From: Pseudomonas sp. G2-4
GTDB lineage: Bacteria; Pseudomonadota; Gammaproteobacteria; Pseudomonadales; Pseudomonadaceae
Reading direction: 5' to 3'
Assembly (NCBI RefSeq): GCF_030064125.1
Contig: NZ_CP125957.1
Span: forward strand, 5,512,501 to 5,576,500
Length of the DNA stretch: 64,000 bases
The notes beneath the pieces are model-generated. The model was not told where the DNA came from. It ran no database searches and worked only from the letters and a program-made list of their open reading frames with translations. The first letter of the stretch is position 1. The number at the start of each line of letters is the position of its first letter. Position numbers and translations under genes: made by a program. Positions 1 to 64,000 of this stretch are shown in pieces.

Positions 1-525
1 CAGTTGTCCGAAGGCCTGTGCGGCGCCAGTCGCCCCGGGCATTTCGAGGGCGTGGCGACGGTGGTCAGCAAATTGTTCAACATGGTCCAGCCCGACCTGG
101 CGGTGTTTGGCCAGAAAGACTTCCAGCAACTGGCGGTGATTCGGGCGCTGGTCCATGACCTGAACATGCCGATCCAGATCATCGGCGAACCCACCGTGCG
201 CGCCGAGGATGGCCTGGCGCTGTCGTCGCGCAACGGCTTCCTCAGCCCTGAGCAGCGCGCCGTTGCGCCCTTGGTCTACCGCAGCCTGAGCCAGATTGCC
301 GAGACGATCCGCCAGGGACAGCGGGATTTCCCGGCGTTGGTTGCCGAGCAGATCAGGCACCTCGAAGCTGCCGGCCTGCGTCCCGATTATCTGGAAGTCC
401 GTCACGCCAAGACCTTGCGTCCGGCCACGAGCGAAGACCGCGATCTGGTGATTCTGATAGCGGCATTCCTGGGCACCACGCGGTTGATCGACAACCTGCA
501 CCTGGACCTTGACGCATCCGTCTGA
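1..525 (+). CDS. panC: Pantothenate synthetase, C-terminal part (5' end cut by window)
   Basis: PanC makes pantothenate from pantoate and beta-alanine using ATP, in the cytoplasm. The reading frame is open from base 1, so the N-terminal half, including the HxGH nucleotide-binding motif, lies outside the window. The 174 residues seen contain the family signatures [19 protein letters not shown] and the KMSKS-like LALSSRN segment that closes over ATP. It is followed after 30 bp by panD, which supplies the beta-alanine, so the two form a pathway operon. Identity is secure; only the start is missing. Confidence 0.96.
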
Positions 526-555
526 ACGTCGCCAATCAAGCTGAAGGAAACCCTC

Positions 556-936
556 ATGCACGCCATCATGCTCAAGGCCAAGCTGCACCGCGCCGAAGTC
601 ACTCACGCCGTCCTCGATTACGAAGGCTCCTGCGCCATCGATGGTGAATGGCTGGACCTGTCGGGTATCCGTGAGTACGAACAGATCCAGATCTACAACG
701 TCGACAACGGCGAGCGCTTCACCACCTACGCCATCCGTGGCGAGGAAGGTTCGCGGATGATCTCGGTCAACGGTGCCGCGGCGCACAAGGCCAAGGTCGG
801 TGACCGCGTCATCATCTGCGCCTACGCCCATTACAGCGAAGCCGAACTGCTCAACTTCAAGCCCCGCATGTTGTACATGGCCCCAGGCAACGAACTGAGC
901 CACACCAGCAACGCCATCCCGGTTCAGGTTGCCTGA
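556..936 (+). CDS. panD: Aspartate 1-decarboxylase (pyruvoyl enzyme)
   Basis: PanD decarboxylates L-aspartate to beta-alanine for pantothenate synthesis. The 126-residue length is normal. The self-cleavage site is visible as YEGSCAID, with Gly24-Ser25; Ser25 becomes the pyruvoyl group on the alpha chain. Lys9 and the TTY motif around Tyr58 are the expected active-site residues. The start is preceded by AAGGAAA. It lies 30 bp after panC on the same strand and is probably co-transcribed. A REP pair begins 28 bp after the stop. Confidence 0.97.
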
Positions 937-964
937 TCGAAGGCACCGGCTTCACCACTCTCCC

Positions 965-1054
965 TGTGGGAGCGAGCTTGCTCGCGATAGCGATAGGTCA
1001 GTTGATAGAGATGTCGACGGACACACCGCTATCGCGAGCAAGCTCGCTCCCACA
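965..1054. repeat. REP pair (family A, REPIN-like)
   Basis: Two copies of the palindromic unit TGTGGGAGCGAGCTTGCTCG face each other across about 30 bp, so the whole 90 bp can fold into one long hairpin. It is the first of many copies in intergenic spaces of this window. It fills part of the 362-bp gap between panD and pgi; the rest is the pgi leader. Confidence 0.9.
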
Positions 1055-1221
1055 ATGAGTACTCAGTGTCAGGAAGAGGCCTTTACTCTTCCGTCTGTCG
1101 GACCATTCCCCGCCTGTGTGTATAAAAAAGTACCGGGAACCGGTCTGACAAAGTCAAGACAGATCGCAACGCGAGGTTTACTGTAGTCGCCCTGCGCCCA
1201 AAGATCGTGTCGACGCAGTTG

Positions 1222-1256
1222 TCCGGACGCCCACCTCGGGTCGGGCCGGAATTTTT
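1222..1256 (+). terminator. Candidate terminator/attenuator hairpin in the pgi leader
   Basis: A GC-rich interrupted stem runs from 1222 to 1250, with outer TCCGG pairing CCGGA and inner CCC/GGG and CC/GG pairs around a TCG loop. A run of five T residues follows at 1252-1256. It lies 42 bp before the pgi start and about 290 bp after panD. It could end the panCD transcript, attenuate pgi, or end a small RNA. Judged by eye only. Confidence 0.45.
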
Positions 1257-1298
1257 AGTGTACAAAAGGTCGTTCAAGTAAAAAGGAAACCCGCAGCG

Positions 1299-2963
1299 AT
1301 GGCGTATTACCGAACCCCTCATGACGTGACCGCTCTGCCTGCCTGGCAAGCGCTGAATGACCACCGCAAAGCCATGCAGGATTTCAGCATGCGCGAAGCG
1401 TTCAATGCCGATCCGCAGCGTTTTAGCCAATTCACCCTGTCGAGCTGCGGCTTGTTTCTCGACTATTCAAAAAACCTGATCAACGCCCAGACCCGCGACC
1501 TGCTGGTGGGCCTGGCCAATGAAGTCGACCTCAAGGGGGCGATCAAGTCGCTGTTCGAAGGCGAAATCGTCAACGCCTCCGAAAACCGTCCGGCCCTGCA
1601 CACCGCCCTGCGTCGGCCGGTGGGCGATAAATTGCTGGTCAGTGGCGTCAACGTGATGCCAGACGTGCACAAAGTGCTGAACCAGATCACCGATCTGGTG
1701 GGCCGCATCCACGACGGCCTGTGGCGCGGCTACACCGAAAAGCCGATCACCGACGTGGTGAACATCGGCATCGGCGGTTCCTTCCTCGGCCCGGAGCTGG
1801 TGTCCGAAGCGCTGTTGTCCTACGCGCATAAAGGCGTTCGCTGCCACTACCTGGCGAACATCGATGGCAGTGAGTTCCACGAACTGACCATGAAGCTGCG
1901 CGCCGAGACCACACTGTTCATCGTCTCGTCGAAATCCTTCAACACCCTCGAAACCCTGAAGAACGCCCAGGCCGCTCGCGCCTGGTACCTGGCCCAGGGC
2001 GGTTCCGAAGCGGAGCTGTACCGCCACTTCATCGCGGTTTCGAGCAACAACGCTGCCGCCGTGGCCTTCGGCATCCGCGAAGAAAACATCTTCCCGATGT
2101 GGGACTGGGTCGGCGGGCGCTACTCGCTGTGGTCGGCCATCGGTTTGCCGATCGCCTTGGCCATCGGCATGTCGAACTTCAAGGAATTGCTCTCCGGGGC
2201 CTATTCCATGGACCAGCACTTCCAGAGCGCCCCGTTCGACCAGAACATGCCGGTGCTGCTGGCGCTGCTGGGCGTGTGGTACGGCAATTTCTGGGGCGCG
2301 CAAAGCCACGCGATCCTGCCGTACGACCATTACCTGCGCAACATCACCAAGCATTTGCAGCAGCTGGACATGGAATCCAACGGCAAGAGCGTGCGCCAGG
2401 ACGGTACACCGGTGTCGACCGACACGGGCCCGGTGATCTGGGGTGGCGTCGGTTGCAACGGCCAGCACGCTTACCACCAGTTACTGCACCAAGGCACCCA
2501 GATGATCCCGGCCGATTTCATCGTGCCGATTGTCAGCTTCAACCCGGTGTCCGATCACCACCAGTGGCTGTATGCCAACTGCCTGTCCCAGAGCCAGGCG
2601 CTGATGCTGGGCAAGACTCGCGCCGAAGCCGAAGCCGAGCTGCGGGACAAGGGCGCGAGCGAAGAAGACGTGCAGAAACTGGCGTCTCACAAGGTGATCC
2701 CGGGCAACCGTCCGAGCAACACCCTGGTGGTCGAACGCATCAGCCCACGTCGCCTTGGCGCCCTGGTGGCGCTGTATGAACACAAGGTGTTCGTGCAAAG
2801 CGTGGTCTGGGGCATCAACGCCTTTGACCAATGGGGCGTGGAGTTGGGCAAGGAGCTGGGCAAAGGTGTCTACAACCGTCTGGTGGGCAGCGAAGAAAGC
2901 CCGGCCGAAGATGCCTCGACCCAGGGTTTGATCAACTACTTCCGCGGGCGTCATCGCGGCTGA
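1299..2963 (+). CDS. pgi: Glucose-6-phosphate isomerase
   Basis: Pgi interconverts glucose 6-phosphate and fructose 6-phosphate. In Pseudomonas it mainly serves gluconeogenesis and the cyclic Entner-Doudoroff scheme, because phosphofructokinase is absent (general knowledge). The 554 residues are full length. Signatures seen are the phosphate-binding [12 protein letters not shown] segment, [11 protein letters not shown], and the [17 protein letters not shown] motif. The ATG at 1299 has AAAAGGAAA upstream. The gene stands alone between two REP pairs, with a possible hairpin in its leader. Confidence 0.97.
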
Positions 2964-2989
2964 TCGTCCCACAGCTCACCGCTGATCCC

Positions 2990-3079
2990 TGTGGGAGCGA
3001 GCTTGCTCGCGATGGCGGTGGATCAGTTGACACTCATGTTGACTGACACACCGCCATCGCGAGCAAGCTCGCTCCCACA
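2990..3079. repeat. REP pair (family A)
   Basis: Facing copies of TGTGGGAGCGAGCTTGCTCG separated by about 30 bp, in the pgi-acs gap. Same layout as the pair at 965. Confidence 0.9.
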
Positions 3080-3160
3080 GTTGTTTGTGCATGACTTGAA
3101 CCCTCCGGCTACTCGGCGCATCTTTATGACTTGTCGCAAAAACAAGAATAAGGAACCGTC

Positions 3161-5098
<1,938 letters not shown>

Positions 5099-5116
5099 GC
5101 CAGGCGACGCAATTCA

Positions 5117-5214
5117 CCCGTGGCGAGGGAGCTTGCTCCCGCTGGAGTGCGTAGCGCTCCCAAAAATGAGGGGCCGCTGCGCAGCCCAGCGGGAGCAAGC
5201 TCCCTCGCCACGGG
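5117..5214. repeat. REP pair (family B)
   Basis: Facing copies of a second palindromic unit, GTGGCGAGGGAGCTTGCTCC, with the inner GCTGCGCAGCCCAGCGGGAG side. It is distinct from family A in its outer bases (GTGGCGAGG rather than TGTGGGAGC). It lies between acs and the methyltransferase gene. Confidence 0.88.
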
Positions 5215-5306
5215 TCAGTGCCAGGCTCAGATACATATGCAATCCCCAACCCGGGTTTGCATAACTGCTAAACTCCCGCGCCTCATTTCTCTAAGGCGCG
5301 CCCGGC

Positions 5307-6323
5307 ATGTCTTCCTTGAATCAGGCGCTGCGCGCCGCCCTCGACCAGCGTCAGGACCTGCTCAGCCAATTGCATCAGCAAGGCACCGATTGCTATCGCC
5401 TGTTCCACGGCAGCCAGGAAGGCGCGCCCGGCCTGACCGTCGACCGCTACGGCCCGCAACTGCTGGTGCAGAGCTTCCACCAATCGCTGGAGCGCGAGGC
5501 CTTGCTGCAACTGCACGGCATCATCAACGAACGCCTGGGCCTGGACACCCTGCTGGTCTACAACGACCGTGCCCGGGGCAATTCGCGCATAGACCGCCAG
5601 GACACCGTCTATCAAGCCGATGAAGCCGCCCTGAAAGACCTTATCGGCCATGAATGGGGCCTGAACTACCGCGTTCGCGGACGCCATGCCGGGCAGGACC
5701 CACTGCTGTTCCTCGACCTGCGCAACGCCCGGGGCTGGGTCAAGGAACACAGCCGCAACAAAAGCGTGTTGAACCTCTTCGCCTACACCTGTGGCGTCGG
5801 CCTGAGCGCGGCGGCCGGAGGGGCGCGGGAGGTGTGCAACCTGGACTTCGCCGAAGGCAACCTGGCGGTGGGTCGCGAAAACGGCCTGCTCAACCCCGAT
5901 TTGCCCGCCATGGAATTCGTGCAGTCGGATTACTTCCCGGCGATCCGCCAACTGGCCGGCCTGCCCATCAGCCAGCGACGCGGGCAGAAGCTGCCCAGCT
6001 ACGTGCGCCTGGAACAACGCCAGTACGACCTCGTGCTGCTCGATCCGCCGGCCTGGGCCAAGAGTGCTTTCGGGACCGTCGACCTGTTGCGCGACTACCA
6101 AAGCCTGCTCAAACCGGCACTGCTGACCACCGCCGACGATGGCGTGCTGATTTGCTGCAATAACCTGGCAAAAGTCTCCATGGACGACTGGCGCGAACAG
6201 GTATTGCGTTGCGCCGAAAAGGCCGGCCGCCCGGTACGCGAATGGAGCGTGCTGACGCCCGGCAGCGATTTCCCCTCCCAGGACCAGCAGCCGCCGCTCA
6301 AGACTTTGGTCCTCCAGCTCTAA
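5307..6323 (+). CDS. Class I SAM-dependent methyltransferase (RlmI/RlmK-like, COG1092)
   Basis: A 338-residue predicted RNA or protein methyltransferase of the family that includes the 23S rRNA m5C enzyme RlmI. The N-terminal part resembles the EEHEE-like domain (GAPGLTVDRYG). The Rossmann domain carries motif I (VLNLFAYTCGVGLSAA), an acidic LDFAE, and the catalytic-type motif LLDPPAWAKS. The PUA domain of longer RlmI proteins is not obvious. Substrate cannot be told from sequence. It is a stand-alone gene after a REP pair, with its start 12 bp after an AAGG. Confidence 0.8.
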   Translation: MSSLNQALRAALDQRQDLLSQLHQQGTDCYRLFHGSQEGAPGLTVDRYGPQLLVQSFHQSLEREALLQLHGIINERLGLDTLLVYNDRARGNSRIDRQDTVYQADEAALKDLIGHEWGLNYRVRGRHAGQDPLLFLDLRNARGWVKEHSRNKSVLNLFAYTCGVGLSAAAGGAREVCNLDFAEGNLAVGRENGLLNPDLPAMEFVQSDYFPAIRQLAGLPISQRRGQKLPSYVRLEQRQYDLVLLDPPAWAKSAFGTVDLLRDYQSLLKPALLTTADDGVLICCNNLAKVSMDDWREQVLRCAEKAGRPVREWSVLTPGSDFPSQDQQPPLKTLVLQL

Positions 6324-6430
6324 GCCAGACTCGGAATTCTGACGTAGAAAACGGACAAATCTCATAAAACACAGTGGCTTCGGAACCGTAAACGCATGCC
6401 ATACTCCAAGGCACTCCGAATTCACATTAG

Positions 6431-9376
6431 ATGAAGCCGCACATGCCCAAAGGATTGATTCGCGCTTTCGGCGCCCTGTTGACCGCACTGGCCCTCTACA
6501 GCCTGTTGGGTTTTCTGATATTGCCGGGCATCGCCTTGCGGATCGCCAATCAGCAATTGGCCGAGCATGCGACGGTGCCGGCCCAGATCCAACGCATCGA
6601 ACTCAATCCCTTCAGCCTTGAAGTCACCCTTTGGGGCCTGAATATCGGTGAACCGGGCAAGGAACAGGTCGGCTTCGAACGGCTATACGCCAACCTGCAA
6701 CTCGACAGCCTGTGGTCCGGCGCCCTGCACCTGACCGATATCGAACTGGACAAGCCCAAGACCGAAGTCGTGTTCGCCAAGGACGGTCAGTTGAACTTGT
6801 TGAGCCTGTTCAAGTTGCCACCCAGCGAACCGAAACCCGCCAATCCTGACGCCCAGCCGTTCCCGCTGCGGGTCGATCGCATCAAGTTGGCCGGCGGTTA
6901 TCTGCATTTCCAGGATTTGCGCCCCAGCGAGCCCATCGAATTTCTCTACGACACCCTCGATTTCGAGCTGAAAAACCTCAGCACCCTGCCCGACGACAAC
7001 GCCGACATGACCCTGGTGGCCGCCGGCCCCGAAGGCGGGCAGATCGATTGGACCGGTAATTTCAGCCTCACGCCAATCGCCTCCGAAGGCACCCTCAAGG
7101 TGACCGGCGGCCAAATGAAAGCCTGGTGGCCCTATGTACGCGACGCGGTACCGTTGGTGTTGGAAAACGGCATCCTGAACCTCAGCACCGACTACAAGCT
7201 CAACCTGGCCAAGGGCACCGAACTGTTGCTCAGCAATGCCGCTGTCAGTGTCGCGCCCTTCTCCATCAAGGCGCCCGATGGTCGTCCACTGGTAAAACTC
7301 GAGCGCCTGGACGTCAGTGAAACCACGGTGGACCTGGCCAAGCAGCAAGTCATCGTCGGCAAGATTCGCAGCCAGAAGCTGGAAACCTGGGCCGCTCGCG
7401 AGGCGGACGGGCAGCTGGACTGGCAAAAACTCTTTGCCAGCCAGCCGGCCAAGCCGCAAGCCAAGGTCGAGCCGGCATCAGCTCCGGCCGCCGCCGATTC
7501 GCCGAAACCTGAACCCGCAGCCCCCAGCAAACCGTGGCAGGTGGTGTTGAAGGACGTGCAACTGCGCAACTATCAGGTGCATTTGGCTGACCGCCAGGCA
7601 CAGCCAGCCGTGGCACTGGACGTCGGCCCGCTGAACCTCGATCTGCAGAACTACGACACCCTCAATAGCTCGCCTTTTACCCTCAAGCTGGACACCGGGC
7701 TGGGCAAGCAAGGCAAGATCCTGGCCGACGGCGAGGTCAACCTGAACCCGATCAGCGCCCGGCTCAAGGTCAAGACCCAGGACATCGACCTGCGGGTGAC
7801 CCAGGCGTATATCAACCCGTTCATTCGCCTGGAACTGCGTTCCGGGATGCTCGGCAGCGAGCTGGCGGTAGACCTCAAGAGCACCGAGCCGCTGGCATTC
7901 GCGGTCACCGGTCGCGCCCAGGTCGATCAGTTGCACACCCTCGATACCCTCAAGACCCGCGATTTCCTCAAATGGCAGCGCCTGGTGCTTGAAGGCCTCA
8001 ATTATCAGCACGGGGACAGCCTGTCCATCGACAAGGTCAACCTGTTCCAGCCTTACGTGCGCTTCATGATCAACGACGACCGCACCACCAACGTCGATGA
8101 CTTGTTGATCCCGCAACCGGCCGACAGCGCCACAAAAAACACCGCGGCTAAACCGGCATCCCAGGAAAAACCGCTGGGCATTCATATTGGCGGGATCGCC
8201 ATCAATGACGGTTCGGCCAACTTCGCCGACTTCAGCCTGACGCCCAACTTCGCCACGGCTGTCCAACAGCTCAACGGTGCGATCGGCACCATCGACAGCC
8301 GCCAAGCCAACCCGGCGACCGTGGATGTCAAGGGTAAGGTCGACCGCTATGCACCGGTCACCATCAAGGGTGCGGTCAACCCCTTCGACCCGATGGCCAG
8401 CCTCGACATCGCTACCAGCTTCAAACGGGTCGAGCTGACCACCCTGACGCCCTACTCCGGCAAGTTTGCCGGCTACCGCATCCGCAAGGGCCGGCTCAAT
8501 CTCGACCTGCACTACCGCATCACCAAGGGCCAGCTCCAGGCGGAAAACAAAGTGGTGGTCGAGCAACTGCAGTTGGGGGAAAAAGTCGACAGCCCGGACG
8601 CCGTGAGCCTGCCGCTGAAACTGGCCATCGCGCTGCTCAAGGATTCCGAGGGCAAGATTTCCATCGAATTGCCGGTCACCGGTAACCTCAACGATCCGCA
8701 ATTCAGTGTCATGCCGATTGTCTGGCAGACCCTGCGCAACCTGGTGGTCCGAGCGGCCCAGGCCCCGTTCAAACTCATCGGCGGGCTGGTGGCCGGTGGC
8801 GGTTCGGAGGACCTGGGCAGTGTGTCGTTCGCAGCGGGCTCCAGCGACCTGAGCAAGGAAAACGAAGGCACGCTGCTGAAACTGTCCGAGGCCCTCGGCA
8901 AGCGTCCGGAGTTGCGCCTGGAGATCGAAGGCACCGCCGCTGAAAACAGCGACGGCCCACTGCTCGCGGCCCAGCGCCTGGAGCGTGAATACCAATACAA
9001 CTACTACAAGATGCTCCAGCGCCGGGGCGACAAGGTGCCGGCCCAGGCCTCGCTGTTGGAAGTGCCCGAGGATGAGAAGCCCCCGCTGCTCGAAGGCATT
9101 TATCGCACGCGCCTCAAGACCCAACCACCCGCCGAATGGACCCAATTGGATAAAAAGGCGCGTAGCGAGAAACTGCGCGAAGGCGTGATCAAGTTCTGGA
9201 GCGGCAGTGACGTGCTCTTGCGTCAACTGGGGCAAGAGCGGGCCAGCAGCATCAAGGACTTCCTGGTGGACAAGGGCCGCCTGGCCGACGACCGCGTGTA
9301 CTTCATCGACGCCAGCCTCGGTCAGGCCGAAAGCGACGGTCGCGTCATTACCCCCCTGCACCTGGATGCTGAATGA
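6431..9376 (+). CDS. DUF748 (AsmA-like) envelope protein with OmpA-like C-terminus
   Basis: A 981-residue protein with one N-terminal membrane helix (about residues 10-35) followed by a long periplasmic part. The start reads like AsmA/DUF748 proteins (LNPFSLEVTLWGLNIGEP), a family now linked to lipid traffic between membranes (inference from the superfamily). Residues about 340-370 are an Ala/Pro/Lys linker. The last 180 residues look OmpA-like: VSFAAGSSDLS and later RASSIKDFLVDKGRLADDRV, which in other proteins bind peptidoglycan. It overlaps no gene and is coupled to the DUF2845 gene one base later. Confidence 0.82.
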   Translation: MKPHMPKGLIRAFGALLTALALYSLLGFLILPGIALRIANQQLAEHATVPAQIQRIELNPFSLEVTLWGLNIGEPGKEQVGFERLYANLQLDSLWSGALHLTDIELDKPKTEVVFAKDGQLNLLSLFKLPPSEPKPANPDAQPFPLRVDRIKLAGGYLHFQDLRPSEPIEFLYDTLDFELKNLSTLPDDNADMTLVAAGPEGGQIDWTGNFSLTPIASEGTLKVTGGQMKAWWPYVRDAVPLVLENGILNLSTDYKLNLAKGTELLLSNAAVSVAPFSIKAPDGRPLVKLERLDVSETTVDLAKQQVIVGKIRSQKLETWAAREADGQLDWQKLFASQPAKPQAKVEPASAPAAADSPKPEPAAPSKPWQVVLKDVQLRNYQVHLADRQAQPAVALDVGPLNLDLQNYDTLNSSPFTLKLDTGLGKQGKILADGEVNLNPISARLKVKTQDIDLRVTQAYINPFIRLELRSGMLGSELAVDLKSTEPLAFAVTGRAQVDQLHTLDTLKTRDFLKWQRLVLEGLNYQHGDSLSIDKVNLFQPYVRFMINDDRTTNVDDLLIPQPADSATKNTAAKPASQEKPLGIHIGGIAINDGSANFADFSLTPNFATAVQQLNGAIGTIDSRQANPATVDVKGKVDRYAPVTIKGAVNPFDPMASLDIATSFKRVELTTLTPYSGKFAGYRIRKGRLNLDLHYRITKGQLQAENKVVVEQLQLGEKVDSPDAVSLPLKLAIALLKDSEGKISIELPVTGNLNDPQFSVMPIVWQTLRNLVVRAAQAPFKLIGGLVAGGGSEDLGSVSFAAGSSDLSKENEGTLLKLSEALGKRPELRLEIEGTAAENSDGPLLAAQRLEREYQYNYYKMLQRRGDKVPAQASLLEVPEDEKPPLLEGIYRTRLKTQPPAEWTQLDKKARSEKLREGVIKFWSGSDVLLRQLGQERASSIKDFLVDKGRLADDRVYFIDASLGQAESDGRVITPLHLDAE

Positions 9377-9377
9377 C

Positions 9378-9674
9378 ATGAAGCGTTTGTATGGGCTCAG
9401 CCTGGGTCTACTGCTCGCCGTCGGCCAAGCGTCGGCGGCCGATACGCTGCGTTGCGGCAGCCAGTTGATCAGCGTCGGCGACCGCTCGAGCGAAGTGTTG
9501 CAAAAGTGCGGGCAGCCTGCGGCGCGGGATGACCTGGGCTATAAACGCAGTGTCAATCGCCGGGAAGAATACCCGGTGGAGGAATGGACCTACGGGCCCA
9601 ACAGCGGCATGTATCAGTACCTGCGTTTCGAAGGCAATCGGCTGGTGCAGATCACCAGCAAGCGCGGGCGCTGA
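9378..9674 (+). CDS. DUF2845 small periplasmic protein
   Basis: A 98-residue secreted protein. The signal peptide is MKRLYGLSLGLLLAVGQASA, followed by a mature domain DTLRCGSQLISVGDRSSEVL with Cys in RCGS and KCGQ, the pattern of DUF2845. No function is established that I know of. The ATG is one base after the stop of the DUF748 gene, so translation is probably coupled. This start is preferred over an upstream in-frame ATG inside the DUF748 gene because only it gives a clean signal peptide. Confidence 0.82.
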   Translation: MKRLYGLSLGLLLAVGQASAADTLRCGSQLISVGDRSSEVLQKCGQPAARDDLGYKRSVNRREEYPVEEWTYGPNSGMYQYLRFEGNRLVQITSKRGR

Positions 9675-9705
9675 GCTTGTCCGTACAGAGGAGTTAAATG
9701 TGCTG

Positions 9706-9806
9706 CCGCCATCGCGAGCAAGCTCGCTCCCACATTGTTTTGGGTGATCTCAAAATCAATGTTCGCCGCCGCCCCCCTGTGGGAGCGAGCTTGCTCGCGA
9801 TGGCGG
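9706..9806. repeat. REP pair in outward orientation (family A)
   Basis: Two family A units, 9706-9734 and 9778-9806, separated by 43 bp. Here the CCCACA ends face inward, the reverse of the usual arrangement in this window. With the hairpins at 9870-9922 it fills the 334-bp gap between the DUF2845 gene and the BON gene. Confidence 0.85.
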
Positions 9807-9869
9807 CAACTCGACTCTACAGCCTATCCGCAACCGCTGACCCACAGATTGATCCACCCCAGAATAGAA

Positions 9870-9899
9870 CAGGCCCCCGGCACGAATGCCGGGGGCCTG
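9870..9899 (-). terminator. Strong hairpin, likely terminator for the BON gene
   Basis: A perfect 13-bp stem, CAGGCCCCCGGCA pairing TGCCGGGGGCCTG, with a 4-base loop. On the minus strand it is followed by TTCTATTCT, a loose U-rich tail. It lies 110 bp beyond the stop of the BON-domain gene. A second, smaller hairpin (GGCCAC/GTGGCC, 9903-9918) ends in TTTC on the plus strand and could serve the DUF2845 side. Confidence 0.6.
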
Positions 9900-10008
9900 T
9901 AATGGCCACGTCCGTGTGGCCTTTCGCATGAACTCCAAAGCAACGGCAAACGTATATCTAGGCCCGCTTGCCGCGCCTTCTCCCAGTCCAGGCGAGAAGT
10001 CTTAAGCC

Positions 10009-10362
10009 TTATTCGGCTTTCAGGCCGTCAGCCGATACGGCCTTGACGCCTTTGATTTTCTTGGCGATCGCCACAGCGGTGTCTTTTTGTGCATCAGTGA
10101 CTTTGGTCATCGAAGATAGGGACACAACACCTTTGTTGGTTTCGACTTTGATGTCGCTGCCAGGAATGCCTTTTTCGGTGACCAGGTCAGCTTTGACCTT
10201 GGTGGTGATCCAGGTATCGGAAACGTCTTCCTTGGCCTCTGTCACTTCGCCCGCAGCCAGCATCATTGGAGCCTGAGTTGCTTGAGTGGTCTCGGCGAAA
10301 GCGCTAGCCATGGTCAGGGTCAGTGCGGTAGCAGCGGCGGCAGTGATAGCGAACTTCTTCAT
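10009..10362 (-). CDS. BON-domain periplasmic protein (OsmY-like)
   Basis: A 117-residue exported protein. It has a signal peptide (MKKFAITAAAATALTLTMAS, cleaved around AFA-ET) and one BON domain: DTWITTKVKADLVTEKG, then DIKVETNKGVVSLSS and the closing AIAKKIKGVKAV. BON domains are thought to bind phospholipid membranes, and OsmY-type proteins are induced by osmotic or envelope stress. The ATG at 10362 is chosen for its signal peptide and AGGAG. A longer frame upstream reads through the leader. The leader and promoter are unusual; see the separate entries. Confidence 0.88.
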   Translation of the reverse strand: MKKFAITAAAATALTLTMASAFAETTQATQAPMMLAAGEVTEAKEDVSDTWITTKVKADLVTEKGIPGSDIKVETNKGVVSLSSMTKVTDAQKDTAVAIAKKIKGVKAVSADGLKAE

Positions 10363-10369
10363 ACGAGTA

Positions 10370-10425
10370 ACTCCTGTTTTTCTCAAAAACTGCCGGACGT
10401 GCATCCCGGCAGGGTTAACAGGAGT
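10370..10425 (-). promoter_or_regulatory. Inverted repeat covering the BON gene ribosome-binding site
   Basis: AACAGGAGT (10370-10378, minus sense), which contains the Shine-Dalgarno sequence, is exactly complementary to ACTCCTGTT at 10417-10425. The pair encloses a second stem CTGCCGG/CCGGCAG (10390-10412) followed by TTTTT. In an RNA starting upstream of 10425 the ribosome-binding site would be paired. The predicted sigma-54 start would fall near 10417, which would leave the blocking strand out. It may therefore act only on a longer transcript, or be a DNA operator. Confidence 0.5.
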
Positions 10426-10427
10426 AG

Positions 10428-10443
10428 TGCGAAGGCTGTGCCA
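10428..10443 (-). promoter_or_regulatory. Candidate sigma-54 promoter of the BON gene
   Basis: Minus strand TGGCACAGCCTTCGCA: the invariant GG and GC are separated by exactly 10 bases, and TGGCAC matches the -24 consensus fully. TCGC stands for TTGC at -12. It lies 66 bp before the start codon. Upstream repeats at 10516-10555 could be activator sites. Confidence 0.55.
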
Positions 10444-10515
10444 GTTTTGAAACATTAATTAAATCGTTTTAAATCAATAAGTTAAGCGAAGCGGCGATTT
10501 TCGTAATCATGCAAA

Positions 10516-10555
10516 ATGCAAGACTTGCCGATTTTCAACATGCAACTTGCCGGTT
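10516..10555. repeat. Direct repeat upstream of the BON promoter (possible activator sites)
   Basis: ATGCAAGACTTGCCGATT at 10516-10533 is repeated as ATGCAA-CTTGCCGGTT at 10540-10555, and another ATGCAA lies at 10509. Spacing is about two helical turns in an AT-rich region roughly 75-115 bp upstream of the sigma-54-like site. This is where enhancer-binding proteins usually bind. Confidence 0.4.
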
Positions 10556-10596
10556 CGGTGTTCATTTCTAAGTTTATGATTTCGAAGATTTTATAA

Positions 10597-10617
10597 GGCG
10601 GGACCTTAAATCCCGCC
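10597..10617 (-). terminator. Terminator after pilA
   Basis: Minus strand GGCGGGA-TTTAAGG-TCCCGCC followed by TTATAAAAT. It lies 18 bp beyond the pilA stop, the expected place for a strongly transcribed pilin gene. Confidence 0.7.
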
Positions 10618-10634
10618 ATATAACCACATCTAAA

Positions 10635-11051
10635 TCACGGAGCTGTTCCAGAGCCGGTGCAACCCGCTGGCAGAAAATCTTGGGCGGCATTCGAACCACA
10701 TGTCCAAGACCCTGCGGACGAGCGAGAGAGCGTAATGGTCTTGCCCATTACCTGACTGGGGGCTTTCGTAAGGGTACACACAATGGTTCCCCCAGCGGCG
10801 GCCGAGCCTGTGACGGAAAACGTGCAGTTACTGGACGTCGGGAAGTTCATGTTGGTCGCCGACGGATCGGTGCCCTGATTGACCAGATCCTCGTATGGCA
10901 CCTTCAATGCGCTGATTTCCCCCAACCCGGCTGTCGCCTTCGCCCGCGCCTGGTACTTGGAATATTGCGGCAACGCAAACGTCGCCAGAATGCCAATGAT
11001 CGCCACAACGATCAGCAGCTCGATCAGGGTAAAACCACTCTGCTTATTCAT
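10635..11051 (-). CDS. pilA: Type IV major pilin
   Basis: The 138-residue prepilin that polymerises into the type IV pilus fibre. The leader is MNKQSG, cut by PilD after Gly6. The mature protein starts FTLIELLIVVAIIGILA with Glu5 of the mature chain, the hydrophobic helix shared by pilins. Four cysteines include a C-terminal pair (WTCGSN... and PAGC) that would form the disulfide-bonded D-region. The start at 11051 is chosen because the leader must be short and GGAG lies 8 bases before it. Its promoter is a sigma-54 site. It is divergent from pilBCD. Confidence 0.93.
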   Translation of the reverse strand: MNKQSGFTLIELLIVVAIIGILATFALPQYSKYQARAKATAGLGEISALKVPYEDLVNQGTDPSATNMNFPTSSNCTFSVTGSAAAGGTIVCTLTKAPSQVMGKTITLSRSSAGSWTCGSNAAQDFLPAGCTGSGTAP

Positions 11052-11099
11052 AAACATCTCCAATGCATGAGGCGAAATCTCATGACCTGAAACGGCCGT

Positions 11100-11115
11100 T
11101 GCACGGCACATGCCA
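11100..11115 (-). promoter_or_regulatory. Sigma-54 promoter of pilA
   Basis: Minus strand TGGCATGTGCCGTGCA. GG and GC are separated by 10 bases, with five of six matches at -24 and GTGC for TTGC at -12. It is 49 bp upstream of the pilA start. In P. aeruginosa, pilA is transcribed by RpoN with PilR, and pilS-pilR are in this window at 28.7-31.6 kb. Confidence 0.75.
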
Positions 11116-11275
11116 ACCCTGCGCGCCCTGCCGGCAAGGGGGTTCAACCAGTAAAGCTCCAGCGTCCTACCCCAACAACCGCACTATCTGACGTTTTTTG
11201 TCACCCTGCCCCGCTGGTTTGGCGTCGATGCTTGACTAGGCTATAAGTCATGAACTGTCCGCCGCCGGTATCCCC

Positions 11276-12976
11276 ATGAATGACATCGCCCTCAGCGGTT
11301 TGACCAAGCAACTGGTGCTGGCCGAACTGATCACCGAGCAAAGTGCGCAGCAGGCGTACCAACAGGCCCAGCGCAATCGCATGCCCCTGATCAGCTATCT
11401 GGTGCAGAACAAACTGGTGCAGAGCCGCCGGGTTGCTGAAATTGCCTCGGAGCATTTCGGCGTCGCCCTGCTGGACCTCAACAGCCTGGACAAGGACTCT
11501 CAGCCCATCGGGCTGGTCAGCGAAAAGCTGCTGCGTCAACATCACGCGCTGCCGCTGTGGCGGCGCGGCAACAAGTTGTTCGTGGGCATCTCCGACCCGA
11601 CCAATCACCAAGCCATCAATGACATTCAATTCAGTACCGGCCTCACCACCGAAGCCATCCTGGTGGAGGACGACAAGCTCAGCGATGCCATCGAGAAATT
11701 CTTCGAATCCAGCAGTACAGGCCTGGAAGGCATGGGCGACGTCGATCTCGACGGCCTGGACATCGAATCGATCGACGATTCCAAGCAGGAGTCCATCGGC
11801 GGCATGGACACCGACGACGCCCCGGTGGTGCGCTTCGTCAACAAGATGTTGCTGGACGCGATCAAGGGCGGCTCTTCCGACCTGCATTTCGAGCCCTACG
11901 AAAAAACCTACCGCGTGCGGGTGCGCACCGACGGCATCCTTCGGGAAGTGGCCAAGCCGCCGATCCAACTGGCCACCCGCATCGCCGCCCGCCTCAAGGT
12001 CATGGCCAGCCTCGATATTTCCGAACGGCGCAAACCCCAGGATGGACGGCTGAAAATGCGCCTGTCGAAAAACAAATCCATCGACTTCCGGGTCAACACC
12101 CTGCCCACGCTCTGGGGCGAAAAAGTGGTGATCCGGATCCTCGACCCATCCAGTGCGCAAATGGGCATCGATGCCCTGGGCTATGAACCGGACCAGAAAG
12201 ACCTGTACATGGCGGCCCTCAAGCAGCCACAGGGGCTGATCCTGGTGACCGGGCCGACCGGCTCGGGCAAGACCGTGTCGCTGTACACCGGGCTGAACAT
12301 CCTCAACACCGTGGACATCAATATTTCCACCGCCGAAGACCCAGTGGAAATCAACATGGAAGGCATCAACCAGGTCAACGTGAACCCGCGCCAGGGGCTG
12401 GATTTTGCCCAGGCCCTGCGCTCGTTCCTGCGCCAGGACCCGGATGTGATCATGGTCGGCGAGATCCGCGACCTGGAAACCGCCGAAATCGCCATCAAGG
12501 CCGCCCAGACCGGGCACCTGGTGCTCTCCACGCTGCACACCAACAGCGCCGCCGAAACCCTGATCCGCCTGCAGAACATGGGCATCCCTGGCTTCAACAT
12601 CGCCACCGCGGTGCACCTGATCATCGCCCAGCGGCTGGCGCGCAAGCTGTGCACCCATTGCAAGAAAGCCATCGAGATTCCCGAGGAAACCCTGCTCAAG
12701 GAAGGTTTCCCCCGGGAACGCATCGGTACATTCACGATCTATGAGCCGGTCGGTTGTGAACAGTGCAACCACGGTTACAAAGGGCGCGTGGGGGTCTACG
12801 AAGTGGTCAAGAACACGCCCGAACTGCAACGGTTGATCATGGCCGAGGGCAACTCGCTGGAAATCGACCTGCAGATGCGCAAAGACGGTTTCAACGACCT
12901 ACGCACCTCGGGGCTGCAAAAAGTGATGCAGGGCGTCACCAGCCTCGAGGAAATCAACCGGGTCACCAAGGATTGA
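11276..12976 (+). CDS. pilB: Type IV pilus extension ATPase
   Basis: PilB is the cytoplasmic hexameric ATPase that powers pilus polymerisation. The 566 residues show an N-terminal MshEN/T2SSE_N-type domain, the Walker A motif GPTGSGKT at residues 326-333, the Asp box (GEIRDLETAEIA) and the His box (LHTNSAAETL). A zinc tetracysteine is seen as CTHC and CEQC near the C-terminus. It is first in the pilB-pilC-pilD cluster and is followed by pilC with a 2-base gap. It is divergent from pilA, so the two share a 224-bp regulatory region. Confidence 0.96.
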   Translation: MNDIALSGLTKQLVLAELITEQSAQQAYQQAQRNRMPLISYLVQNKLVQSRRVAEIASEHFGVALLDLNSLDKDSQPIGLVSEKLLRQHHALPLWRRGNKLFVGISDPTNHQAINDIQFSTGLTTEAILVEDDKLSDAIEKFFESSSTGLEGMGDVDLDGLDIESIDDSKQESIGGMDTDDAPVVRFVNKMLLDAIKGGSSDLHFEPYEKTYRVRVRTDGILREVAKPPIQLATRIAARLKVMASLDISERRKPQDGRLKMRLSKNKSIDFRVNTLPTLWGEKVVIRILDPSSAQMGIDALGYEPDQKDLYMAALKQPQGLILVTGPTGSGKTVSLYTGLNILNTVDINISTAEDPVEINMEGINQVNVNPRQGLDFAQALRSFLRQDPDVIMVGEIRDLETAEIAIKAAQTGHLVLSTLHTNSAAETLIRLQNMGIPGFNIATAVHLIIAQRLARKLCTHCKKAIEIPEETLLKEGFPRERIGTFTIYEPVGCEQCNHGYKGRVGVYEVVKNTPELQRLIMAEGNSLEIDLQMRKDGFNDLRTSGLQKVMQGVTSLEEINRVTKD

Positions 12977-12978
12977 AC

Positions 12979-14196
12979 ATGGCGGTCAAAGCAGTCAAAA
13001 CCGATGTCTACACGTGGGAAGGCAAGGACCGCAAAGGCACGAAAATGAGCGGCGAACTGACCGGTCAGAGCCCAGCCCTGATCAAGGCTCAGTTACGCAA
13101 ACAGGGCATCAGCCCGGAGAAGGTACGCAAGAAGTCCACCTCGATATTCAGCAAGGGCAAGCGCATCAAGCCGTTGGACATCGCCCTGTTCACCCGCCAG
13201 ATGGCGACGATGCTCAAGGCCGGCGTGCCCCTGTTGCAGGCGTTCGACATCATTGGCGAGGGCTTCGACAACGCCAACATGCGCAAGCTGGTGGACGAGG
13301 TGAAACAGGAAGTCGCGGCCGGCAACAGCTTCGCGGCGTCGTTGCGCAAGTGCCCGCAGTATTTCGACGAGTTGTACTGCAACTTGGTGGACGCCGGTGA
13401 ACAGGCCGGTGCCCTGGACACGTTGCTGGACCGGGTCGCGACCTACAAGGAAAAGAGCGAAGCGCTCAAAGCCAAGATCAAGAAAGCCATGACCTACCCG
13501 GCGGCCGTGGTGGTGGTCGCGGCCGTGGTCACCGGCATCCTGTTGGTCAAGGTGGTGCCGCAATTCGAGTCGGTCTTTTCAGGGTTTGGCGCAGAGCTAC
13601 CGGCCTTCACGGTGATGGTCATTGGCCTGTCGGAGTTCTTGCAGGAATGGTGGTGGGTAGTGCTTGGCGGTTTGGTCGGGGCGTTTTTTGGTGTGAAATA
13701 CGCCCTCAGGCGTTCCGAGCGTTTTCGCGACTGGCGCGATAAATGGCTGCTCAAGCTGCCGCTGATAGGCAGCTTGATGTACAAGTCCGCCGTGGCTCGC
13801 TACGCCCGGACGCTGTCCACCACATTCGCCGCCGGCGTACCGCTGGTGGAGGCCCTGGATTCGGTCTCGGGCGCCACCGGCAACGTGGTGTTCAAGCGCG
13901 CGGTGCAGCGCATTCGCCAGGATGTCTCGACCGGGATGCAGTTGAATTTTTCCATGCGCGCCTCCGGCATCTTTCCCAACCTGGCGATCCAGATGACCGC
14001 CATCGGCGAAGAATCCGGCGCGTTGGACGACATGCTCGACAAGGTGGCGAGTTTTTATGAGGCCGAGGTGGACAATCTGGTGGACAACCTCACCAGCCTG
14101 ATGGAACCCTTCATCATGGTGGTCCTGGGGGTGGTCGTCGGTGGCCTGGTGGTTGCCATGTACCTGCCCATCTTTCAACTTGGCTCTGCGATCTGA
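12979..14196 (+). CDS. pilC: Type IV pilus inner-membrane platform protein
   Basis: PilC is the membrane platform that links PilB to the growing pilus. The 405 residues carry the two T2SSF repeats, around residues 70-195 and 270-395, each with a membrane helix (PAAVVVVAAVVTGILLVKVVP; LMEPFIMVVLGVVVGGLVVA). The first repeat begins FTRQMATMLKAGVPLLQAFD and the second RYARTLSTTFAAGVPLVEALD, showing the internal duplication. The ATG at 12979 follows the pilB stop by 2 bases and is preferred over a longer frame that overlaps pilB. Confidence 0.96.
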   Translation: MAVKAVKTDVYTWEGKDRKGTKMSGELTGQSPALIKAQLRKQGISPEKVRKKSTSIFSKGKRIKPLDIALFTRQMATMLKAGVPLLQAFDIIGEGFDNANMRKLVDEVKQEVAAGNSFAASLRKCPQYFDELYCNLVDAGEQAGALDTLLDRVATYKEKSEALKAKIKKAMTYPAAVVVVAAVVTGILLVKVVPQFESVFSGFGAELPAFTVMVIGLSEFLQEWWWVVLGGLVGAFFGVKYALRRSERFRDWRDKWLLKLPLIGSLMYKSAVARYARTLSTTFAAGVPLVEALDSVSGATGNVVFKRAVQRIRQDVSTGMQLNFSMRASGIFPNLAIQMTAIGEESGALDDMLDKVASFYEAEVDNLVDNLTSLMEPFIMVVLGVVVGGLVVAMYLPIFQLGSAI

Positions 14197-14197
14197 C

Positions 14198-15067
14198 ATG
14201 CCCCTGACTGATTTCTTCGTGCTCTATCCCCTGGCCTTCGTGCTCACTGCGTTATTGCTCGGATTGATCGTCGGCAGCTTCCTCAATGTACTGGTGTGGC
14301 GCCTGCCGAAGATGCTCACCCGCGAATGGCGCGTGCAAGCCCATGACCTGCTGGGCCTGCCGGCCGAAGCGCCCGGCCCGGTCTACAACCTGATGCTGCC
14401 GCATTCCCAGTGCCCTCACTGTGGTCATCGTATTCGCGCCTGGGAAAATATCCCGTTGTTGAGCTACCTGATGTTGCGCGGTCGCTGTTCCAACTGCACC
14501 GCGCCCATCGGCAGGCGCTACCCGCTGACCGAACTGGCCTGCGGCGCCTTGTCAGCGTTCGTCGCCTGGCACTTCGGCTTTGGCTGGCAAGCCGTGATGG
14601 TGATGGTGTTGAGCTGGGGCCTGCTGGGCATGAGCCTGATCGACGCCGAGCATCAATTGCTGCCCGATACCCTGGTGCTGCCGTTGTTATGGCTGGGCTT
14701 GATCGTCAACAGCTTCGAGCTGTTCGTGCCCTTGGACCAGGCGATGTGGGGCGCGGTGGCCGGCTATCTGGCGCTGTGGTCGGTGTTCTGGGTGTTCAAG
14801 CTGATCACCGGCAAGGAAGGCATGGGCTATGGGGATTTCAAGTTGCTGGCGATGCTGGGGGCCTGGGGCGGCTGGCAGATCCTGCCGCTGACCTTGTTGC
14901 TGTCGTCGCTGGTGGGCGCCGTGGTCGGGGTCATTGTGCTGCGCCTGCGCGATGCCCCGGGGTCGACGCAGATCCCCTTCGGCCCCTATCTAGCGATTGC
15001 CGGCTGGATTGCCTTGCTCTGGGGTGGTCAAATAACAGACTTCTATTGGCAGTCTGTCGGTCTCTAA
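14198..15067 (+). CDS. pilD: Prepilin peptidase / N-methyltransferase
   Basis: PilD cuts the leader from type IV prepilins and type II secretion pseudopilins and methylates the new N-terminal Phe. The 289-residue membrane protein has the zinc cysteines Cys72, Cys75, Cys97 and Cys100 in the cytoplasmic loop, and the two catalytic aspartates of this aspartic protease family, Asp149 (SLIDAEH) and Asp213 (GMGYGDFK). It starts one base after the pilC stop. Its substrates encoded here are PilA, PilE, PilV, PilW, PilX, FimU and FimT. Confidence 0.96.
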   Translation: MPLTDFFVLYPLAFVLTALLLGLIVGSFLNVLVWRLPKMLTREWRVQAHDLLGLPAEAPGPVYNLMLPHSQCPHCGHRIRAWENIPLLSYLMLRGRCSNCTAPIGRRYPLTELACGALSAFVAWHFGFGWQAVMVMVLSWGLLGMSLIDAEHQLLPDTLVLPLLWLGLIVNSFELFVPLDQAMWGAVAGYLALWSVFWVFKLITGKEGMGYGDFKLLAMLGAWGGWQILPLTLLLSSLVGAVVGVIVLRLRDAPGSTQIPFGPYLAIAGWIALLWGGQITDFYWQSVGL

Positions 15068-15079
15068 TGTCGATCTTTT

Positions 15080-15703
15080 ATGAATAACCCTGCGGAAAAA
15101 CCCTGGATTCTCGGCCTGACCGGTGGCATCGGCAGCGGCAAAAGCGCGGCCGCCCAGCACTTCATCGACCTGGGCGTGCATGTCATCGACGCCGATCACG
15201 CGGCGCGCTGGGTGGTTGAACCAGGACGTCCGGCGCTGGCTGACATCGCTGAACACTTCGGCCCGGGCGTATTGCAAAGCGACGGCACGCTGGACCGAGC
15301 GGCCCTGCGCAAACTGATCTTCGAAAATACCGAGGAGCGCCGCTGGCTCGAGGCGCTGCTGCATCCGCTGATCGCCGAGGAAATCGCTCACCATCTGGCT
15401 CAGGCACAATCGCCCTACGCGATTCTGGTATCGCCGCTGTTGATCGAGTCGGGCCAGTACGCCATGACCCAGCGGATCCTGGTGATCGATGCACCGGAAC
15501 ACCTACAGATCGAACGTACCTTGCAGCGCGACCAGACCAGCGAGCAGCAGGTCCAGGCGATCCTCAAGGCCCAGTCCAGCCGCCAGGACCGCCTGAGCCA
15601 TGCCGACGACGTGGTGGTCAACGACCGCGACCTCGCCTGGCTGCACAGCGAGGTCGAGCGCCTGCATCACTTTTACCTTACTTTGCGTGGAGGCCAATCA
15701 TGA
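15080..15703 (+). CDS. coaE: Dephospho-CoA kinase
   Basis: CoaE phosphorylates dephospho-CoA, the last step of CoA synthesis. The 207 residues carry the P-loop GGIGSGKS at 15-22, VIDADHAAR for substrate binding, and the family's VSPLLIESG lid region. It lies 12 bp after pilD and overlaps yacG by 4 bp (ATGA), the conserved pilBCD-coaE-yacG order of pseudomonads. Confidence 0.95.
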
Positions 15704-15906
15704 GCCAAACCCCAACCGTTGATTGCCCAACTTGTGGCGCCCCAGTGGAATGGAGCCCGGAGAACACCTTCCGGCCGTTCTGTTCCGATCGCTGCAAACT
15801 GATCGACCTGGGCGCCTGGGCGTCGGAAGAACACAAGATCCCGGTCAGCCCCGATGCCGAGGATGAGCTGTTCAGCGAGGATTTCGAGCCTCGCTCGCAC
15901 CATTAA
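15700..15906 (+). CDS. yacG: DNA gyrase inhibitor YacG (zinc protein)
   Basis: A 68-residue zinc-binding protein. Its E. coli homologue binds GyrB and blocks DNA binding by gyrase. The four zinc ligands are Cys9, Cys12, Cys28 and Cys32 (CPTC and CSDRC). The acidic C-terminal tail ([12 protein letters not shown]) fits the gyrase-binding region. Its ATG overlaps the coaE stop. Its TAA stop interlocks with the stop of the convergent gene on the other strand at the shared TTAA. Confidence 0.94.
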
Positions 15907-16118
15907 GGCCGCATGAAACCGTAGTCCTGCTCATCGTCGAGGTTTTCCGCCAGGAAACTCAACTCATCGGCCAGATCTTCAACGCTGCGCACTGTCTTGC
16001 TCTGTTGCACGATCGCACTGAGCAGGGCACGCAGGCTCAAGCCCGGGTCGAAGCCGATCTCCATCGCGGCATCGTGGCTACGCCTGATCTCTTGTCTCGC
16101 CCACTCATAAACACTCAT
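15903..16118 (-). CDS. Conserved hypothetical protein, 71 residues
   Basis: A small soluble protein of unknown function, starting [18 protein letters not shown] and rich in helix-forming residues, with an acidic C-terminus ([11 protein letters not shown]). A homologue sits next to yacG in P. aeruginosa (PA4531, from memory). The ATG at 16118 has AGGAG seven bases upstream and is preferred over a longer frame. Its stop overlaps that of yacG by 3 bp, tail to tail. Confidence 0.72.
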
Positions 16119-16181
16119 GGTTGTACTCCTGGAAGTTTTCCAGAGCATGAAGGGCGCCTGCCCGGCCAGCCTTGATGTGAA

Positions 16182-16868
16182 TCAAGGCTTGTCGTCATCG
16201 TTCCAGGGTGCCGACAGGTAGCGCGTGCGGTTGAACGTCTCCAGCCATTCAGGGCTGAACACCACCAACGCACTGATCACCATGCCGTTGATGAAGGCCT
16301 CGGGGAAGATGATCAGCCAGAGATAGCCGATGAAATCCTCCAGCCAGTAAGGCATGGCAAATAGGCCGTCGTACCAGAGCAAACCGAGCCCCAGCAGCAG
16401 GCACAACAATGCCGAAAGCGCGGCGGCGAGGAATCCCGAACAGAAGATGTACACAAACAGATTGCGCGGCTGGGCGCGCTCCACCAGGATCGCGCAACAC
16501 TCGGTGACCAGCACTGGCAACAGGATCAGCAACGCACCGTTGACGCCCACCGCCGCCATGTCCTGGCGGCCCAGCAGCACCAGCGCAAGTTGGGCACAAA
16601 AGCCACCGAGGATCGCCAGCGGCCAGTCCAGCAGCAAGGTCACGGCGGTCATGCCGATAAAGTGATACGAGACGCCCGTGTCGAAGTCCCGTCGCACCAG
16701 CCACAATAGGAACAGCGCCAGCACCGTGCCGAACAGCAAGTGTTGGCGACGGTTGTCAGTGAACAGCTCGACCCACGGCGCCCGCGCCACCGCCCAGACC
16801 AACACCGGCACGTAGATCAGCCAGCCGCCCGCCAAGGTCTGTGGTGAGAGTAACTCGGCACCGATCAT
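16182..16868 (-). CDS. Energy-coupling factor type ABC transporter permease (predicted)
   Basis: A 228-residue integral membrane protein with about six or seven hydrophobic helices (for example GTVLALFLLWLVRR and LSALLCLLLGLGLLW). The pattern SYHFIGMTAVTLLLDWPLAILGG resembles the CbiM-like/COG3235 group of energy-coupling factor permeases, which take up vitamins or metal ions. No ATPase partner is nearby, so the substrate is unknown. AGGAG precedes the chosen ATG. A longer frame upstream runs through a REP repeat and is not credible. Confidence 0.65.
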   Translation of the reverse strand: MIGAELLSPQTLAGGWLIYVPVLVWAVARAPWVELFTDNRRQHLLFGTVLALFLLWLVRRDFDTGVSYHFIGMTAVTLLLDWPLAILGGFCAQLALVLLGRQDMAAVGVNGALLILLPVLVTECCAILVERAQPRNLFVYIFCSGFLAAALSALLCLLLGLGLLWYDGLFAMPYWLEDFIGYLWLIIFPEAFINGMVISALVVFSPEWLETFNRTRYLSAPWNDDDKP

Positions 16869-16910
16869 GGGACTGCTCCTTTCGCTTGTCCTTGCATCAA
16901 ACAGGCTGTT

Positions 16911-17002
16911 GTGGCGAGGGAGCTTGCTCCCGCTGGGCGTGAAGCAGACCCAAAGAATTTGCGACCGCTTCGCGCTCAAGCGGGAGCAAGCTCCCTCGCC
17001 AC
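16911..17002. repeat. REP pair (family B)
   Basis: Facing copies of GTGGCGAGGGAGCTTGCTCC between the divergent permease and DUF1780 genes. It lies in the shared upstream region of both genes, an unusual position, since most copies here lie after genes. Confidence 0.88.
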
Positions 17003-17099
17003 GGTGACTTCAAGCCAGCAGTCTACACCCCACCATAAAGCCGCCATTAATCAACGCAACCCTTTCAGCTTGTCGCAATTGAACGCTAAGCTTGGGCTC

Positions 17100-17726
17100 A
17101 TGGATGACTCCGATTATTTACGCCTGCTGACCATCGCGGCCGAGCAAGCCAACGCCTTTCTCTCCAATGCCCGCAAATGGGAGCGTGAGCGTTGGGTCTG
17201 CCAGCGTCTGCTGCAAGGGCTGAACGTACCCTATCGCGCCGACGAGTTCGCCCCCGCAGGCGAGCCGCCGGACGTGTTGTTTCGGGATGCCAACTTCGAG
17301 GTGTTTTTCGTCCTCGACGAAGGCCGGCGCCTCAATGACGAGTGGCGCGACGAACTGCAACGCCGCCGCAGCGCCTTCTCCCTGAGCCAACTGGTGCGCC
17401 GCGAAGCCAAGCCCCGGCGGATCCCGGCCAATGAGTTCCTGATGCGGCTGGCCCCGACCCTGCGCAAGAAGGCCCACAACTACACCGAGCGCGGCATGGA
17501 CTTGGGGGAGCTGGACATCATTGCTTTCGCCAGCCTCAAGCGCGAAGTGCTGGACCTTAATAGCCACTTCCCGCCGCCCACCGAATACCTGCGCCAGGGT
17601 TGGCGCTCGCTGTCGCTGGTGGGACCGACGTTCGCCCGAGTGCTGTTCGCCCATCCCGATGCACCGGACTTCCTGCGGGGCAACCTGGGGCGCAGCATTG
17701 TGTTCGATGTCGGGATAAGCCTGTGA
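17100..17726 (+). CDS. DUF1780 protein
   Basis: A 208-residue cytoplasmic protein matching the DUF1780 family of pseudomonads. It starts MDDSDYLRLLTIAAEQANAF and is rich in charged residues; a nuclease-like fold has been suggested for the family, but no catalytic residue can be assigned here. Its TGA stop overlaps the GTG start of the MOSC gene, so the two are translationally coupled. The ATG at 17100 is chosen because the frame before it lies in a REP repeat. Confidence 0.75.
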   Translation: MDDSDYLRLLTIAAEQANAFLSNARKWERERWVCQRLLQGLNVPYRADEFAPAGEPPDVLFRDANFEVFFVLDEGRRLNDEWRDELQRRRSAFSLSQLVRREAKPRRIPANEFLMRLAPTLRKKAHNYTERGMDLGELDIIAFASLKREVLDLNSHFPPPTEYLRQGWRSLSLVGPTFARVLFAHPDAPDFLRGNLGRSIVFDVGISL

Positions 17727-18250
17727 GTCCATTACAGGAACTGATTGCCACCGTGCCCCAGCAAGGCCGCGTACGCTGGATTGGCGTGCGACCCCAAGGC
17801 CATGCGCCCATGCTCGAGCTGGACGCCGTGGAGGCACGCCTGGAGGCTGGCCTGACGGGCGACCATGCCCGTCCCGGCGTGCGCAATGCGCGGCAAGTCA
17901 CCTTGATTCAATGGGAACACCTGGCCGTGATCGCCTCGCTAATGGGACGCCCGGCGGATCGCCCCGTTTTACCGCAAGAACTGCGACGCAACATCGTGGT
18001 CAGCGGTATCAATCTGTTCAGCCTCAAGGGCCGGCGCTTTCGCATCGGCCAGGCTCTCTTCGAAACCACCGGTTGGTGCCAGCCGTGTGCGCGGCTGGAG
18101 CGCAACCTTGGGGAAGGTACGTTCCAGGCCGTACGCGGCCATGGCGGAATCACCGCACGGGTGTTAAAAAGTGGAATCATTCGCCTGGATGACAGCTTGA
18201 GTGTCGAACCCGTTCCAGCGAGCGGCTACGCTGCTTTCAATGCCGGATAG
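17723..18250 (+). CDS. MOSC-domain protein
   Basis: MOSC proteins bind sulfur carriers or molybdenum cofactor; bacterial stand-alone forms such as YiiM detoxify N-hydroxylated bases. This 175-residue protein has the conserved segments GLTGDHARPG, ELRRNIVVSGIN and the cysteine motif TGWCQPCARLE, where the second Cys position is the putative sulfur-binding residue. The start is a GTG at 17723 overlapping the previous stop (GTGA). An ATG-started longer frame would overlap DUF1780 by over 100 bp. Confidence 0.82.
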   Translation: MSPLQELIATVPQQGRVRWIGVRPQGHAPMLELDAVEARLEAGLTGDHARPGVRNARQVTLIQWEHLAVIASLMGRPADRPVLPQELRRNIVVSGINLFSLKGRRFRIGQALFETTGWCQPCARLERNLGEGTFQAVRGHGGITARVLKSGIIRLDDSLSVEPVPASGYAAFNAG

Positions 18251-18302
18251 CCAGACGCTGTAGCGTCTACACCTTTCGCAACGTCTACCTGACGAGGCCT
18301 TT

Positions 18303-18476
18303 ATGACCAGCCGCCTGAACCCAGAAGACCAGAAGCATGTCGAAGAGTACCTGCAACTGTCCCAGCACCGAGTCGAGCGCCGGCCTTTCCGGCCATGGAT
18401 GCTCCTGGTGGTGGTGGTGGCCGTGACCATCGGCCTGGGCCTGTTGAGCCGAATGATCAGTTACCTGACGCTATGA
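18303..18476 (+). CDS. DUF3094 small membrane protein
   Basis: A 57-residue protein with a hydrophilic N-terminal half (NPEDQKHVEEYLQLSQH) and one C-terminal membrane helix (WMLLVVVVAVTIGLGLL). It matches the DUF3094 family found between the MOSC and ndh genes in pseudomonads. No function is known to me. It is preceded by GAGG and followed by ndh after 60 bp, so it may belong to the ndh transcript. Confidence 0.75.
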   Translation: MTSRLNPEDQKHVEEYLQLSQHRVERRPFRPWMLLVVVVAVTIGLGLLSRMISYLTL

Positions 18477-18536
18477 AGCGCGTCGCGCTCGCTCGGGTAA
18501 CGGCACCGATTTCCTTTAGCCTTGCGAGATATCCCC

Positions 18537-19835
18537 ATGACTCATCGAATTGTCATCGTTGGCGGCGGCGCCGGCGGCCTGGAGTTGGCTACCCGTCTGG
18601 GTAAGACTCTGGGCAAGCGTGGCACGGCCAGTGTGATGCTGGTCGACGCGAACCTGACCCACATCTGGAAACCGCTGCTGCACGAAGTGGCCGCCGGATC
18701 CCTGAACTCCTCCGAAGACGAACTCAACTACGTCGCCCAGGCAAAATGGAACCACTTCGAGTTCCAGCTGGGGCGTATGAGCGGCCTGGATCGCGAGCGC
18801 AAGCGAATCCAACTGGCCGCCACCTACGACGAGGCCGGCCTGGAGCTGTTACCGGCCCGGGAGCTGGGCTACGACTCCCTGGTGATTGCCGTCGGCAGCA
18901 CCACCAATGACTTCGGCACCGAAGGCGCGGCGCAGCACTGCCTGTTTCTTGATACCCGCAAGCAGGCCGAGCGCTTCCATCAGCAATTGCTCAACCATTA
19001 CCTGCGCGCCCACGCCGGCCAGACCGATGTGGTGGAACGCATCAGCGTCGCCATCGTCGGAGCCGGTGCGACCGGCGTCGAACTGGCGGCCGAGCTGCAT
19101 AACGCCGCCCACGAGCTGGCGGCCTACGGCCTGGATCGGATCAAACCGGAGAACATGCACATCACCCTGATCGAGGCGGGTCCACGGGTCTTGCCGGCGC
19201 TGCCGGAGCGTATCGGCGGACCGGTGCACAAGACTCTGGAGAAACTCGGGGTCAATGTCATGACCAACGCCGCCGTCAGCCAGGTGACCGCCGACAGCCT
19301 GATTACCGCGGACGGCCAGGTGATCGACGCGAGCCTGAAAGTCTGGGCCGCCGGGATTCGCGCACCGGATTTCCTCAAGGAAATCGACGGGCTGGAAACC
19401 AACCGGATCAACCAGCTGCAAGTACTGCCAACACTACAGACCACCCGTGACGAGAACATCTTCGCCTTCGGCGACTGCGCCGCCTGCCCACAACCCGGCA
19501 GCGATCGCAATGTTCCGCCCCGCGCCCAGGCCGCGCATCAGCAGGCATCGCTGCTGGCCAGATCCCTGAAGCTGCGTATCGAAGGCAAGGCCCTGCCGCA
19601 CTACAAATACACCGACTACGGCTCGCTGATCTCGCTGTCGCGGTTCTCGGCAGTAGGCAACCTGATGGGTAACCTGACCGGCAGCGTGATGCTCGAAGGC
19701 TGGTTGGCGCGGATGTTCTACGTGTCGCTGTACCGCATGCACCAGATGGCACTGTATGGCATGTTTCGCACGGCGATGTTGATGCTGGGCAGCAAGATCG
19801 GACGTGGCACCGAGCCACGGCTGAAGTTGCACTGA
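18537..19835 (+). CDS. ndh: Type II NADH dehydrogenase (NADH:quinone oxidoreductase)
   Basis: A single-subunit, non-proton-pumping NADH dehydrogenase of the respiratory chain, peripheral on the inner membrane. The 432 residues have the FAD-binding VGGGAGGLELATRL at the N-terminus and the NADH-binding IVGAGATGVELAAEL near residue 175. ENIFAFGDCAACP is the second FAD contact. The C-terminal amphipathic region (LYRMHQMALYGMF) fits membrane attachment. The start at 18537 removes five doubtful residues of a longer frame. Confidence 0.9.
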   Translation: MTHRIVIVGGGAGGLELATRLGKTLGKRGTASVMLVDANLTHIWKPLLHEVAAGSLNSSEDELNYVAQAKWNHFEFQLGRMSGLDRERKRIQLAATYDEAGLELLPARELGYDSLVIAVGSTTNDFGTEGAAQHCLFLDTRKQAERFHQQLLNHYLRAHAGQTDVVERISVAIVGAGATGVELAAELHNAAHELAAYGLDRIKPENMHITLIEAGPRVLPALPERIGGPVHKTLEKLGVNVMTNAAVSQVTADSLITADGQVIDASLKVWAAGIRAPDFLKEIDGLETNRINQLQVLPTLQTTRDENIFAFGDCAACPQPGSDRNVPPRAQAAHQQASLLARSLKLRIEGKALPHYKYTDYGSLISLSRFSAVGNLMGNLTGSVMLEGWLARMFYVSLYRMHQMALYGMFRTAMLMLGSKIGRGTEPRLKLH

Positions 19836-19883
19836 GGCCTGACTGACGATTGCGCTGGATCAGCAATATTGATGCTGAATGAT

Positions 19884-19957
19884 CCACCGCAATCGCGAGC
19901 AAGCTCGCTCCCACAGGATGACCGCGATCAACTGTGGGAGCGAGCTTGTTCGCGATG
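19884..19957. repeat. REP pair (family A)
   Basis: One inverted unit (19884-19915) and one forward unit (19933-19957) with CCCACA ends facing inward. The forward unit is part of the tandem duplication described next. Confidence 0.8.
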
Positions 19958-20151
19958 AGGGCAGAACAGTCAATGATTAACCTCGGGCAGGATCTCTGTC
20001 CGAGCTATCCATCAATCAAACCTGAAACCGCCCACAGGATGACCGCGATCAACTGTGGGAGCGAGCTTGCTCGCGATGAGGGCAGAACAGTCAATGCTTA
20101 ACCTCGGGCAGAATCTCTGTCCGTGCTATCCATCAATCAAACCTGAAACCG
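19910..20151. repeat. 121-bp tandem duplication carrying a REP unit and the receptor gene end
   Basis: Copy 1 is 19910-20030 and copy 2 is 20031-20151, both exactly 121 bp, with four mismatches. Each copy begins CCCACAGGATGACCGCGATC, holds one REP unit and ends in the last five codons of the chemoreceptor gene (TCAAACCTGAAACCG). The second copy holds the real 3' end of the gene. It fills the 301-bp gap between ndh and the receptor. Confidence 0.95.
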
Positions 20152-21766
20152 CTGCACCATCGTGCTCAACGAATTCGCCAGTTGCGACAACTCATGGCTG
20201 GACGTGCTGGTCTGGTCAGCTCCCGTGGCCGAGCGCACCGACAAATCACGAATGTTCACCAGGTTGCGATCAACTTCACGGGCCACTTGTGCCTGCTCTT
20301 CGGCGGCGCTGGCGATCACCAGGTTGCGTTCGTGGATTTCATTGACCGACGTCGTGATGGTCTGTAGTGCCTCGCCCGCCCGCCCGCTCCGCCATCGCCA
20401 GGGTACTGGCTGCGCGCGTGGAACTGGCCTCCATGGAATCCAGCGCCTGGGTGGCGCCGCTGCGCATGCCCTGGACCATTTGCTCGATTTCCTGGGTCGA
20501 TTGCTGCGTGCGATAAGCCAGCGCCCGCACCTCGTCGGCCACCACCGCAAACCCGCGACCGCTTTCACCGGCCCGGGCTGCCTCGATGGCCGCATTGAGG
20601 GCCAGCAGATTGGTCTGCTCGGCGATGCCCCGGATCACGTCCAGTACCTTGCCAATGTCCTGCGATTGGTTGGCCAGGGACTGCACCAGGCCGCCGGTCA
20701 CCTGCACATCGCTGGCGAGGGCGCCGATGGCCTCGACCGTGTCGCTGACGCGCTGCTGCCCAAGGGACGCCGACTCACTGGACTGGCGTGTGGCGTCAGA
20801 GGTGGAAACCGCATTACGCGCAACCTCTTCAACTGCCGTGGTCATCTCTGTGACCGCCGTGGCCGCCTGTTCAATTTCGTTATTCTGTTGTTGCAAGCTC
20901 TGGGTGCTGTCGAGCGTGACCGCATTCAACTCATCAGCGGCGGTGGCCAATTGCGCCGCCGAGCCACTGATGCCCTGCAATGTTTCCCGCAGGTTCTGCT
21001 GCATGGCCGCCAGCGCCTTGAGCAAACGGCTCACTTCGTCGTTGCCATGGGTCTCGATCGGTCGGGTCAGATCACCTCGGGCCACGTTCTCTGCGGCATT
21101 CAGCGCCTCACCCAAGGGTTTGACAATGCTGCGGGTGAGCAGCATGGCCAGGACAACCGTGGCCAGGGCAGCGAGCACCACGAACAGGCTGACGATCATC
21201 CGGGAATTGGCATAGTGTTCCTGGGACTTCTGGCTCTCGATGGAGACTTGTTTGGAGAACAGCTCCGCCAGGTCGTTGAGCTGTTTACCGGAACCGTCCA
21301 CCACGGTCTTCATGTCCACCAGCAGCAGCTTGATCAGTTCGTCCCGACGCCCCTGCTCGGCCAGGGTGAAGGATTGAGCGATACCGGTGCGGTAAGCGGC
21401 GAAGGTTTGCTTGAACTGGTCATAAATCGCCTTGCCTTCAGGCGTAACGACAAGCTTTTCGTAACTGGCAATTTTTTCGCTCAGTTCCTTGTCGCGCGTA
21501 TCCATTTGCCCGCGGTACACCGGGATGTTCTTCGGGTCCTGGTCCAGGGCCATGCGCAGGGAAATCGTGCGGATACGCAACATCCACTCACGGATCTCAT
21601 CGCCACCGCGAATGCTCGGCAGCCACTGGGTTTCCACCGCGACTTCGCTGTCACGGATACTCGACATCTGCCCCAGCGCAAACACCCCGAGCAACGCCAC
21701 CAACACGGCGATCAAGGCAAACCCCAGCGCCGCACGGGGGGCGATATTCAGCTGACGAAGAAACAT
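20137..21766 (-). pseudogene. Methyl-accepting chemotaxis protein, frameshifted at a GCCC repeat (possibly switchable)
   Basis: A chemoreceptor that would signal to CheA. From the ATG at 21766: a membrane helix ([15 protein letters not shown]), a four-helix-bundle-type periplasmic sensor, a second helix ([19 protein letters not shown]), HAMP, and the signalling domain with the conserved tip [19 protein letters not shown]. Near residue 462 the frame breaks at three GCCC units (20374-20385) and ends at 20339, a 475-residue product. Removing one unit gives exactly 542 codons and restores [20 protein letters not shown] to the end at 20137. It may be a true frameshift, a phase-variable switch or a sequencing error. 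The ligand is unknown. Confidence 0.88.
20374..20385. repeat. (GCCC)3 tetranucleotide tract at the receptor frameshift
   Basis: Three GCCC units (GGGC on the coding strand). Two units keep the receptor in frame; three put the last 80 or so codons out of frame. Confidence 0.9.
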
Positions 21767-21881
21767 AACGAAGTGCCTTTTTTTGTTATTTGGCCTGAAA
21801 TAGGGCGGACGTCCGTGCCCCTGTCGGCGGGTTATCGGCAAGTTGTACGACGACTTGAGACGATTCACATTTTTCGCAGGC

Positions 21882-21917
21882 AAAAAAAATCCCCGTATCT
21901 TTCGATACGAGGATTTT
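21882..21917 (-). terminator. Terminator of the tRNA cluster
   Basis: Minus strand ATCCTCGTATC-GAAA-GATACGGGGAT followed by seven T residues. It lies just after the last tRNA-Pro gene and about 115 bp before the receptor start, separating the two transcripts. Confidence 0.85.
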
Positions 21918-21922
21918 TAATA

Positions 21923-21999
21923 TGGTCGGGGTAAGGGGATTCGAACTCCTGACATCCTGCTCCCAAAGCAGGCGCGCTACCGGACTGCGCTATACCCCG
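21923..21999 (-). tRNA. tRNA-Pro (TGG), copy 2 of the cluster
   Basis: A 77-nt gene beginning CGGGGTATAGCGCAGTCCGG, with the anticodon loop TTTGGGA (anticodon TGG), GTTCGAATC in the T arm, and an encoded CCA end. It is identical to the gene at 22175-22251. A terminator-like hairpin lies just upstream (22002-22031), so it may have reduced or separate expression. Confidence 0.97.
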
Positions 22000-22001
22000 G
22001 T

Positions 22002-22031
22002 AAAAAAAAGGCGACCTTCGCAAGTCGCCTT
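22002..22031 (-). terminator. Terminator-like hairpin inside the tRNA cluster
   Basis: Minus strand AAGGCGAC-TTGCGAAG-GTCGCCTT followed by eight T residues. It sits between tRNA-Lys and the last tRNA-Pro, so it would end the Asn-Pro-Lys transcript before the final gene. Confidence 0.8.
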
Positions 22032-22093
22032 CTTCGATCAGCGCTTTTGGCCTCTGATCTTAAGATTCGATTCCAGCGAGCTGGTTTCAAAAA

Positions 22094-22169
22094 TGGTGGG
22101 TCGTGTGGGATTCGAACCTACGACCAATTGGTTAAAAGCCAACTGCTCTACCAACTGAGCTAACGACCC
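22094..22169 (-). tRNA. tRNA-Lys (TTT)
   Basis: A 76-nt gene beginning GGGTCGTTAGCTCAGTTGG, with the anticodon loop CTTTTAA (anticodon TTT), the T arm GGTTCGAATCC and an encoded CCA. It lies between the two identical tRNA-Pro genes. Confidence 0.97.
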
Positions 22170-22174
22170 AAAGA

Positions 22175-22251
22175 TGGTCGGGGTAAGGGGATTCGAACTC
22201 CTGACATCCTGCTCCCAAAGCAGGCGCGCTACCGGACTGCGCTATACCCCG
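22175..22251 (-). tRNA. tRNA-Pro (TGG), copy 1 of the cluster
   Basis: A 77-nt gene, base for base identical to the one at 21923-21999, with anticodon TGG and encoded CCA. It lies 5 bp from tRNA-Lys and 7 bp from tRNA-Asn, so the three are surely processed from one precursor. Confidence 0.97.
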
Positions 22252-22258
22252 ATTGAAA

Positions 22259-22334
22259 TGGCTCCGTGACCAGGACTCGAACCTGGGACCCAATGATTAA
22301 CAGTCATTTGCTCTACCGACTGAGCTATCACGGA
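22259..22334 (-). tRNA. tRNA-Asn (GTT)
   Basis: A 76-nt gene beginning TCCGTGATAGCTCAGTCGG, with the anticodon loop CTGTTAA (anticodon GTT) and encoded CCA. It is the first gene of the minus-strand cluster Asn-Pro-Lys-Pro. Confidence 0.97.
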
Positions 22335-22420
22335 ACTGATATTTCAAGTTACTACGTTGAAGCTAGCTTCAACCTCTTCTACCCTTACGCATCGCTGCGT
22401 TCGTGTGTCTGAGGCGCGCT

Positions 22421-22448
22421 ATTCTACAATCTTAAAAACCTCTGTCAA
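22421..22448 (-). promoter_or_regulatory. Sigma-70 promoter of the tRNA cluster
   Basis: Minus strand TTGACA, 16-base spacer, TAGAAT, then the GC-rich discriminator AGCGCGCC typical of stable-RNA promoters under stringent control. It is about 87 bp upstream of tRNA-Asn. The rest of the 22335-22747 gap holds a REP pair at 22636. Confidence 0.8.
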
Positions 22449-22635
22449 CCCCTTAAATTGCTTTCAAGACAATGATTTGCAACTTATTTTGGGTTCTTTC
22501 TCAGCGAGAAGTAACCCTTGGGGGTGACGTACTGCGGGGCGCACTTTACAAGCCTTTTCCTTTGAGTTCAACGGCCTGATGAAAAAAATGGCGCTTGGCA
22601 GCTAACACCCATAAATCAAAAAAAGATCAACGGTC

Positions 22636-22728
22636 GTGGCGAGGGAGCATGCTCGCGCTGGGTCGCGTAGCGGCCCTCAAAAAGCGAGGAGTGCTTCGCC
22701 CTCCAGCGGGAGCAGGCTCCTTCGCCAC
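22636..22728. repeat. REP pair (family B, diverged)
   Basis: Facing family B units, GTGGCGAGGGAGCATGCTCG and AGCGGGAGCAGGCTCCTTCG, more diverged than other copies. It lies 20 bp beyond the clpB stop. Confidence 0.82.
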
Positions 22729-22747
22729 AAGAGACCAGGCAATCGCC

Positions 22748-25312
22748 TCAGTTGAAGACGATTTCGTCGTTCTCCACAGTGCCTGTCACGGTTTCGCCGG
22801 GCATGAAGCGACCGGACAGAATCAACTGCGCCAGCGGGTTTTCGATCCAGCGCTGGATCGCCCGTTTCAGCGGCCGGGCGCCGTAGACCGGGTCATAACC
22901 CACGGCGATCAACTTGTCCAAGGCCTCGCTGCTCAGTTGCAGCTTCAGCTCGCGCTCGGTGAGGCGGCTGCGCAGGCGACCGAGCTGGATCTCTGTGATG
23001 CCGGCGATCTGATCACGGGCCAGCGGCTCGAAGATCACCACTTCATCCACCCGGTTGATGAATTCCGGCCGGAAGTGCGTGGAAATCGCGTCCATCACCG
23101 CAGCGCGCTGCGCCTCGCGGTCCCCTACCAGCTCCTGGATCTGCGCCGACCCCAGGTTGGAGGTCATCACAATCACCGTGTTACGGAAGTCCACCGTGCG
23201 CCCGTGGCTGTCGGTCAGGCGACCATCCTCCAGCACTTGCAGCAGAATGTTGAACACATCCGGGTGGGCCTTCTCGACCTCATCGAGCAGGATCACCGAG
23301 TACGGCTTGCGACGTACCGCTTCGGTCAGGTAACCGCCTTCCTCATAACCGACGTAACCCGGTGGGGCGCCGATCAGCCGTGCCACGGAATGCTTCTCCA
23401 TGAACTCGGACATGTCGATGCGCACCATGGCCTCTTCGGTGTCAAAGAGGAACTCGGCCAGCGCCTTGCACAGCTCGGTTTTACCGACCCCGGTCGGGCC
23501 GAGGAACATGAACGAGCCGCTCGGACGATTAGGGTCCGACAACCCAGCGCGGGAACGACGCACGGCATTGGACACCGCCACCACCGCTTCTTCCTGGCCA
23601 ATCACACGCTGGTGCAACAGGCTTTCCATCTTCAGCAACTTGTCGCGCTCGCCCTCGAGCATTTTCGACACGGGAATACCGGTCCACTTGGAAACCACTT
23701 CGGCAATCTCTTCCTCAGTGACTTTGCTGCGCAGCAACTGGTTTTCGCTCTTGCCGTGCTGGTCGACCATTTGCAGGCTGCGCTCCAGGTCCGGGATCAC
23801 CCCGTACTGCAGCTCGGCCATGCGGTTGAGGTCGCCTTTGCGGCGGGCCGCTTCCAGTTCCTGGCGGGACTGTTCGATTTTTTGCTGGATCTGCGCCGAA
23901 CCCTGGACTTCGGCTTTCTCCGAGTTCCAGATCTCCTCGAGATCGGAATACTCGCGCTCATGACGAACGATTTCTTCCTGCAATTTCTCCAGGCGCTTCT
24001 TCGCCGCCTCGTCGCTTTCTTTCTTCAGGGCCTGGGATTCGACCTTGAGCTGAATCAGGCGCCGCTCCAGGCGATCCAGCACTTCGGGCTTGGAGTCGAT
24101 TTCCATGCGAATGCGGCTGGCGGCCTCATCAATCAGGTCGATGGCCTTGTCCGGCAATTGCCGGTCGGTGATGTAGCGGTGGCTGAGCTTGGCCGCCGCG
24201 ATAATCGCGCCGTCGGTGATCGCCACCTTGTGGTGAACTTCGTAGCGTTCTTTAAGGCCGCGCAGGATGGCGATGGTGTCTTCTTCGCTCGGCTCTTCCA
24301 CCAGCACTTTCTGGAAACGCCGCTCCAGGGCCGCGTCCTTTTCTATGTACTGGCGGTACTCGTTGAGTGTGGTCGCGCCGACACAGTGCAACTCGCCACG
24401 GGCCAGCGCAGGCTTGAGCATGTTGCCGGCGTCCATCGAGCCTTCGCCCTTACCGGCACCGACCATGGTGTGCAATTCGTCGATGAACAGAATGATCTGC
24501 CCTTCCTGCTTCGACAGCTCATTGAGCAGGGATTTGAGCCGCTCTTCGAATTCGCCACGGTACTTGGCACCAGCAATCAGCGCGCCCATGTCCAGGGACA
24601 ACAAGCGCTTGCCCTTGAGGCCGTCCGGCACTTCGCCGTTGATGATGCGCTGGGCCAGGCCCTCGGCGATGGCGGTTTTACCCACGCCAGGCTCACCGAT
24701 CAGCACTGGATTGTTCTTGGTGCGGCGTTGCAGCACCTGGATCGTGCGGCGGATTTCGTCGTCGCGACCAATCACGGGGTCGAGCTTGCCTTCCTCGGCG
24801 CGCTTGGTCAGGTCGACAGTGTATTTGTCCAGCGCCTGGCGGGACTCCTCGTGGTTGGCGTCGTTCACCGCTTCGCCGCCACGCAGGTTGTTGATGGCAT
24901 TTTCCAGGGCTTTCTTGCTCACGCCCTGGCCCAGCAGCAGTTTGCCGAGCTTGCTGTTCTCGTCCATGGCGGCGAGCAGCACCAACTCGCTGGAAATGAA
25001 CTGATCGCCTTTCTGCTGGGCCAGGCGATCTGCCTGGTTGAGCAGCCGCGCCAGATCCTGGGACATGTTCACGTCCCCTGTCGGATTCTGGATCTTGGGC
25101 AACTGGTCGAGTTCTTTGGTCAATTCTTTACGCAGGCTGCTCACGTCAAAGCCTACCTGCATCAGCAGTGGCTTGATGGAGCCGCCCTGCTGCTCGAGCA
25201 TGGCCTGCATCAAGTGCGCCGGCTCGATACCGGGATGGTCCAGCCCGACGGCCAACGATTGGGCATCGGACAGGGCCAGTTGTAATTTACTGGTCAAACG
25301 ATCAATACGCAT
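22748..25312 (-). CDS. clpB: Protein-disaggregating chaperone ClpB
   Basis: ClpB rescues aggregated proteins together with DnaK after heat stress. The 854 residues have the normal layout: Clp_N repeats (1-145), the first AAA+ domain with GEPGVGKT near 205, the coiled-coil middle domain (about 410-530), the second AAA+ domain with GPTGVGKT near 605, and a C-terminal domain. The pore motif KYRGEFEER and the sensor regions are intact. A sigma-32-like promoter lies upstream at 25386-25411. Only one start is seen; an internal start for the short form was not assigned. Confidence 0.97.
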
Positions 25313-25385
25313 GGGTCACCTTCCTTTTGAGCAGGCCGGACCGAAAAACATCCTGAATGAAGAAACCTGCCAGATACCGTTATAG

Positions 25386-25411
25386 ATGTGGTCGATTCTG
25401 GAAGATTCAAG
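25386..25411 (-). promoter_or_regulatory. Sigma-32 (heat-shock) promoter of clpB
   Basis: Minus strand CTTGAA, 14-base spacer, CCACAT, against the consensus CTTGAAA and CCCCAT. It is 74 bp upstream of the clpB start. The clpB genes of proteobacteria are RpoH targets. Confidence 0.65.
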
Positions 25412-25441
25412 CAGCACACCCTTGATACAGATCAGAGAAGT

Positions 25442-26167
25442 CTAGCGTTCGAGCCAGATCAGCGAGGCAAAGCGACCGGTGCGCGGATTGCGGCGGTAGG
25501 AAAAGAAGCGTGGGTCGGTCACGGTACATAGACCGCCACCGTAGACCGCCGTGACGCCCCGCGCCGACAGCCGCAGACGTGCCAACGCATAGATGTCGGC
25601 GAGGAACTTGCCGGCGTTGTGGCTGGGGACGAAGGCTTGGGCCGCCTGGGGCAACTGCGCGATGAAGGCTTCCCGCACCTCGGGCCCGACTTCGAAGGCT
25701 TGCGGGCCGATGGCCGGGCCGAGCCAGGCAAGGATTTCATCGGCTGGCACTGCGAGGCTGTCCAAGGTGGCTTCCAGCACGCCGTTCGCCAGCCCGCGCC
25801 AACCGGCATGGGCCGCCGCGACGCGGGTGCCGGCACGGTTGCAGAACAACACGGGCAAGCAGTCCGCGGTCATCGCCGCGCACGCGATACCCGGCGTGGC
25901 GGTCCAGCTGGCATCGGCGGTTGCCACCTGGGCCGGGTCAGCCTCGACCACGGCAATGCCGTGGACCTGCTGCAACCAGGCCGGTGTGATGGCGAAGTGA
26001 TCGGTGAGGCGGCGACGGTTTTCAGCGACGGCCGCAGGGTCGTCGCCCACATGATCGCCCAGATTGAGGCTGTCGAACGGCGCCAGGCTGACGCCGCCCC
26101 CACGGGTGGTGACGCAGGCCTTTACCCGGCCCGGCGTGGGCCAGTCGGGTATCAGCCAGTCACTCAT
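25442..26167 (-). CDS. pgeF: Peptidoglycan editing factor PgeF (YfiH/laccase-domain family)
   Basis: PgeF (formerly called polyphenol oxidase or YfiH) corrects wrongly built peptidoglycan precursors that carry L-Ser in place of L-Ala, according to work in E. coli. The 241 residues contain the family metal or catalytic residues in QQVHG (His), TADCLPVLF (Cys) and AAHAGWRGL (His). Its ATG overlaps the rluD stop by 4 bp, the conserved rluD-pgeF-clpB order of gammaproteobacteria. Confidence 0.92.
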   Translation of the reverse strand: MSDWLIPDWPTPGRVKACVTTRGGGVSLAPFDSLNLGDHVGDDPAAVAENRRRLTDHFAITPAWLQQVHGIAVVEADPAQVATADASWTATPGIACAAMTADCLPVLFCNRAGTRVAAAHAGWRGLANGVLEATLDSLAVPADEILAWLGPAIGPQAFEVGPEVREAFIAQLPQAAQAFVPSHNAGKFLADIYALARLRLSARGVTAVYGGGLCTVTDPRFFSYRRNPRTGRFASLIWLER

Positions 26168-27126
26168 CCGATGAACGCCTCGCGGTCCTGCTTGAGCAAG
26201 GTCAGCAGCCAGACGAAGTCATCCGGCAACGGCGACTCCCAGCTCATGCGTATACCGGTGGTCGGATGATCCAGCTCCAGGAAACGTGCGTGCAGTGCCT
26301 GGCGCGGGAAGTTTTTCAGCGACTCGACCATCGTGATGCTGGCGGCTGGCGGAATGCGGAAACGTCCGCCGTAGGCCGGATCACCCACCAACGGGAAGTT
26401 GATGTGGGCCATGTGCACACGAATCTGGTGAGTACGGCCGGTCTCCAGCTTGACCCGCACGTGCGTGTGGGAGCGGAACCGTTCGAGCACGCGGTAATGA
26501 CTGACCGCCTGCTTGCCCCCCTCCATCACCGCCATGCGCTGGCGCTGCTGGCCATGACGACCGATGGGGGCATTGATCTTGCCACCGGCCGTAACCACGC
26601 CGATCACGATGCATTCATAGATACGGCTGACACTGCGGCTTTGCAGCTGTGTGACCAGCTGTGTCTGCGCCTGGATGGTCTTGGCCACCACCATCAGACC
26701 GGTGGTGTCCTTGTCCAGGCGGTGCACGATGCCGGCGCGCGGCACATTGATGATACCGGGCACATGGTGCAGCAGGGCGTTGAGCAGGGTGCCATCGGCA
26801 TGACCCGCCGCCGGGTGCACCACCAGGCCCGCAGGTTTGTTGATCACCAGGATGTCATCGTCTTCATAGACGATGTCCAGGGCGATGTCCTGGGCGACCC
26901 ATTCTCCCTGGGCCTCCTGCTCGGCAGTCAGCTCGAGGATGGCGCCGCCATGGACGATGTCGCGCGGGCGGATCACCGCCCCATCCACAGTCAGGCGGCC
27001 GTCCTTGATCCAGGCGGAAAGGCGCGAGCGAGAGTGCTCGGCGAAGAGTTGTGCGGCGACTTGATCGAGGCGTTGGCCGCCCAATTCGGACGGCACCTCT
27101 GCGCGAAGTTCTATTTTATCGGACAT
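26164..27126 (-). CDS. rluD: 23S rRNA pseudouridine(1911/1915/1917) synthase
   Basis: RluD makes three pseudouridines in helix 69 of 23S rRNA. The 320 residues comprise an N-terminal S4 RNA-binding domain ([20 protein letters not shown]) and the catalytic domain with [11 protein letters not shown], whose Asp is the nucleophile. The start at 27126 ([12 protein letters not shown]) fits the family better than a 7-residue-longer frame. bamD is divergent 151 bp away. The rluD/bamD arrangement is conserved. Confidence 0.95.
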
Positions 27127-27194
27127 GCTCGGACTAGGCGTCGGCACAGCCTTTGGTTTCGGCTGCGCGCTTGTGGTTAAATACGGCGTCTTTT

Positions 27195-27217
27195 GCCCCG
27201 AGGCTTTTCAACGGGGC
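27195..27217. promoter_or_regulatory. Hairpin in the bamD leader
   Basis: GCCCCG pairs with CGGGGC across an 11-base loop, about 60 bp before the bamD start. No T run follows, so it is not a terminator; it may be a leader structure. Confidence 0.35.
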
Positions 27218-27277
27218 GCTCATCATAACAGGACGGCCCCGCCCAAGACAGCGGCCGTCATAGGGACGCAAGCCGCC

Positions 27278-28294
27278 ATGCAAGTGAAACACCTGCTGCT
27301 GATCGCCATCCTCGCATTGACCGCTGCTTGCTCGTCGAAGGAAGTCGTAGACGAAAACCTGAGCGAAGTCGAGCTGTACCAACAGGCGCAGACCGACCTG
27401 GACAACAACAGCTACACCAGTGCCACAGCCAAGCTGAAGGCGCTGGAGTCGCGGTATCCGTTCGGGCGCTACGCCGATCAGGCCCAGCTGGAGCTGATCT
27501 ACGCCAACTACAAGAACGCCGAGCCGGAAGCTGCGAAGTCCGCCGCCGAGCGTTTCATTCGTCTGCACCCGCAGCACCCGAACGTCGATTACGCCTATTA
27601 CCTCAAGGGCCTGACCTCCTTCGACCAGGACGTCGGCCTGCTGGCGCGCTTCCTGCCGCTAGACATGACCAAGCGTGACCCGGGCGCCGCGCGCGACTCC
27701 TACAACGAGTTCGCCCAGCTGACCAGCCGCTTCCCCAACAGCCGCTACTCGCCGGACGCCAAGCAGCGCATGATCTACCTGCGCAACCTGCTGGCGGCCT
27801 ACGAAATCCACGTGGCCGACTACTACCTGACCCGTCAGGCCTACGTCGCCGCTGCCAACCGTGGCCGCTACGTGGTGGAGAACTTCCAGGAAACCCCATC
27901 GGTGGGCGACGGCCTGGCGGTGATGACCGAAGCGTACCAGCGTCTGCACCTGGACGACCTGGCCGCCACCAGCCTGGAAACCCTCAAGCTGAACTACCCG
28001 GATCACCCTTCCCTGGTCGATGGCCAATTCACCCCACGGGTGGACGAAGCCGACAACCGTTCGTGGCTGAGCAAGGCCACCTTGGGCCTGATCGAATCCC
28101 GTCCGCCGCTGCCACCAGGCGAAACCCGCGCCAACCAGGACGTACAGCGTCAGTTCCAGGATGCCAAGGAAGCCATTCCGAGCGAGCTCAAGCCCAAGGA
28201 CGAAAATGGCGACGTGATCGAAGAAGAAGAGCCTGAAAGCGAGTCCAGCGACCGTTCCTGGTTCAGCTACATGACCTTCGGCGTGTTCGACTGA
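27278..28294 (+). CDS. bamD: Outer membrane assembly lipoprotein BamD
   Basis: BamD is the essential lipoprotein of the BAM complex that inserts beta-barrel proteins into the outer membrane. The 338 residues start with a lipoprotein signal and the lipobox LTAAC (Cys18). Next come TPR-type repeats over about residues 30-240 ([20 protein letters not shown] and similar). A C-terminal extension rich in Glu and Ser ([13 protein letters not shown]) is typical of Pseudomonas. The ATG at 27278 is chosen for the lipoprotein signal. Confidence 0.95.
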
Positions 28295-28356
28295 TCAATC
28301 GAAAAACACCTGACGATGATGACTCCCACGCTACGCGTGGGAATGATCAACTCAAA

Positions 28357-28386
28357 AAGGGAGACCCACGGGTCTCCCTTTTTTGT
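28357..28386 (+). terminator. Terminator after bamD
   Basis: GGGAGACCC-AC-GGGTCTCCC followed by TTTTTTT. A smaller hairpin, TCCCACGCTACGCGTGGGA, lies just before it (28323-28341). Confidence 0.88.
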
Positions 28387-28464
28387 GCCTGGCCTTTATT
28401 GCGCTGTGCGCCGCTCCAGTCCTTTGGCTAAACTGCCGGATCACTCGCCAGAAAGCCGCCCATC

Positions 28465-28698
28465 ATGCTTCGTTTATTGATCTTGTTCGCCGTCGTTGCC
28501 GCCGCCATATGGATCTTTCGCGGGGTGAAGTCTGGCCCTCGCGCGTCGCGCTCCACCCCGGAGCAAGACGCACCGCCCATGGTCCGTTGCGCCCATTGCG
28601 GCGTCCACCTGCCTCGTGACCGGGCACTGGCCCTCGAACAACAGTGGTATTGCAGCCAGGCTCATCTCGAGCAAGGCCCAGGCCCCCGTGACCACTGA
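28465..28698 (+). CDS. PP0621-family small membrane-anchored zinc-ribbon protein
   Basis: A 77-residue protein with an N-terminal membrane helix (MLRLLILFAVVAAAIWIF) and a short metal-binding motif: CAHC and, about 20 residues later, YCSQAH. It matches the family called PP0621 after P. putida and lies just upstream of pilS, overlapping its likely GTG start by 11 bp, so the two are co-translated. Function unknown; a role in the PilS signal is only a guess from the neighbourhood. Confidence 0.75.
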   Translation: MLRLLILFAVVAAAIWIFRGVKSGPRASRSTPEQDAPPMVRCAHCGVHLPRDRALALEQQWYCSQAHLEQGPGPRDH

Positions 28699-30277
28699 GG
28701 CCTCAAGCCCACGCGTCAAACAGGCGCAGCGCCTGCTGCGTCTCTATCACCTGTACCGCCTGAGCATCGGCATCACCCTGGTGCTGCTGATCTCCAGCAA
28801 CATGGACAACCGCCTGCTGGAGTTCGCCAACGACGACCTGCTGCGCAGCGGCAGCTGGTTGTACTTGGTGCTGAACATCCTGCTGGTGGTGTTCCTTGAA
28901 AACACCCGCCGCCCTGCCCGGCTGTTCGGCCTGGCACTCACCGATGTGCTGTTGCTGTCGTGGCTGTTCTTCGTCGCTGGCGGCACCCCCAGTGCCATCG
29001 GCAACCTGCTTATCGTCTCGGTCGCCATCGGCAACACGCTGTTGCGCGGCCGAATCGGCCTGCTGATCGCCGCCGTAGCCACGATCGGTATCGTCAGCTC
29101 GACGTTCTTCCTCGGCCTGAGCGATTCAAACCGTCCCAGCAGTTATCTGCAGGCCGGCACCCTGGGGGCGCTGTGTTTTGCCGCCGCCCTGCTGGTGCAA
29201 GGCCTGACCCGGCGACTGGAAGCCAGCGAAACCCTGGCCGAGCAACGCGCCAGCGAAGTGATCGGCCTCGAAGCGCTCAACGCGCTGATCCTGCAACGCA
29301 TGCGCACCGGCATCCTGGTGCTTGATCGCGAGCGCCGGGTGCAATTGGCCAACGAAAGCGCGCTGAACCTGCTGGGCATGCACGACCTGGTCGGCCAGCC
29401 AATCGACGACTACTCCACGGCACTGGTCGAGCGCCTGCAACTCTGGCTGAACAACCCCAGCCTGCGCCCGCAGAGCCTGACCATCAGCGGCACCGGCCTC
29501 ACCCTGCAACCGAGCTTCATCGCCCTGGGGCACAACGACCAGCATCAAACCCTGGTATTCCTCGAAGACCTGGCCCAAGTTGCCCAGCATGCCCAGCAGC
29601 TCAAACTCGCCTCCCTCGGCCGCCTGACCGCCGGCATCGCCCACGAAATCCGCAACCCCTTGGGGGCAATCAGCCATGCGGCGCAATTGCTGCGCGAATC
29701 CGAGGAACTGAACACCGCGGATCGGCGTCTGACGCAGATTATTCAAGACCACTCCCAACGAATGAATCGCGTCATTGAAAACGTCCTGCAACTGTCTCGC
29801 CGCCAGCAAACCACGCCCCAACGCCTGGATCTGCGGGCCTGGCTCGACCAGTTCGTCCGTCAGACCCGCGAAAGCGCAACCGGGCACCAGCTATTGCACC
29901 TGAGTATCGATCCGGGCGACTACACCACGCTGATGGACCCCGACCAGTTGACCCAGGTGCTCGACAACCTGTTGCGCAACGCTTGGCGCCACAGCGCCAT
30001 GCGTCATGAACAGGCCGAGGCCTGGCTGAAACTGTTCATCGACCCCCACAGCCAGTTATCCACCCTGGACATCCTCGACAACGGCCCCGGTGTGACACCG
30101 GACCAGCAAGCGCACCTGTTCGAACCCTTCTTCACCACCAGCAACCAAGGCACCGGCCTTGGGCTCTATCTGTCCCGTGAGCTGTGCGAAAGCAACCAGG
30201 CCCGCCTAGACTTCAAACCACGCCAAGGCGGCGGCTGCTTTCGCATCACCTTTGCTCACGGACGGAAACAGATTTGA
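28688..30277 (+). CDS. pilS: Two-component sensor kinase PilS
   Basis: PilS is the membrane histidine kinase that senses pilin levels and controls PilR. It has six N-terminal membrane helices (about 20-190), a PAS-like region (VLDRERRVQLANESALNLLG), then HisKA with the phosphorylated His319 in GIAHEIRNP, and the HATPase domain (DNGPGV, GTGLGLYLS). Start: GTG at 28688 gives 529 residues, close to the 530 of P. aeruginosa. No ATG lies nearby in frame. It overlaps the preceding gene and, by 4 bp, pilR. Confidence 0.93.
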   Translation: MTTEASSPRVKQAQRLLRLYHLYRLSIGITLVLLISSNMDNRLLEFANDDLLRSGSWLYLVLNILLVVFLENTRRPARLFGLALTDVLLLSWLFFVAGGTPSAIGNLLIVSVAIGNTLLRGRIGLLIAAVATIGIVSSTFFLGLSDSNRPSSYLQAGTLGALCFAAALLVQGLTRRLEASETLAEQRASEVIGLEALNALILQRMRTGILVLDRERRVQLANESALNLLGMHDLVGQPIDDYSTALVERLQLWLNNPSLRPQSLTISGTGLTLQPSFIALGHNDQHQTLVFLEDLAQVAQHAQQLKLASLGRLTAGIAHEIRNPLGAISHAAQLLRESEELNTADRRLTQIIQDHSQRMNRVIENVLQLSRRQQTTPQRLDLRAWLDQFVRQTRESATGHQLLHLSIDPGDYTTLMDPDQLTQVLDNLLRNAWRHSAMRHEQAEAWLKLFIDPHSQLSTLDILDNGPGVTPDQQAHLFEPFFTTSNQGTGLGLYLSRELCESNQARLDFKPRQGGGCFRITFAHGRKQI

Positions 30278-31620
30278 ATATTCGCTCACGGCAACGAATC
30301 CTGATCGTCGATGACGAACCGGACATTCGCGAACTCCTGGAGATCACCCTGGGAAGGATGAAACTCGGCACCCGCAGCGCCAAGAACCTCGCCGAGGCCC
30401 AAAGCCTGTTGATGGACGAAACCTTTGACCTGTGCCTGACCGACATGCGCCTGCCCGACGGCACCGGCCTGGAGCTGGTGCAGCACATCCAGCAGCGTTA
30501 CCCCCAACTTCCCGTGGCGATGATCACCGCCTACGGCAGCCTGGAAACCGCCATCGACGCCCTCAAAGCCGGGGCCTTCGACTTCCTGACCAAACCAGTC
30601 GACCTGGGCCGCCTGCGGGAGCTGGTCACCAGCGCCTTGCGCCTGCCATCCGTCGCCACACCGGCCGCCACCATCGAGCGCTGCCTGCTGGGCGACTCCC
30701 CACCGATGCGCAGCGTACGCAAACAGATCGAAAAACTCGCCCGCAGCCAGGCGCCGGTGTACATCAGCGGGGAGTCAGGCTGCGGCAAGGAACTGGTTGC
30801 CCGATTGATCCACGAACAAGGTCCCCGCACCAGCCAGCGTTTTGTGCCGGTCAACTGTGGGGCCATTCCCACCGAGCTGATGGAAAGCGAGTTTTTCGGT
30901 CATCGAAAAGGCAGTTTCACTGGCGCCATCGAAGACAAACCCGGGTTGTTCCAAGCAGCCCACGGCGGGACCCTGTTCCTCGACGAAGTGGCCGACCTGC
31001 CCTTGGCCATGCAGGTCAAATTGCTGCGGGCGATCCAGGAAAAAGCCGTGCGCGCCGTCGGCGGCCAGCAGGAAGAAGTGGTGGATGTACGCATCCTCTG
31101 CGCGACCCACAAGGACCTGGACGGTGAAGTCGCCGCCGGGCGCTTTCGCCAGGATCTGTACTACCGGCTTAACGTCATCGAACTGCGCGTGCCGCCATTG
31201 CGTGAACGCCGCGAAGACATTGGGCTGTTGGCCGATCACATGCTCCAGCGCCTGGCGGCCAACGCCGGCAGCCCTGCGGTCAAGCTTCATCCCCAAGCGC
31301 TGGACGCCCTGCGCAACTACCGCTTCCCGGGCAATGTGCGGGAACTGGAGAACATGCTCGAGCGGGCCTATACCCTTTGTGAGCATCAACAGATCGAAGC
31401 CGACGACCTGCGCCTGGCCGAGGGTAATGGCAGCGCTGAGGCGGGCAATCCCGACTTGATGCAGGTCGACAACCTGGAAGACTACCTGGAAGACGTCGAG
31501 CGCAAACTGATTCTCCAGGCCCTGGAGGAAACCCGCTGGAACCGCACGGCGGCGGCGCAGCGGTTGAAGCTGTCGTTTCGGTCGATGCGGTATCGGTTGA
31601 AGAAACTTGGGTTGGATTGA
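30274..31620 (+). CDS. pilR: Sigma-54-dependent response regulator PilR
   Basis: PilR activates pilA with RpoN. The receiver domain has the phosphorylated Asp57 (CLTDMRLPDG). The AAA+ domain follows, with Walker A GESGCGKE and the sigma-54 contact loop written KGSFTGA (GSFTGA rather than the usual GAFTGA). The C-terminal Fis-type helix-turn-helix is WNRTAAAQRLKLSFRSMRYR. The start is probably the TTG at 30274, overlapping the pilS stop (TTGA), giving 448 residues; no ATG fits before the receiver domain. Confidence 0.93.
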   Translation: MNIRSRQRILIVDDEPDIRELLEITLGRMKLGTRSAKNLAEAQSLLMDETFDLCLTDMRLPDGTGLELVQHIQQRYPQLPVAMITAYGSLETAIDALKAGAFDFLTKPVDLGRLRELVTSALRLPSVATPAATIERCLLGDSPPMRSVRKQIEKLARSQAPVYISGESGCGKELVARLIHEQGPRTSQRFVPVNCGAIPTELMESEFFGHRKGSFTGAIEDKPGLFQAAHGGTLFLDEVADLPLAMQVKLLRAIQEKAVRAVGGQQEEVVDVRILCATHKDLDGEVAAGRFRQDLYYRLNVIELRVPPLRERREDIGLLADHMLQRLAANAGSPAVKLHPQALDALRNYRFPGNVRELENMLERAYTLCEHQQIEADDLRLAEGNGSAEAGNPDLMQVDNLEDYLEDVERKLILQALEETRWNRTAAAQRLKLSFRSMRYRLKKLGLD

Positions 31621-31647
31621 GCCACGGTTTTGAAGCCCACGCTGATC

Positions 31648-31782
31648 CCCGTGGCGAGGGAGCTTGCTCCCGCTGGGCTGCGCAGCAGACCCGAACCTGG
31701 CACCTCGGTGTGTCAGGTTGTTTGAGTCGCTGCTTTTGGGGCTGCTTCGCAGCCCAGCGGGAGCAAGCTCCCTCGCCACGGG
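31648..31782. repeat. REP pair (family B)
   Basis: Facing family B units 135 bp end to end, with a longer middle part than other copies. It fills most of the gap between pilR and the convergent DUF6124 gene. Confidence 0.87.
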
Positions 31783-31807
31783 TTCTGTGTTCACCTTGGC
31801 TGCTTTT

Positions 31808-32173
31808 CTAGCCCTTCGTCACCGGCACCTGCTCGTCCAGCACACGATTGGCCAGTAACTCACTCAACTCGATCAGCTGTTGCACTCCCAATGCAACATG
31901 CCGTCGCGAGCCGTCGAGTTCGAAGGCCAGGTCGCTGATTGTTGCATTGGCTGAGGTCAAGGTTTCGCTGAGGTTGGCGAGGAGGCATTCGGTGTCTATG
32001 CCTTCCACGACGGTGAATAGCTGGTTTGAGGATGGTTTCTTTTTGGCTTCAGGCGTTGGAGCCAGGTAATAGTCGAGGGCGCGCTGGGCGGCTTCGTCGA
32101 GCTTTTTGGGGTTAAGGCTGGCGTTGGGAGAAGCGTTATTGGTTTCTGAAGGTGATGGAGGTTTGTTACACAT
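31808..32173 (-). CDS. DUF6124 protein
   Basis: A 121-residue soluble protein. The pattern LDEAAQRALDYYL near residue 25, then a long helical part (ECLLANLSETLTSANATISDLAFELDG), matches a small family common in Pseudomonas now labelled DUF6124. Members often occur in many copies per genome (from memory). No function is known. GGAG lies before the ATG at 32173; a longer frame upstream is not supported. Confidence 0.68.
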   Translation of the reverse strand: MCNKPPSPSETNNASPNASLNPKKLDEAAQRALDYYLAPTPEAKKKPSSNQLFTVVEGIDTECLLANLSETLTSANATISDLAFELDGSRRHVALGVQQLIELSELLANRVLDEQVPVTKG

Positions 32174-32553
32174 AGCGGTACTCCAAAGGGGGAATGGATT
32201 ACCAAGTTTTCGGGCCGCGACGCCCGGCCGCTGAATTGGCAGCGACGGGAGAAGGTTAGCTAGAGCCCTTCCCACCCGGCAACCGCCAGAACTCGTCGGA
32301 AATGTCTGCTTAAATTAGAAGGTTGTCCGACCATTCCCACAAATTCTGATTTGGCTGTCAGGGCATCGGGGGGGTGTATATCCATTTCTGCGGTAACGGC
32401 TACTTAGGGTTCCGCCCTGACGGCGGGTCACTTTCGAAGATCCGGAAGCCGGCCCAGGCGAAAGTAACCAAAGCGCTTCTGCCCCACCACTCGGTGCCTC
32501 GCCTAGGCTCGGCATGCCCTCACTCCGGCATTGCTCCGTGGGCCCGCCGCGAA

Positions 32554-32600
32554 GGACCATCCATGGTCCAGCGCGGCTACCTCGGCATCCATGCCGAGGT
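32554..32600. repeat. Hairpin pair in the left arm
   Basis: Hairpin 1 (32554-32569): GGACC-ATCCAT-GGTCC. Hairpin 2 (32579-32600): ACCTCGGCAT-CC-ATGCCGAGGT. Both have partners in the right arm that keep pairing although the bases differ. Confidence 0.85.
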
Positions 32601-32716
32601 GCCCACTGCGCAATGCCTGCGTTCGGCCAGCGTGGTTAATGGGGCGCCCGAGATCAACGTCCGCCGCGAGGCGGCCTGATAGCCGACCTGGTTCTTGATG
32701 GGGATCGCGTTTCCCC

Positions 32717-32805
32717 TGTGGGAGCGAGCCTGCTCGCGAAGGCGGTGGTTCAGTTAGATAGAGATTGGATTTACTGTCGTCATCGCGAGCGAACTCGCTC
32801 CCACA
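32717..32805. repeat. REP pair (family A) inside the inverted-repeat element
   Basis: Facing family A units: TGTGGGAGCGAGCCTGCTCG and its partner ending CTCGCTCCCACA. Confidence 0.87.
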
Positions 32806-32849
32806 CTGGGTCGGTGACGATCTACAGATTTGCGGCCATTGCAAATCCC

Positions 32850-33006
32850 TGTGGGAGCGAGCTTGCTCGCGATAGCGGTGGATCAGCTTGCATCAGCGTT
32901 GGATGTGCCACCGTCTTCGCGGGCAAGCCACACAGTTAGATCGAAGTACAGTCGCCAGAGCCAGGTCAGCTGTCAGGCCGCCTTCGCGAGCGGGCTCGCT
33001 CCCACA
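32850..33006. repeat. Composite REP array (family A) inside the inverted-repeat element
   Basis: A forward unit at 32850-32879, a decayed partner around 32910-32938 (CTTCGCGGGCAAGCC), and an inverted unit at 32978-33006. It looks like a REP pair with an additional unit appended. Confidence 0.75.
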
Positions 33007-33119
33007 GGAGGAACGCGTTCACCCTAAGCCAGGTCGGCTATAAGGCCGCCTCGCAATGGACGTTGATCTCGGGCGCCCCATTAACCACGCTGGCCGAACG
33101 TAGGTATTGCGCAGAGGGC

Positions 33120-33166
33120 AACCCGGCATGGATGCCGGGTTAGCCGCGCTGGGCCATGGAGGGCCC
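33120..33166. repeat. Hairpin pair in the right arm
   Basis: Counterparts of the left-arm hairpins: AACCCGGCAT-GG-ATGCCGGGTT (33120-33141) and GGGCC-ATGGAG-GGCCC (33151-33166). Relative to the left arm three base pairs are changed on both sides so that pairing is kept. Confidence 0.85.
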
Positions 33167-33364
33167 TTCGCGGCGGCCCACGGAGCAATGCCTACGTTCG
33201 GGCATGCCGAGCCCTAGCGAGGCACCGAGTGGTGGGGCAAAAGCGCTTTGGTTACTTTCGCCTGGGCCGGCTTCCGGATTTTCGAAAGTGACCCGCCGTC
33301 AGGGCGGAACCCTAAGCCGCCGTTACCGCAGCAACGGATATGTACTCAATAAAAAGCCCCAAAC

Positions 33365-34465
33365 CTACAACCGCCCCGCCAACGCATAAGGCGCAGGATC
33401 AATCACCGCCTCCCGCCCCAACATCAGATCCGTAAACAACCGACACGACGCCGGCGCCAGCACCAACCCATTGCGATAATGCCCACAATTCAACCACAGC
33501 CCCGCAAACCCCGGCACTTCGCCAATATAGGGAATGCCCTCCGGAGACCCAGGCCGCAGCCCAGCCCAATGCCCAACCACCTCAGCCCCCGCCAACGCCG
33601 GAATCAACTGCTGCGCCGAAGCCTTCAGACTCTCCAGGGCAACATCAGTCGGCGTCTTGTCAAAACCCTCCCGCTCCAGCGTACTGCCCACCAGAATATG
33701 ACCATCGCGACGAGGAATCGCATAACGCCCCTTGGCCAACACCATGCTCGATAAAAAATTCGACGCACACTTATACAAAATCATCTGGCCCTTGACCGGC
33801 TCGACCGGCAGCCTCAGCCCCAGCGTCTTGAGCAACTCGCCACTCCAGGCGCCAGCCGCCAAAACCACCTGATCGCCACGCATAGGCCCCGCCGAGCTGT
33901 CCACCCCGACAACACGCTCACCCTCGCGAATGAACCCACTGACTTCGCAGTGCTCATGAACCGTGACGTTGGGCAGCGCCAACAACGCGGCCCTGAGAGA
34001 CTTCACCAACCGGGGATTGCGCACGTTGGCCACATCCGCCATGTAGATCGCCCGGGAAAAACCCGCCCCCAGAACCGGCACAGCATCATGAACAGCAGAG
34101 ATATCCACAGCCCGCAGCGGGCGCCCTTGCCGCTCGGCCCAGGCCAGCGCCTCATTCTGATCATCCAGGTCCAACCAATACAGGCCAGTGACATGCACTT
34201 GCGGATCGATCCCCGTGGCCGCAAACAAACGCTGGCCCAACTGTGGATAAAAATCCTGCGACCAATGGGCCAGCGCGGTGACCGCCGGGCTATAGCGCCA
34301 CGGGTACAACGGCGAAACGATACCGCCACCGGCCCAGGACGATTCCTGGCCGACACTGGACCGGTCCAACAGCACCACACGCTGCCCTTCGGACGCCAGA
34401 TTGAACGCCGTCAGCAGGCCGATGACCCCACCGCCGACAATCACCACTTGCTGTTGCCTGGTCAT
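33365..34465 (-). CDS. thiO: Glycine oxidase ThiO
   Basis: An FAD-dependent amine oxidase that makes dehydroglycine (iminoglycine) for the thiazole of thiamine. The 366 residues have the N-terminal dinucleotide motif VIVGGGVIGLLTAFNLA, the SSWAGGGIVSPLYPWRY region near the flavin, and the C-terminal GHYRNGLVLAPAS, which matches known ThiO proteins (Arg binding the substrate carboxylate). The ATG at 34465 is used; a TTG further upstream is possible. The gene follows pilE by 57 bp on the same strand. Confidence 0.88.
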   Translation of the reverse strand: MTRQQQVVIVGGGVIGLLTAFNLASEGQRVVLLDRSSVGQESSWAGGGIVSPLYPWRYSPAVTALAHWSQDFYPQLGQRLFAATGIDPQVHVTGLYWLDLDDQNEALAWAERQGRPLRAVDISAVHDAVPVLGAGFSRAIYMADVANVRNPRLVKSLRAALLALPNVTVHEHCEVSGFIREGERVVGVDSSAGPMRGDQVVLAAGAWSGELLKTLGLRLPVEPVKGQMILYKCASNFLSSMVLAKGRYAIPRRDGHILVGSTLEREGFDKTPTDVALESLKASAQQLIPALAGAEVVGHWAGLRPGSPEGIPYIGEVPGFAGLWLNCGHYRNGLVLAPASCRLFTDLMLGREAVIDPAPYALAGRL

Positions 34466-34522
34466 GTTCTGATTCGACTCATAAGACAGAGGGCGCAAGA
34501 CAGCGCCCCGAATAAAAGAAAC

Positions 34523-34924
34523 TCAGCGCCCCCAGCAATCCTTGGTGGTCACCCCGGCGGCGGTGTTTTCCACGGTTCGTGCGCCGGTATTGGTGATCTT
34601 GAAGTCACCGCATTTGTCCGTCGCCATGGACGAGCCACTCTTGCGCACGGCGGTCAGGATGAAACTCTGGTCCGTCAGCGCCTGGTTGATGGTGTAGAAA
34701 TCGTTACCGCCGCTTAATCCGGTCGCATTGGTATAGACGTTGTTCTTTGAATAGTGGCGTTCGAGAATCTGCGCCTGCTCCGATAACAACCCGGCGATTT
34801 CGGTGCGTCGACCCTTCTTCATGTATTCGGTCAGGCTCGGATAGCCAACGGTGATCACGATACCGATGATCGCAATCACGATCATGATCTCGATCAAGGT
34901 GAAACCTCGGTTGGATCTGCGCAT
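34523..34924 (-). CDS. pilE: Minor pilin PilE
   Basis: A 133-residue prepilin with leader MRRSNRG and mature start FTLIEIMIVIAIIGIVI (Glu5 present). The globular part, YPSLTEYMKKGRRTEIAGLL and two Cys (DKCGDF, KDCWGR) near the end, is that of PilE, a minor pilin of the priming complex that links PilY1 and PilX-type subunits to the major pilin. It is last in the operon, 10 bp after pilY1. There is no pilY2 between them. Confidence 0.92.
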   Translation of the reverse strand: MRRSNRGFTLIEIMIVIAIIGIVITVGYPSLTEYMKKGRRTEIAGLLSEQAQILERHYSKNNVYTNATGLSGGNDFYTINQALTDQSFILTAVRKSGSSMATDKCGDFKITNTGARTVENTAAGVTTKDCWGR

Positions 34925-34934
34925 ACCTTACCTC

Positions 34935-37900
34935 TCACTGAATTTGTCGCCACATGATACGACGGCTGCCGCCCACGGTTTTTCCCAACAGTTCGGTGAT
35001 GTTGCCGCTGGAGTCGTTGACGATCATGTTGGTGGCCCCGCTGGTGCTGACGACCGCGCTTAAAGTCGGGATACCGCCCGTGAAGACCACCCCGCTGGAA
35101 ATCGTGTCGAGGCTATTGAGCGTGCCGTCACCGTTGGTGTCGAGCACCGCGTAGTTGAGCATCTTACCGTTGAACGCATCCACTTCGATCAGTTTGCCAG
35201 TACCGAAGCTGGCGCACAGGTCGGTGGTGTCCACGGCGGCCGTGGTAAAGACCACGCGCCCGAGCACCAGGTTGGCCGGGTTGATCACCCGCTCCCCAGT
35301 CAGCACATTGTTGTACACCAGGGGCAGGTACCAGCCTTTCTTCGCAGGATAGGTCACGTCGGTCTGGCTGGTGGTCACGAACTGCCCCGTGCTGCCTGAA
35401 AACACCCCGGTGATGGACTGGGCCTGCAGGCTCGACACCGTGATTTGCCCCGCCCCGCCGATGGCGTCCCAGATCGAGTAGAACCCTTGCAGGTCCTTGT
35501 TGAGTTTGTCCGTCGCCTCGTTGAACTTGCCGGTGCCGAAAAACACCTGGGTGCCGCCCTGGGGGTTGTCGGCCAGCAACGGTTGAACGGTGATCGGCTG
35601 GGTCGCGCCACCGGGCGCGGTGAACAATGGTTGCCCGGAAAACGCCACGCCCCAAGCGGTCGGAGAGGTGCCACTGAGGTCGAATTTCCACATCCGCCCT
35701 CTCAAGTCGCCCCCATACGCAGCCTGCACCACGTTCTGGGAATTGACCCGTAGCTTGACCGACGACAGGCCGTTATTGGTCTCACTGCTGTTGATGACGA
35801 TTTTCCTGATCAACGAACCGTCGCGGATATCCACCACGTACAACGCCGCCACGCCGCTGTTGCTGCCATAGCCATTGGAGATAAATGCCGCCCAGCGTCC
35901 ATCCGCCAGGCGGGCGACTTCGGGGCGGGCGTAGGCGTAGCCCAAATCATTGAAGGCGTTGGCCGCGTTGGCAACGGCCGGTGCGCTGATTTCCCACAAC
36001 GCCCGCAACGCATTGCCCGCCGCCGCATCGAACAGTTGGACCGCGAAGAACGTCTTGCCTCCGGCACCCGTGCCGCCCAGGGCCAGCGTCTTCCAGGCGC
36101 TTCCCGACTGCGTATCGAATACGCCGATCTGGCCATCCACCAAAAACTTGTGGCTCACACCATTGATGTAGTTGGTATCGGCAATGTCCTGCAACGAGGG
36201 CAGCACGTTCGACGGCATGTAGGCGTAACGCCGCGTGCCGTTGGCGCTGTTGATGACACTGAAAAAGCCGTCGTTGGCGTTCACCACCAGGCTGGTATCC
36301 ATGTTCGTCGCCTTGGTCGCCAGGTAGGTGCTGTAGCTGGTGTCGTTCAGCAAGTCCGCAGCGGTCTGCTCGTTGGGCGATGCCAGTACCAGCGGCGAAT
36401 TGATGATGTCCCCCAGCAACGCGCTACGTACTTTGAGGCCGGTTTTATTGACGCCCTTGCTCCATTGCACCAGATCGTTGCCGGTAATTCCCGTGGGCAG
36501 GCTCTGGCTGAGGCTGGTTTGCTGGGCCGGTGAAAAGTTAGCGTAGGCCAGGGTGACAGGCACGTTGGTCGCGGTATTCCACGACTGATAAATCGGTGCC
36601 GTGGCGCTGGGCACGATGGCCGTGTCGGTGGTCCACTGCACCGCTGCCCTGTTGACCGTGCCGGCCGCGGTGAAGCCGAACGCCCGGATGGTCCCGCGCC
36701 AGTCCTTGGGGTCATAAGTGGTCTGGTAGTAACTGGAGGTGCTGGACAACGTGGCGGCATTGGTCGTGCCAGCGCCACCGGACCCGGCTTTGGAGGTGAT
36801 GTCACTCAGGGCCGATGACAGGGCCGAGTTCAGGCCTTCGCTGTCGGTCGCTTGGTAATACTTGCCCGCGCCATAGCGGGCGGCATCGGACAACATCTGG
36901 TTGGTGGCGGTAAAACCCACGGTGTAGGTATTGAGGTACTGCCGGGGAAAATCCGTGGCGTTCCAGCTCTGGCCGGTGGCGTCGGTGCCGGTGGACCGCA
37001 TGTCGATGTCGAAGGCGAACTTGGCGATGTCGTCCAGGTACAGCGTGTCGCCCTCGCCATCACCATTGAGACTGGCACCATCGTTGTTGATGCCATCCCA
37101 ATTTGGCAATCGGGCCAAGCCCTGTGGGTCGTTGCTGGGAAACGTTCGGTCAAAGGTGGGTAACCCGTCGGTGATCACCACGCCGAAGTTCTTCTGGCAG
37201 CGGTACTGGATCGGGCTGGTGTAGGTGCTCGGCGTACCGTTGTAGTACGGCGCCATGCCCCTGAAGTAGCGGGTCACTTCGTAATAGCTCTCGGCTAGTG
37301 GCGTATTCGCGACGGCGCCCAAGGCGTTGATAGCGTTGATCAGGGCGTTGTAGTTAGTGTTGGCCTGGGTCTGGGTCACGCTGCCGCTAACCGGTGAAAG
37401 GTCGCTGACCGCGCGGGCGATGTAGCCTCCGGGACCGGAGTTGTTGCTGTTGGGCGGGTTGAAGGTGGCGAGGCCAATGCGCAAGGCACGGTTAGCGGCG
37501 ACCAAGTCGTTGGAGACATCCCGTGCCACGTTGATTCGATAGTCGGTGGGAATCGTGCCGGTGGTGAAGTCCCGGCTCGAACCGTTGGCCAACGTCACCA
37601 GGTAAGACAAGTACTTGGCCGTGTATCGGGTATCGCCGTTACCCACCGGGTCAGGCAGCCTCAAACAGACCCGTCCAATATTGCTTCGGTAAAAGCCGTA
37701 CCAGTTGCCCGCGCTCGAGCAGCCGCCACGGGACAGGCTCGCCAGCAGAACATTGCCATCATCCATATCCAGCGGAGCAATGCTGTTGCAGTTATTGCTG
37801 GCCTCACATGTGGAAATAGCTGGCCGGGCCACCGTCGGATCAAACCCCGCCGCCCAGATAATATTATTCATACTCCCCGAGTCATCGATCAGCAGCATCA

Positions 37901-38039
37901 CGTTCGGCGTAACGGCGCCGGCACTCAACAGCGGCGAATCCGAAGGCGTGAACCCATAGGCCGGGGCAGCCAGGTAAAGGCTGAGCAGCGCGCCCCACAG
38001 CGCTTGCATCCAGTCGCGGCGCACCTCAGTACTTCGCAT
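34935..38039 (-). CDS. pilY1: Type IV pilus tip adhesin PilY1
   Basis: PilY1 caps the pilus and acts in adhesion and surface sensing. The 1034-residue exported protein has a signal segment (ALWGALLSLYLAAPAYG), then a von Willebrand A-like domain starting with the metal-binding site IDDSGSM (residues 51-57). A C-terminal beta-propeller carries an EF-hand-like calcium site, DTNGDGTLNSLD, at 967-978. It is shorter than the P. aeruginosa form (about 1160). The start overlaps the pilX stop by 14 bp. Confidence 0.94.
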   Translation of the reverse strand: MRSTEVRRDWMQALWGALLSLYLAAPAYGFTPSDSPLLSAGAVTPNVMLLIDDSGSMNNIIWAAGFDPTVARPAISTCEASNNCNSIAPLDMDDGNVLLASLSRGGCSSAGNWYGFYRSNIGRVCLRLPDPVGNGDTRYTAKYLSYLVTLANGSSRDFTTGTIPTDYRINVARDVSNDLVAANRALRIGLATFNPPNSNNSGPGGYIARAVSDLSPVSGSVTQTQANTNYNALINAINALGAVANTPLAESYYEVTRYFRGMAPYYNGTPSTYTSPIQYRCQKNFGVVITDGLPTFDRTFPSNDPQGLARLPNWDGINNDGASLNGDGEGDTLYLDDIAKFAFDIDMRSTGTDATGQSWNATDFPRQYLNTYTVGFTATNQMLSDAARYGAGKYYQATDSEGLNSALSSALSDITSKAGSGGAGTTNAATLSSTSSYYQTTYDPKDWRGTIRAFGFTAAGTVNRAAVQWTTDTAIVPSATAPIYQSWNTATNVPVTLAYANFSPAQQTSLSQSLPTGITGNDLVQWSKGVNKTGLKVRSALLGDIINSPLVLASPNEQTAADLLNDTSYSTYLATKATNMDTSLVVNANDGFFSVINSANGTRRYAYMPSNVLPSLQDIADTNYINGVSHKFLVDGQIGVFDTQSGSAWKTLALGGTGAGGKTFFAVQLFDAAAGNALRALWEISAPAVANAANAFNDLGYAYARPEVARLADGRWAAFISNGYGSNSGVAALYVVDIRDGSLIRKIVINSSETNNGLSSVKLRVNSQNVVQAAYGGDLRGRMWKFDLSGTSPTAWGVAFSGQPLFTAPGGATQPITVQPLLADNPQGGTQVFFGTGKFNEATDKLNKDLQGFYSIWDAIGGAGQITVSSLQAQSITGVFSGSTGQFVTTSQTDVTYPAKKGWYLPLVYNNVLTGERVINPANLVLGRVVFTTAAVDTTDLCASFGTGKLIEVDAFNGKMLNYAVLDTNGDGTLNSLDTISSGVVFTGGIPTLSAVVSTSGATNMIVNDSSGNITELLGKTVGGSRRIMWRQIQ

Positions 38040-38505
38040 AAATGCTCTCCACTACGCTGCGCTGGTTATTCCCCACCACAGCCACCGCCGTGATCCTGTA
38101 CAGCGTCGCCGACGTATTGCTGGGCACATTGACCGCCGCGAGCGTGGTACCGATGTTTTGCACGCCATAAAACCCGCCGGCGGCGGCGACCCAGGTCACT
38201 CCCGAAGATGAATTGCGCCCGGCTACCGAGAGGGTCGCCGACTCGGCCGGAGGGGCGCATTGCGTCGTCGAGGTACAGACCGCCAGCGCATAGGTCTCGA
38301 CCTGCACCGCACTCTCGCCCATCCTGAGCGCCGCCTCAGCGATCTGGAAAGACTGGTTGCGCAGCATGACGCTACTGGTCATCTTTTCCTGGAGCGTGGC
38401 GCTCTGCATCGACGACAGGCCGATGAGCGTCAGCAGCAGCAGGAAAACCAGGCTGACCAGCAAGGCCATGCCGCGCTGGCTGTGTTTGATGGAGGTCGTA
38501 TTCAT
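38026..38505 (-). CDS. pilX: Minor pilin PilX
   Basis: A 159-residue prepilin of the PilX type. The leader ends SQRG and the mature chain starts MALLVSLVFLLLLTLIGLSS. Met replaces Phe at +1 and the Glu5 position is not Glu, as is usual for PilX/GspK-type subunits that sit at the tip. Two Cys (VCTSTTQC) are close together. It lies 10 bp after pilW and overlaps pilY1 by 14 bp. The start at 38505 is chosen for the short leader. Confidence 0.9.
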   Translation of the reverse strand: MNTTSIKHSQRGMALLVSLVFLLLLTLIGLSSMQSATLQEKMTSSVMLRNQSFQIAEAALRMGESAVQVETYALAVCTSTTQCAPPAESATLSVAGRNSSSGVTWVAAAGGFYGVQNIGTTLAAVNVPSNTSATLYRITAVAVVGNNQRSVVESIYAKY

Positions 38506-38515
38506 CAAGCGCCCC

Positions 38516-39241
38516 TCACAAGAGCCGGTTGCGCAAAGCGGCAACCACGTTGAAGGTCTGCTCACGCACGGCGTTCTTCGGATCGAAGAGCGTCAGGGTC
38601 AGGCGCACGCTGCGAATCAGTGCCGGGTCTGTCGGGTTGCTGCTGTAGCTCGACGCCGCGACTTCCGTCGCGCTGCTGGCCACGCCGAACGTCACATTGA
38701 AGGTTCGGACGTTATCCACCAGCACCGCCATGGTCGGGTTGGCAGGACCGCCAGCGGTCTGAACCCCCATCAGCAACTGGTTATTGCTGAAGCTGTAGAT
38801 CTGTCGCCTTATCGGGAACGCCATCTGCCCGGCCGCTGGCAACCGCACGGCGCTGTAGGCGGTGGCCGAGGTACGACAATCGGAAACCACTGTCCAGGTG
38901 GGCGTCCCGCCGCTGTTGCCCACATCCGCTGTCACCAGGGTCAGTTTCAGGTTGGCGTTGTCCCAGCGGATCGGGGTGATCTGGCTGGCATTGAAATCCC
39001 CCGCCGTGGACGCATCGGTAATGGTCTCCAGGCAACCGAACATGCCCACCATGCGAATCTCCTGAATCATTTTGCTCAAGGCAAAGCGGGCATCCTCCTG
39101 CATCACCGCCGCGGCGCCCTGGCTGACGTAGGTGTTTTTGGCGGCAATGAAAATCTGCACGACGCCCAGCACGACGATCAGGCTGAGCACCAGTGCGATC
39201 ATCAATTCAATCAGGCCGAATCCCCGGCACTGCTTGTTCAT
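38516..39241 (-). CDS. pilW: Minor pilin PilW
   Basis: A 241-residue prepilin. The leader is MNKQCRG and the mature start FGLIELMIALVLSLIVVLG has Glu5. The length and the region AAAVMQEDARFALSKMIQEI match PilW, part of the minor-pilin priming complex with PilV, PilX and FimU. Its ATG overlaps the pilV stop by 4 bp. Confidence 0.91.
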   Translation of the reverse strand: MNKQCRGFGLIELMIALVLSLIVVLGVVQIFIAAKNTYVSQGAAAVMQEDARFALSKMIQEIRMVGMFGCLETITDASTAGDFNASQITPIRWDNANLKLTLVTADVGNSGGTPTWTVVSDCRTSATAYSAVRLPAAGQMAFPIRRQIYSFSNNQLLMGVQTAGGPANPTMAVLVDNVRTFNVTFGVASSATEVAASSYSSNPTDPALIRSVRLTLTLFDPKNAVREQTFNVVAALRNRLL

Positions 39242-39699
39242 GGCGGCGTCCCCACCGGATCGACGGCAACCCGGCTGGTGAGTACAAAGCTGCGGCGCGC
39301 CTCGGCCGCGTCGGTCGTGTTGGCGGCCCGGGTGTCGTCCCAGGAAATGGTAATGGTGTAGACCCGCTGGTTCAGCGCAACGGTACCGGTGGCCGTGGCG
39401 CCGCCGAAGGCAACGATGTTGGTCTTGAAATCGTAGAGGTCCTGGTCGCGGGCGACGTTGAGGTTAGGCGAATTGGGGGGAGTGATGGTGTAGTCGGCGC
39501 CGGAGTTGGCGCGGATGCGGTCCAGCATGTCATAGGCGATGAAACTGGCCTGGCTGGTCATGCGCGAGCTGTCGGTGTATTTGAGGGCATTGAGCTGGAT
39601 CATCGCTGCCCCCAGCATGCCCACGCCGAGGATCAGCACCGCCACCAGCACCTCGATCAGCGTCATGCCTTCCTGTGCTTTTTTACTGCAATCCTTCAT
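39238..39699 (-). CDS. pilV: Minor pilin PilV
   Basis: A 153-residue prepilin. The leader ends QEG before MTLIEVLVAVLILGVGMLG, and the run GAAMIQLNALKYTDSS is typical of PilV. The start at 39699 gives a short leader; a longer frame upstream overlaps fimU further. It overlaps fimU and pilW by 4 bp each, so the operon is tightly coupled. Confidence 0.9.
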   Translation of the reverse strand: MKDCSKKAQEGMTLIEVLVAVLILGVGMLGAAMIQLNALKYTDSSRMTSQASFIAYDMLDRIRANSGADYTITPPNSPNLNVARDQDLYDFKTNIVAFGGATATGTVALNQRVYTITISWDDTRAANTTDAAEARRSFVLTSRVAVDPVGTPP

Positions 39700-40169
39700 C
39701 CGCAACCACCGCCCAAGACGATTCTTCCATTGAGGCAAACATTCAGCGTCCTGCTCTGCGCCCCCCTTACATAATTGAAACTCACCGGCGTGGACGGGGA
39801 CGACAACCCGCCCAGATTGTTGAAATCAATGTTGGTCACATCCAAGGTTAGCGTCAGAGTGGCGCCGCTGCCCATCGCTGGAACAACCCGCAATACATTG
39901 GGCGACGAGCCGGTGCTGTCGTACACCGCCAGTGCGCTGCTCCAGGCCCCGCCCTCGGCCATGGGGCGAATCCGAGTGGTGACACCACGGTCGATCGCTT
40001 CCATCCGGGCGAAGTTCAGCGCCCGGCGCAGATCGCCGATCTCGGTATCGGCCTTGGTGCTTTGCATCGATCCGGTAAACGCCGGCACCGCCATGGTGAT
40101 CAGGATCAGCAGCACGCCAAGGGCCACCAACACCTCAATCAGCGTGAAACCTTTTGTACGAAGATCCAT
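39696..40169 (-). CDS. fimU: Minor pilin FimU (GspH/FimT family)
   Basis: A 157-residue pseudopilin. The leader is MDLRTKG and the mature start FTLIEVLVALGVLLILITMA. The GspH-type body has DLRRALNFARMEAIDRGVTT. It is first in the operon fimU-pilV-pilW-pilX-pilY1-pilE. It diverges from fimT, and a REP pair lies in the 220-bp space between them. The reading frame upstream of 40169 runs through that repeat and is not coding. Confidence 0.87.
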   Translation of the reverse strand: MDLRTKGFTLIEVLVALGVLLILITMAVPAFTGSMQSTKADTEIGDLRRALNFARMEAIDRGVTTRIRPMAEGGAWSSALAVYDSTGSSPNVLRVVPAMGSGATLTLTLDVTNIDFNNLGGLSSPSTPVSFNYVRGAQSRTLNVCLNGRIVLGGGCG

Positions 40170-40228
40170 CGGTGCCCTCCGTTGCCGTCGGCTATACCTG
40201 CTTTTACACGCTAGAACATACCACCGCC

Positions 40229-40320
40229 TGTGGCGAGGGAGCTTGCTCCCGCTCGGGCGCGTAGCGGCCGCTATTTTGGGGTTGCTGCGCAGCCCAGCGG
40301 GAGCAAGCTCCCTCGCCACA
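40229..40320. repeat. REP pair (family B) between fimU and fimT
   Basis: Facing family B units in the divergent region. Its position at the junction of the two oppositely directed pilin genes may mark an inversion endpoint. Confidence 0.87.
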
Positions 40321-40389
40321 ACTTGCTTCCTGCCACACCGAGTGCCTTGCACTATCGCACCACTTCACATTCTCCAGGGAGGAGATGTC

Positions 40390-40905
40390 ATGCACCAACA
40401 GGGCTTCAGCCTCATTGAACTGCTCATGGGACTGGCGATTGCGGCAATTGTTCTGCCCTTGGCCAGCGCTGGCTACAAAGAGCTGATCGAATCCATCGAA
40501 CGCGAGGACACCGCGCAGTTGCTGATCAGCGGATTGCGCAGCGCGCGCAGCGAAGCCATCACGCGCAGCCGGACAATCGTGCTCAGGGGCATAGACAACG
40601 ATTGGGGCCGGGGCTGGCGAATGACCCTGGACGACAAGGAGAAGACCGTGCTGATGGAGCGCAGGGCAAACGCTCGGGTGTTCGGCAACCAGCCGATGAG
40701 ACGCCGGGTGAGGTTCGGCAGTAAAGGGGAAGCGTTGCACCCCGGCGGCGCATTCCAGGCAGGCAGGCTGCATGTCTGCGCCAAACACGGGCCGGTCAGC
40801 CACCATCAAGTGATATTGGCGCCCTCCGGCCGCGTCCACCTGGAAAGCGTCGAAGCCGAGCAGGCGCTGTGCGAAAAAGGCTTAAAGCAGGGAGCGAACG
40901 CGTAG
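40390..40905 (+). CDS. fimT: Pseudopilin FimT (GspH/FimT family)
   Basis: A 171-residue prepilin with leader MHQQG and mature start [20 protein letters not shown]. The GspH-like body has [20 protein letters not shown] and a C-terminal DNA-uptake-like basic stretch (PMRRRVRFG). FimT proteins bind DNA in some natural-transformation systems; whether this one does is unknown. GGAG precedes the ATG. Its last 24 bp overlap the end of ispH on the other strand. Confidence 0.85.
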
Positions 40906-41829
40906 TTCCTTGGGCATGGAGAAAGTAATGTTCTCCTCGCGACCGGCCAACTCATCGGCACCGGTTGCGCCCCAGGCCTGCAATTGCTGGATCACGCCAC
41001 GTACCAATACTTCTGGCGCGGAAGCACCAGCGGTAATGCCGATACGCTCGACGCCGTCGAACCAGCTACGTTGCATGTCCTCGGCACCGTCGATCAGGTA
41101 GGCCGGTGTGGACATGCGCTCCGCCAGTTCACGCAAGCGGTTGGAGTTGGAACTGTTCGGACTGCCGACCACCAGCACCACGTCACACTCGTTCGCCAGT
41201 TGCTTGACCGCGTCCTGACGGTTCTGGGTGGCGTAGCAGATGTCGTCCTTGCGCGGGCCGCCGATGGCCGGAAAGCGAGTGCGCAGGGCGTCGATCACAC
41301 GGCTGGTGTCGTCCATGGACAGGGTGGTCTGGGTGACAAACGCCAGGCTCTCGGGGTTACGCACCTGCAAGGCCGCGACGTCATCCTCGTCTTCGACCAG
41401 GTAGATTGCACCGCCATTGCTGGCGTCGTACTGGCCCATGGTGCCTTCGACTTCCGGGTGGCCCTCGTGGCCGATCAGGATGCATTCGCGACCGTCACGG
41501 CTGTAGCGCGCAACTTCGATATGCACCTTGGTCACCAGTGGACAAGTCGCATCGAACACCTTCAGGCCACGGCCGGCGGCTTCGGTCCGCACCGCCTGGG
41601 AAACTCCGTGGGCACTGAAGATCACGATGACGTCGTCCGGCACCTGGTCCAGTTCCTCGACGAAAATCGCCCCGCGGCTACGCAGGTCTTCGACGACGAA
41701 TTTGTTGTGGACCACTTCGTGGCGCACGTAGATCGGCGGCCCGAAGACTTCCAGGGCGCGGTTGACGATTTCGATCGCCCGGTCCACACCGGCGCAGAAG
41801 CCACGGGGGTTGGCGAGTTTGATTTGCAT
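40882..41829 (-). CDS. ispH: 4-hydroxy-3-methylbut-2-enyl diphosphate reductase
   Basis: The iron-sulfur enzyme of the last step of the MEP isoprenoid pathway, giving IPP and DMAPP. The 315 residues have the three cluster cysteines: Cys12 in [11 protein letters not shown], one in DATCPLVTK, and one in [17 protein letters not shown], plus the catalytic Glu in THxTLS-type context. It is last in the murJ-ispH operon. It overlaps fimT by 24 bp, tail to tail. Confidence 0.96.
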
Positions 41830-41877
41830 GCTGTGCCTCGTGTCTTGCGCGCAAGAAATTGAATCAGTGCAATCCAG

Positions 41878-41965
41878 TGTGGGAGCGAGCTTGCTCGCGA
41901 TGGCGGTGGGTCAGTCACCCTGTATTGAAAGTGACTCCGTCATCGCGAGCAAGCTCGCTCCCACA
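41878..41965. repeat. REP pair (family A) between fkpB and ispH
   Basis: Facing family A units inside the presumed operon, in the 172-bp gap. It may trim or stabilise the mRNA between the genes. Confidence 0.88.
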
Positions 41966-42001
41966 GTGAATCGGGTGGCAGCAGGAACTGCCCGTTAAAC
42001 C

Positions 42002-42439
42002 TTAAACCGCCTTCACTTCGATGATTTCCACTTCGAAGTTCAAGGTCTTGCCCGCCAGCGGATGGTTGAAGTCCACGGTCACCTGGGCGTCGTCGAACGC
42101 CTTTACCACACCCGGCAGCTCGGTGTTGGCGGCGTCGTTGAAGATCACCAACAGGCCCAGGGACAACTCCATGTCCTGGAACTGGGAGCGTGGCATGGTC
42201 TGCACGTTTTGCGGGTTGGGCTGACCAAAGGCGTTTTCCGGTGGAACCACCACGGTGCGTTTGTCGCCGGCCTTGAAACCGAAGATCGCCGCTTCGAAAC
42301 CTGGCAGCAGGTTGCCGTCGCCGACCTTGAACACGGCCGGGGCCTTGTCGAAGGTGCTGTCGACGGTGTCGCCGTTTTCCAGGTGCAGGGCGAAGTGAAG
42401 CTTCACTTCAGTGTTTTGAGCGATACGCTGCTCAGTCAT
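42002..42439 (-). CDS. fkpB: FKBP-type peptidyl-prolyl isomerase (FkpB/SlpA)
   Basis: A 145-residue SlyD-like prolyl isomerase. The N-terminal FKBP strands (LHFALHLENGDTVDSTFDKAP) and the inserted flap (FGQPNPQNVQTMPRSQF) are clear. The metal-binding His-rich tail of SlyD is absent, so this is the FkpB type. It overlaps lspA by 8 bp, as in many gammaproteobacteria (ileS-lspA-fkpB-ispH). Confidence 0.93.
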   Translation of the reverse strand: MTEQRIAQNTEVKLHFALHLENGDTVDSTFDKAPAVFKVGDGNLLPGFEAAIFGFKAGDKRTVVVPPENAFGQPNPQNVQTMPRSQFQDMELSLGLLVIFNDAANTELPGVVKAFDDAQVTVDFNHPLAGKTLNFEVEIIEVKAV

Positions 42440-42956
42440 GGACGGCTTCTCCGGTTTTCTTGCTCTTGAACATGTCCAGGGCGAGCATCACAGCGCCCAC
42501 GGTGATAGCGCTGTCGGCAAAGTTGAACGCCGGGAAATACCAGCGGTTCTGCCAATGCACCAGGATGAAGTCGATCACGTGGCCGAGGGCAATCCGGTCG
42601 TACAGGTTGCCCAACGCGCCGCCGAGCACCAGCGCCAGTGCCACGGCGAGCCAGGTTTCGTCACGGCCCAGGCGTTTGAGCCAGACCACCAGCACGCCGC
42701 TGACCACGATGGCGATCAGGGCGAACAGCCAGCGCTGCCAGCCCGAACTGTCGGCCAGGAAACTGAACGCTGCCCCCGTGTTATAGGCCAGGGTCCAGCT
42801 GAAGTAGTCAGGGATGACCACGATCTGCTGGTACATGGTCAACGAGCCTTCGAAGTAGAACTTGCTGGCCTGGTCAATGACCAGGACCAGCACGCTCAAC
42901 CAGAGCCAGCTCAGCCGTCCGAAACGGCCCGTTGCGTTAGGCGCCACATTAGGCAT
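42432..42956 (-). CDS. lspA: Lipoprotein signal peptidase
   Basis: LspA cuts the signal peptide of prolipoproteins such as BamD. The 174-residue protein has four membrane helices, and the catalytic Asp pair is seen in [16 protein letters not shown] and FNFADSAI. The ATG at 42956 is preferred over a 13-residue-longer start because the longer one reads far into ileS. It overlaps ileS and fkpB by 8 bp each. Confidence 0.95.
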
Positions 42957-45780
42957 AGTGGCGAACCTCGCCGGTGCCGCTGATGTTGTCGACACAACGC
43001 CCGCAGATTTCCGGATGCTCCGGGTTCACGCCGACGTCTTCGCGGCAGTGCCAGCAACGGGCGCACTTGGTGTGGCTCGACTTGACGATCTTGAGCTTCA
43101 AGCCGCTGACTTCGGTGACCACCGCATCGGCCGGCGCTTGCACCAACGGGGCGACACTGGCAGTGGAGGTGATCAGCACGAAGCGCAGCTCGTTGCCCAG
43201 CTTGGCCAGGTCGCCGCTCAGGGCTTCTTCAGCGTAGAGGGTCACTTCGGCCTGCAGGTTGCCACCGACGGCCTTGGCCGCGCGCTGGATCTCCATTTCC
43301 TTGTTGACCGCGGTCTTGACCGCCATGATCCGGTCCCAATAGGCACGGTCCAGCTCAAAGCCCTGGGGCAATTCGGTCAGGCCTTCGTACCAGGTGTTGA
43401 GCATCACCGATTCGTTGCGCTCGCCCGGCAGGTATTGCCACAGCTCATCGGCGGTGAACGCCAGGATCGGCGCGATCCAGCGCACCAACGCCTCGCTGAT
43501 GTGGAACAGCGCGGTCTGGCACGAACGACGGGCCTTGCTGTTGGCGCCGGTGGTGTACTGGCGGTCCTTGATGATGTCGAGGTAGAAACCACCCAGCTCC
43601 TGCACGCAGAAGTTGTGGATCTTGGAGTAGACGTTCCAGAAGCGATATTCGCCGTAGTGCTCCTGCAACTCGCGTTGCAGCAGCAGGGTACGGTCCACGG
43701 CCCAACGGTCCAGGGCGAGCATTTCCTCGGCCGGCAGCAGGTCGATGGCCGGGTTGAAGCCAGTCAGGTTCGAGAGCAGGAAGCGCGCGGTGTTACGGAT
43801 CCGCCGGTAGGCGTCCGCGCTGCGCTGCAGGATCTGCTCGGACACGGCCATCTCGCCGGAATAGTCGGTGGACGCCACCCACAGACGCATGATGTCAGCG
43901 CCCAGGGTGTCGTTGACCTTTTGCGGCGCGATCACGTTGCCCAGGGACTTGGACATCTTGCGGCCAGACTCATCGACGGTGAAGCCGTGGGTCAGCAGCT
44001 CGCGGTACGGCGCGTGGTTGTCGATGGCGCAACCGGTCAGCAACGACGAGTGGAACCAGCCACGGTGCTGGTCCGAACCTTCCAGGTACAGGTCGGCACG
44101 CGGCCCGGTCTCGTGGCCCATCGGGTGCGAACCGCGCAGCACGTGCCAATGAGTGGTGCCGGAGTCGAACCAGACGTCCAGGGTATCGCTGATCTTGTCG
44201 TACAGCGGCGCTTCGTCGCCCAGCAGCTCGGCGGCGTCCATCTTGAACCAGGCTTCGATGCCTTCGACTTCGACGCGCTTGGCCACGGCTTCCATCAGCT
44301 CAACGGTGCGCGGGTGCAGCTCGCCGCTTTCCTTGTTCAGGAAGAACGGGATCGGCACGCCCCAGTTGCGCTGGCGGGAGATGCACCAGTCCGGACGGTT
44401 GGCGATCATCGAGTGCAGGCGCGCCTGGCCCCAGGCCGGCACGAACTGGGTTTCTTCGATGGCCTTGAGCGAACGCTGGCGCAGGGTGTCGCCAGTGGTG
44501 GGCTGCTTGTCCATGCCGATGAACCACTGCGCGGTGGCGCGGTAGATCAGCGGGGTCTTGTGACGCCAGCAGTGCATGTAGCTGTGTTCGATGACGGTGG
44601 TGTGCAGCAGCGCGCCGACTTCGGTCAGCTTGTCGACGATGGCCGGGTTGGCTTTCCAGATGAACTGGCCGCCAAAGAATTCCAGCGACGGCACGTACAC
44701 GCCATTGCTCTGCACCGGGTTGAGGATGTCGTCGTTGACCATCCCGTATTTCTTGCAGGTTACAAAGTCGTCGACGCCATAGGCCGGTGCGGAGTGAACC
44801 ACGCCGGTGCCCGCGCCCAGTTCCACGTAGTCGGCCAGGTACACCGGCGACAGACGGTCATAGAACGGGTGACGGAAATTGATCAGCTCCAGCGCCGAAC
44901 CCGGCGCGGTGGCCAGCACCGAGCCTTCGAGGTTGTAGCGCGCCAGGCAGGATTCGACCAGTTCTTCGGCCAGCACCAGAAGTTTGTCGCCGACGTCGAC
45001 CAGGGCGTAGTTGAATTCCGGGTGGACGTTCAACGCCTGGTTGGCCGGGATGGTCCACGGGGTGGTGGTCCAGATCACGATCGAGGCCGGTTTGCCCAAC
45101 TGGCCCAAGCCGAAAGCGGCGGCGAGCTTGTCTTCATCGGCAATCGGGAACGCGACGTCGATGGTCGAGGACTTCTTGTTCTCGTACTCGACTTCCGCCT
45201 CGGCCAGGGCCGAACCGCAATCGAAGCACCAGTTCACCGGCTTGAGCCCCTTGAACACGAAGCCGCCCTCGACGATTTTCGCCAGGGCACGGATTTCGCC
45301 GGCTTCGTTCTTGAAGTCCATGGTCTTGTACGGGTTGGCGAAGTCGCCCAGCACGCCGAGGCGGATGAATTCGGACTTCTGCCCTTCGATCTGTTCAGTG
45401 GCGTAGGCACGGCACAGCTCGCGGGTCTTGTCCGCGCCCAGGTTCTTGCCGTGGGTCACTTCGACCTTGTGCTCGATCGGCAGGCCGTGGCAGTCCCAGC
45501 CCGGGATATAAGGCGCGTCAAAACCCGACAGGGTCTTGGAGCGGATGATCATGTCCTTGAGAATCTTGTTAAGCGCGTGACCGATGTGAATGGTGCCGTT
45601 GGCGTACGGAGGGCCGTCGTGCAGGACGAACTTCGGACGATCCTTGCCAATTTCGCGCAACTTTCCGTACAGGCCAATGCTGTCCCAACGCTGCAGAATC
45701 TGTGGTTCGCGCTGAGGCAGGCCGGCCTTCATTGGGAAGGCGGTGTCCGGAAGGTTTAGCGTGGCTTTATAGTCGGTCAT
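42949..45780 (-). CDS. ileS: Isoleucyl-tRNA synthetase
   Basis: A class I synthetase of 943 residues, the usual bacterial length. HIGH is found at residues 65-68 ([10 protein letters not shown]) and KMSKS near 608 ([10 protein letters not shown]). The editing domain lies between, with [12 protein letters not shown]. The C-terminal zinc finger has CARCWHC and CGRC. It lies 13 bp after ribF. The sequence is of the eubacterial type, which is usually mupirocin-sensitive (family knowledge). Confidence 0.97.
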
Positions 45781-45793
45781 TTAAGGCTCTTCA

Positions 45794-46732
45794 TTAGCGA
45801 TTGGCGCTGGTTGCGACAAGGGCACGGGCGGCGGCGATATCTGCATGGATCGCCGTCTTGAGCGCCTCCAGAGAGGCAAAACGCTGCTCTTCACGCAGCT
45901 TTTGGTGGAAAACCACCGTCAAACGCCGGTCATACAGATCGCCGGCAAAATCCAGAACATGTACTTCGAGGTGGGCCTTGCCATCTCCCTGGACCGTGGG
46001 TCGTACGCCGATATTGGCGACACCGGGCCAGGTCTTGCCATCGATCTCGACACTCACCAGGAACACCCCGGTCAGTGGCACACGACGACGCTTGAGTTGC
46101 ACGTTGGCCGTCGGCGTGCCCAATTGGCGCGCCAGCTTCTGCCCGTGCAGGATCCGCCCGGCAATCCGGTACGGCCGGCCGAGCAAGCGCTCGGCCAATT
46201 CGAAGTCGGCCGCCGACAGGGCATTGCGAACCTGGGTGCTGCTGACGCGCAAGCCATCGATCTCGACCGTCTGTGCCGCTTCGACGGTGAAGCCCTGGGC
46301 GATACCGGCCTGTTGCAGGTAATCGAAATCCCCCGACCGGTCACAGCCGAAACGGAAATCATCGCCGACTTCCAGATGCTTCACGCCGAGACCGTCCACC
46401 AGGATCGTGTCGACGAACTCGGCAGCGCTGAGCTTGCTCAAGCGCTGATTGAAGGCCAGGCACAGGACCCGGTCGACGCCTTCGGCGGCCAGCAATTGCA
46501 GTTTGTCCCGCAGCCGGGCCAAGCGGGCCGGGGCGGTGTCCGGGGCGAAAAACTCCCGGGGCTGCGGTTCGAAGATCACCACGCAGCTGGGCACGCCCAA
46601 TTCCAGCGCACGCTCGCGCAGTCGCGCCAGGATAGCCTGGTGGCCACGGTGAACACCGTCAAAGTTGCCAATAGTGGCGACACAGCCCCGATGTTGGGGG
46701 CGCAGGTTGTGGAGGCCTCGAACCAGCTGCAT
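45794..46732 (-). CDS. ribF: Bifunctional riboflavin kinase / FAD synthetase
   Basis: RibF makes FMN and FAD. The 312 residues comprise the N-terminal nucleotidyltransferase domain (GNFDGVHRGHQAIL; the RVSSTQVR motif) and the C-terminal riboflavin kinase domain (GTPTANVQL; VANIGVRPTV). The start at 46732 (MQLVRGLHNLRP) fits the family; an ATG six codons upstream is possible. It is the second gene of the murJ-ribF-ileS-lspA-fkpB-ispH operon. Confidence 0.95.
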   Translation of the reverse strand: MQLVRGLHNLRPQHRGCVATIGNFDGVHRGHQAILARLRERALELGVPSCVVIFEPQPREFFAPDTAPARLARLRDKLQLLAAEGVDRVLCLAFNQRLSKLSAAEFVDTILVDGLGVKHLEVGDDFRFGCDRSGDFDYLQQAGIAQGFTVEAAQTVEIDGLRVSSTQVRNALSAADFELAERLLGRPYRIAGRILHGQKLARQLGTPTANVQLKRRRVPLTGVFLVSVEIDGKTWPGVANIGVRPTVQGDGKAHLEVHVLDFAGDLYDRRLTVVFHQKLREEQRFASLEALKTAIHADIAAARALVATSANR

Positions 46733-46862
46733 AACGCGCTTCTTGCTCATAAAGTGGCCGATTATAACCACACACGGCGGCCGACGACAGGCAACACCGC
46801 ACCCCAAAGTGATCGAACCGACAAAACCGCCGTCCAGCCTTGGATTATCGAGGGCCAGCCCC

Positions 46863-48401
46863 TCAACTCAAGGCCTTGCGGTTGAAGTCGCGCAGGCGGA
46901 ATCCCATCAGCAGCAACATGCCGAAATACGCCACCACGCCAGCAATGACGAGCACGCCCAGGCGCAGGAAACGCTCGAGCATCTGCCCGTCGCCCCAGGG
47001 CGGCATGAAATGCATCGCTCCCAGCAAAACCGCCGACATCACGGCCACGGCTACCAGCAGCTTGAGGCCAAACTTGCCCCAGCCCGGTTGCGGCTGATAC
47101 ATCTTCTGTTTGCGCAGTTGGTAAAACAGCAAACCGGCATTCAGGCAGGCGCCGGCACTGATTGCCAGGGCCAGGCCGGCGTGGGCCAGCGGACCGATCA
47201 GCAACAGGTTGAACAACTGGGTCATCACCAGGGTGAAAATGGCGATCTTCACCGGCGTGCGGATGTTCTGCTGGGCGTAGAAGCCCGGCGCCAGCACCTT
47301 GATCACGATGATCCCGAGCAAGCCCACCGAGTAAGCGACCAGCGCTCGCTGGGTCATCGAGGCGTCAAACGCGCTGAATTGACCGTATTGAAACAAAGAA
47401 ACGGTCAGCGGCTCGGCCAGGATCCCCAGCGCCAGGGAACAGGGCAACACCAATACAAAGCACAAGCGCAGGCCCCAGTCGAGAATGCGCGAGTATTCCT
47501 GGCGGTCCTGGCTGGCGTAGGTCTTGGCCAGGGTTGGCAAAAGAATCGTGCCCAGGGCCACGCCCAATACGCCGGACGGCAATTCCATCAGACGGTCGGC
47601 GTAGTACATCCAAGACACCGAACCGGCCACCAGGAACGAGGCGAAAATGGTGTTGATGATCAGGGAGATCTGGCTCACCGAGACACCGAGGATCGCCGGC
47701 AGCATCTGTTTCATCACCCGCCACACGCCACTGTCACGCAGGTTCAGCCGCGGCAGTACCAGCATGCCGATCTTCTTCAGGTGCGGCAGTTGATACAGCA
47801 ACTGGGCCAAGCCGCCCACCAGCACCGCCCAGCCAAGGGCCATTACCGGGGGATCGAAGTACGGCGTCAGGAACACCGCAAATACGATCATGCTGACGTT
47901 GAGCAGGGTCGGCACAAAGGCCGGCACGGAAAAACGGTTCCAGGTATTGAGGATCGCCCCGGCCAGGGATGACAGGGAAATCAGCAATATATAAGGAAAG
48001 GTCACCCGCAGCAGATCAGCGGTGAGCTGGAATTTTTCCGGGGTGTCGGTGAAGCCCGGTGCCGTGGCCCAGATCACCCACGGGGCGGCGAGCATGCCGG
48101 CGGCCGTGACCAGCGCCAGCACCAAGGTCAACAAACCGGTGACGTAGGCAATGAACGTGCGGGTCGCCTCGTCGCCCTTCTGGCTTTTATATTCCGCCAG
48201 GATCGGCACAAAGGCCTGGGAAAACGCCCCCTCGGCGAAGATCCGCCGCAGCAGGTTGGGCAACTTGAAGGCAATGAAGAAGGCATCGGTGGCCATTCCG
48301 GCGCCGAATATCCGCGCGATCAGCGTGTCGCGAACGAAGCCCAGGACACGGGAAAGCATCGTGATAGAGCTGACGGCAGCCAACGATTTGAGCAGATTCA
48401 T
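46863..48401 (-). CDS. murJ: Lipid II flippase MurJ (MviN)
   Basis: MurJ moves lipid II across the inner membrane for peptidoglycan synthesis. The 512-residue protein has about 14 membrane helices. It starts [20 protein letters not shown], and its typical N-terminal motif is [15 protein letters not shown], with charged residues lining the cavity (Arg in [14 protein letters not shown]). It is the first gene of the minus-strand operon and is divergent from rpsT, 254 bp away. Confidence 0.95.
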
Positions 48402-48573
48402 GAAAAGAGTTTTTGCCTGTCGATAAACAGCAGGCGAACAACGCGCCCACTTATGCGATACTCCGCGCCGCTAAACAGCACAGAGCCAAAGCCCGCGAGT
48501 TTACAGGTCGCACGCCGGAAAGAAATCCTTCGGTGCGCTGCACCTGCCATTCAGCGGAACGCGTCACCCGCCC

Positions 48574-48602
48574 TTGACAACACATCAACTCATCGGCATG
48601 AT
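48574..48602 (+). promoter_or_regulatory. Candidate sigma-70 promoter of rpsT
   Basis: TTGACA, a 17-base spacer, then CATGAT (four of six). It is 54 bp upstream of the rpsT GTG. Confidence 0.55.
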
Positions 48603-48655
48603 TCGCGGCCTATTTTGTTTGCTATTTCCTAAAAAGTCTTTCGAGGAGCTCGACG

Positions 48656-48934
48656 GTGGCCAACACACCTTCCGCCAAAAAACGTGCAAAACAGGCTGAG
48701 AAGCGTCGCAGCCACAACGCCAGCCTGCGTTCCATGGTCCGTACCTACATCAAGAACGTAGTTAAGGCCATCGACGCAAAAGACGCTGAAAAAGCCCAAG
48801 CTGCTTACGTTCTGGCTGTGCCAGTTATCGACCGCATGGCCGATAAAGGCATCATCCACAAGAACAAGGCTGCTCGCCATAAGAGCCGCCTGAATGGCCA
48901 CGTAAAGGCCCTGAACGTTGCCGCTGCTGCCTAA
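48656..48934 (+). CDS. rpsT: 30S ribosomal protein S20
   Basis: S20 binds 16S rRNA in the small subunit. It is a 92-residue, very basic, helical protein that starts [20 protein letters not shown], the standard sequence of the family. The start is a GTG at 48656 with GAGGAG about 9 bases before; a non-ATG start is common for rpsT and linked to its autoregulation in E. coli. A strong terminator follows. Confidence 0.97.
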
Positions 48935-48954
48935 GCGACGCGTTCATTAAAAAA

Positions 48955-48977
48955 CCGACCTCAGGGTCGGTTTTTTA
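48955..48977 (+). terminator. Terminator of rpsT
   Basis: CCGACC-TCAG-GGTCGG followed by TTTTTT, 20 bp after the stop, with a matching A run before the stem. Confidence 0.92.
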
Positions 48978-49010
48978 TTGCCTGGGATTTAACAGGCACG
49001 CCGCAAAAAA

Positions 49011-49098
49011 TGTGGGAGCGAGCTTGCTCGCGATGGCGGAGCATCAGACAAATCTTCGTTACTGACGCACCGCCATCGCGAGCAAGCTCGCTCCCACA
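49011..49098. repeat. REP pair (family A)
   Basis: Facing family A units between the convergent rpsT and creA genes. Confidence 0.9.
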
Positions 49099-49112
49099 GG
49101 GCTATATGCTGA

Positions 49113-49577
49113 TTATTGAGCGCGGGCCCACGGCAAGATCGGAATCGCCGTCACCGCGTTCTGCGGGCTGCCCTCGATCACACGGTCGCTGTAGACCAGG
49201 TACACCAGTGTATTGCGCTTCTTGTCGAGAAAACGCACCACCTGCATGGTCTTGAACACCAGGGAAGTACGCTCCTTGAACACTTCCTCGCCATCCTTGA
49301 GCTCACCCTTGAAGTTGATGGGCCCCACTTGGCGGCAGGCGATGGACGCCTCGGCGCGATCCTCGGCCAGGCCCAGACCGCCCTTCACGCCGCCAGTCTT
49401 GGCCCGAGACAGGTAACAGGTCACGCCCTCGACCTTGGGATCATCGAATGCCTCGACCACGATCCGGTCGTTCGGCCCGACAAACTTGAACACCGTCGAC
49501 ACCTGGCCAATTTCCTCGGCCGACGCCAGCAGCGGTACTGCCAGCAGCAAGCCGACCAATCCTTTTGCCAAACCCAT
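49113..49577 (-). CDS. creA: CreA family protein
   Basis: A 154-residue exported protein with the signal peptide [20 protein letters not shown]. The mature part, [21 protein letters not shown] and the two Cys in VTCYLSRA and SIACRQVG, matches CreA of E. coli, whose function is unknown. It starts 9 bp after proB with AAGGAAA upstream, so it is probably part of the proB transcript. Confidence 0.9.
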
Positions 49578-49586
49578 GATTTTTCC

Positions 49587-50705
49587 TTAGACGAGGATCA
49601 GGTTGTCACGGTGAACCAGTTCAGGCTCAGCCATGTAACCCAACAAACCGACAATCGCATCAGACGATTGACCGATGATTTTCTGCGCTTCCAATGCGCT
49701 GTAGTTAGCCAGGCCACGGGCAATCTCGCGCCCATCCGGCGCCACGCACACGACCATTTCGCCGCGACGGAAACTGCCTTGGACCAGCTTCACACCCACC
49801 GGCAGCAGGCTTTTGTTGCCTTGGGACAGGGCCGACACGGCGCCTGCGTCCAGCACCAGCGTGCCACGGGTTTGCAGGTGCCCGGCCAGCCATTGCTTGC
49901 GCGCAGCCAGCATGCCGCGCTCAGGGGACAGCAAAGTACCGATGCGCTCGCCGGTTTTCAGGCGATCCAGCACCCGCTCCAACCGACCACCAACAATGAC
50001 CGTGTGCGCCCCGGAACGCGCCGCCAGACGCGCGGCACGCAGCTTGGTCTGCATGCCGCCACGACCCAGCGCACCACCAGTACCGCCCGCCACTGCATCC
50101 AGCGCCGGATCATCGGCACGGGCTTCGTAGATCAACTGGGCATTGGGGTTGTTGCGCGGATCAGCGTCGAACATACCGTCGCGATCCGTAAGAATCACCA
50201 GCAGATCGGCCTCCACCAGGTTCGCCACCAGCGCGGCCAGAGTGTCGTTATCGCCGAAACGGATTTCGTCGGTGACCACGGTGTCGTTCTCGTTGATCAC
50301 CGGGATGACTTTCAGCTCCACCAGCGCCCGCAAGGTACTGCGGGCGTTGAGGTAGCGCTTGCGATCGGACAGGTCGTCGTGGGTCAGCAGGATCTGCGCC
50401 GTATGGCGGCCATGTTCGGCAAAGCTCGACTCCCAGGCCTGCACCAGCCCCATCTGGCCGATGGCAGCGGCGGCCTGCAGCTCGTGCATCGCGCTGGGTC
50501 GCGACGTCCAGCCCAAACGGCTCATACCGGCTGCCACAGCCCCTGAAGAGACCAACACCAGCTCGACGCCGGCCTCATGCAAGGCCACCATCTGCTCGAC
50601 CCATACCGCCATCGCCTGGCGATCCAGACCCTTGCCATCCGCCGTCAGCAGTGCGCTGCCGATCTTCACGACCCAGCGCCGCGCCCCCGTCACCTTGCTC
50701 CGCAT
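49587..50705 (-). CDS. proB: Glutamate 5-kinase
   Basis: ProB makes glutamyl 5-phosphate, the first step of proline synthesis, feedback-inhibited by proline. The 372 residues contain the amino-acid kinase domain ([12 protein letters not shown] at the start; [27 protein letters not shown]) and the C-terminal PUA domain ([10 protein letters not shown] onward). Two adjacent ATG codons exist at 50708 and 50705; the second is used to match the family. It lies after obg and its terminator. Confidence 0.96.
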
Positions 50706-50782
50706 CATCTTCAACCTTTGCCAGCGAACGGCGCGACCCAGCGACGTCCATGGGATTATTCGTATTTGCGTTTTACAGAAAC

Positions 50783-50807
50783 CAAAACGCCGCTCGAATG
50801 AGCGGCG
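50783..50807 (-). terminator. Terminator of obg
   Basis: Minus strand CGCCGCTC-ATTC-GAGCGGCG followed by TTTTGGTTT. It separates obg from proB. Confidence 0.78.
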
Positions 50808-50888
50808 CCTTGGAAACCGGCTGGCTGCGATGATAACACCGCACCGAAACACTTGAACCTGTCCCTATGCCAGCCACTTGGAAATCCC

Positions 50889-50976
50889 TGTGGGAGCGAG
50901 CCTGCTCGCGATGGCGTCGGATCAGCAACATTGATGCCGGCTGACACGCCGCTTTCGCGAGCAGGCTCGCCCCACA
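50889..50976. repeat. REP pair (family A)
   Basis: Facing family A units (GCCTGCTCGCG variant) 28 bp beyond the obg stop, between obg and its terminator. Confidence 0.87.
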
Positions 50977-51003
50977 GTTTCAGTTCCAAATGATCAGGAT
51001 TGA

Positions 51004-52359
<1,356 letters not shown>

Positions 52360-52374
52360 TCACCCCACAAACGA

Positions 52375-52405
52375 AAAAGCCCCGTCGCAAGACAGGGCTT
52401 TTCCA
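52375..52405 (-). terminator. Terminator after rpmA
   Basis: Minus strand AAAGCCC-TGTCTTGCGAC-GGGGCTTTTT. It lies 13 bp after the rpmA stop, so obg needs read-through or its own promoter in the 150 bp before it. Confidence 0.85.
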
Positions 52406-52417
52406 GCATTCTCGCGA

Positions 52418-52675
52418 TTAAGCCGCGACAACACTCACGTAACGGCGGTTGAACGCGCCCTTTACTTCGAACTTGATCACGCCTTCGATTTTAGCGAAGA
52501 GGGTGTGATCCTTACCCATGCCAACACCGTAACCGGCGTGGAATTGGGTGCCGCGCTGACGCACGATGATGTTGCCCGGAATGATCTTCTGGCCGCCATA
52601 CATCTTCACGCCAAGGCGTTTGGCTTCTGAGTCGCGACCGTTACGGGTACTACCACCAGCTTTTTTGTGTGCCAT
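52418..52675 (-). CDS. rpmA: 50S ribosomal protein L27
   Basis: An 85-residue protein starting [20 protein letters not shown]. The N-terminal tail reaches the peptidyl-transferase centre. It starts directly with Met-Ala, so there is no cleavable Firmicutes-type N-terminal extension. It lies 35 bp after rplU with AGGAG before the start. Confidence 0.97.
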
Positions 52676-52710
52676 GAGTTCAATTCTCCTAGTGAGGAAT
52701 TAGGCTGAAA

Positions 52711-53025
52711 TTAAGCCTGAATACCGGTGATTTTGATCTCGGTGTACCACTGGCGGTGGCCCATACGCTTCATGTGGTGCTTACGACGACGGAACTTGAT
52801 GATGCGGACTTTATCGTGACGACCTTGGGAGATCACTTCAGCCACAACGGTAGCGCCAGCAACGACTGGAGCGCCGATATTCACGTCATCGCCGTTGGCG
52901 ACCAACAGAACGCGATCAAAAGTCACGGATTCGCCGGTAGCGATTTCCAGTTTTTCGATCTTCAGGTATTCACCTGGGGCGACCTTGTATTGCTTGCCAC
53001 CAGTAACAATTACTGCGTACGACAT
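52711..53025 (-). CDS. rplU: 50S ribosomal protein L21
   Basis: A 104-residue protein starting [20 protein letters not shown], with the C-terminal RNA-binding run [16 protein letters not shown]. The start at 53025 has GGAGA upstream; the longer frame covers the promoter region. First gene of rplU-rpmA. Confidence 0.97.
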
Positions 53026-53156
53026 GGTATTTCTCCGATAATCCTGCTCACCCAGCGCTTTATAAGAAGAGGTATTGGCTGGCATGGCTGCATGGGCTGG
53101 AAGGCCCGGATGCAATTGCGTAAGGCAGGTGCTGCCCAGGAAGTTCAGGGTGCGCG

Positions 53157-53185
53157 ATTGTACGCAAGCTGATCGAGCCTTGCAA
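53157..53185 (-). promoter_or_regulatory. Sigma-70 promoter of rplU-rpmA
   Basis: Minus strand TTGCAA, 17-base spacer, TACAAT, followed by the GC-rich CGCGCACCC, as expected for a growth-rate-controlled ribosomal promoter. The leader to the rplU start is about 125 nt. Confidence 0.65.
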
Positions 53186-53215
53186 GTAGCCGTCCGCGCC
53201 GTACAAGCATGCGCC

Positions 53216-53244
53216 TTGACAGGTCTGGGTGTGGGTCCTAGCAT
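53216..53244 (+). promoter_or_regulatory. Sigma-70 promoter of ispB
   Basis: TTGACA, 17-base spacer, TAGCAT. It is 32 bp upstream of the ispB ATG and lies back to back with the rplU promoter. Confidence 0.6.
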
Positions 53245-53276
53245 GCCGCGCAACCCTTCTGGAGCACCTGTCGCTG

Positions 53277-54245
53277 ATGCAACCCCAAGCTTTCTACCGC
53301 GCGGTGGCGGACGATTTTAGCGCCGTCGACGGCATCATCAAGAAGCAGCTGACTTCCCGAGTGCCTCTGGTATCGAAAATCGGCGATTACATCACTTCAG
53401 CCGGTGGCAAGCGCCTGCGTCCTCTATTGGTGCTGTTGTGCGGCAAGGCCCTGGGTCGTGAAGGCGACGACATGCGCCTGCTGGCCGCCACCATCGAGTT
53501 CCTGCACACCGCAACCCTGCTGCACGACGACGTGGTCGACATGTCCGGCATGCGCCGCGGCCGTTCGACCGCCAACGCCATGTGGGGCAATGCCCCGAGC
53601 GTGCTGGTGGGCGACTTCCTCTATTCGCGCTCGTTCGAAATGATGGTCGAACTCGGCTCGATGCCGGTGATGAAGATCCTGTCCCAGGCCACGCGCATCA
53701 TCGCCGAAGGCGAAGTGCTGCAGCTGTCCAAAGTGCGCGATGCCAGCACGACCGAAGAAACCTACATGGAAGTCATCCGCGGCAAGACCGCGATGCTCTT
53801 CGAAGCCTCGACCCACAGCGCCGCCGCCCTGGCCGACGCCAGCGCCGAGCAGCGTGAAGCGCTGCGCACCTTTGGCGATCACCTGGGCGTGGCGTTCCAA
53901 TTGGTGGACGACTTGCTGGACTATAAGGGCGACGCTGAAACCCTGGGCAAGAACGTCGGCGACGACCTGGCCGAAGGCAAGCCAACCCTGCCACTGATCT
54001 ACACCATGCGCGAAGGCACGCCAGAACAGGCGGCGCTGGTACGCAAGGCGATCCAGAAAGGCGGGATCGAAGACCTGGAAAGCATTCGCGAAGCAGTTGA
54101 GGCGTCCGGTTCGCTGGACTACACCGCAAAACTGGCCCGTGACTACGTCGCCCGCGCAATCAAATGCCTCGACGCCCTGCCGGCCAGCGAATACCGCGAT
54201 GCGCTGGTGGAGTTGAGTGAGTTTGCGGTGGCTCGTACGCACTGA
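53277..54245 (+). CDS. ispB: Octaprenyl/polyprenyl diphosphate synthase (ubiquinone side chain)
   Basis: A trans-prenyltransferase of 322 residues that elongates farnesyl diphosphate to the quinone tail. The first aspartate-rich motif is [10 protein letters not shown] and the second [23 protein letters not shown] is the IPP-binding Lys/Arg motif. Chain length (nonaprenyl in most pseudomonads) cannot be read safely. The ATG at 53277 is used; the longer frame overlaps the promoter. Confidence 0.94.
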
Positions 54246-54267
54246 TTGCACAGCAACCGCGAGCTTT

Positions 54268-54365
54268 TGTGGCGAGGGAGCTTGCTCCCGCTCGGTTGCG
54301 CAGCAACCGCAAGTGCCATATTGGGGCTGCTTCGCAGCCCAGCGGGAGCAAGCTCCCTCGCCACA
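54268..54365. repeat. REP pair (family B)
   Basis: Facing family B units between ispB and the yjdM gene, 22 bp after the ispB stop. Confidence 0.88.
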
Positions 54366-54445
54366 GGACCGCGTACACCCCATTTCGATAACAAAACCCT
54401 ATATAATGTGCGCCCTTTTGCCCTCCTGATACCCAAGGAACCTTA

Positions 54446-54787
54446 GTGAGCACGTTGCCTCCCTGCCCGAAATGCAATTCCGAATACACCTACGAAGACG
54501 GTACTCAACTGGTCTGCCCGGAGTGCGCCCACGAATGGTCTGCCAGCGGCGAAGCTGAAGCGGCGTCCGATGACACCGTGAAGAAAGATTCGGTCGGCAA
54601 CGTCCTGCAGGACGGCGACACCATCACCGTGATCAAGGATCTCAAGGTCAAGGGCACATCGCTGGTGGTCAAGGTCGGCACCAAGGTCAAGAACATCCGC
54701 CTGTGCGATGGCGACCACGACATCGACTGCAAGATCGACGGCATCGGCCCGATGAAGCTCAAGTCCGAGTTCGTCAGAAAGGTCTGA
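54446..54787 (+). CDS. yjdM: YjdM/PhnA family zinc-ribbon protein
   Basis: A 113-residue protein with an N-terminal zinc ribbon (CPKC and CPEC, about 18 residues apart) and a C-terminal PhnA domain ([18 protein letters not shown]). The old link to phosphonate breakdown is not supported by present knowledge of the family. The start is a GTG at 54446 with AAGGAA before it. A TATAAT sequence at 54402 could be its -10 element. Confidence 0.9.
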
Positions 54788-54799
54788 GCCTTGTGTATT

Positions 54800-54825
54800 C
54801 CATCCCGCGCGCGCGCGTGGGATGG
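54800..54825. repeat. Hairpin with alternating GC run after yjdM
   Basis: CCATCCC pairs with GGGATGG, enclosing an 11-base alternating GCGCGCGCGCG. There is no T run on either strand. It may act in mRNA decay or as a Z-DNA-prone site. Confidence 0.5.
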
Positions 54826-54935
54826 TGCTTCGCCCTCCCCGCTTCAGCCCCCGTTTTCCGCACACAGCCAAGCCTCAGTCGGTCTGACCCGTCACGACCC
54901 ACCGTCAGAAAACGAATCGGACCACCAATAGAGAC

Positions 54936-54967
54936 TTGCTATTTAGCGAATAAGAATTATTCTCATC
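54936..54967 (+). promoter_or_regulatory. Promoter with Fur box before the 85-residue gene
   Basis: TTGCTA, 16-base spacer, TATTCT. The -10 element lies in AATAAGAATTATTCTCATC (54949-54967), whose core AGAAT-T-ATTCT is a perfect palindrome and matches 12 of 19 bases of the E. coli Fur consensus. Iron-bound Fur would block the polymerase here. Confidence 0.65.
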
Positions 54968-54991
54968 GAACCCATCAAGGAGATGAGAACC

Positions 54992-55249
54992 ATGACTTAT
55001 TTGATCGATGCCTGGCTGGACCGCCCACATCCCTACCTCCGGATCCTGCATCGGGAAACCGGGGAAGTCTGTGCAGTGCTTGAAGAAGAAGCCCTGAGCG
55101 AGTTGCAGGACCAAGGGGATCTGGACCTCAGCAGCCTCAATTCCAGCGAACCGCTGGTGCTCAAGGAGCTGGTGCGCAATCTGTTCCTGTTCTGTTATGC
55201 CCGGGCGTTGCGCCCGACGAGTGATTTCAATGGCAGGTTTCACGGATGA
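54992..55249 (+). CDS. Conserved hypothetical protein, probably iron-regulated (PA4570-like)
   Basis: An 85-residue protein, MTYLIDAWLDRPHPYLRILH, without signal peptide or cysteine cluster (one Cys in VCAVL and one in FCYA). Its middle is acidic (LEEEALSELQDQGDLDLSSL). The P. aeruginosa gene at this place, PA4570, is iron-responsive as far as I recall. A Fur box overlaps the promoter. AGGAG lies 10 bases before the ATG at 54992; an earlier ATG at 54983 overlaps that site. Function unknown. Confidence 0.72.
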   Translation: MTYLIDAWLDRPHPYLRILHRETGEVCAVLEEEALSELQDQGDLDLSSLNSSEPLVLKELVRNLFLFCYARALRPTSDFNGRFHG

Positions 55250-55262
55250 AGCAGGCAAACCC

Positions 55263-55351
55263 TGTGGGAGCGAGCTTGCTCGCGATGGCGGCGTATCAGC
55301 TGACAAGATGTCGTCTGACCCTCCGCTTTCGCGAGCAAGCTCGCTCCCACA
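55263..55351. repeat. REP pair (family A)
   Basis: Facing family A units between two convergent genes. Confidence 0.89.
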
Positions 55352-55375
55352 AGAGCTTGTTCAAGCGTTGATGCC

Positions 55376-55993
55376 TTACAGCACGTCCAGCAACTCGACG
55401 TCGAATACCAGTACGCTGTGCGGCGGGATGCTGCCAACGCCTTGAGCGCCGTAAGCCAGTTCGCTCGGCACATACAGGCGCCATTTGCTGCCGGCGTTCA
55501 TCAATTGCAGTGCCTCGGTCCAGCCAGGAATCACGCCGCCCACCGGGAATTCGGCAGGCTGGCCACGATCGTAGGAGCTGTCGAACACAGTGCCGTCGAT
55601 CAGGGTACCGTGGTAATGGGTACGCACCTGGTCTTCACGGGACGGCTTGGCGCCTTCGCCCTGGGTCAGCACTTCGAACTGCAGGCCCGAAGCCAAAGTG
55701 GTGATGCCGTCGCGCTTGGCATTTTCAGCCAGGAACGCACGGCCTTCGCCAGCGGCGGCTTCAGCCTTGGCGGCTGCTTCGGCCTGCATGATTTCGCGGA
55801 TGACTTTGAAGCTGGCGGACATCTCGTCCTGGCCCACACGGCTTGGCTTGCCGGCGAAAGCGTCGGTCAGGCCGGCCAGGATCGCGTCCAGGCTGACGCC
55901 CGGTGGCGGGTTGTCGCGCAGCTGGTCGCCCAACTGACGGCCAATGCCGTAGCTGACGCGGGTTTCGTCGGTGGACAGGTTAACTTCGGACAT
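55376..55993 (-). CDS. fklB: FKBP-type peptidyl-prolyl isomerase FklB
   Basis: A 205-residue protein of the Mip/FkpA/FklB group. It has an N-terminal dimerisation domain (VSYGIGRQLGDQLRDN) and a long helix rich in Ala and Glu (MQAEAAAKAEAAAGEGRAFL). The C-terminal FKBP domain has VRTHYHGTLIDGTVFDSS and ELAYGAQGVG. No signal peptide is seen, so it is cytoplasmic like E. coli FklB. The ATG at 55993 has GGAG 8 bases upstream. Confidence 0.92.
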   Translation of the reverse strand: MSEVNLSTDETRVSYGIGRQLGDQLRDNPPPGVSLDAILAGLTDAFAGKPSRVGQDEMSASFKVIREIMQAEAAAKAEAAAGEGRAFLAENAKRDGITTLASGLQFEVLTQGEGAKPSREDQVRTHYHGTLIDGTVFDSSYDRGQPAEFPVGGVIPGWTEALQLMNAGSKWRLYVPSELAYGAQGVGSIPPHSVLVFDVELLDVL

Positions 55994-56145
55994 GATGCTG
56001 CTCCGCTGTGCGGACGGCTCGGGAAATTGCCGTGCGTGACACAGCGCCTCCCGGAGCGCCCGGAACCAAAAGGGCGAGCAGACTAGCACAGATGCCGGGG
56101 CGGGTGACGAGCCCCCGCTTCAAAGCGCCGCCCAGAAACGACAAC

Positions 56146-56171
56146 GCCCGCCTGCCTCTCTGCAGGCGGGC
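56146..56171 (-). terminator. Terminator after the UPF0114 gene
   Basis: Minus strand GCCCGCCTGC-AGAGAG-GCAGGCGGGC, then GTTGTCGTTTC. A very stable stem but a weak T tail. Confidence 0.6.
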
Positions 56172-56196
56172 GCCGCGCCAAGGCGATGAAACGATC

Positions 56197-56685
56197 TCAG
56201 TGCTTGGTCAGCTTATCCAGGTAGCCCATGGCAAATGCCGAGACCACGAACGTCATGTGGATGATCACGTACCACATCAGGTGTTCGGGATCGACGTTCT
56301 TGGCGTCCATGAAAATGCGCAGCAGGTGAATGGAGGAAATGGCCACGATCGAGGCCGCGACTTTCATCTTCAGCGATGAAGAGTCCATGGTGCCCAACCA
56401 GTTGAGCTTTTCCTTGTCGTCGGCGATGTCCAGTTGCGAGACGAAGTTTTCGTAGCCGGAGATCATCACCATCACCAGCAGCCCGCCCACCAGCGCCATG
56501 TCGATCAGCGACAGCAGCACCAGGATCAGCTCGGATTCGGCCATGGCAAACACGTTGGGGATGACGTGAAAGACTTCCTGGAAAAATTTCAGCGCCAGGG
56601 CCAGCAAGCCCAGGGACAGCCCGAAGTAGATCGGCGCCAGCAGCCAACGGGAGGCGTACATTGCATTTTCGATAAAGCGTTCCAT
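56197..56685 (-). CDS. UPF0114 (YqhA/TIGR00645) membrane protein
   Basis: A 162-residue inner-membrane protein with about four helices ([76 protein letters not shown]). The sequence [16 protein letters not shown] starts the family. Function unknown. It is a single gene, flanked by its terminator and by the PA4575-like gene. Confidence 0.9.
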
Positions 56686-56814
56686 TGAATCTCACCAGGG
56701 CTGAAAAATCGCGGCGAGTATATCAGCCGCGGCCGGCCCCATAAACGCCGGGCCTGTCCTTGGCTCGAGCCCTTATTTCAAAACTTTACAGCCGATGCCT
56801 GTGCGACGACGCCC

Positions 56815-57156
56815 TCAATGCAGCGGGCGAAACTCGAAGCCGTCGATACTGCGATAACGACCGCCGTTGATCTCACGCAATTGAGCCTGCATGTGCAGGC
56901 ACCAGATTTGCGGATCGTCGGCCAACGTATAACCGTGTGTGGTCAGGGTCTGGACGATGGTATCGAGGATCGATTCCGCGGCGTTCGGACCAGGAAACGG
57001 GCCCTGGGCCTTGATGGCGGAAGGTTGTTCACCGGCCATTCCGGCGGCGAAGAGCACGGTCCACATACCGGTATCTCCCGCGAGTGGGCGGATGGCACAT
57101 TCGATACGGGTGACAAGGCCCAGGCATTGACGAGTGAGGCAAAGGTTGCGCGACAT
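56815..57156 (-). CDS. Conserved hypothetical protein (PA4575-like)
   Basis: A 113-residue protein starting MSRNLCLTRQCLGLVTRIEC, with a possible Cys pair but no known domain. The sequence ESILDTIVQTLTTHGYTLAD and the C-terminal YRSIDGFEFRPLH suggest a compact alpha-beta protein. A homologue sits at the same place in P. aeruginosa (from memory). Function unknown. Confidence 0.65.
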   Translation of the reverse strand: MSRNLCLTRQCLGLVTRIECAIRPLAGDTGMWTVLFAAGMAGEQPSAIKAQGPFPGPNAAESILDTIVQTLTTHGYTLADDPQIWCLHMQAQLREINGGRYRSIDGFEFRPLH

Positions 57157-57314
57157 GGCGGCGCCCCTCGGTAGATCCGGTATTCAGCCCCTTGAGGAGG
57201 CTGTTTCGATCCAATGATGACTCTCGTTATCCTTGAGCTGAGGATAGAAGAAAAGTTCCGGGCGCAAGGGTTTCCGAGACCAGAATACGCCGAGCGGTCA
57301 TAGTGTGAATATTG

Positions 57315-57339
57315 ACGCCAAAGTGGCGGCGTTTTTTTT
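57315..57339 (+). terminator. Orphan plus-strand terminator
   Basis: ACGCC-AAAGTGGC-GGCGT followed by eight T residues on the plus strand. Both flanking genes are on the minus strand, so no annotated transcript needs it. With the REP pair below it accounts for the 57157-57470 gap. Confidence 0.6.
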
Positions 57340-57358
57340 GAAATAGCCCAAATAAAAT

Positions 57359-57447
57359 TGTGGGAGCGAGCTTGCTCGCGATAGCGGTGTGACAGTCGAC
57401 TGATGAGTGACTGAAATTCCGCTATCGCGAGCAAACTCGCTCCCACA
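57359..57447. repeat. REP pair (family A)
   Basis: Facing family A units 23 bp after the stop of the Lon-family gene. Confidence 0.89.
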
Positions 57448-57470
57448 GGGCCCCACATGGAATGCAGCAA

Positions 57471-59909
57471 TCAGGCCGGCTTGGCCTCCGCCAACGCCTG
57501 CTGCGCCAGTTCCTTTTCCGCTTCCTTGATGTCGTCTTCGCTGATCATCTCGGCGATGACCCGCAGCCGCTCCACCACCCGTGCGTTGACGCTGCCCTCA
57601 GGAAACTCGCCATTTTCATCCGGTTCACCGGCAGGCTCGCCCACCAGCAGGCTCAAGGCTTCGTCGGCCTGGCGCACGGCATAGACGTGGAATTGCCCGG
57701 CGCGCACGGCGGCCAGCACTTTCTCGTCGAGCATCAGGGTAGCGACGTTGGCCTGGGGAATGATCGCCCCTTGTTCACCGGTCAGCCCACGGGCTTCGCA
57801 GAGGCGGAAGAAGCCTTCGATCTTCTCGTTGACCCCCCCCACCGCCTGCACTTCACCGAACTGGTTGATCGAGCCGGTGATGGCGAAGCATTGCTTCAAC
57901 GGCGTCTTCGACAGGGCCGAAATCAGCGTGCACGCCTCGCCCAGGGAGGCGCTGTCGCCATCCACATAGCCGTAGGACTGTTCCAGGGCGATGCTGGCGG
58001 AGATCGCCAGCGGAAATTCCTGGGCATAACGGCTACCCAGGTAACCCGTGAGGATCATCACGCCCTTGGAGTGGATCGGCTGGCCAAGGTTGACCTCCCG
58101 CTCGATGTCGACGATCCCGCTGCCACCCGGATACACCGTGGCGGAAATCCGCGCCGGCACACCGAACGCCGAGTCGCCGACCTCGAGCACCGTCAACCCG
58201 TTGCATTTACCCACCGCCGCGCCGTCGGTGTCGATCAGGATGATCCCCGCCAGCATGTCGTCGAGGATCCGTGCCGAGACACGCCCGGTGCGCGTGGCCT
58301 TGGCCTTGAGGGCGCGTTCGATGTGGCCGGCGTCGGTCATCTCGTCACCGGCCAGCTGACGAATGAAATCCGCCTCGCTGACCAGCTGGAACAGGTCTCC
58401 GATCCGCGCCGACAAGCGCCCCTGGTGCTCGGCCAGGCGAGCACTGTAGGTGGCCAGGCGCGCCACCGCATCGGCGGTCAGCGGGGCCATGCCTTCTTCC
58501 GAAGTGCGGGTCTTGAGCAACTGGGCGAACTGCTCCAGGCTCTCGTCGCCCATCGGGATGTCTTCGTCGAAGTCCACCAGCACGCGGAACATTTCCTGAA
58601 AGTCCGGATCCAGGTCCTGCAACGTGTAGTAGAGCTGGCGGGCGCCGATGATCACGACCTTGACCTGCAACGGAATGTGCTGCGGCGTCAGGGTCACCGT
58701 GGCCAAACGACCCAGCTCACCCAGCGGCGATTCCATTTTCAGCTTGCGCGATTGCAGGGCGCGCTTGAGCGCATCCCACACGAACGGCTCACTGAGCATT
58801 TTTTCAGCTTCGAGAATCAGAAAACCACCGTTTGCCCGATGAAGCGCACCCGGACGCAGCTGCCGATACGTGGTGTAGAGCGCCCCCTGGTCGGTGCTGT
58901 ATTCGATGCGGCCGAACAGGTTGTCGTAGGTCGGGTGCGGCTCGAACACCACCGGGGCGCCACCACTGAACGGATGCCCCACTACCAGGCTCGGTGCGTA
59001 CTGTTCTTCCAGCAGCTTGCGGGCGATGGCGTCGGTCTTGCTGTCGTCCACCAGTTGCTCGACCACGGTCTTGAGCAGGTACACCTGCATCGCCTGCAAG
59101 TATCCGCAGACCGCCGCGTTCTCCGCGTATTTTTCCGACAGCGGCGCCAGCAAGGGTTGCAGGGCCAAGGTGATGGTTTCTTCGTTGAGCTGGCGCAACT
59201 GGTTGCTGGACTCGCGCTTCCACTGCGGCAGGCTGGCGAGTTCTTCGTTCAGACGCTCTTCGAGGCCGGAAATGTCGTCATGGAAACGTTCGCGCTCGGC
59301 CTCCGGCAACTGGGCGAATTCCGCCTCATCCAGCGCCTTGCCTTCGCTCATTGGCGTGAAAGCGATGTTGGTGCTGTCACGGTACAGCGCGACATCTTTC
59401 TCCAATGCCAGGCGCTCGATCACATCGAGCGCACGGTCGTAGCGCTGGTTGAACGCGCGGTCGATGGCGCTTTTTTTCTGCTGGTAGGACGGGTGCTCGA
59501 ACACCGCCGGAAAGGTCGCCAACAGGTTGTCGATCAGGCCGTTGATATCGGCGATGAAAGCCCCGGCAGTACCCGAGGGCAGCTCAAGGGCCCGGGGTTC
59601 GCGAGGCTCATCGAAGTTGTTGACATAGACCCAGTCGGCCGGGGTTTGCAGGCGCTTGCCTTCGGCCTTGAGATAGCGTTTGACGAACGAAAACCGGCCA
59701 GTGCCGGGCTCGCCCATGACAAATACGTTGTAACCGGGGCGCGGCATGGCCACGCCGAACTGCAATGCTTCGACCGCACGTTCCTGGCCAAGCACACCGC
59801 GGAAAGGCTCCAGATCATTGGTGGTAGAGAAGCTGAACTGTTCAGCGGAAAACGGACGGGTCAGCGCTTCGGGCGCTAGACGCAAGCTGGCAGCAACAGG
59901 ATCAGGCAT
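57471..59909 (-). CDS. Lon-family ATP-binding protease-like protein (LonB/YcbZ type)
   Basis: An 812-residue protein. An AAA-type N-terminal domain is followed by a large inserted helical region and a C-terminal Lon protease domain. The latter has the catalytic Ser in DGDSASLGEA and Lys in GGVNEKIEGF. The P-loop reads GEPGTGRFS (residues 66-74), with Arg where Lys is normal, a variant I believe is shared by this subfamily. It is cytoplasmic. AAGGAA precedes the start. Substrates are unknown. Confidence 0.88.
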   Translation of the reverse strand: MPDPVAASLRLAPEALTRPFSAEQFSFSTTNDLEPFRGVLGQERAVEALQFGVAMPRPGYNVFVMGEPGTGRFSFVKRYLKAEGKRLQTPADWVYVNNFDEPREPRALELPSGTAGAFIADINGLIDNLLATFPAVFEHPSYQQKKSAIDRAFNQRYDRALDVIERLALEKDVALYRDSTNIAFTPMSEGKALDEAEFAQLPEAERERFHDDISGLEERLNEELASLPQWKRESSNQLRQLNEETITLALQPLLAPLSEKYAENAAVCGYLQAMQVYLLKTVVEQLVDDSKTDAIARKLLEEQYAPSLVVGHPFSGGAPVVFEPHPTYDNLFGRIEYSTDQGALYTTYRQLRPGALHRANGGFLILEAEKMLSEPFVWDALKRALQSRKLKMESPLGELGRLATVTLTPQHIPLQVKVVIIGARQLYYTLQDLDPDFQEMFRVLVDFDEDIPMGDESLEQFAQLLKTRTSEEGMAPLTADAVARLATYSARLAEHQGRLSARIGDLFQLVSEADFIRQLAGDEMTDAGHIERALKAKATRTGRVSARILDDMLAGIILIDTDGAAVGKCNGLTVLEVGDSAFGVPARISATVYPGGSGIVDIEREVNLGQPIHSKGVMILTGYLGSRYAQEFPLAISASIALEQSYGYVDGDSASLGEACTLISALSKTPLKQCFAITGSINQFGEVQAVGGVNEKIEGFFRLCEARGLTGEQGAIIPQANVATLMLDEKVLAAVRAGQFHVYAVRQADEALSLLVGEPAGEPDENGEFPEGSVNARVVERLRVIAEMISEDDIKEAEKELAQQALAEAKPA

Positions 59910-60066
59910 CGGGCTTCCTTACATCAGGCGGGGCAGATAACGGCATTCTGGCGTCCCCCGCACCTGACTGGCAAGGAGCGCCTCAGGCCAAAGCATAGTC
60001 GAGGGACATACCCCGGGCGGGGCTCAGTAAATTCGGGACTTGAAGGATAGTTTTTGCAAAATGTCA

Positions 60067-60096
60067 CGGAACCCTTGGATCGTGCCTAAACTCCAA
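60067..60096 (+). promoter_or_regulatory. Weak candidate AlgU (sigma-22) promoter before the DUF3015 gene
   Basis: GGAACCC, then 17 bases, then TCCAA, against GAACTT and TCTGA. Only the GAAC part is convincing. It is 87 bp upstream of the start. Confidence 0.25.
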
Positions 60097-60182
60097 ATTG
60101 CGCGGCTGGAATATAACCAGCCCACTGGCAGCTGTAGGGGCCAGACCCTGTCCATTGGTATGCACATAAAGAGAACATAGCT

Positions 60183-60671
60183 ATGAAACGGATTCTTCTC
60201 GGTACTCTCTTCACCGCTGTATCCCTCAACGCCATGGCCCAGGCGCCGGGCGGCCCGGATTGCGGCTGGGGCAACATGCTGTTCGAAGGTCAGCGTGGCA
60301 CTCCAGCTCACTTCCTGGCATCCACCACCAACGGCACCTCCGGTAACGCTACCTTCGGCATGACCTCCGGCACCAACGGCTGCTCGACCAACGCGGCGCT
60401 GACCTACGGTGGCAAGTCCTGGCTGGCCATGAATGGCATGATGAACGAGCTGTCCGAAGACATGGCCAAGGGTCAGGGCGAAGCACTGACCACCTACGCC
60501 GTGGTACTGGGCGTGGCGCCGGAAGACCGTGCGCATTTCTCTGCCGTCACTCACGAGCACTTCCAGCAGATCTTCAGCAAGGCTGACGTGACTGCCGAAG
60601 ACGTGCATACCAACACTCTGGCTGTACTGAAAAGCGATCCTCGCCTGGCCAAGTACGCAACTCAAGCTTAA
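60183..60671 (+). CDS. DUF3015 exported protein
   Basis: A 162-residue protein with the signal peptide MKRILLGTLFTAVSLNAMAQ. The mature part begins APGGPDCGWGNMLFEGQRG, the DUF3015 signature, and has a second Cys in TNGCSTN, so one disulfide is likely. The family is common in pseudomonads, and its function is unknown to me. It has its own terminator. The Lon-family gene is divergent. Confidence 0.88.
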   Translation: MKRILLGTLFTAVSLNAMAQAPGGPDCGWGNMLFEGQRGTPAHFLASTTNGTSGNATFGMTSGTNGCSTNAALTYGGKSWLAMNGMMNELSEDMAKGQGEALTTYAVVLGVAPEDRAHFSAVTHEHFQQIFSKADVTAEDVHTNTLAVLKSDPRLAKYATQA

Positions 60672-60681
60672 GCTCGGTACC

Positions 60682-60709
60682 ACTCGCTCCTCTCGGGGAG
60701 CGGGTTTTT
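60682..60709 (+). terminator. Terminator of the DUF3015 gene
   Basis: ACTCGCTCC-TCTCGG-GGAGCGGGT followed by TTTTT, then C and five more T. It lies 10 bp after the stop. Confidence 0.85.
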
Positions 60710-60761
60710 CTTTTTGGGGCCCCTTTCGGTCTTTTATTTTCGACTTTCCAAGTAGCCGACT

Positions 60762-62615
60762 ATGCTCAAACGCCTTGCCTGGCTGGCGCTCTGTGTGTGC
60801 GCCCCGCTGTCCGCCGCGCCTCATGTCGACCCTCAACGTTTGCAGCAACTGGCCAACGACCGCTTCTGGATTTCCCTGGGCCACTACGAAACCGCCAAGC
60901 TTGGCGGCTGGCGCAGCTATGTCAGCGACAGGAAATTCTTCCTCGCGCCCGACGGCAATGAACACCCCGACCGTGAGCTGACCGCCACGCTGCAAGCCCT
61001 GTATGGCCCGGCCAGCGCCGGCCAGCAGCACGCCCAGTGCGTGTTCCCGGCGCGAACGCGCTGGCTCAAGGCGCAGCTCAAGCTGACGGACCTGCCGGCC
61101 ATCGATTGCAGCGAATTCACCCAGTGGTTCAAGGACGTGTCGCCCCACAGCGCGGTGATGATTTTCCCGGCCGCGTACCTGAACAGCCCTTCTTCGATGT
61201 TCGGCCATACCTTGCTGCGCATCGACCAGGCCGATGTGCAAAGCGACAAGACAGCCCTGCTCAGCTATGCGATCAATTTCGGCGCCTACATCGAAGGCTC
61301 GGACAACAGCATCCTCTACGCCTGGAAAGGCCTGATGGGCGGCTATCCCGGCCTGTTCGCCCTGGTGCCGTACCAGGAAAAACTCTCCGAATACCGTAGC
61401 CTGGAGAACCGCGACCTGTGGGAATACCGCCTCAACCTGAGCCAGGCGGAAACCGAGCGCATGGTCGAACACGTCTGGGAACTCAAGCAGATTCAGTTCG
61501 ACTATTTCTTCTTCGACGAAAACTGTTCCTATCGCCTGCTCGAATTGCTCCAAGTGGCCCGCCCCAGCCTGCGCCTGACCGAACAATTCCCGCTGACGGC
61601 GATTCCCACCGACACCGTCAAGGCCGTGAAAGAAGCCGGACTGGTGGAGAGCATCGACTATCGGCCGTCCCGGGAACGGGAACTGCTCAGTCGCGCCGAA
61701 CCGCTCACCGACGACGAGCAACAATGGGTGCTGAAGGTCAGCGCCGACCAGCAGCAACTGCAAGCCCCTGCATTCAAAGCGCTGCCACGGGCGCGCCAGG
61801 CGCTGATCATCGATGCGGCGTATCGTCTGGAGCGCTATCGCGCCAACGGCCAGGAACGCGATCCGCAACGTTCCCAACGCAGCTTCGAACTGTTGCGCGC
61901 AATCAACCAGAACCCCGCGCCGGAACTCGACATCCCGCAACCCGGCCTGCCCGAGGATGGCCATGAATCGCGCACCTGGCAGGCCGGCCTCGGCACCCGG
62001 GGCGACCGGGCGTTCGGTGAGTATGGCTTGCGCATGGCCTACCACGACCTCAACGACAACGCCGAGAGCTTCCCCCTGGGCGCGCAGATCGAAATTCTCC
62101 AATTGAAACTGCGTCAGTACGAAGGCAATGACTGGCAGTTGCAGCAACTGGACCTGGCGACTATTCGTTCCCTGACCCCGCGCAACGAGCTGCTGCAACC
62201 GCTGTCCTGGCAGGTTACCGGGGGCCTGGAGCGGGTGCCGGGCAAACACGACGATGAAACCTTGGTCAGCCACGTCAATGGCGGCGCCGGTGGTACCTGG
62301 GCGCTGGGCGAAGATGTCCTGGGCTTTGCGCTGGGCACGGTGCGGGTCGAGCACAACAATGACTTCGCCCAGTTCATCGCCCCGGCCGCCGGTTTCAACA
62401 GCGGGGTGCTGTGGAAAAATCCGTTGGGCAACCTGAGCCTGGAAGCCAAGGGCGACTATTTCGTCAACGGCGAAGTGCGCCGTAGCCTGAGCCTGAATCA
62501 ACAATGGGAATTGTCCCGCAACCTCGGCCTGCGCTTGAGTGCCCAGCGGGAATTCAGCCAATTGGCTTCGCCGGAGAACGAGGTGATGCTCGAGGTGAAG
62601 TGGTATCACTATTGA
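60762..62615 (+). CDS. DUF4105 (Lnb N-terminal-like) envelope protein
   Basis: A 617-residue exported protein with signal peptide MLKRLAWLALCVCAPLSAAP. The central part has the DUF4105 motifs SSMFGHTLLRID, GGYPGLFALVPY and FDENCSYRLLELLQ, whose His and Cys suggest a papain-like (NlpC-type) catalytic pair. The last 200 residues are beta-strand rich (LQLKLRQYEGNDWQLQQLDL) and resemble an outer-membrane barrel, ending with Tyr-His-Tyr. The role is unproven; a link to lipid or peptidoglycan processing is inference. Confidence 0.82.
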   Translation: MLKRLAWLALCVCAPLSAAPHVDPQRLQQLANDRFWISLGHYETAKLGGWRSYVSDRKFFLAPDGNEHPDRELTATLQALYGPASAGQQHAQCVFPARTRWLKAQLKLTDLPAIDCSEFTQWFKDVSPHSAVMIFPAAYLNSPSSMFGHTLLRIDQADVQSDKTALLSYAINFGAYIEGSDNSILYAWKGLMGGYPGLFALVPYQEKLSEYRSLENRDLWEYRLNLSQAETERMVEHVWELKQIQFDYFFFDENCSYRLLELLQVARPSLRLTEQFPLTAIPTDTVKAVKEAGLVESIDYRPSRERELLSRAEPLTDDEQQWVLKVSADQQQLQAPAFKALPRARQALIIDAAYRLERYRANGQERDPQRSQRSFELLRAINQNPAPELDIPQPGLPEDGHESRTWQAGLGTRGDRAFGEYGLRMAYHDLNDNAESFPLGAQIEILQLKLRQYEGNDWQLQQLDLATIRSLTPRNELLQPLSWQVTGGLERVPGKHDDETLVSHVNGGAGGTWALGEDVLGFALGTVRVEHNNDFAQFIAPAAGFNSGVLWKNPLGNLSLEAKGDYFVNGEVRRSLSLNQQWELSRNLGLRLSAQREFSQLASPENEVMLEVKWYHY

Positions 62616-62731
62616 CCGAGGCGTCTCTGCACGCGCACAGGGACAAACGGATTAATCACAGGGCTTTCACATCGGCCTGACGAATCCGCCTCTAGACTTC
62701 TCGTATAAGCGGATATGGCGGGAAGGCACAA

Positions 62732-63088
62732 ATGAGGCGCACGGCAGTGGTACTGGGTGTGTTGATGCTGCTCGGCGGCTGTGAAACCACCCATGAAGAC
62801 CTGATCGCCCGAGGTTATCCACCAGCGTTCGCCGACGGTTACGACGACGGTTGCAGCAGCGGCCGGCAAGCGGCCGGGGTGATCACCGGACAGTTCAGGA
62901 AAGACGTGCCGCGCTATCTCAAGGACCCGCACTACGCCGAAGGCTGGAGCGATGGTTTCCGTCAGTGCCAGGCCATGCGCGAAAGCGAAGAGCGTAATGC
63001 CTACCGCGAGCGTCATTGGGATGACCACGAACGGGCCTGGCAACAAGAGAAGGATCGGGACGCCGGCCGGGCGTACCGCTCGCCGTGA
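62732..63088 (+). CDS. Small putative lipoprotein with an internal repeat
   Basis: A 118-residue protein. The lipoprotein signal ends LLGGC (Cys17). The mature protein contains two related units, FADGYDDGCSSG and YAEGWSDGFRQC, each with a Cys, then a highly charged helical tail (ESEERNAYRERHWDDHER). Glu follows the lipid-bearing Cys, so outer-membrane sorting is likely. Function unknown. It lies 70 bp before the GreA/B-like gene. Confidence 0.72.
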   Translation: MRRTAVVLGVLMLLGGCETTHEDLIARGYPPAFADGYDDGCSSGRQAAGVITGQFRKDVPRYLKDPHYAEGWSDGFRQCQAMRESEERNAYRERHWDDHERAWQQEKDRDAGRAYRSP

Positions 63089-63158
63089 GTCGCGTACAGA
63101 TATCCATCGAAACCAAAAGCCTGCCACCATGGCCCAAGCTCCAATAGAGGAGAACACC

Positions 63159-63650
63159 ATGAGCCGCGCTTTCGTCAACGAAGACAACGCCGCTGCCCAG
63201 GCCGATCAGCCGGTCGAACGCCAGGTCAGTGCGCAACCCAATTACGTCACCCCCAGCGGGTTTGCTCAATTGCAGGCCCGGGTCGCCGAGTTGCAGGCGT
63301 TGCACAGCCAGCAGACCGCCAGGAAAGATCAGTCAGACAAACAGCGCATCGCCGACATCGAACGGGACCTGCGCTATTTCAACCAACGCTTGCAAAGCGC
63401 GCAGGTCGTTGCGCCGACGTCAGCGGAACAGGTGCGCATCGGGCATTGGGTGACCTTTGTCGATGAGCACGATCAGCAACAGCGAGTGCAATTGGTGGGT
63501 GAAGACCAGGCCGATGCGGCGAGTGGGCTGATCAACTGGGGCTCCCCCCTGGGGCGGGCGTTGCTGGGGGCGAAGGCTGGGGATGAGGTGATCTGGGAGC
63601 GACCTGTCGGGAATCTCGCCATTGAAGTCGTTGCGATAGAGGTTGATTAA
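63159..63650 (+). CDS. GreA/GreB-like transcription elongation factor family protein
   Basis: A 163-residue protein with an N-terminal coiled coil (GFAQLQARVAELQALHS to IERDLRYFNQRLQSA) and a C-terminal FKBP-like Gre domain (RIGHWVTFVDEHDQQQRVQL; INWGSPLGRALLGAKAGDEV). The tip of the coiled coil lacks an obvious acidic DE pair of true GreA/B, so it may bind the polymerase secondary channel without cleavage activity, like Rnk-type proteins. AGAGGAG precedes the ATG at 63159. Confidence 0.8.
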   Translation: MSRAFVNEDNAAAQADQPVERQVSAQPNYVTPSGFAQLQARVAELQALHSQQTARKDQSDKQRIADIERDLRYFNQRLQSAQVVAPTSAEQVRIGHWVTFVDEHDQQQRVQLVGEDQADAASGLINWGSPLGRALLGAKAGDEVIWERPVGNLAIEVVAIEVD

Positions 63651-63731
63651 TGGACTAGGCGGCCGGCGCTTGTTAGTACAATGATAAAAAATAAAACATT
63701 TCCAACAGGGTCGCATAAAGAGCGTTAAAGC

Positions 63732-63784
63732 CTCTAGCGCTAGAGCGTGGGAACAGCACATTACATGCCTGTAGCAACATGTAA
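63732..63784. promoter_or_regulatory. Palindromes in the AT-rich upstream region of the last gene
   Basis: CTCTAGCGCTAGAG (63732-63745) is a perfect 14-base palindrome, and TTACATG (63761-63767) is inverted as CATGTAA at 63778-63784. They could be operators of the gene beginning at 63884. Confidence 0.4.
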
Positions 63785-63883
63785 CCGCAACATAAGGTCA
63801 TAACGACATGTTTGTGTTAGTTCAGGAGCATGCTACTGTTTTCCCCGCGCCAAAACAGGGTGCAACAACAGTAGAGGAGAAAC

Positions 63884-64000
63884 ATGATGAGCGAACAAAT
63901 ACTGGCCATGTCAGGTGACTTCGACGGTGACTTCAAGTCCTACCAGCAAGTTAACAGTCGCGGTATTGAGTCAGCAGCGCTGACCATTGTCGAGTGCGGC
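63884..64000 (+). CDS. Unidentified gene, start only (cut by window end)
   Basis: The frame is open from the double ATG at 63884/63887 to the last base, 39 codons: MMSEQILAMSGDFDGDFKSY and onward to IVECG. GAGGAGA lies 5 bases before the first ATG, a strong ribosome-binding site, which supports real translation. I do not recognise the protein. The upstream 230 bp is AT-rich compared with the rest of the window and holds palindromes. Confidence 0.5.
   Translation, partial: MMSEQILAMSGDFDGDFKSYQQVNSRGIESAALTIVECG

Follow-up and report, generated by a model that had tools for sequence, protein, structure and literature searches.

An interspersed inverted-repeat locus of Pseudomonas sp. G2-4 with two divergent TwoAYGGAY (RF01731) RNAs as candidate Rsm decoys

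The window analyzed here, a stretch of 64,000 nucleotides from the genome of Pseudomonas sp. G2-4, contains an inverted repeat of about 1 kb whose small hairpins keep their pairing while their bases differ between the arms. Such a locus raises the question of what the preserved pairing serves. An initial annotation, made from the letters alone, proposed that the arms encode a structured RNA or form a cruciform recognized by a protein, and that the locus may be a composite mobile element. The reading developed below, to which we give an even chance, is that of an interspersed insertion-type element with two divergent, independently varying TwoAYGGAY RNAs around REP units, the RNAs being candidate Rsm decoys or 3' UTR sites.

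Layout of the element and RNA family of its arms

The left arm (32375..32691) and the right arm (33029..33346) are inverted copies, as initially described, with 92% identity between 32378-32544 and 33175-33341 and 90% between 32541-32691 and 33029-33179. REP units, also predicted for the centre (32692..33028), are seen at four places within it (32714-32753, 32778-32805, 32847-32886, and 32979-33006). The right neighbor is thiO, encoding glycine oxidase (33365..34498, minus strand; TIGR02352, over cut-off), and the left neighbor encodes a DUF6124 protein (31808..32275, minus strand; PF19619). The 5' end of the DUF6124 gene holds a match to c4-a1b1 (RF03163, the target of C4 antisense RNA) at 32207-32259 on the minus strand (56.2 bits), and genome G039 has one at the equivalent place (L110 404-456, 46.8 bits).

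The RNA of the arms belongs to a known family that the initial annotation had not foreseen. The covariance model of RF01731 (TwoAYGGAY), with a gathering cut-off of 43 bits, matches the right arm on the plus strand (33088-33207, 54.5 bits) and the left arm on the minus strand (32540-32604, 51.2 bits). Hence, both RNAs read outward from the centre, leftward in the left arm and rightward in the right arm, and the strand that matters is the outward one, which had likewise not been anticipated. The core RNA (alignment columns 47-212) occupies 32481..32645 (minus strand), closed by GCCCC/GGGGC, and 33075..33238 (plus strand). Within each core, two adjacent AYGGAY-type hairpins lie where they had been placed initially: hairpin 1 at 32579..32600 (minus) and 33120..33141 (plus), and hairpin 2 at 32546..32577 (minus) and 33143..33174 (plus). 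The claim that their loops are conserved holds for hairpin 1, with AUGGAU in both arms, but not for hairpin 2, where AUGGAU on the left corresponds to AUGGAG, one base off, on the right. Alignment of the arms also reveals a tail hairpin (columns 227-268) at 32427..32468 (minus) and 33251..33292 (plus). A tail hairpin of the form GGTTACTTT/AAAGTAACC beside the core occurs in a distant family as well (L096, L103, G190).

Folding of the right RF01731 stretch (33088-33207) yields -84.8 kcal/mol (z = -8.75), and that of the left core stretch (32540-32645) yields -57.1 kcal/mol (z = -3.40, matched by 1 of 200 shuffles). Folding energy alone cannot pick the strand, since the opposite, inward strands fold as well by z-score (-8.90 on the right and -3.81 on the left).

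Coding capacity was considered and rejected, in line with the initial view of the arms as non-coding. Core length is 164, 165, and 166 nt in 21, 24, and 6 of the host-genome arms, so one-base differences are common, and stops interrupt outward frames 0 and 1 in 51/51 arms and frame 2 in 50/51. A Pfam search with three arm frames returned no match. Nor did the cargo frames of two elements yield support for a DUF6124 assignment.

Compensatory change and the outward strand

The substitutions noticed in the window arms are genuine paired changes. Three pairs change on both sides (columns 94/113, 96/111, and 126/137), one turns into a wobble (78/164), and one breaks (88/154). Change beyond chance is also evident in an alignment of the 51 arms of the host genome, taken on the outward strand and with a consensus of 69 pairs. 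Double-sided change affects 11 base pairs and 176 cells; sliding the partner column by 1-3 positions leaves 0-3 cells in 0-1 pairs, and shuffles average 56 cells, with 0/500 reaching 176. Paired cells amount to 99.6%, compared with 96.0% in shuffles and 38-43% after sliding. The number of further standard pair types lies below its control (22 vs 25.8 in shuffles, all 500 of which reach 22). With both arms over the family cut-off and a conserved fold that undergoes compensatory change, the expectation of a structured RNA in each arm is borne out.

Constraint extends to long-range pairs, with unequal clarity. The stems closing the core (47-51/208-212) are near-invariant, and one arm has a paired change at 68/174, 106 columns apart. 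Position 74/168, 94 columns apart, belongs to a helix formed by one module; of the 10 own-genome arms with that module, 9 are paired there (U-A 6, C-G 1, A-U 1, U.G 1, broken 1); in other genomes it is paired in 9 of 19 readable rows and fails in 10. Some pairs break in other genomes, among them 64/178 (31 of 109 rows; A.C 4). Orthologous arms were also compared between the host and G039. Nine pairs differ between the left arms, seven on both sides and two by a change to wobble, with none broken. Among the eight that differ between the right arms, three changed on both sides, three changed on one side with the pair kept, and one is broken in each genome. Gene conversion from other copies could contribute to these differences. 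Linkage is weaker between neighboring hairpins than within pairs, indicating that variant hairpins have been shuffled between arms.

The type of mismatch is biased toward the outward strand. Across 53 core pairs, G.U-type cells outnumber A.C-type cells 21 to 5 in the 51 own-genome arms and 96 to 22 in 109 rows from other genomes (distinct, with at most 12 gaps, drawn from 244 profile matches), where the cells are non-independent events and a further 4 and 122 cells, respectively, are of neither type. If the process acted on DNA without regard to strand, the two types should be equally frequent. The asymmetry therefore favors a single strand over a protein-bound cruciform, although single-stranded DNA of the same strand could produce it too.

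Copies, arm pairing, and presence at the site

The element is dispersed through the 6.65-Mb host genome. RF01731 has 51 matches there, all over cut-off (150 of 313 candidates scored), and 40 of them form 20 divergent neighbor pairs. Querying with the left arm as DNA gives 48 matches (40 of 78 candidates scored), which end mostly at arm position 1 or 4 on the outside and at about 283 or 317 on the inside. In total, 31 stretches carry arms, 24 of them two-armed and 7 with one clear arm. The outer end, with up to three mismatches, recurs 31 times forward and 30 times reverse, compared with 6 + 6 for the reversed pattern. In one place (G000:C1 3118557-3118785) two outer ends lie about 230 bp apart, too close for a core RNA between them. 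In four arms the core is missing wholly or in part; an arm can therefore persist without it.

The two arms of one element show no special similarity. Core identity is 0.925 between partners and 0.932 to other arms (20 pairs), tail identity is 0.857 and 0.854 (17 pairs), and the best core match is the partner in 0/40 arms. Accordingly, the unit is a pair of RNAs and not one long palindrome, and the candidate explanation of a palindrome kept by arm-to-arm correction is ruled out. By junction type, 23 centres comprise 14 X + Z, 8 X + Y, and the X + X of the window, where a Y-like stretch lies about 40 bp closer to the middle on the right-hand side; a REP motif occurs in all 23. The centre of another element holds a C4 antisense RNA (RF01695, 75.8 bits; L039 2310-2398, plus strand) and a short frame that resembles one from the 527k element's centre (L040) and belongs to no Pfam family.

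Divergent pairs are the rule but not a law, as shown by direct and convergent exceptions. RF01731 neighbors within 1.5 kb, counted in the host genome and the typed rows of matches from other genomes, are divergent in 39 cases, direct in 6 (all in G420), and convergent in none. A second count covers loop-masked profile matches in the stretches listed by a pattern scan of named records, at least 120 in number and, among those listed, all from Pseudomonas; it gives 47 divergent, 10 direct, and 2 convergent. At least five of these twelve non-divergent neighbors come from a single copy split into pieces that abut or overlap; L164 (convergent) and L182, L227, L249, and L257 (direct) are real exceptions, and direct neighbors also occur in G136, G090, G308, and G557. 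In G420 (L088 4571-6425) the RNA is repeated in direct tandem copies of a unit of about 577 bp, unlike the divergent pairs, between frames that we take to be der and xseA. Other families of the class show the divergent layout as well. In G190, a distant genome, 8/8 pairs join, by eye, one arm each of two sequence types.

RF01731 is widespread in the genus, with matches at E<=0.001 in 95/149 genomes (83 over cut-off). Genome G113 has 96 matches. The family occurs in 25/299 genomes of a phylum sample (20 over cut-off; 7 of the 25 from the same genus) and in 24/369 of a class sample (16 over cut-off); all three runs used stricter filters with few scored candidates per genome. At the window site itself, presence varies between genomes. 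The thiO flank was matched in 68/95 genomes, and the best 30 of the 68 loci were compared: the host, three genomes that carry the element, and 26 that have no arm. Among the arm-free sites, the pilR side and thiO lie close together in 21, and the pilR side is unmatched in 5. The element is present in G039 (both arms), G010 (right arm only), and G035 (end of the right arm at a contig edge), the closest by flank identity among those 30. The site is thus empty in 26 of 29 other genomes, and together with the copies elsewhere this polymorphism supports the dispersed, insertion-type character suggested initially.

Three arms contain 1.3-kb inserts encoding an IS481-like transposase (205.8 bits, under the NCBIfam cut-off of 224). 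These inserts (L045 2067-3242, L039 3084-4259, L028 227-1402) are over 99% identical and share place and orientation, just 3' of the core RNA, which points to a site-preferring insertion sequence. Because each sits inside one arm, we judge the insert a parasite of the arm and reject it as the driver of the element's spread.

Loops, rival explanations, and known systems

The form of the loops resembles docking sites of CsrA/RsmA. In the host genome, the hairpin 1 loop octamer is CATGGATG in 51/51 arms and that of hairpin 2 in 48/51, the three exceptions differing at N positions. A profile from the same alignment with both loops masked was run on 206 loci, all from other genomes, and gave 244 matches, 216 with hairpins and 199 distinct. 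Each of these loci was known from a match to RF01731, from a pattern containing hairpin 1, or from its relationship to the window site, and the hairpin 1 loops behind most non-host finds themselves contain GGA; hairpin 2 of pattern-found loci is therefore the fairer sample. Its composition over the 199 distinct cores is C198 A199 [T173 G16 A9 C1] G196 G194 A197 [T194 G3 C2] G198; departures from the commonest base number 31 at the two N positions of CANGGANG and 12 over the remaining six. Three odd rows, in which CC replaces GG, appear to be wrong-strand matches. Hairpin 1 varies similarly, with a loop one base shorter in 14. Beyond the genus, 23 of 24 RF01731 matches from 8 genomes of 6 other families were folded; all 23 display two ANGGAN or AGGAN loops outward (two with a third loop lacking GGA) and none a GGA loop inward.

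Paired GGA loops matching CANGGANG are thus present, as in CsrA/RsmA-binding sRNAs, and loop variation falls mostly where CsrA/RsmA reportedly tolerates change in CANGGANG. Published work on P. putida cfcR places CATGGATG within a tested Rsm-bound site and quotes an RsmE consensus A/UCANGGANGU/A with core CANGGANG (PMC6849547); that site is predicted in a heptaloop, whereas the hairpins here have hexaloops. A CsrA gene occurs in 39/39 RF01731-positive genomes tested (the host and 38 outside the genus from the phylum and class samples) and in 31 of 36 listed genomes without matches; such co-occurrence is weak evidence, as CsrA is nearly universal in the sample. The host has three CsrA-family genes, one of which (G000:C1 2283602-2283757, minus strand) is some 0.75 kb away from the element at 2284511.

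Binding of Rsm protein by a transcribed arm would extend the published proposal, made for RF01731 in Clostridia, that CsrA binds this RNA (PMC4333381). A transcript would cross the element, most simply by read-through from a flanking gene, and read-through in either direction would place exactly one arm in sense orientation. That arm would fold into two GGA-loop hairpins 28 alignment columns apart, and one RsmA/CsrA dimer could grip both. In that case the dispersed copies would serve as decoys or as binding sites in 3' UTRs, lowering free Rsm protein or marking the transcript that carries them. By consensus, the element shows neither a sigma-70 promoter nor a terminator pattern, which says little because shuffles expect only 0.4 and 1.2, respectively; no promoter was recognized by eye in the eight G190 pair centres among the alignment rows listed.

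The hairpins could instead be DNA signals belonging to a non-autonomous element of REPIN or MITE type, with a transposase that processes its single strand and thereby keeps the pairing. We consider this possible though doubtful. Discrete outer ends in mostly inverted pairs and the insertion polymorphism at the window site both fit, and G.T is the milder mismatch in single-stranded DNA also, which would accommodate the wobble excess. Common compensatory changes at the DNA level have been reported for REPINs (PMC3116915). Such an origin would not lead one to expect loop variation that follows CsrA/RsmA tolerance, nor a fold family that is reported across gammaproteobacteria and Clostridiales (PMC2864571), and no transposase with the element's ends was seen among the own-genome ends.

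A functionless repeat, in which template-switch correction of imperfect palindromes and gene conversion generate the paired changes, is improbable. Shuffled hairpins, partner arms that are not alike, and core deletions would suit it, yet the wobble asymmetry between strands, the paired change at 68/174, the near-invariant closing stems, and the two-GGA-loop design in other families argue against it; the loop or long-range-stem constraint that would count against it is partly seen here. Least probable, and to our minds very unlikely, is a bidirectional transcription barrier or mRNA 3'-end stabilizer behind genes. T runs of at least six within 90 nt outside an element end in 20/53 flanks (a raw count; of loci L258-L260, the flank of one L258 end was used) and a gene 3' end within 400 bp on at least one side at 20/24 loci (by crude ORF calls, on which no claim of tail-to-tail bias is based) are compatible with it, but it has no terminator pattern inside the element to draw on and leaves the GGA loops unexplained.

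The candidate-decoy reading may reach further. Tentatively, and with somewhat less than even confidence, we propose that gammaproteobacterial RF01731 RNAs are cargo of widespread dispersed elements, typically with two back-to-back CsrA/RsmA-binding RNAs, that act as self-spreading decoys and tune Csr/Rsm by copy number. Any transcript crossing such an element, in either direction, would then display one CsrA/RsmA-binding RNA. Were the many copies indeed mobile units that bind Rsm, the pool of free RsmA would be set in part by how many repeats a genome carries, insertions would make strains differ, and the CsrA proposal from the literature could be tested directly in genetically easy Pseudomonas strains. 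This would also join the literature on structured RNAs with that on intergenic repeats of the fluorescens group. What is new here is the connection of RF01731 with an interspersed repeat of divergent pairs: the accessible portions of the open-access literature on the family contain no mention of repeats or divergent pairs and no proven function.

Among known systems, the locus resembles REPINs and MITEs in being inverted-pair, gene-poor, dispersed, and polymorphic. It has the terminal inverted repeats and lack of an own transposase gene that characterize MITEs, with three copies bearing the later IS481-like insert. No transposase-bearing element with shared ends appeared among the own-genome copies whose sequence was inspected, and no target-site duplication is obvious by eye in the flanks, the element edge not being fixed to the base. 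A REPIN is a pair of short REP hairpins; here the arms are not REPs and are far longer, at about 300 bp, the REPs lie in the centre, and an arm resembles its partner no more than it resembles a random arm. The R200 intergenic repeat of P. fluorescens, described as 320 bp with 47 copies in SBW25 (Silby et al. 2009), is similar in size to the 300-317 bp arm and in copy number, by description only. It differs in its reported G+C (60.25%, compared with 65% for the left arm), and no inverted structure is listed for it in that description; that R200 is the arm repeat is a guess. Like CsrA/RsmA-sequestering sRNAs of the CsrB and RsmX-Y-Z type, the arms have paired GGA hairpin loops, with binding predicted here, but they offer only two sites per arm, in many copies and with no promoter recognized. 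The closest likeness is to TwoAYGGAY RNA itself (RF01731; Weinberg et al. 2010), with scores over the gathering cut-off and adjacent AYGGAY-type hairpins in a closing stem. Compared with that description, the loops of relatives broaden to ANGGAN/AGGAN, the core is closed by further near-invariant stems, and the RNA forms a high-copy interspersed repeat in divergent pairs.
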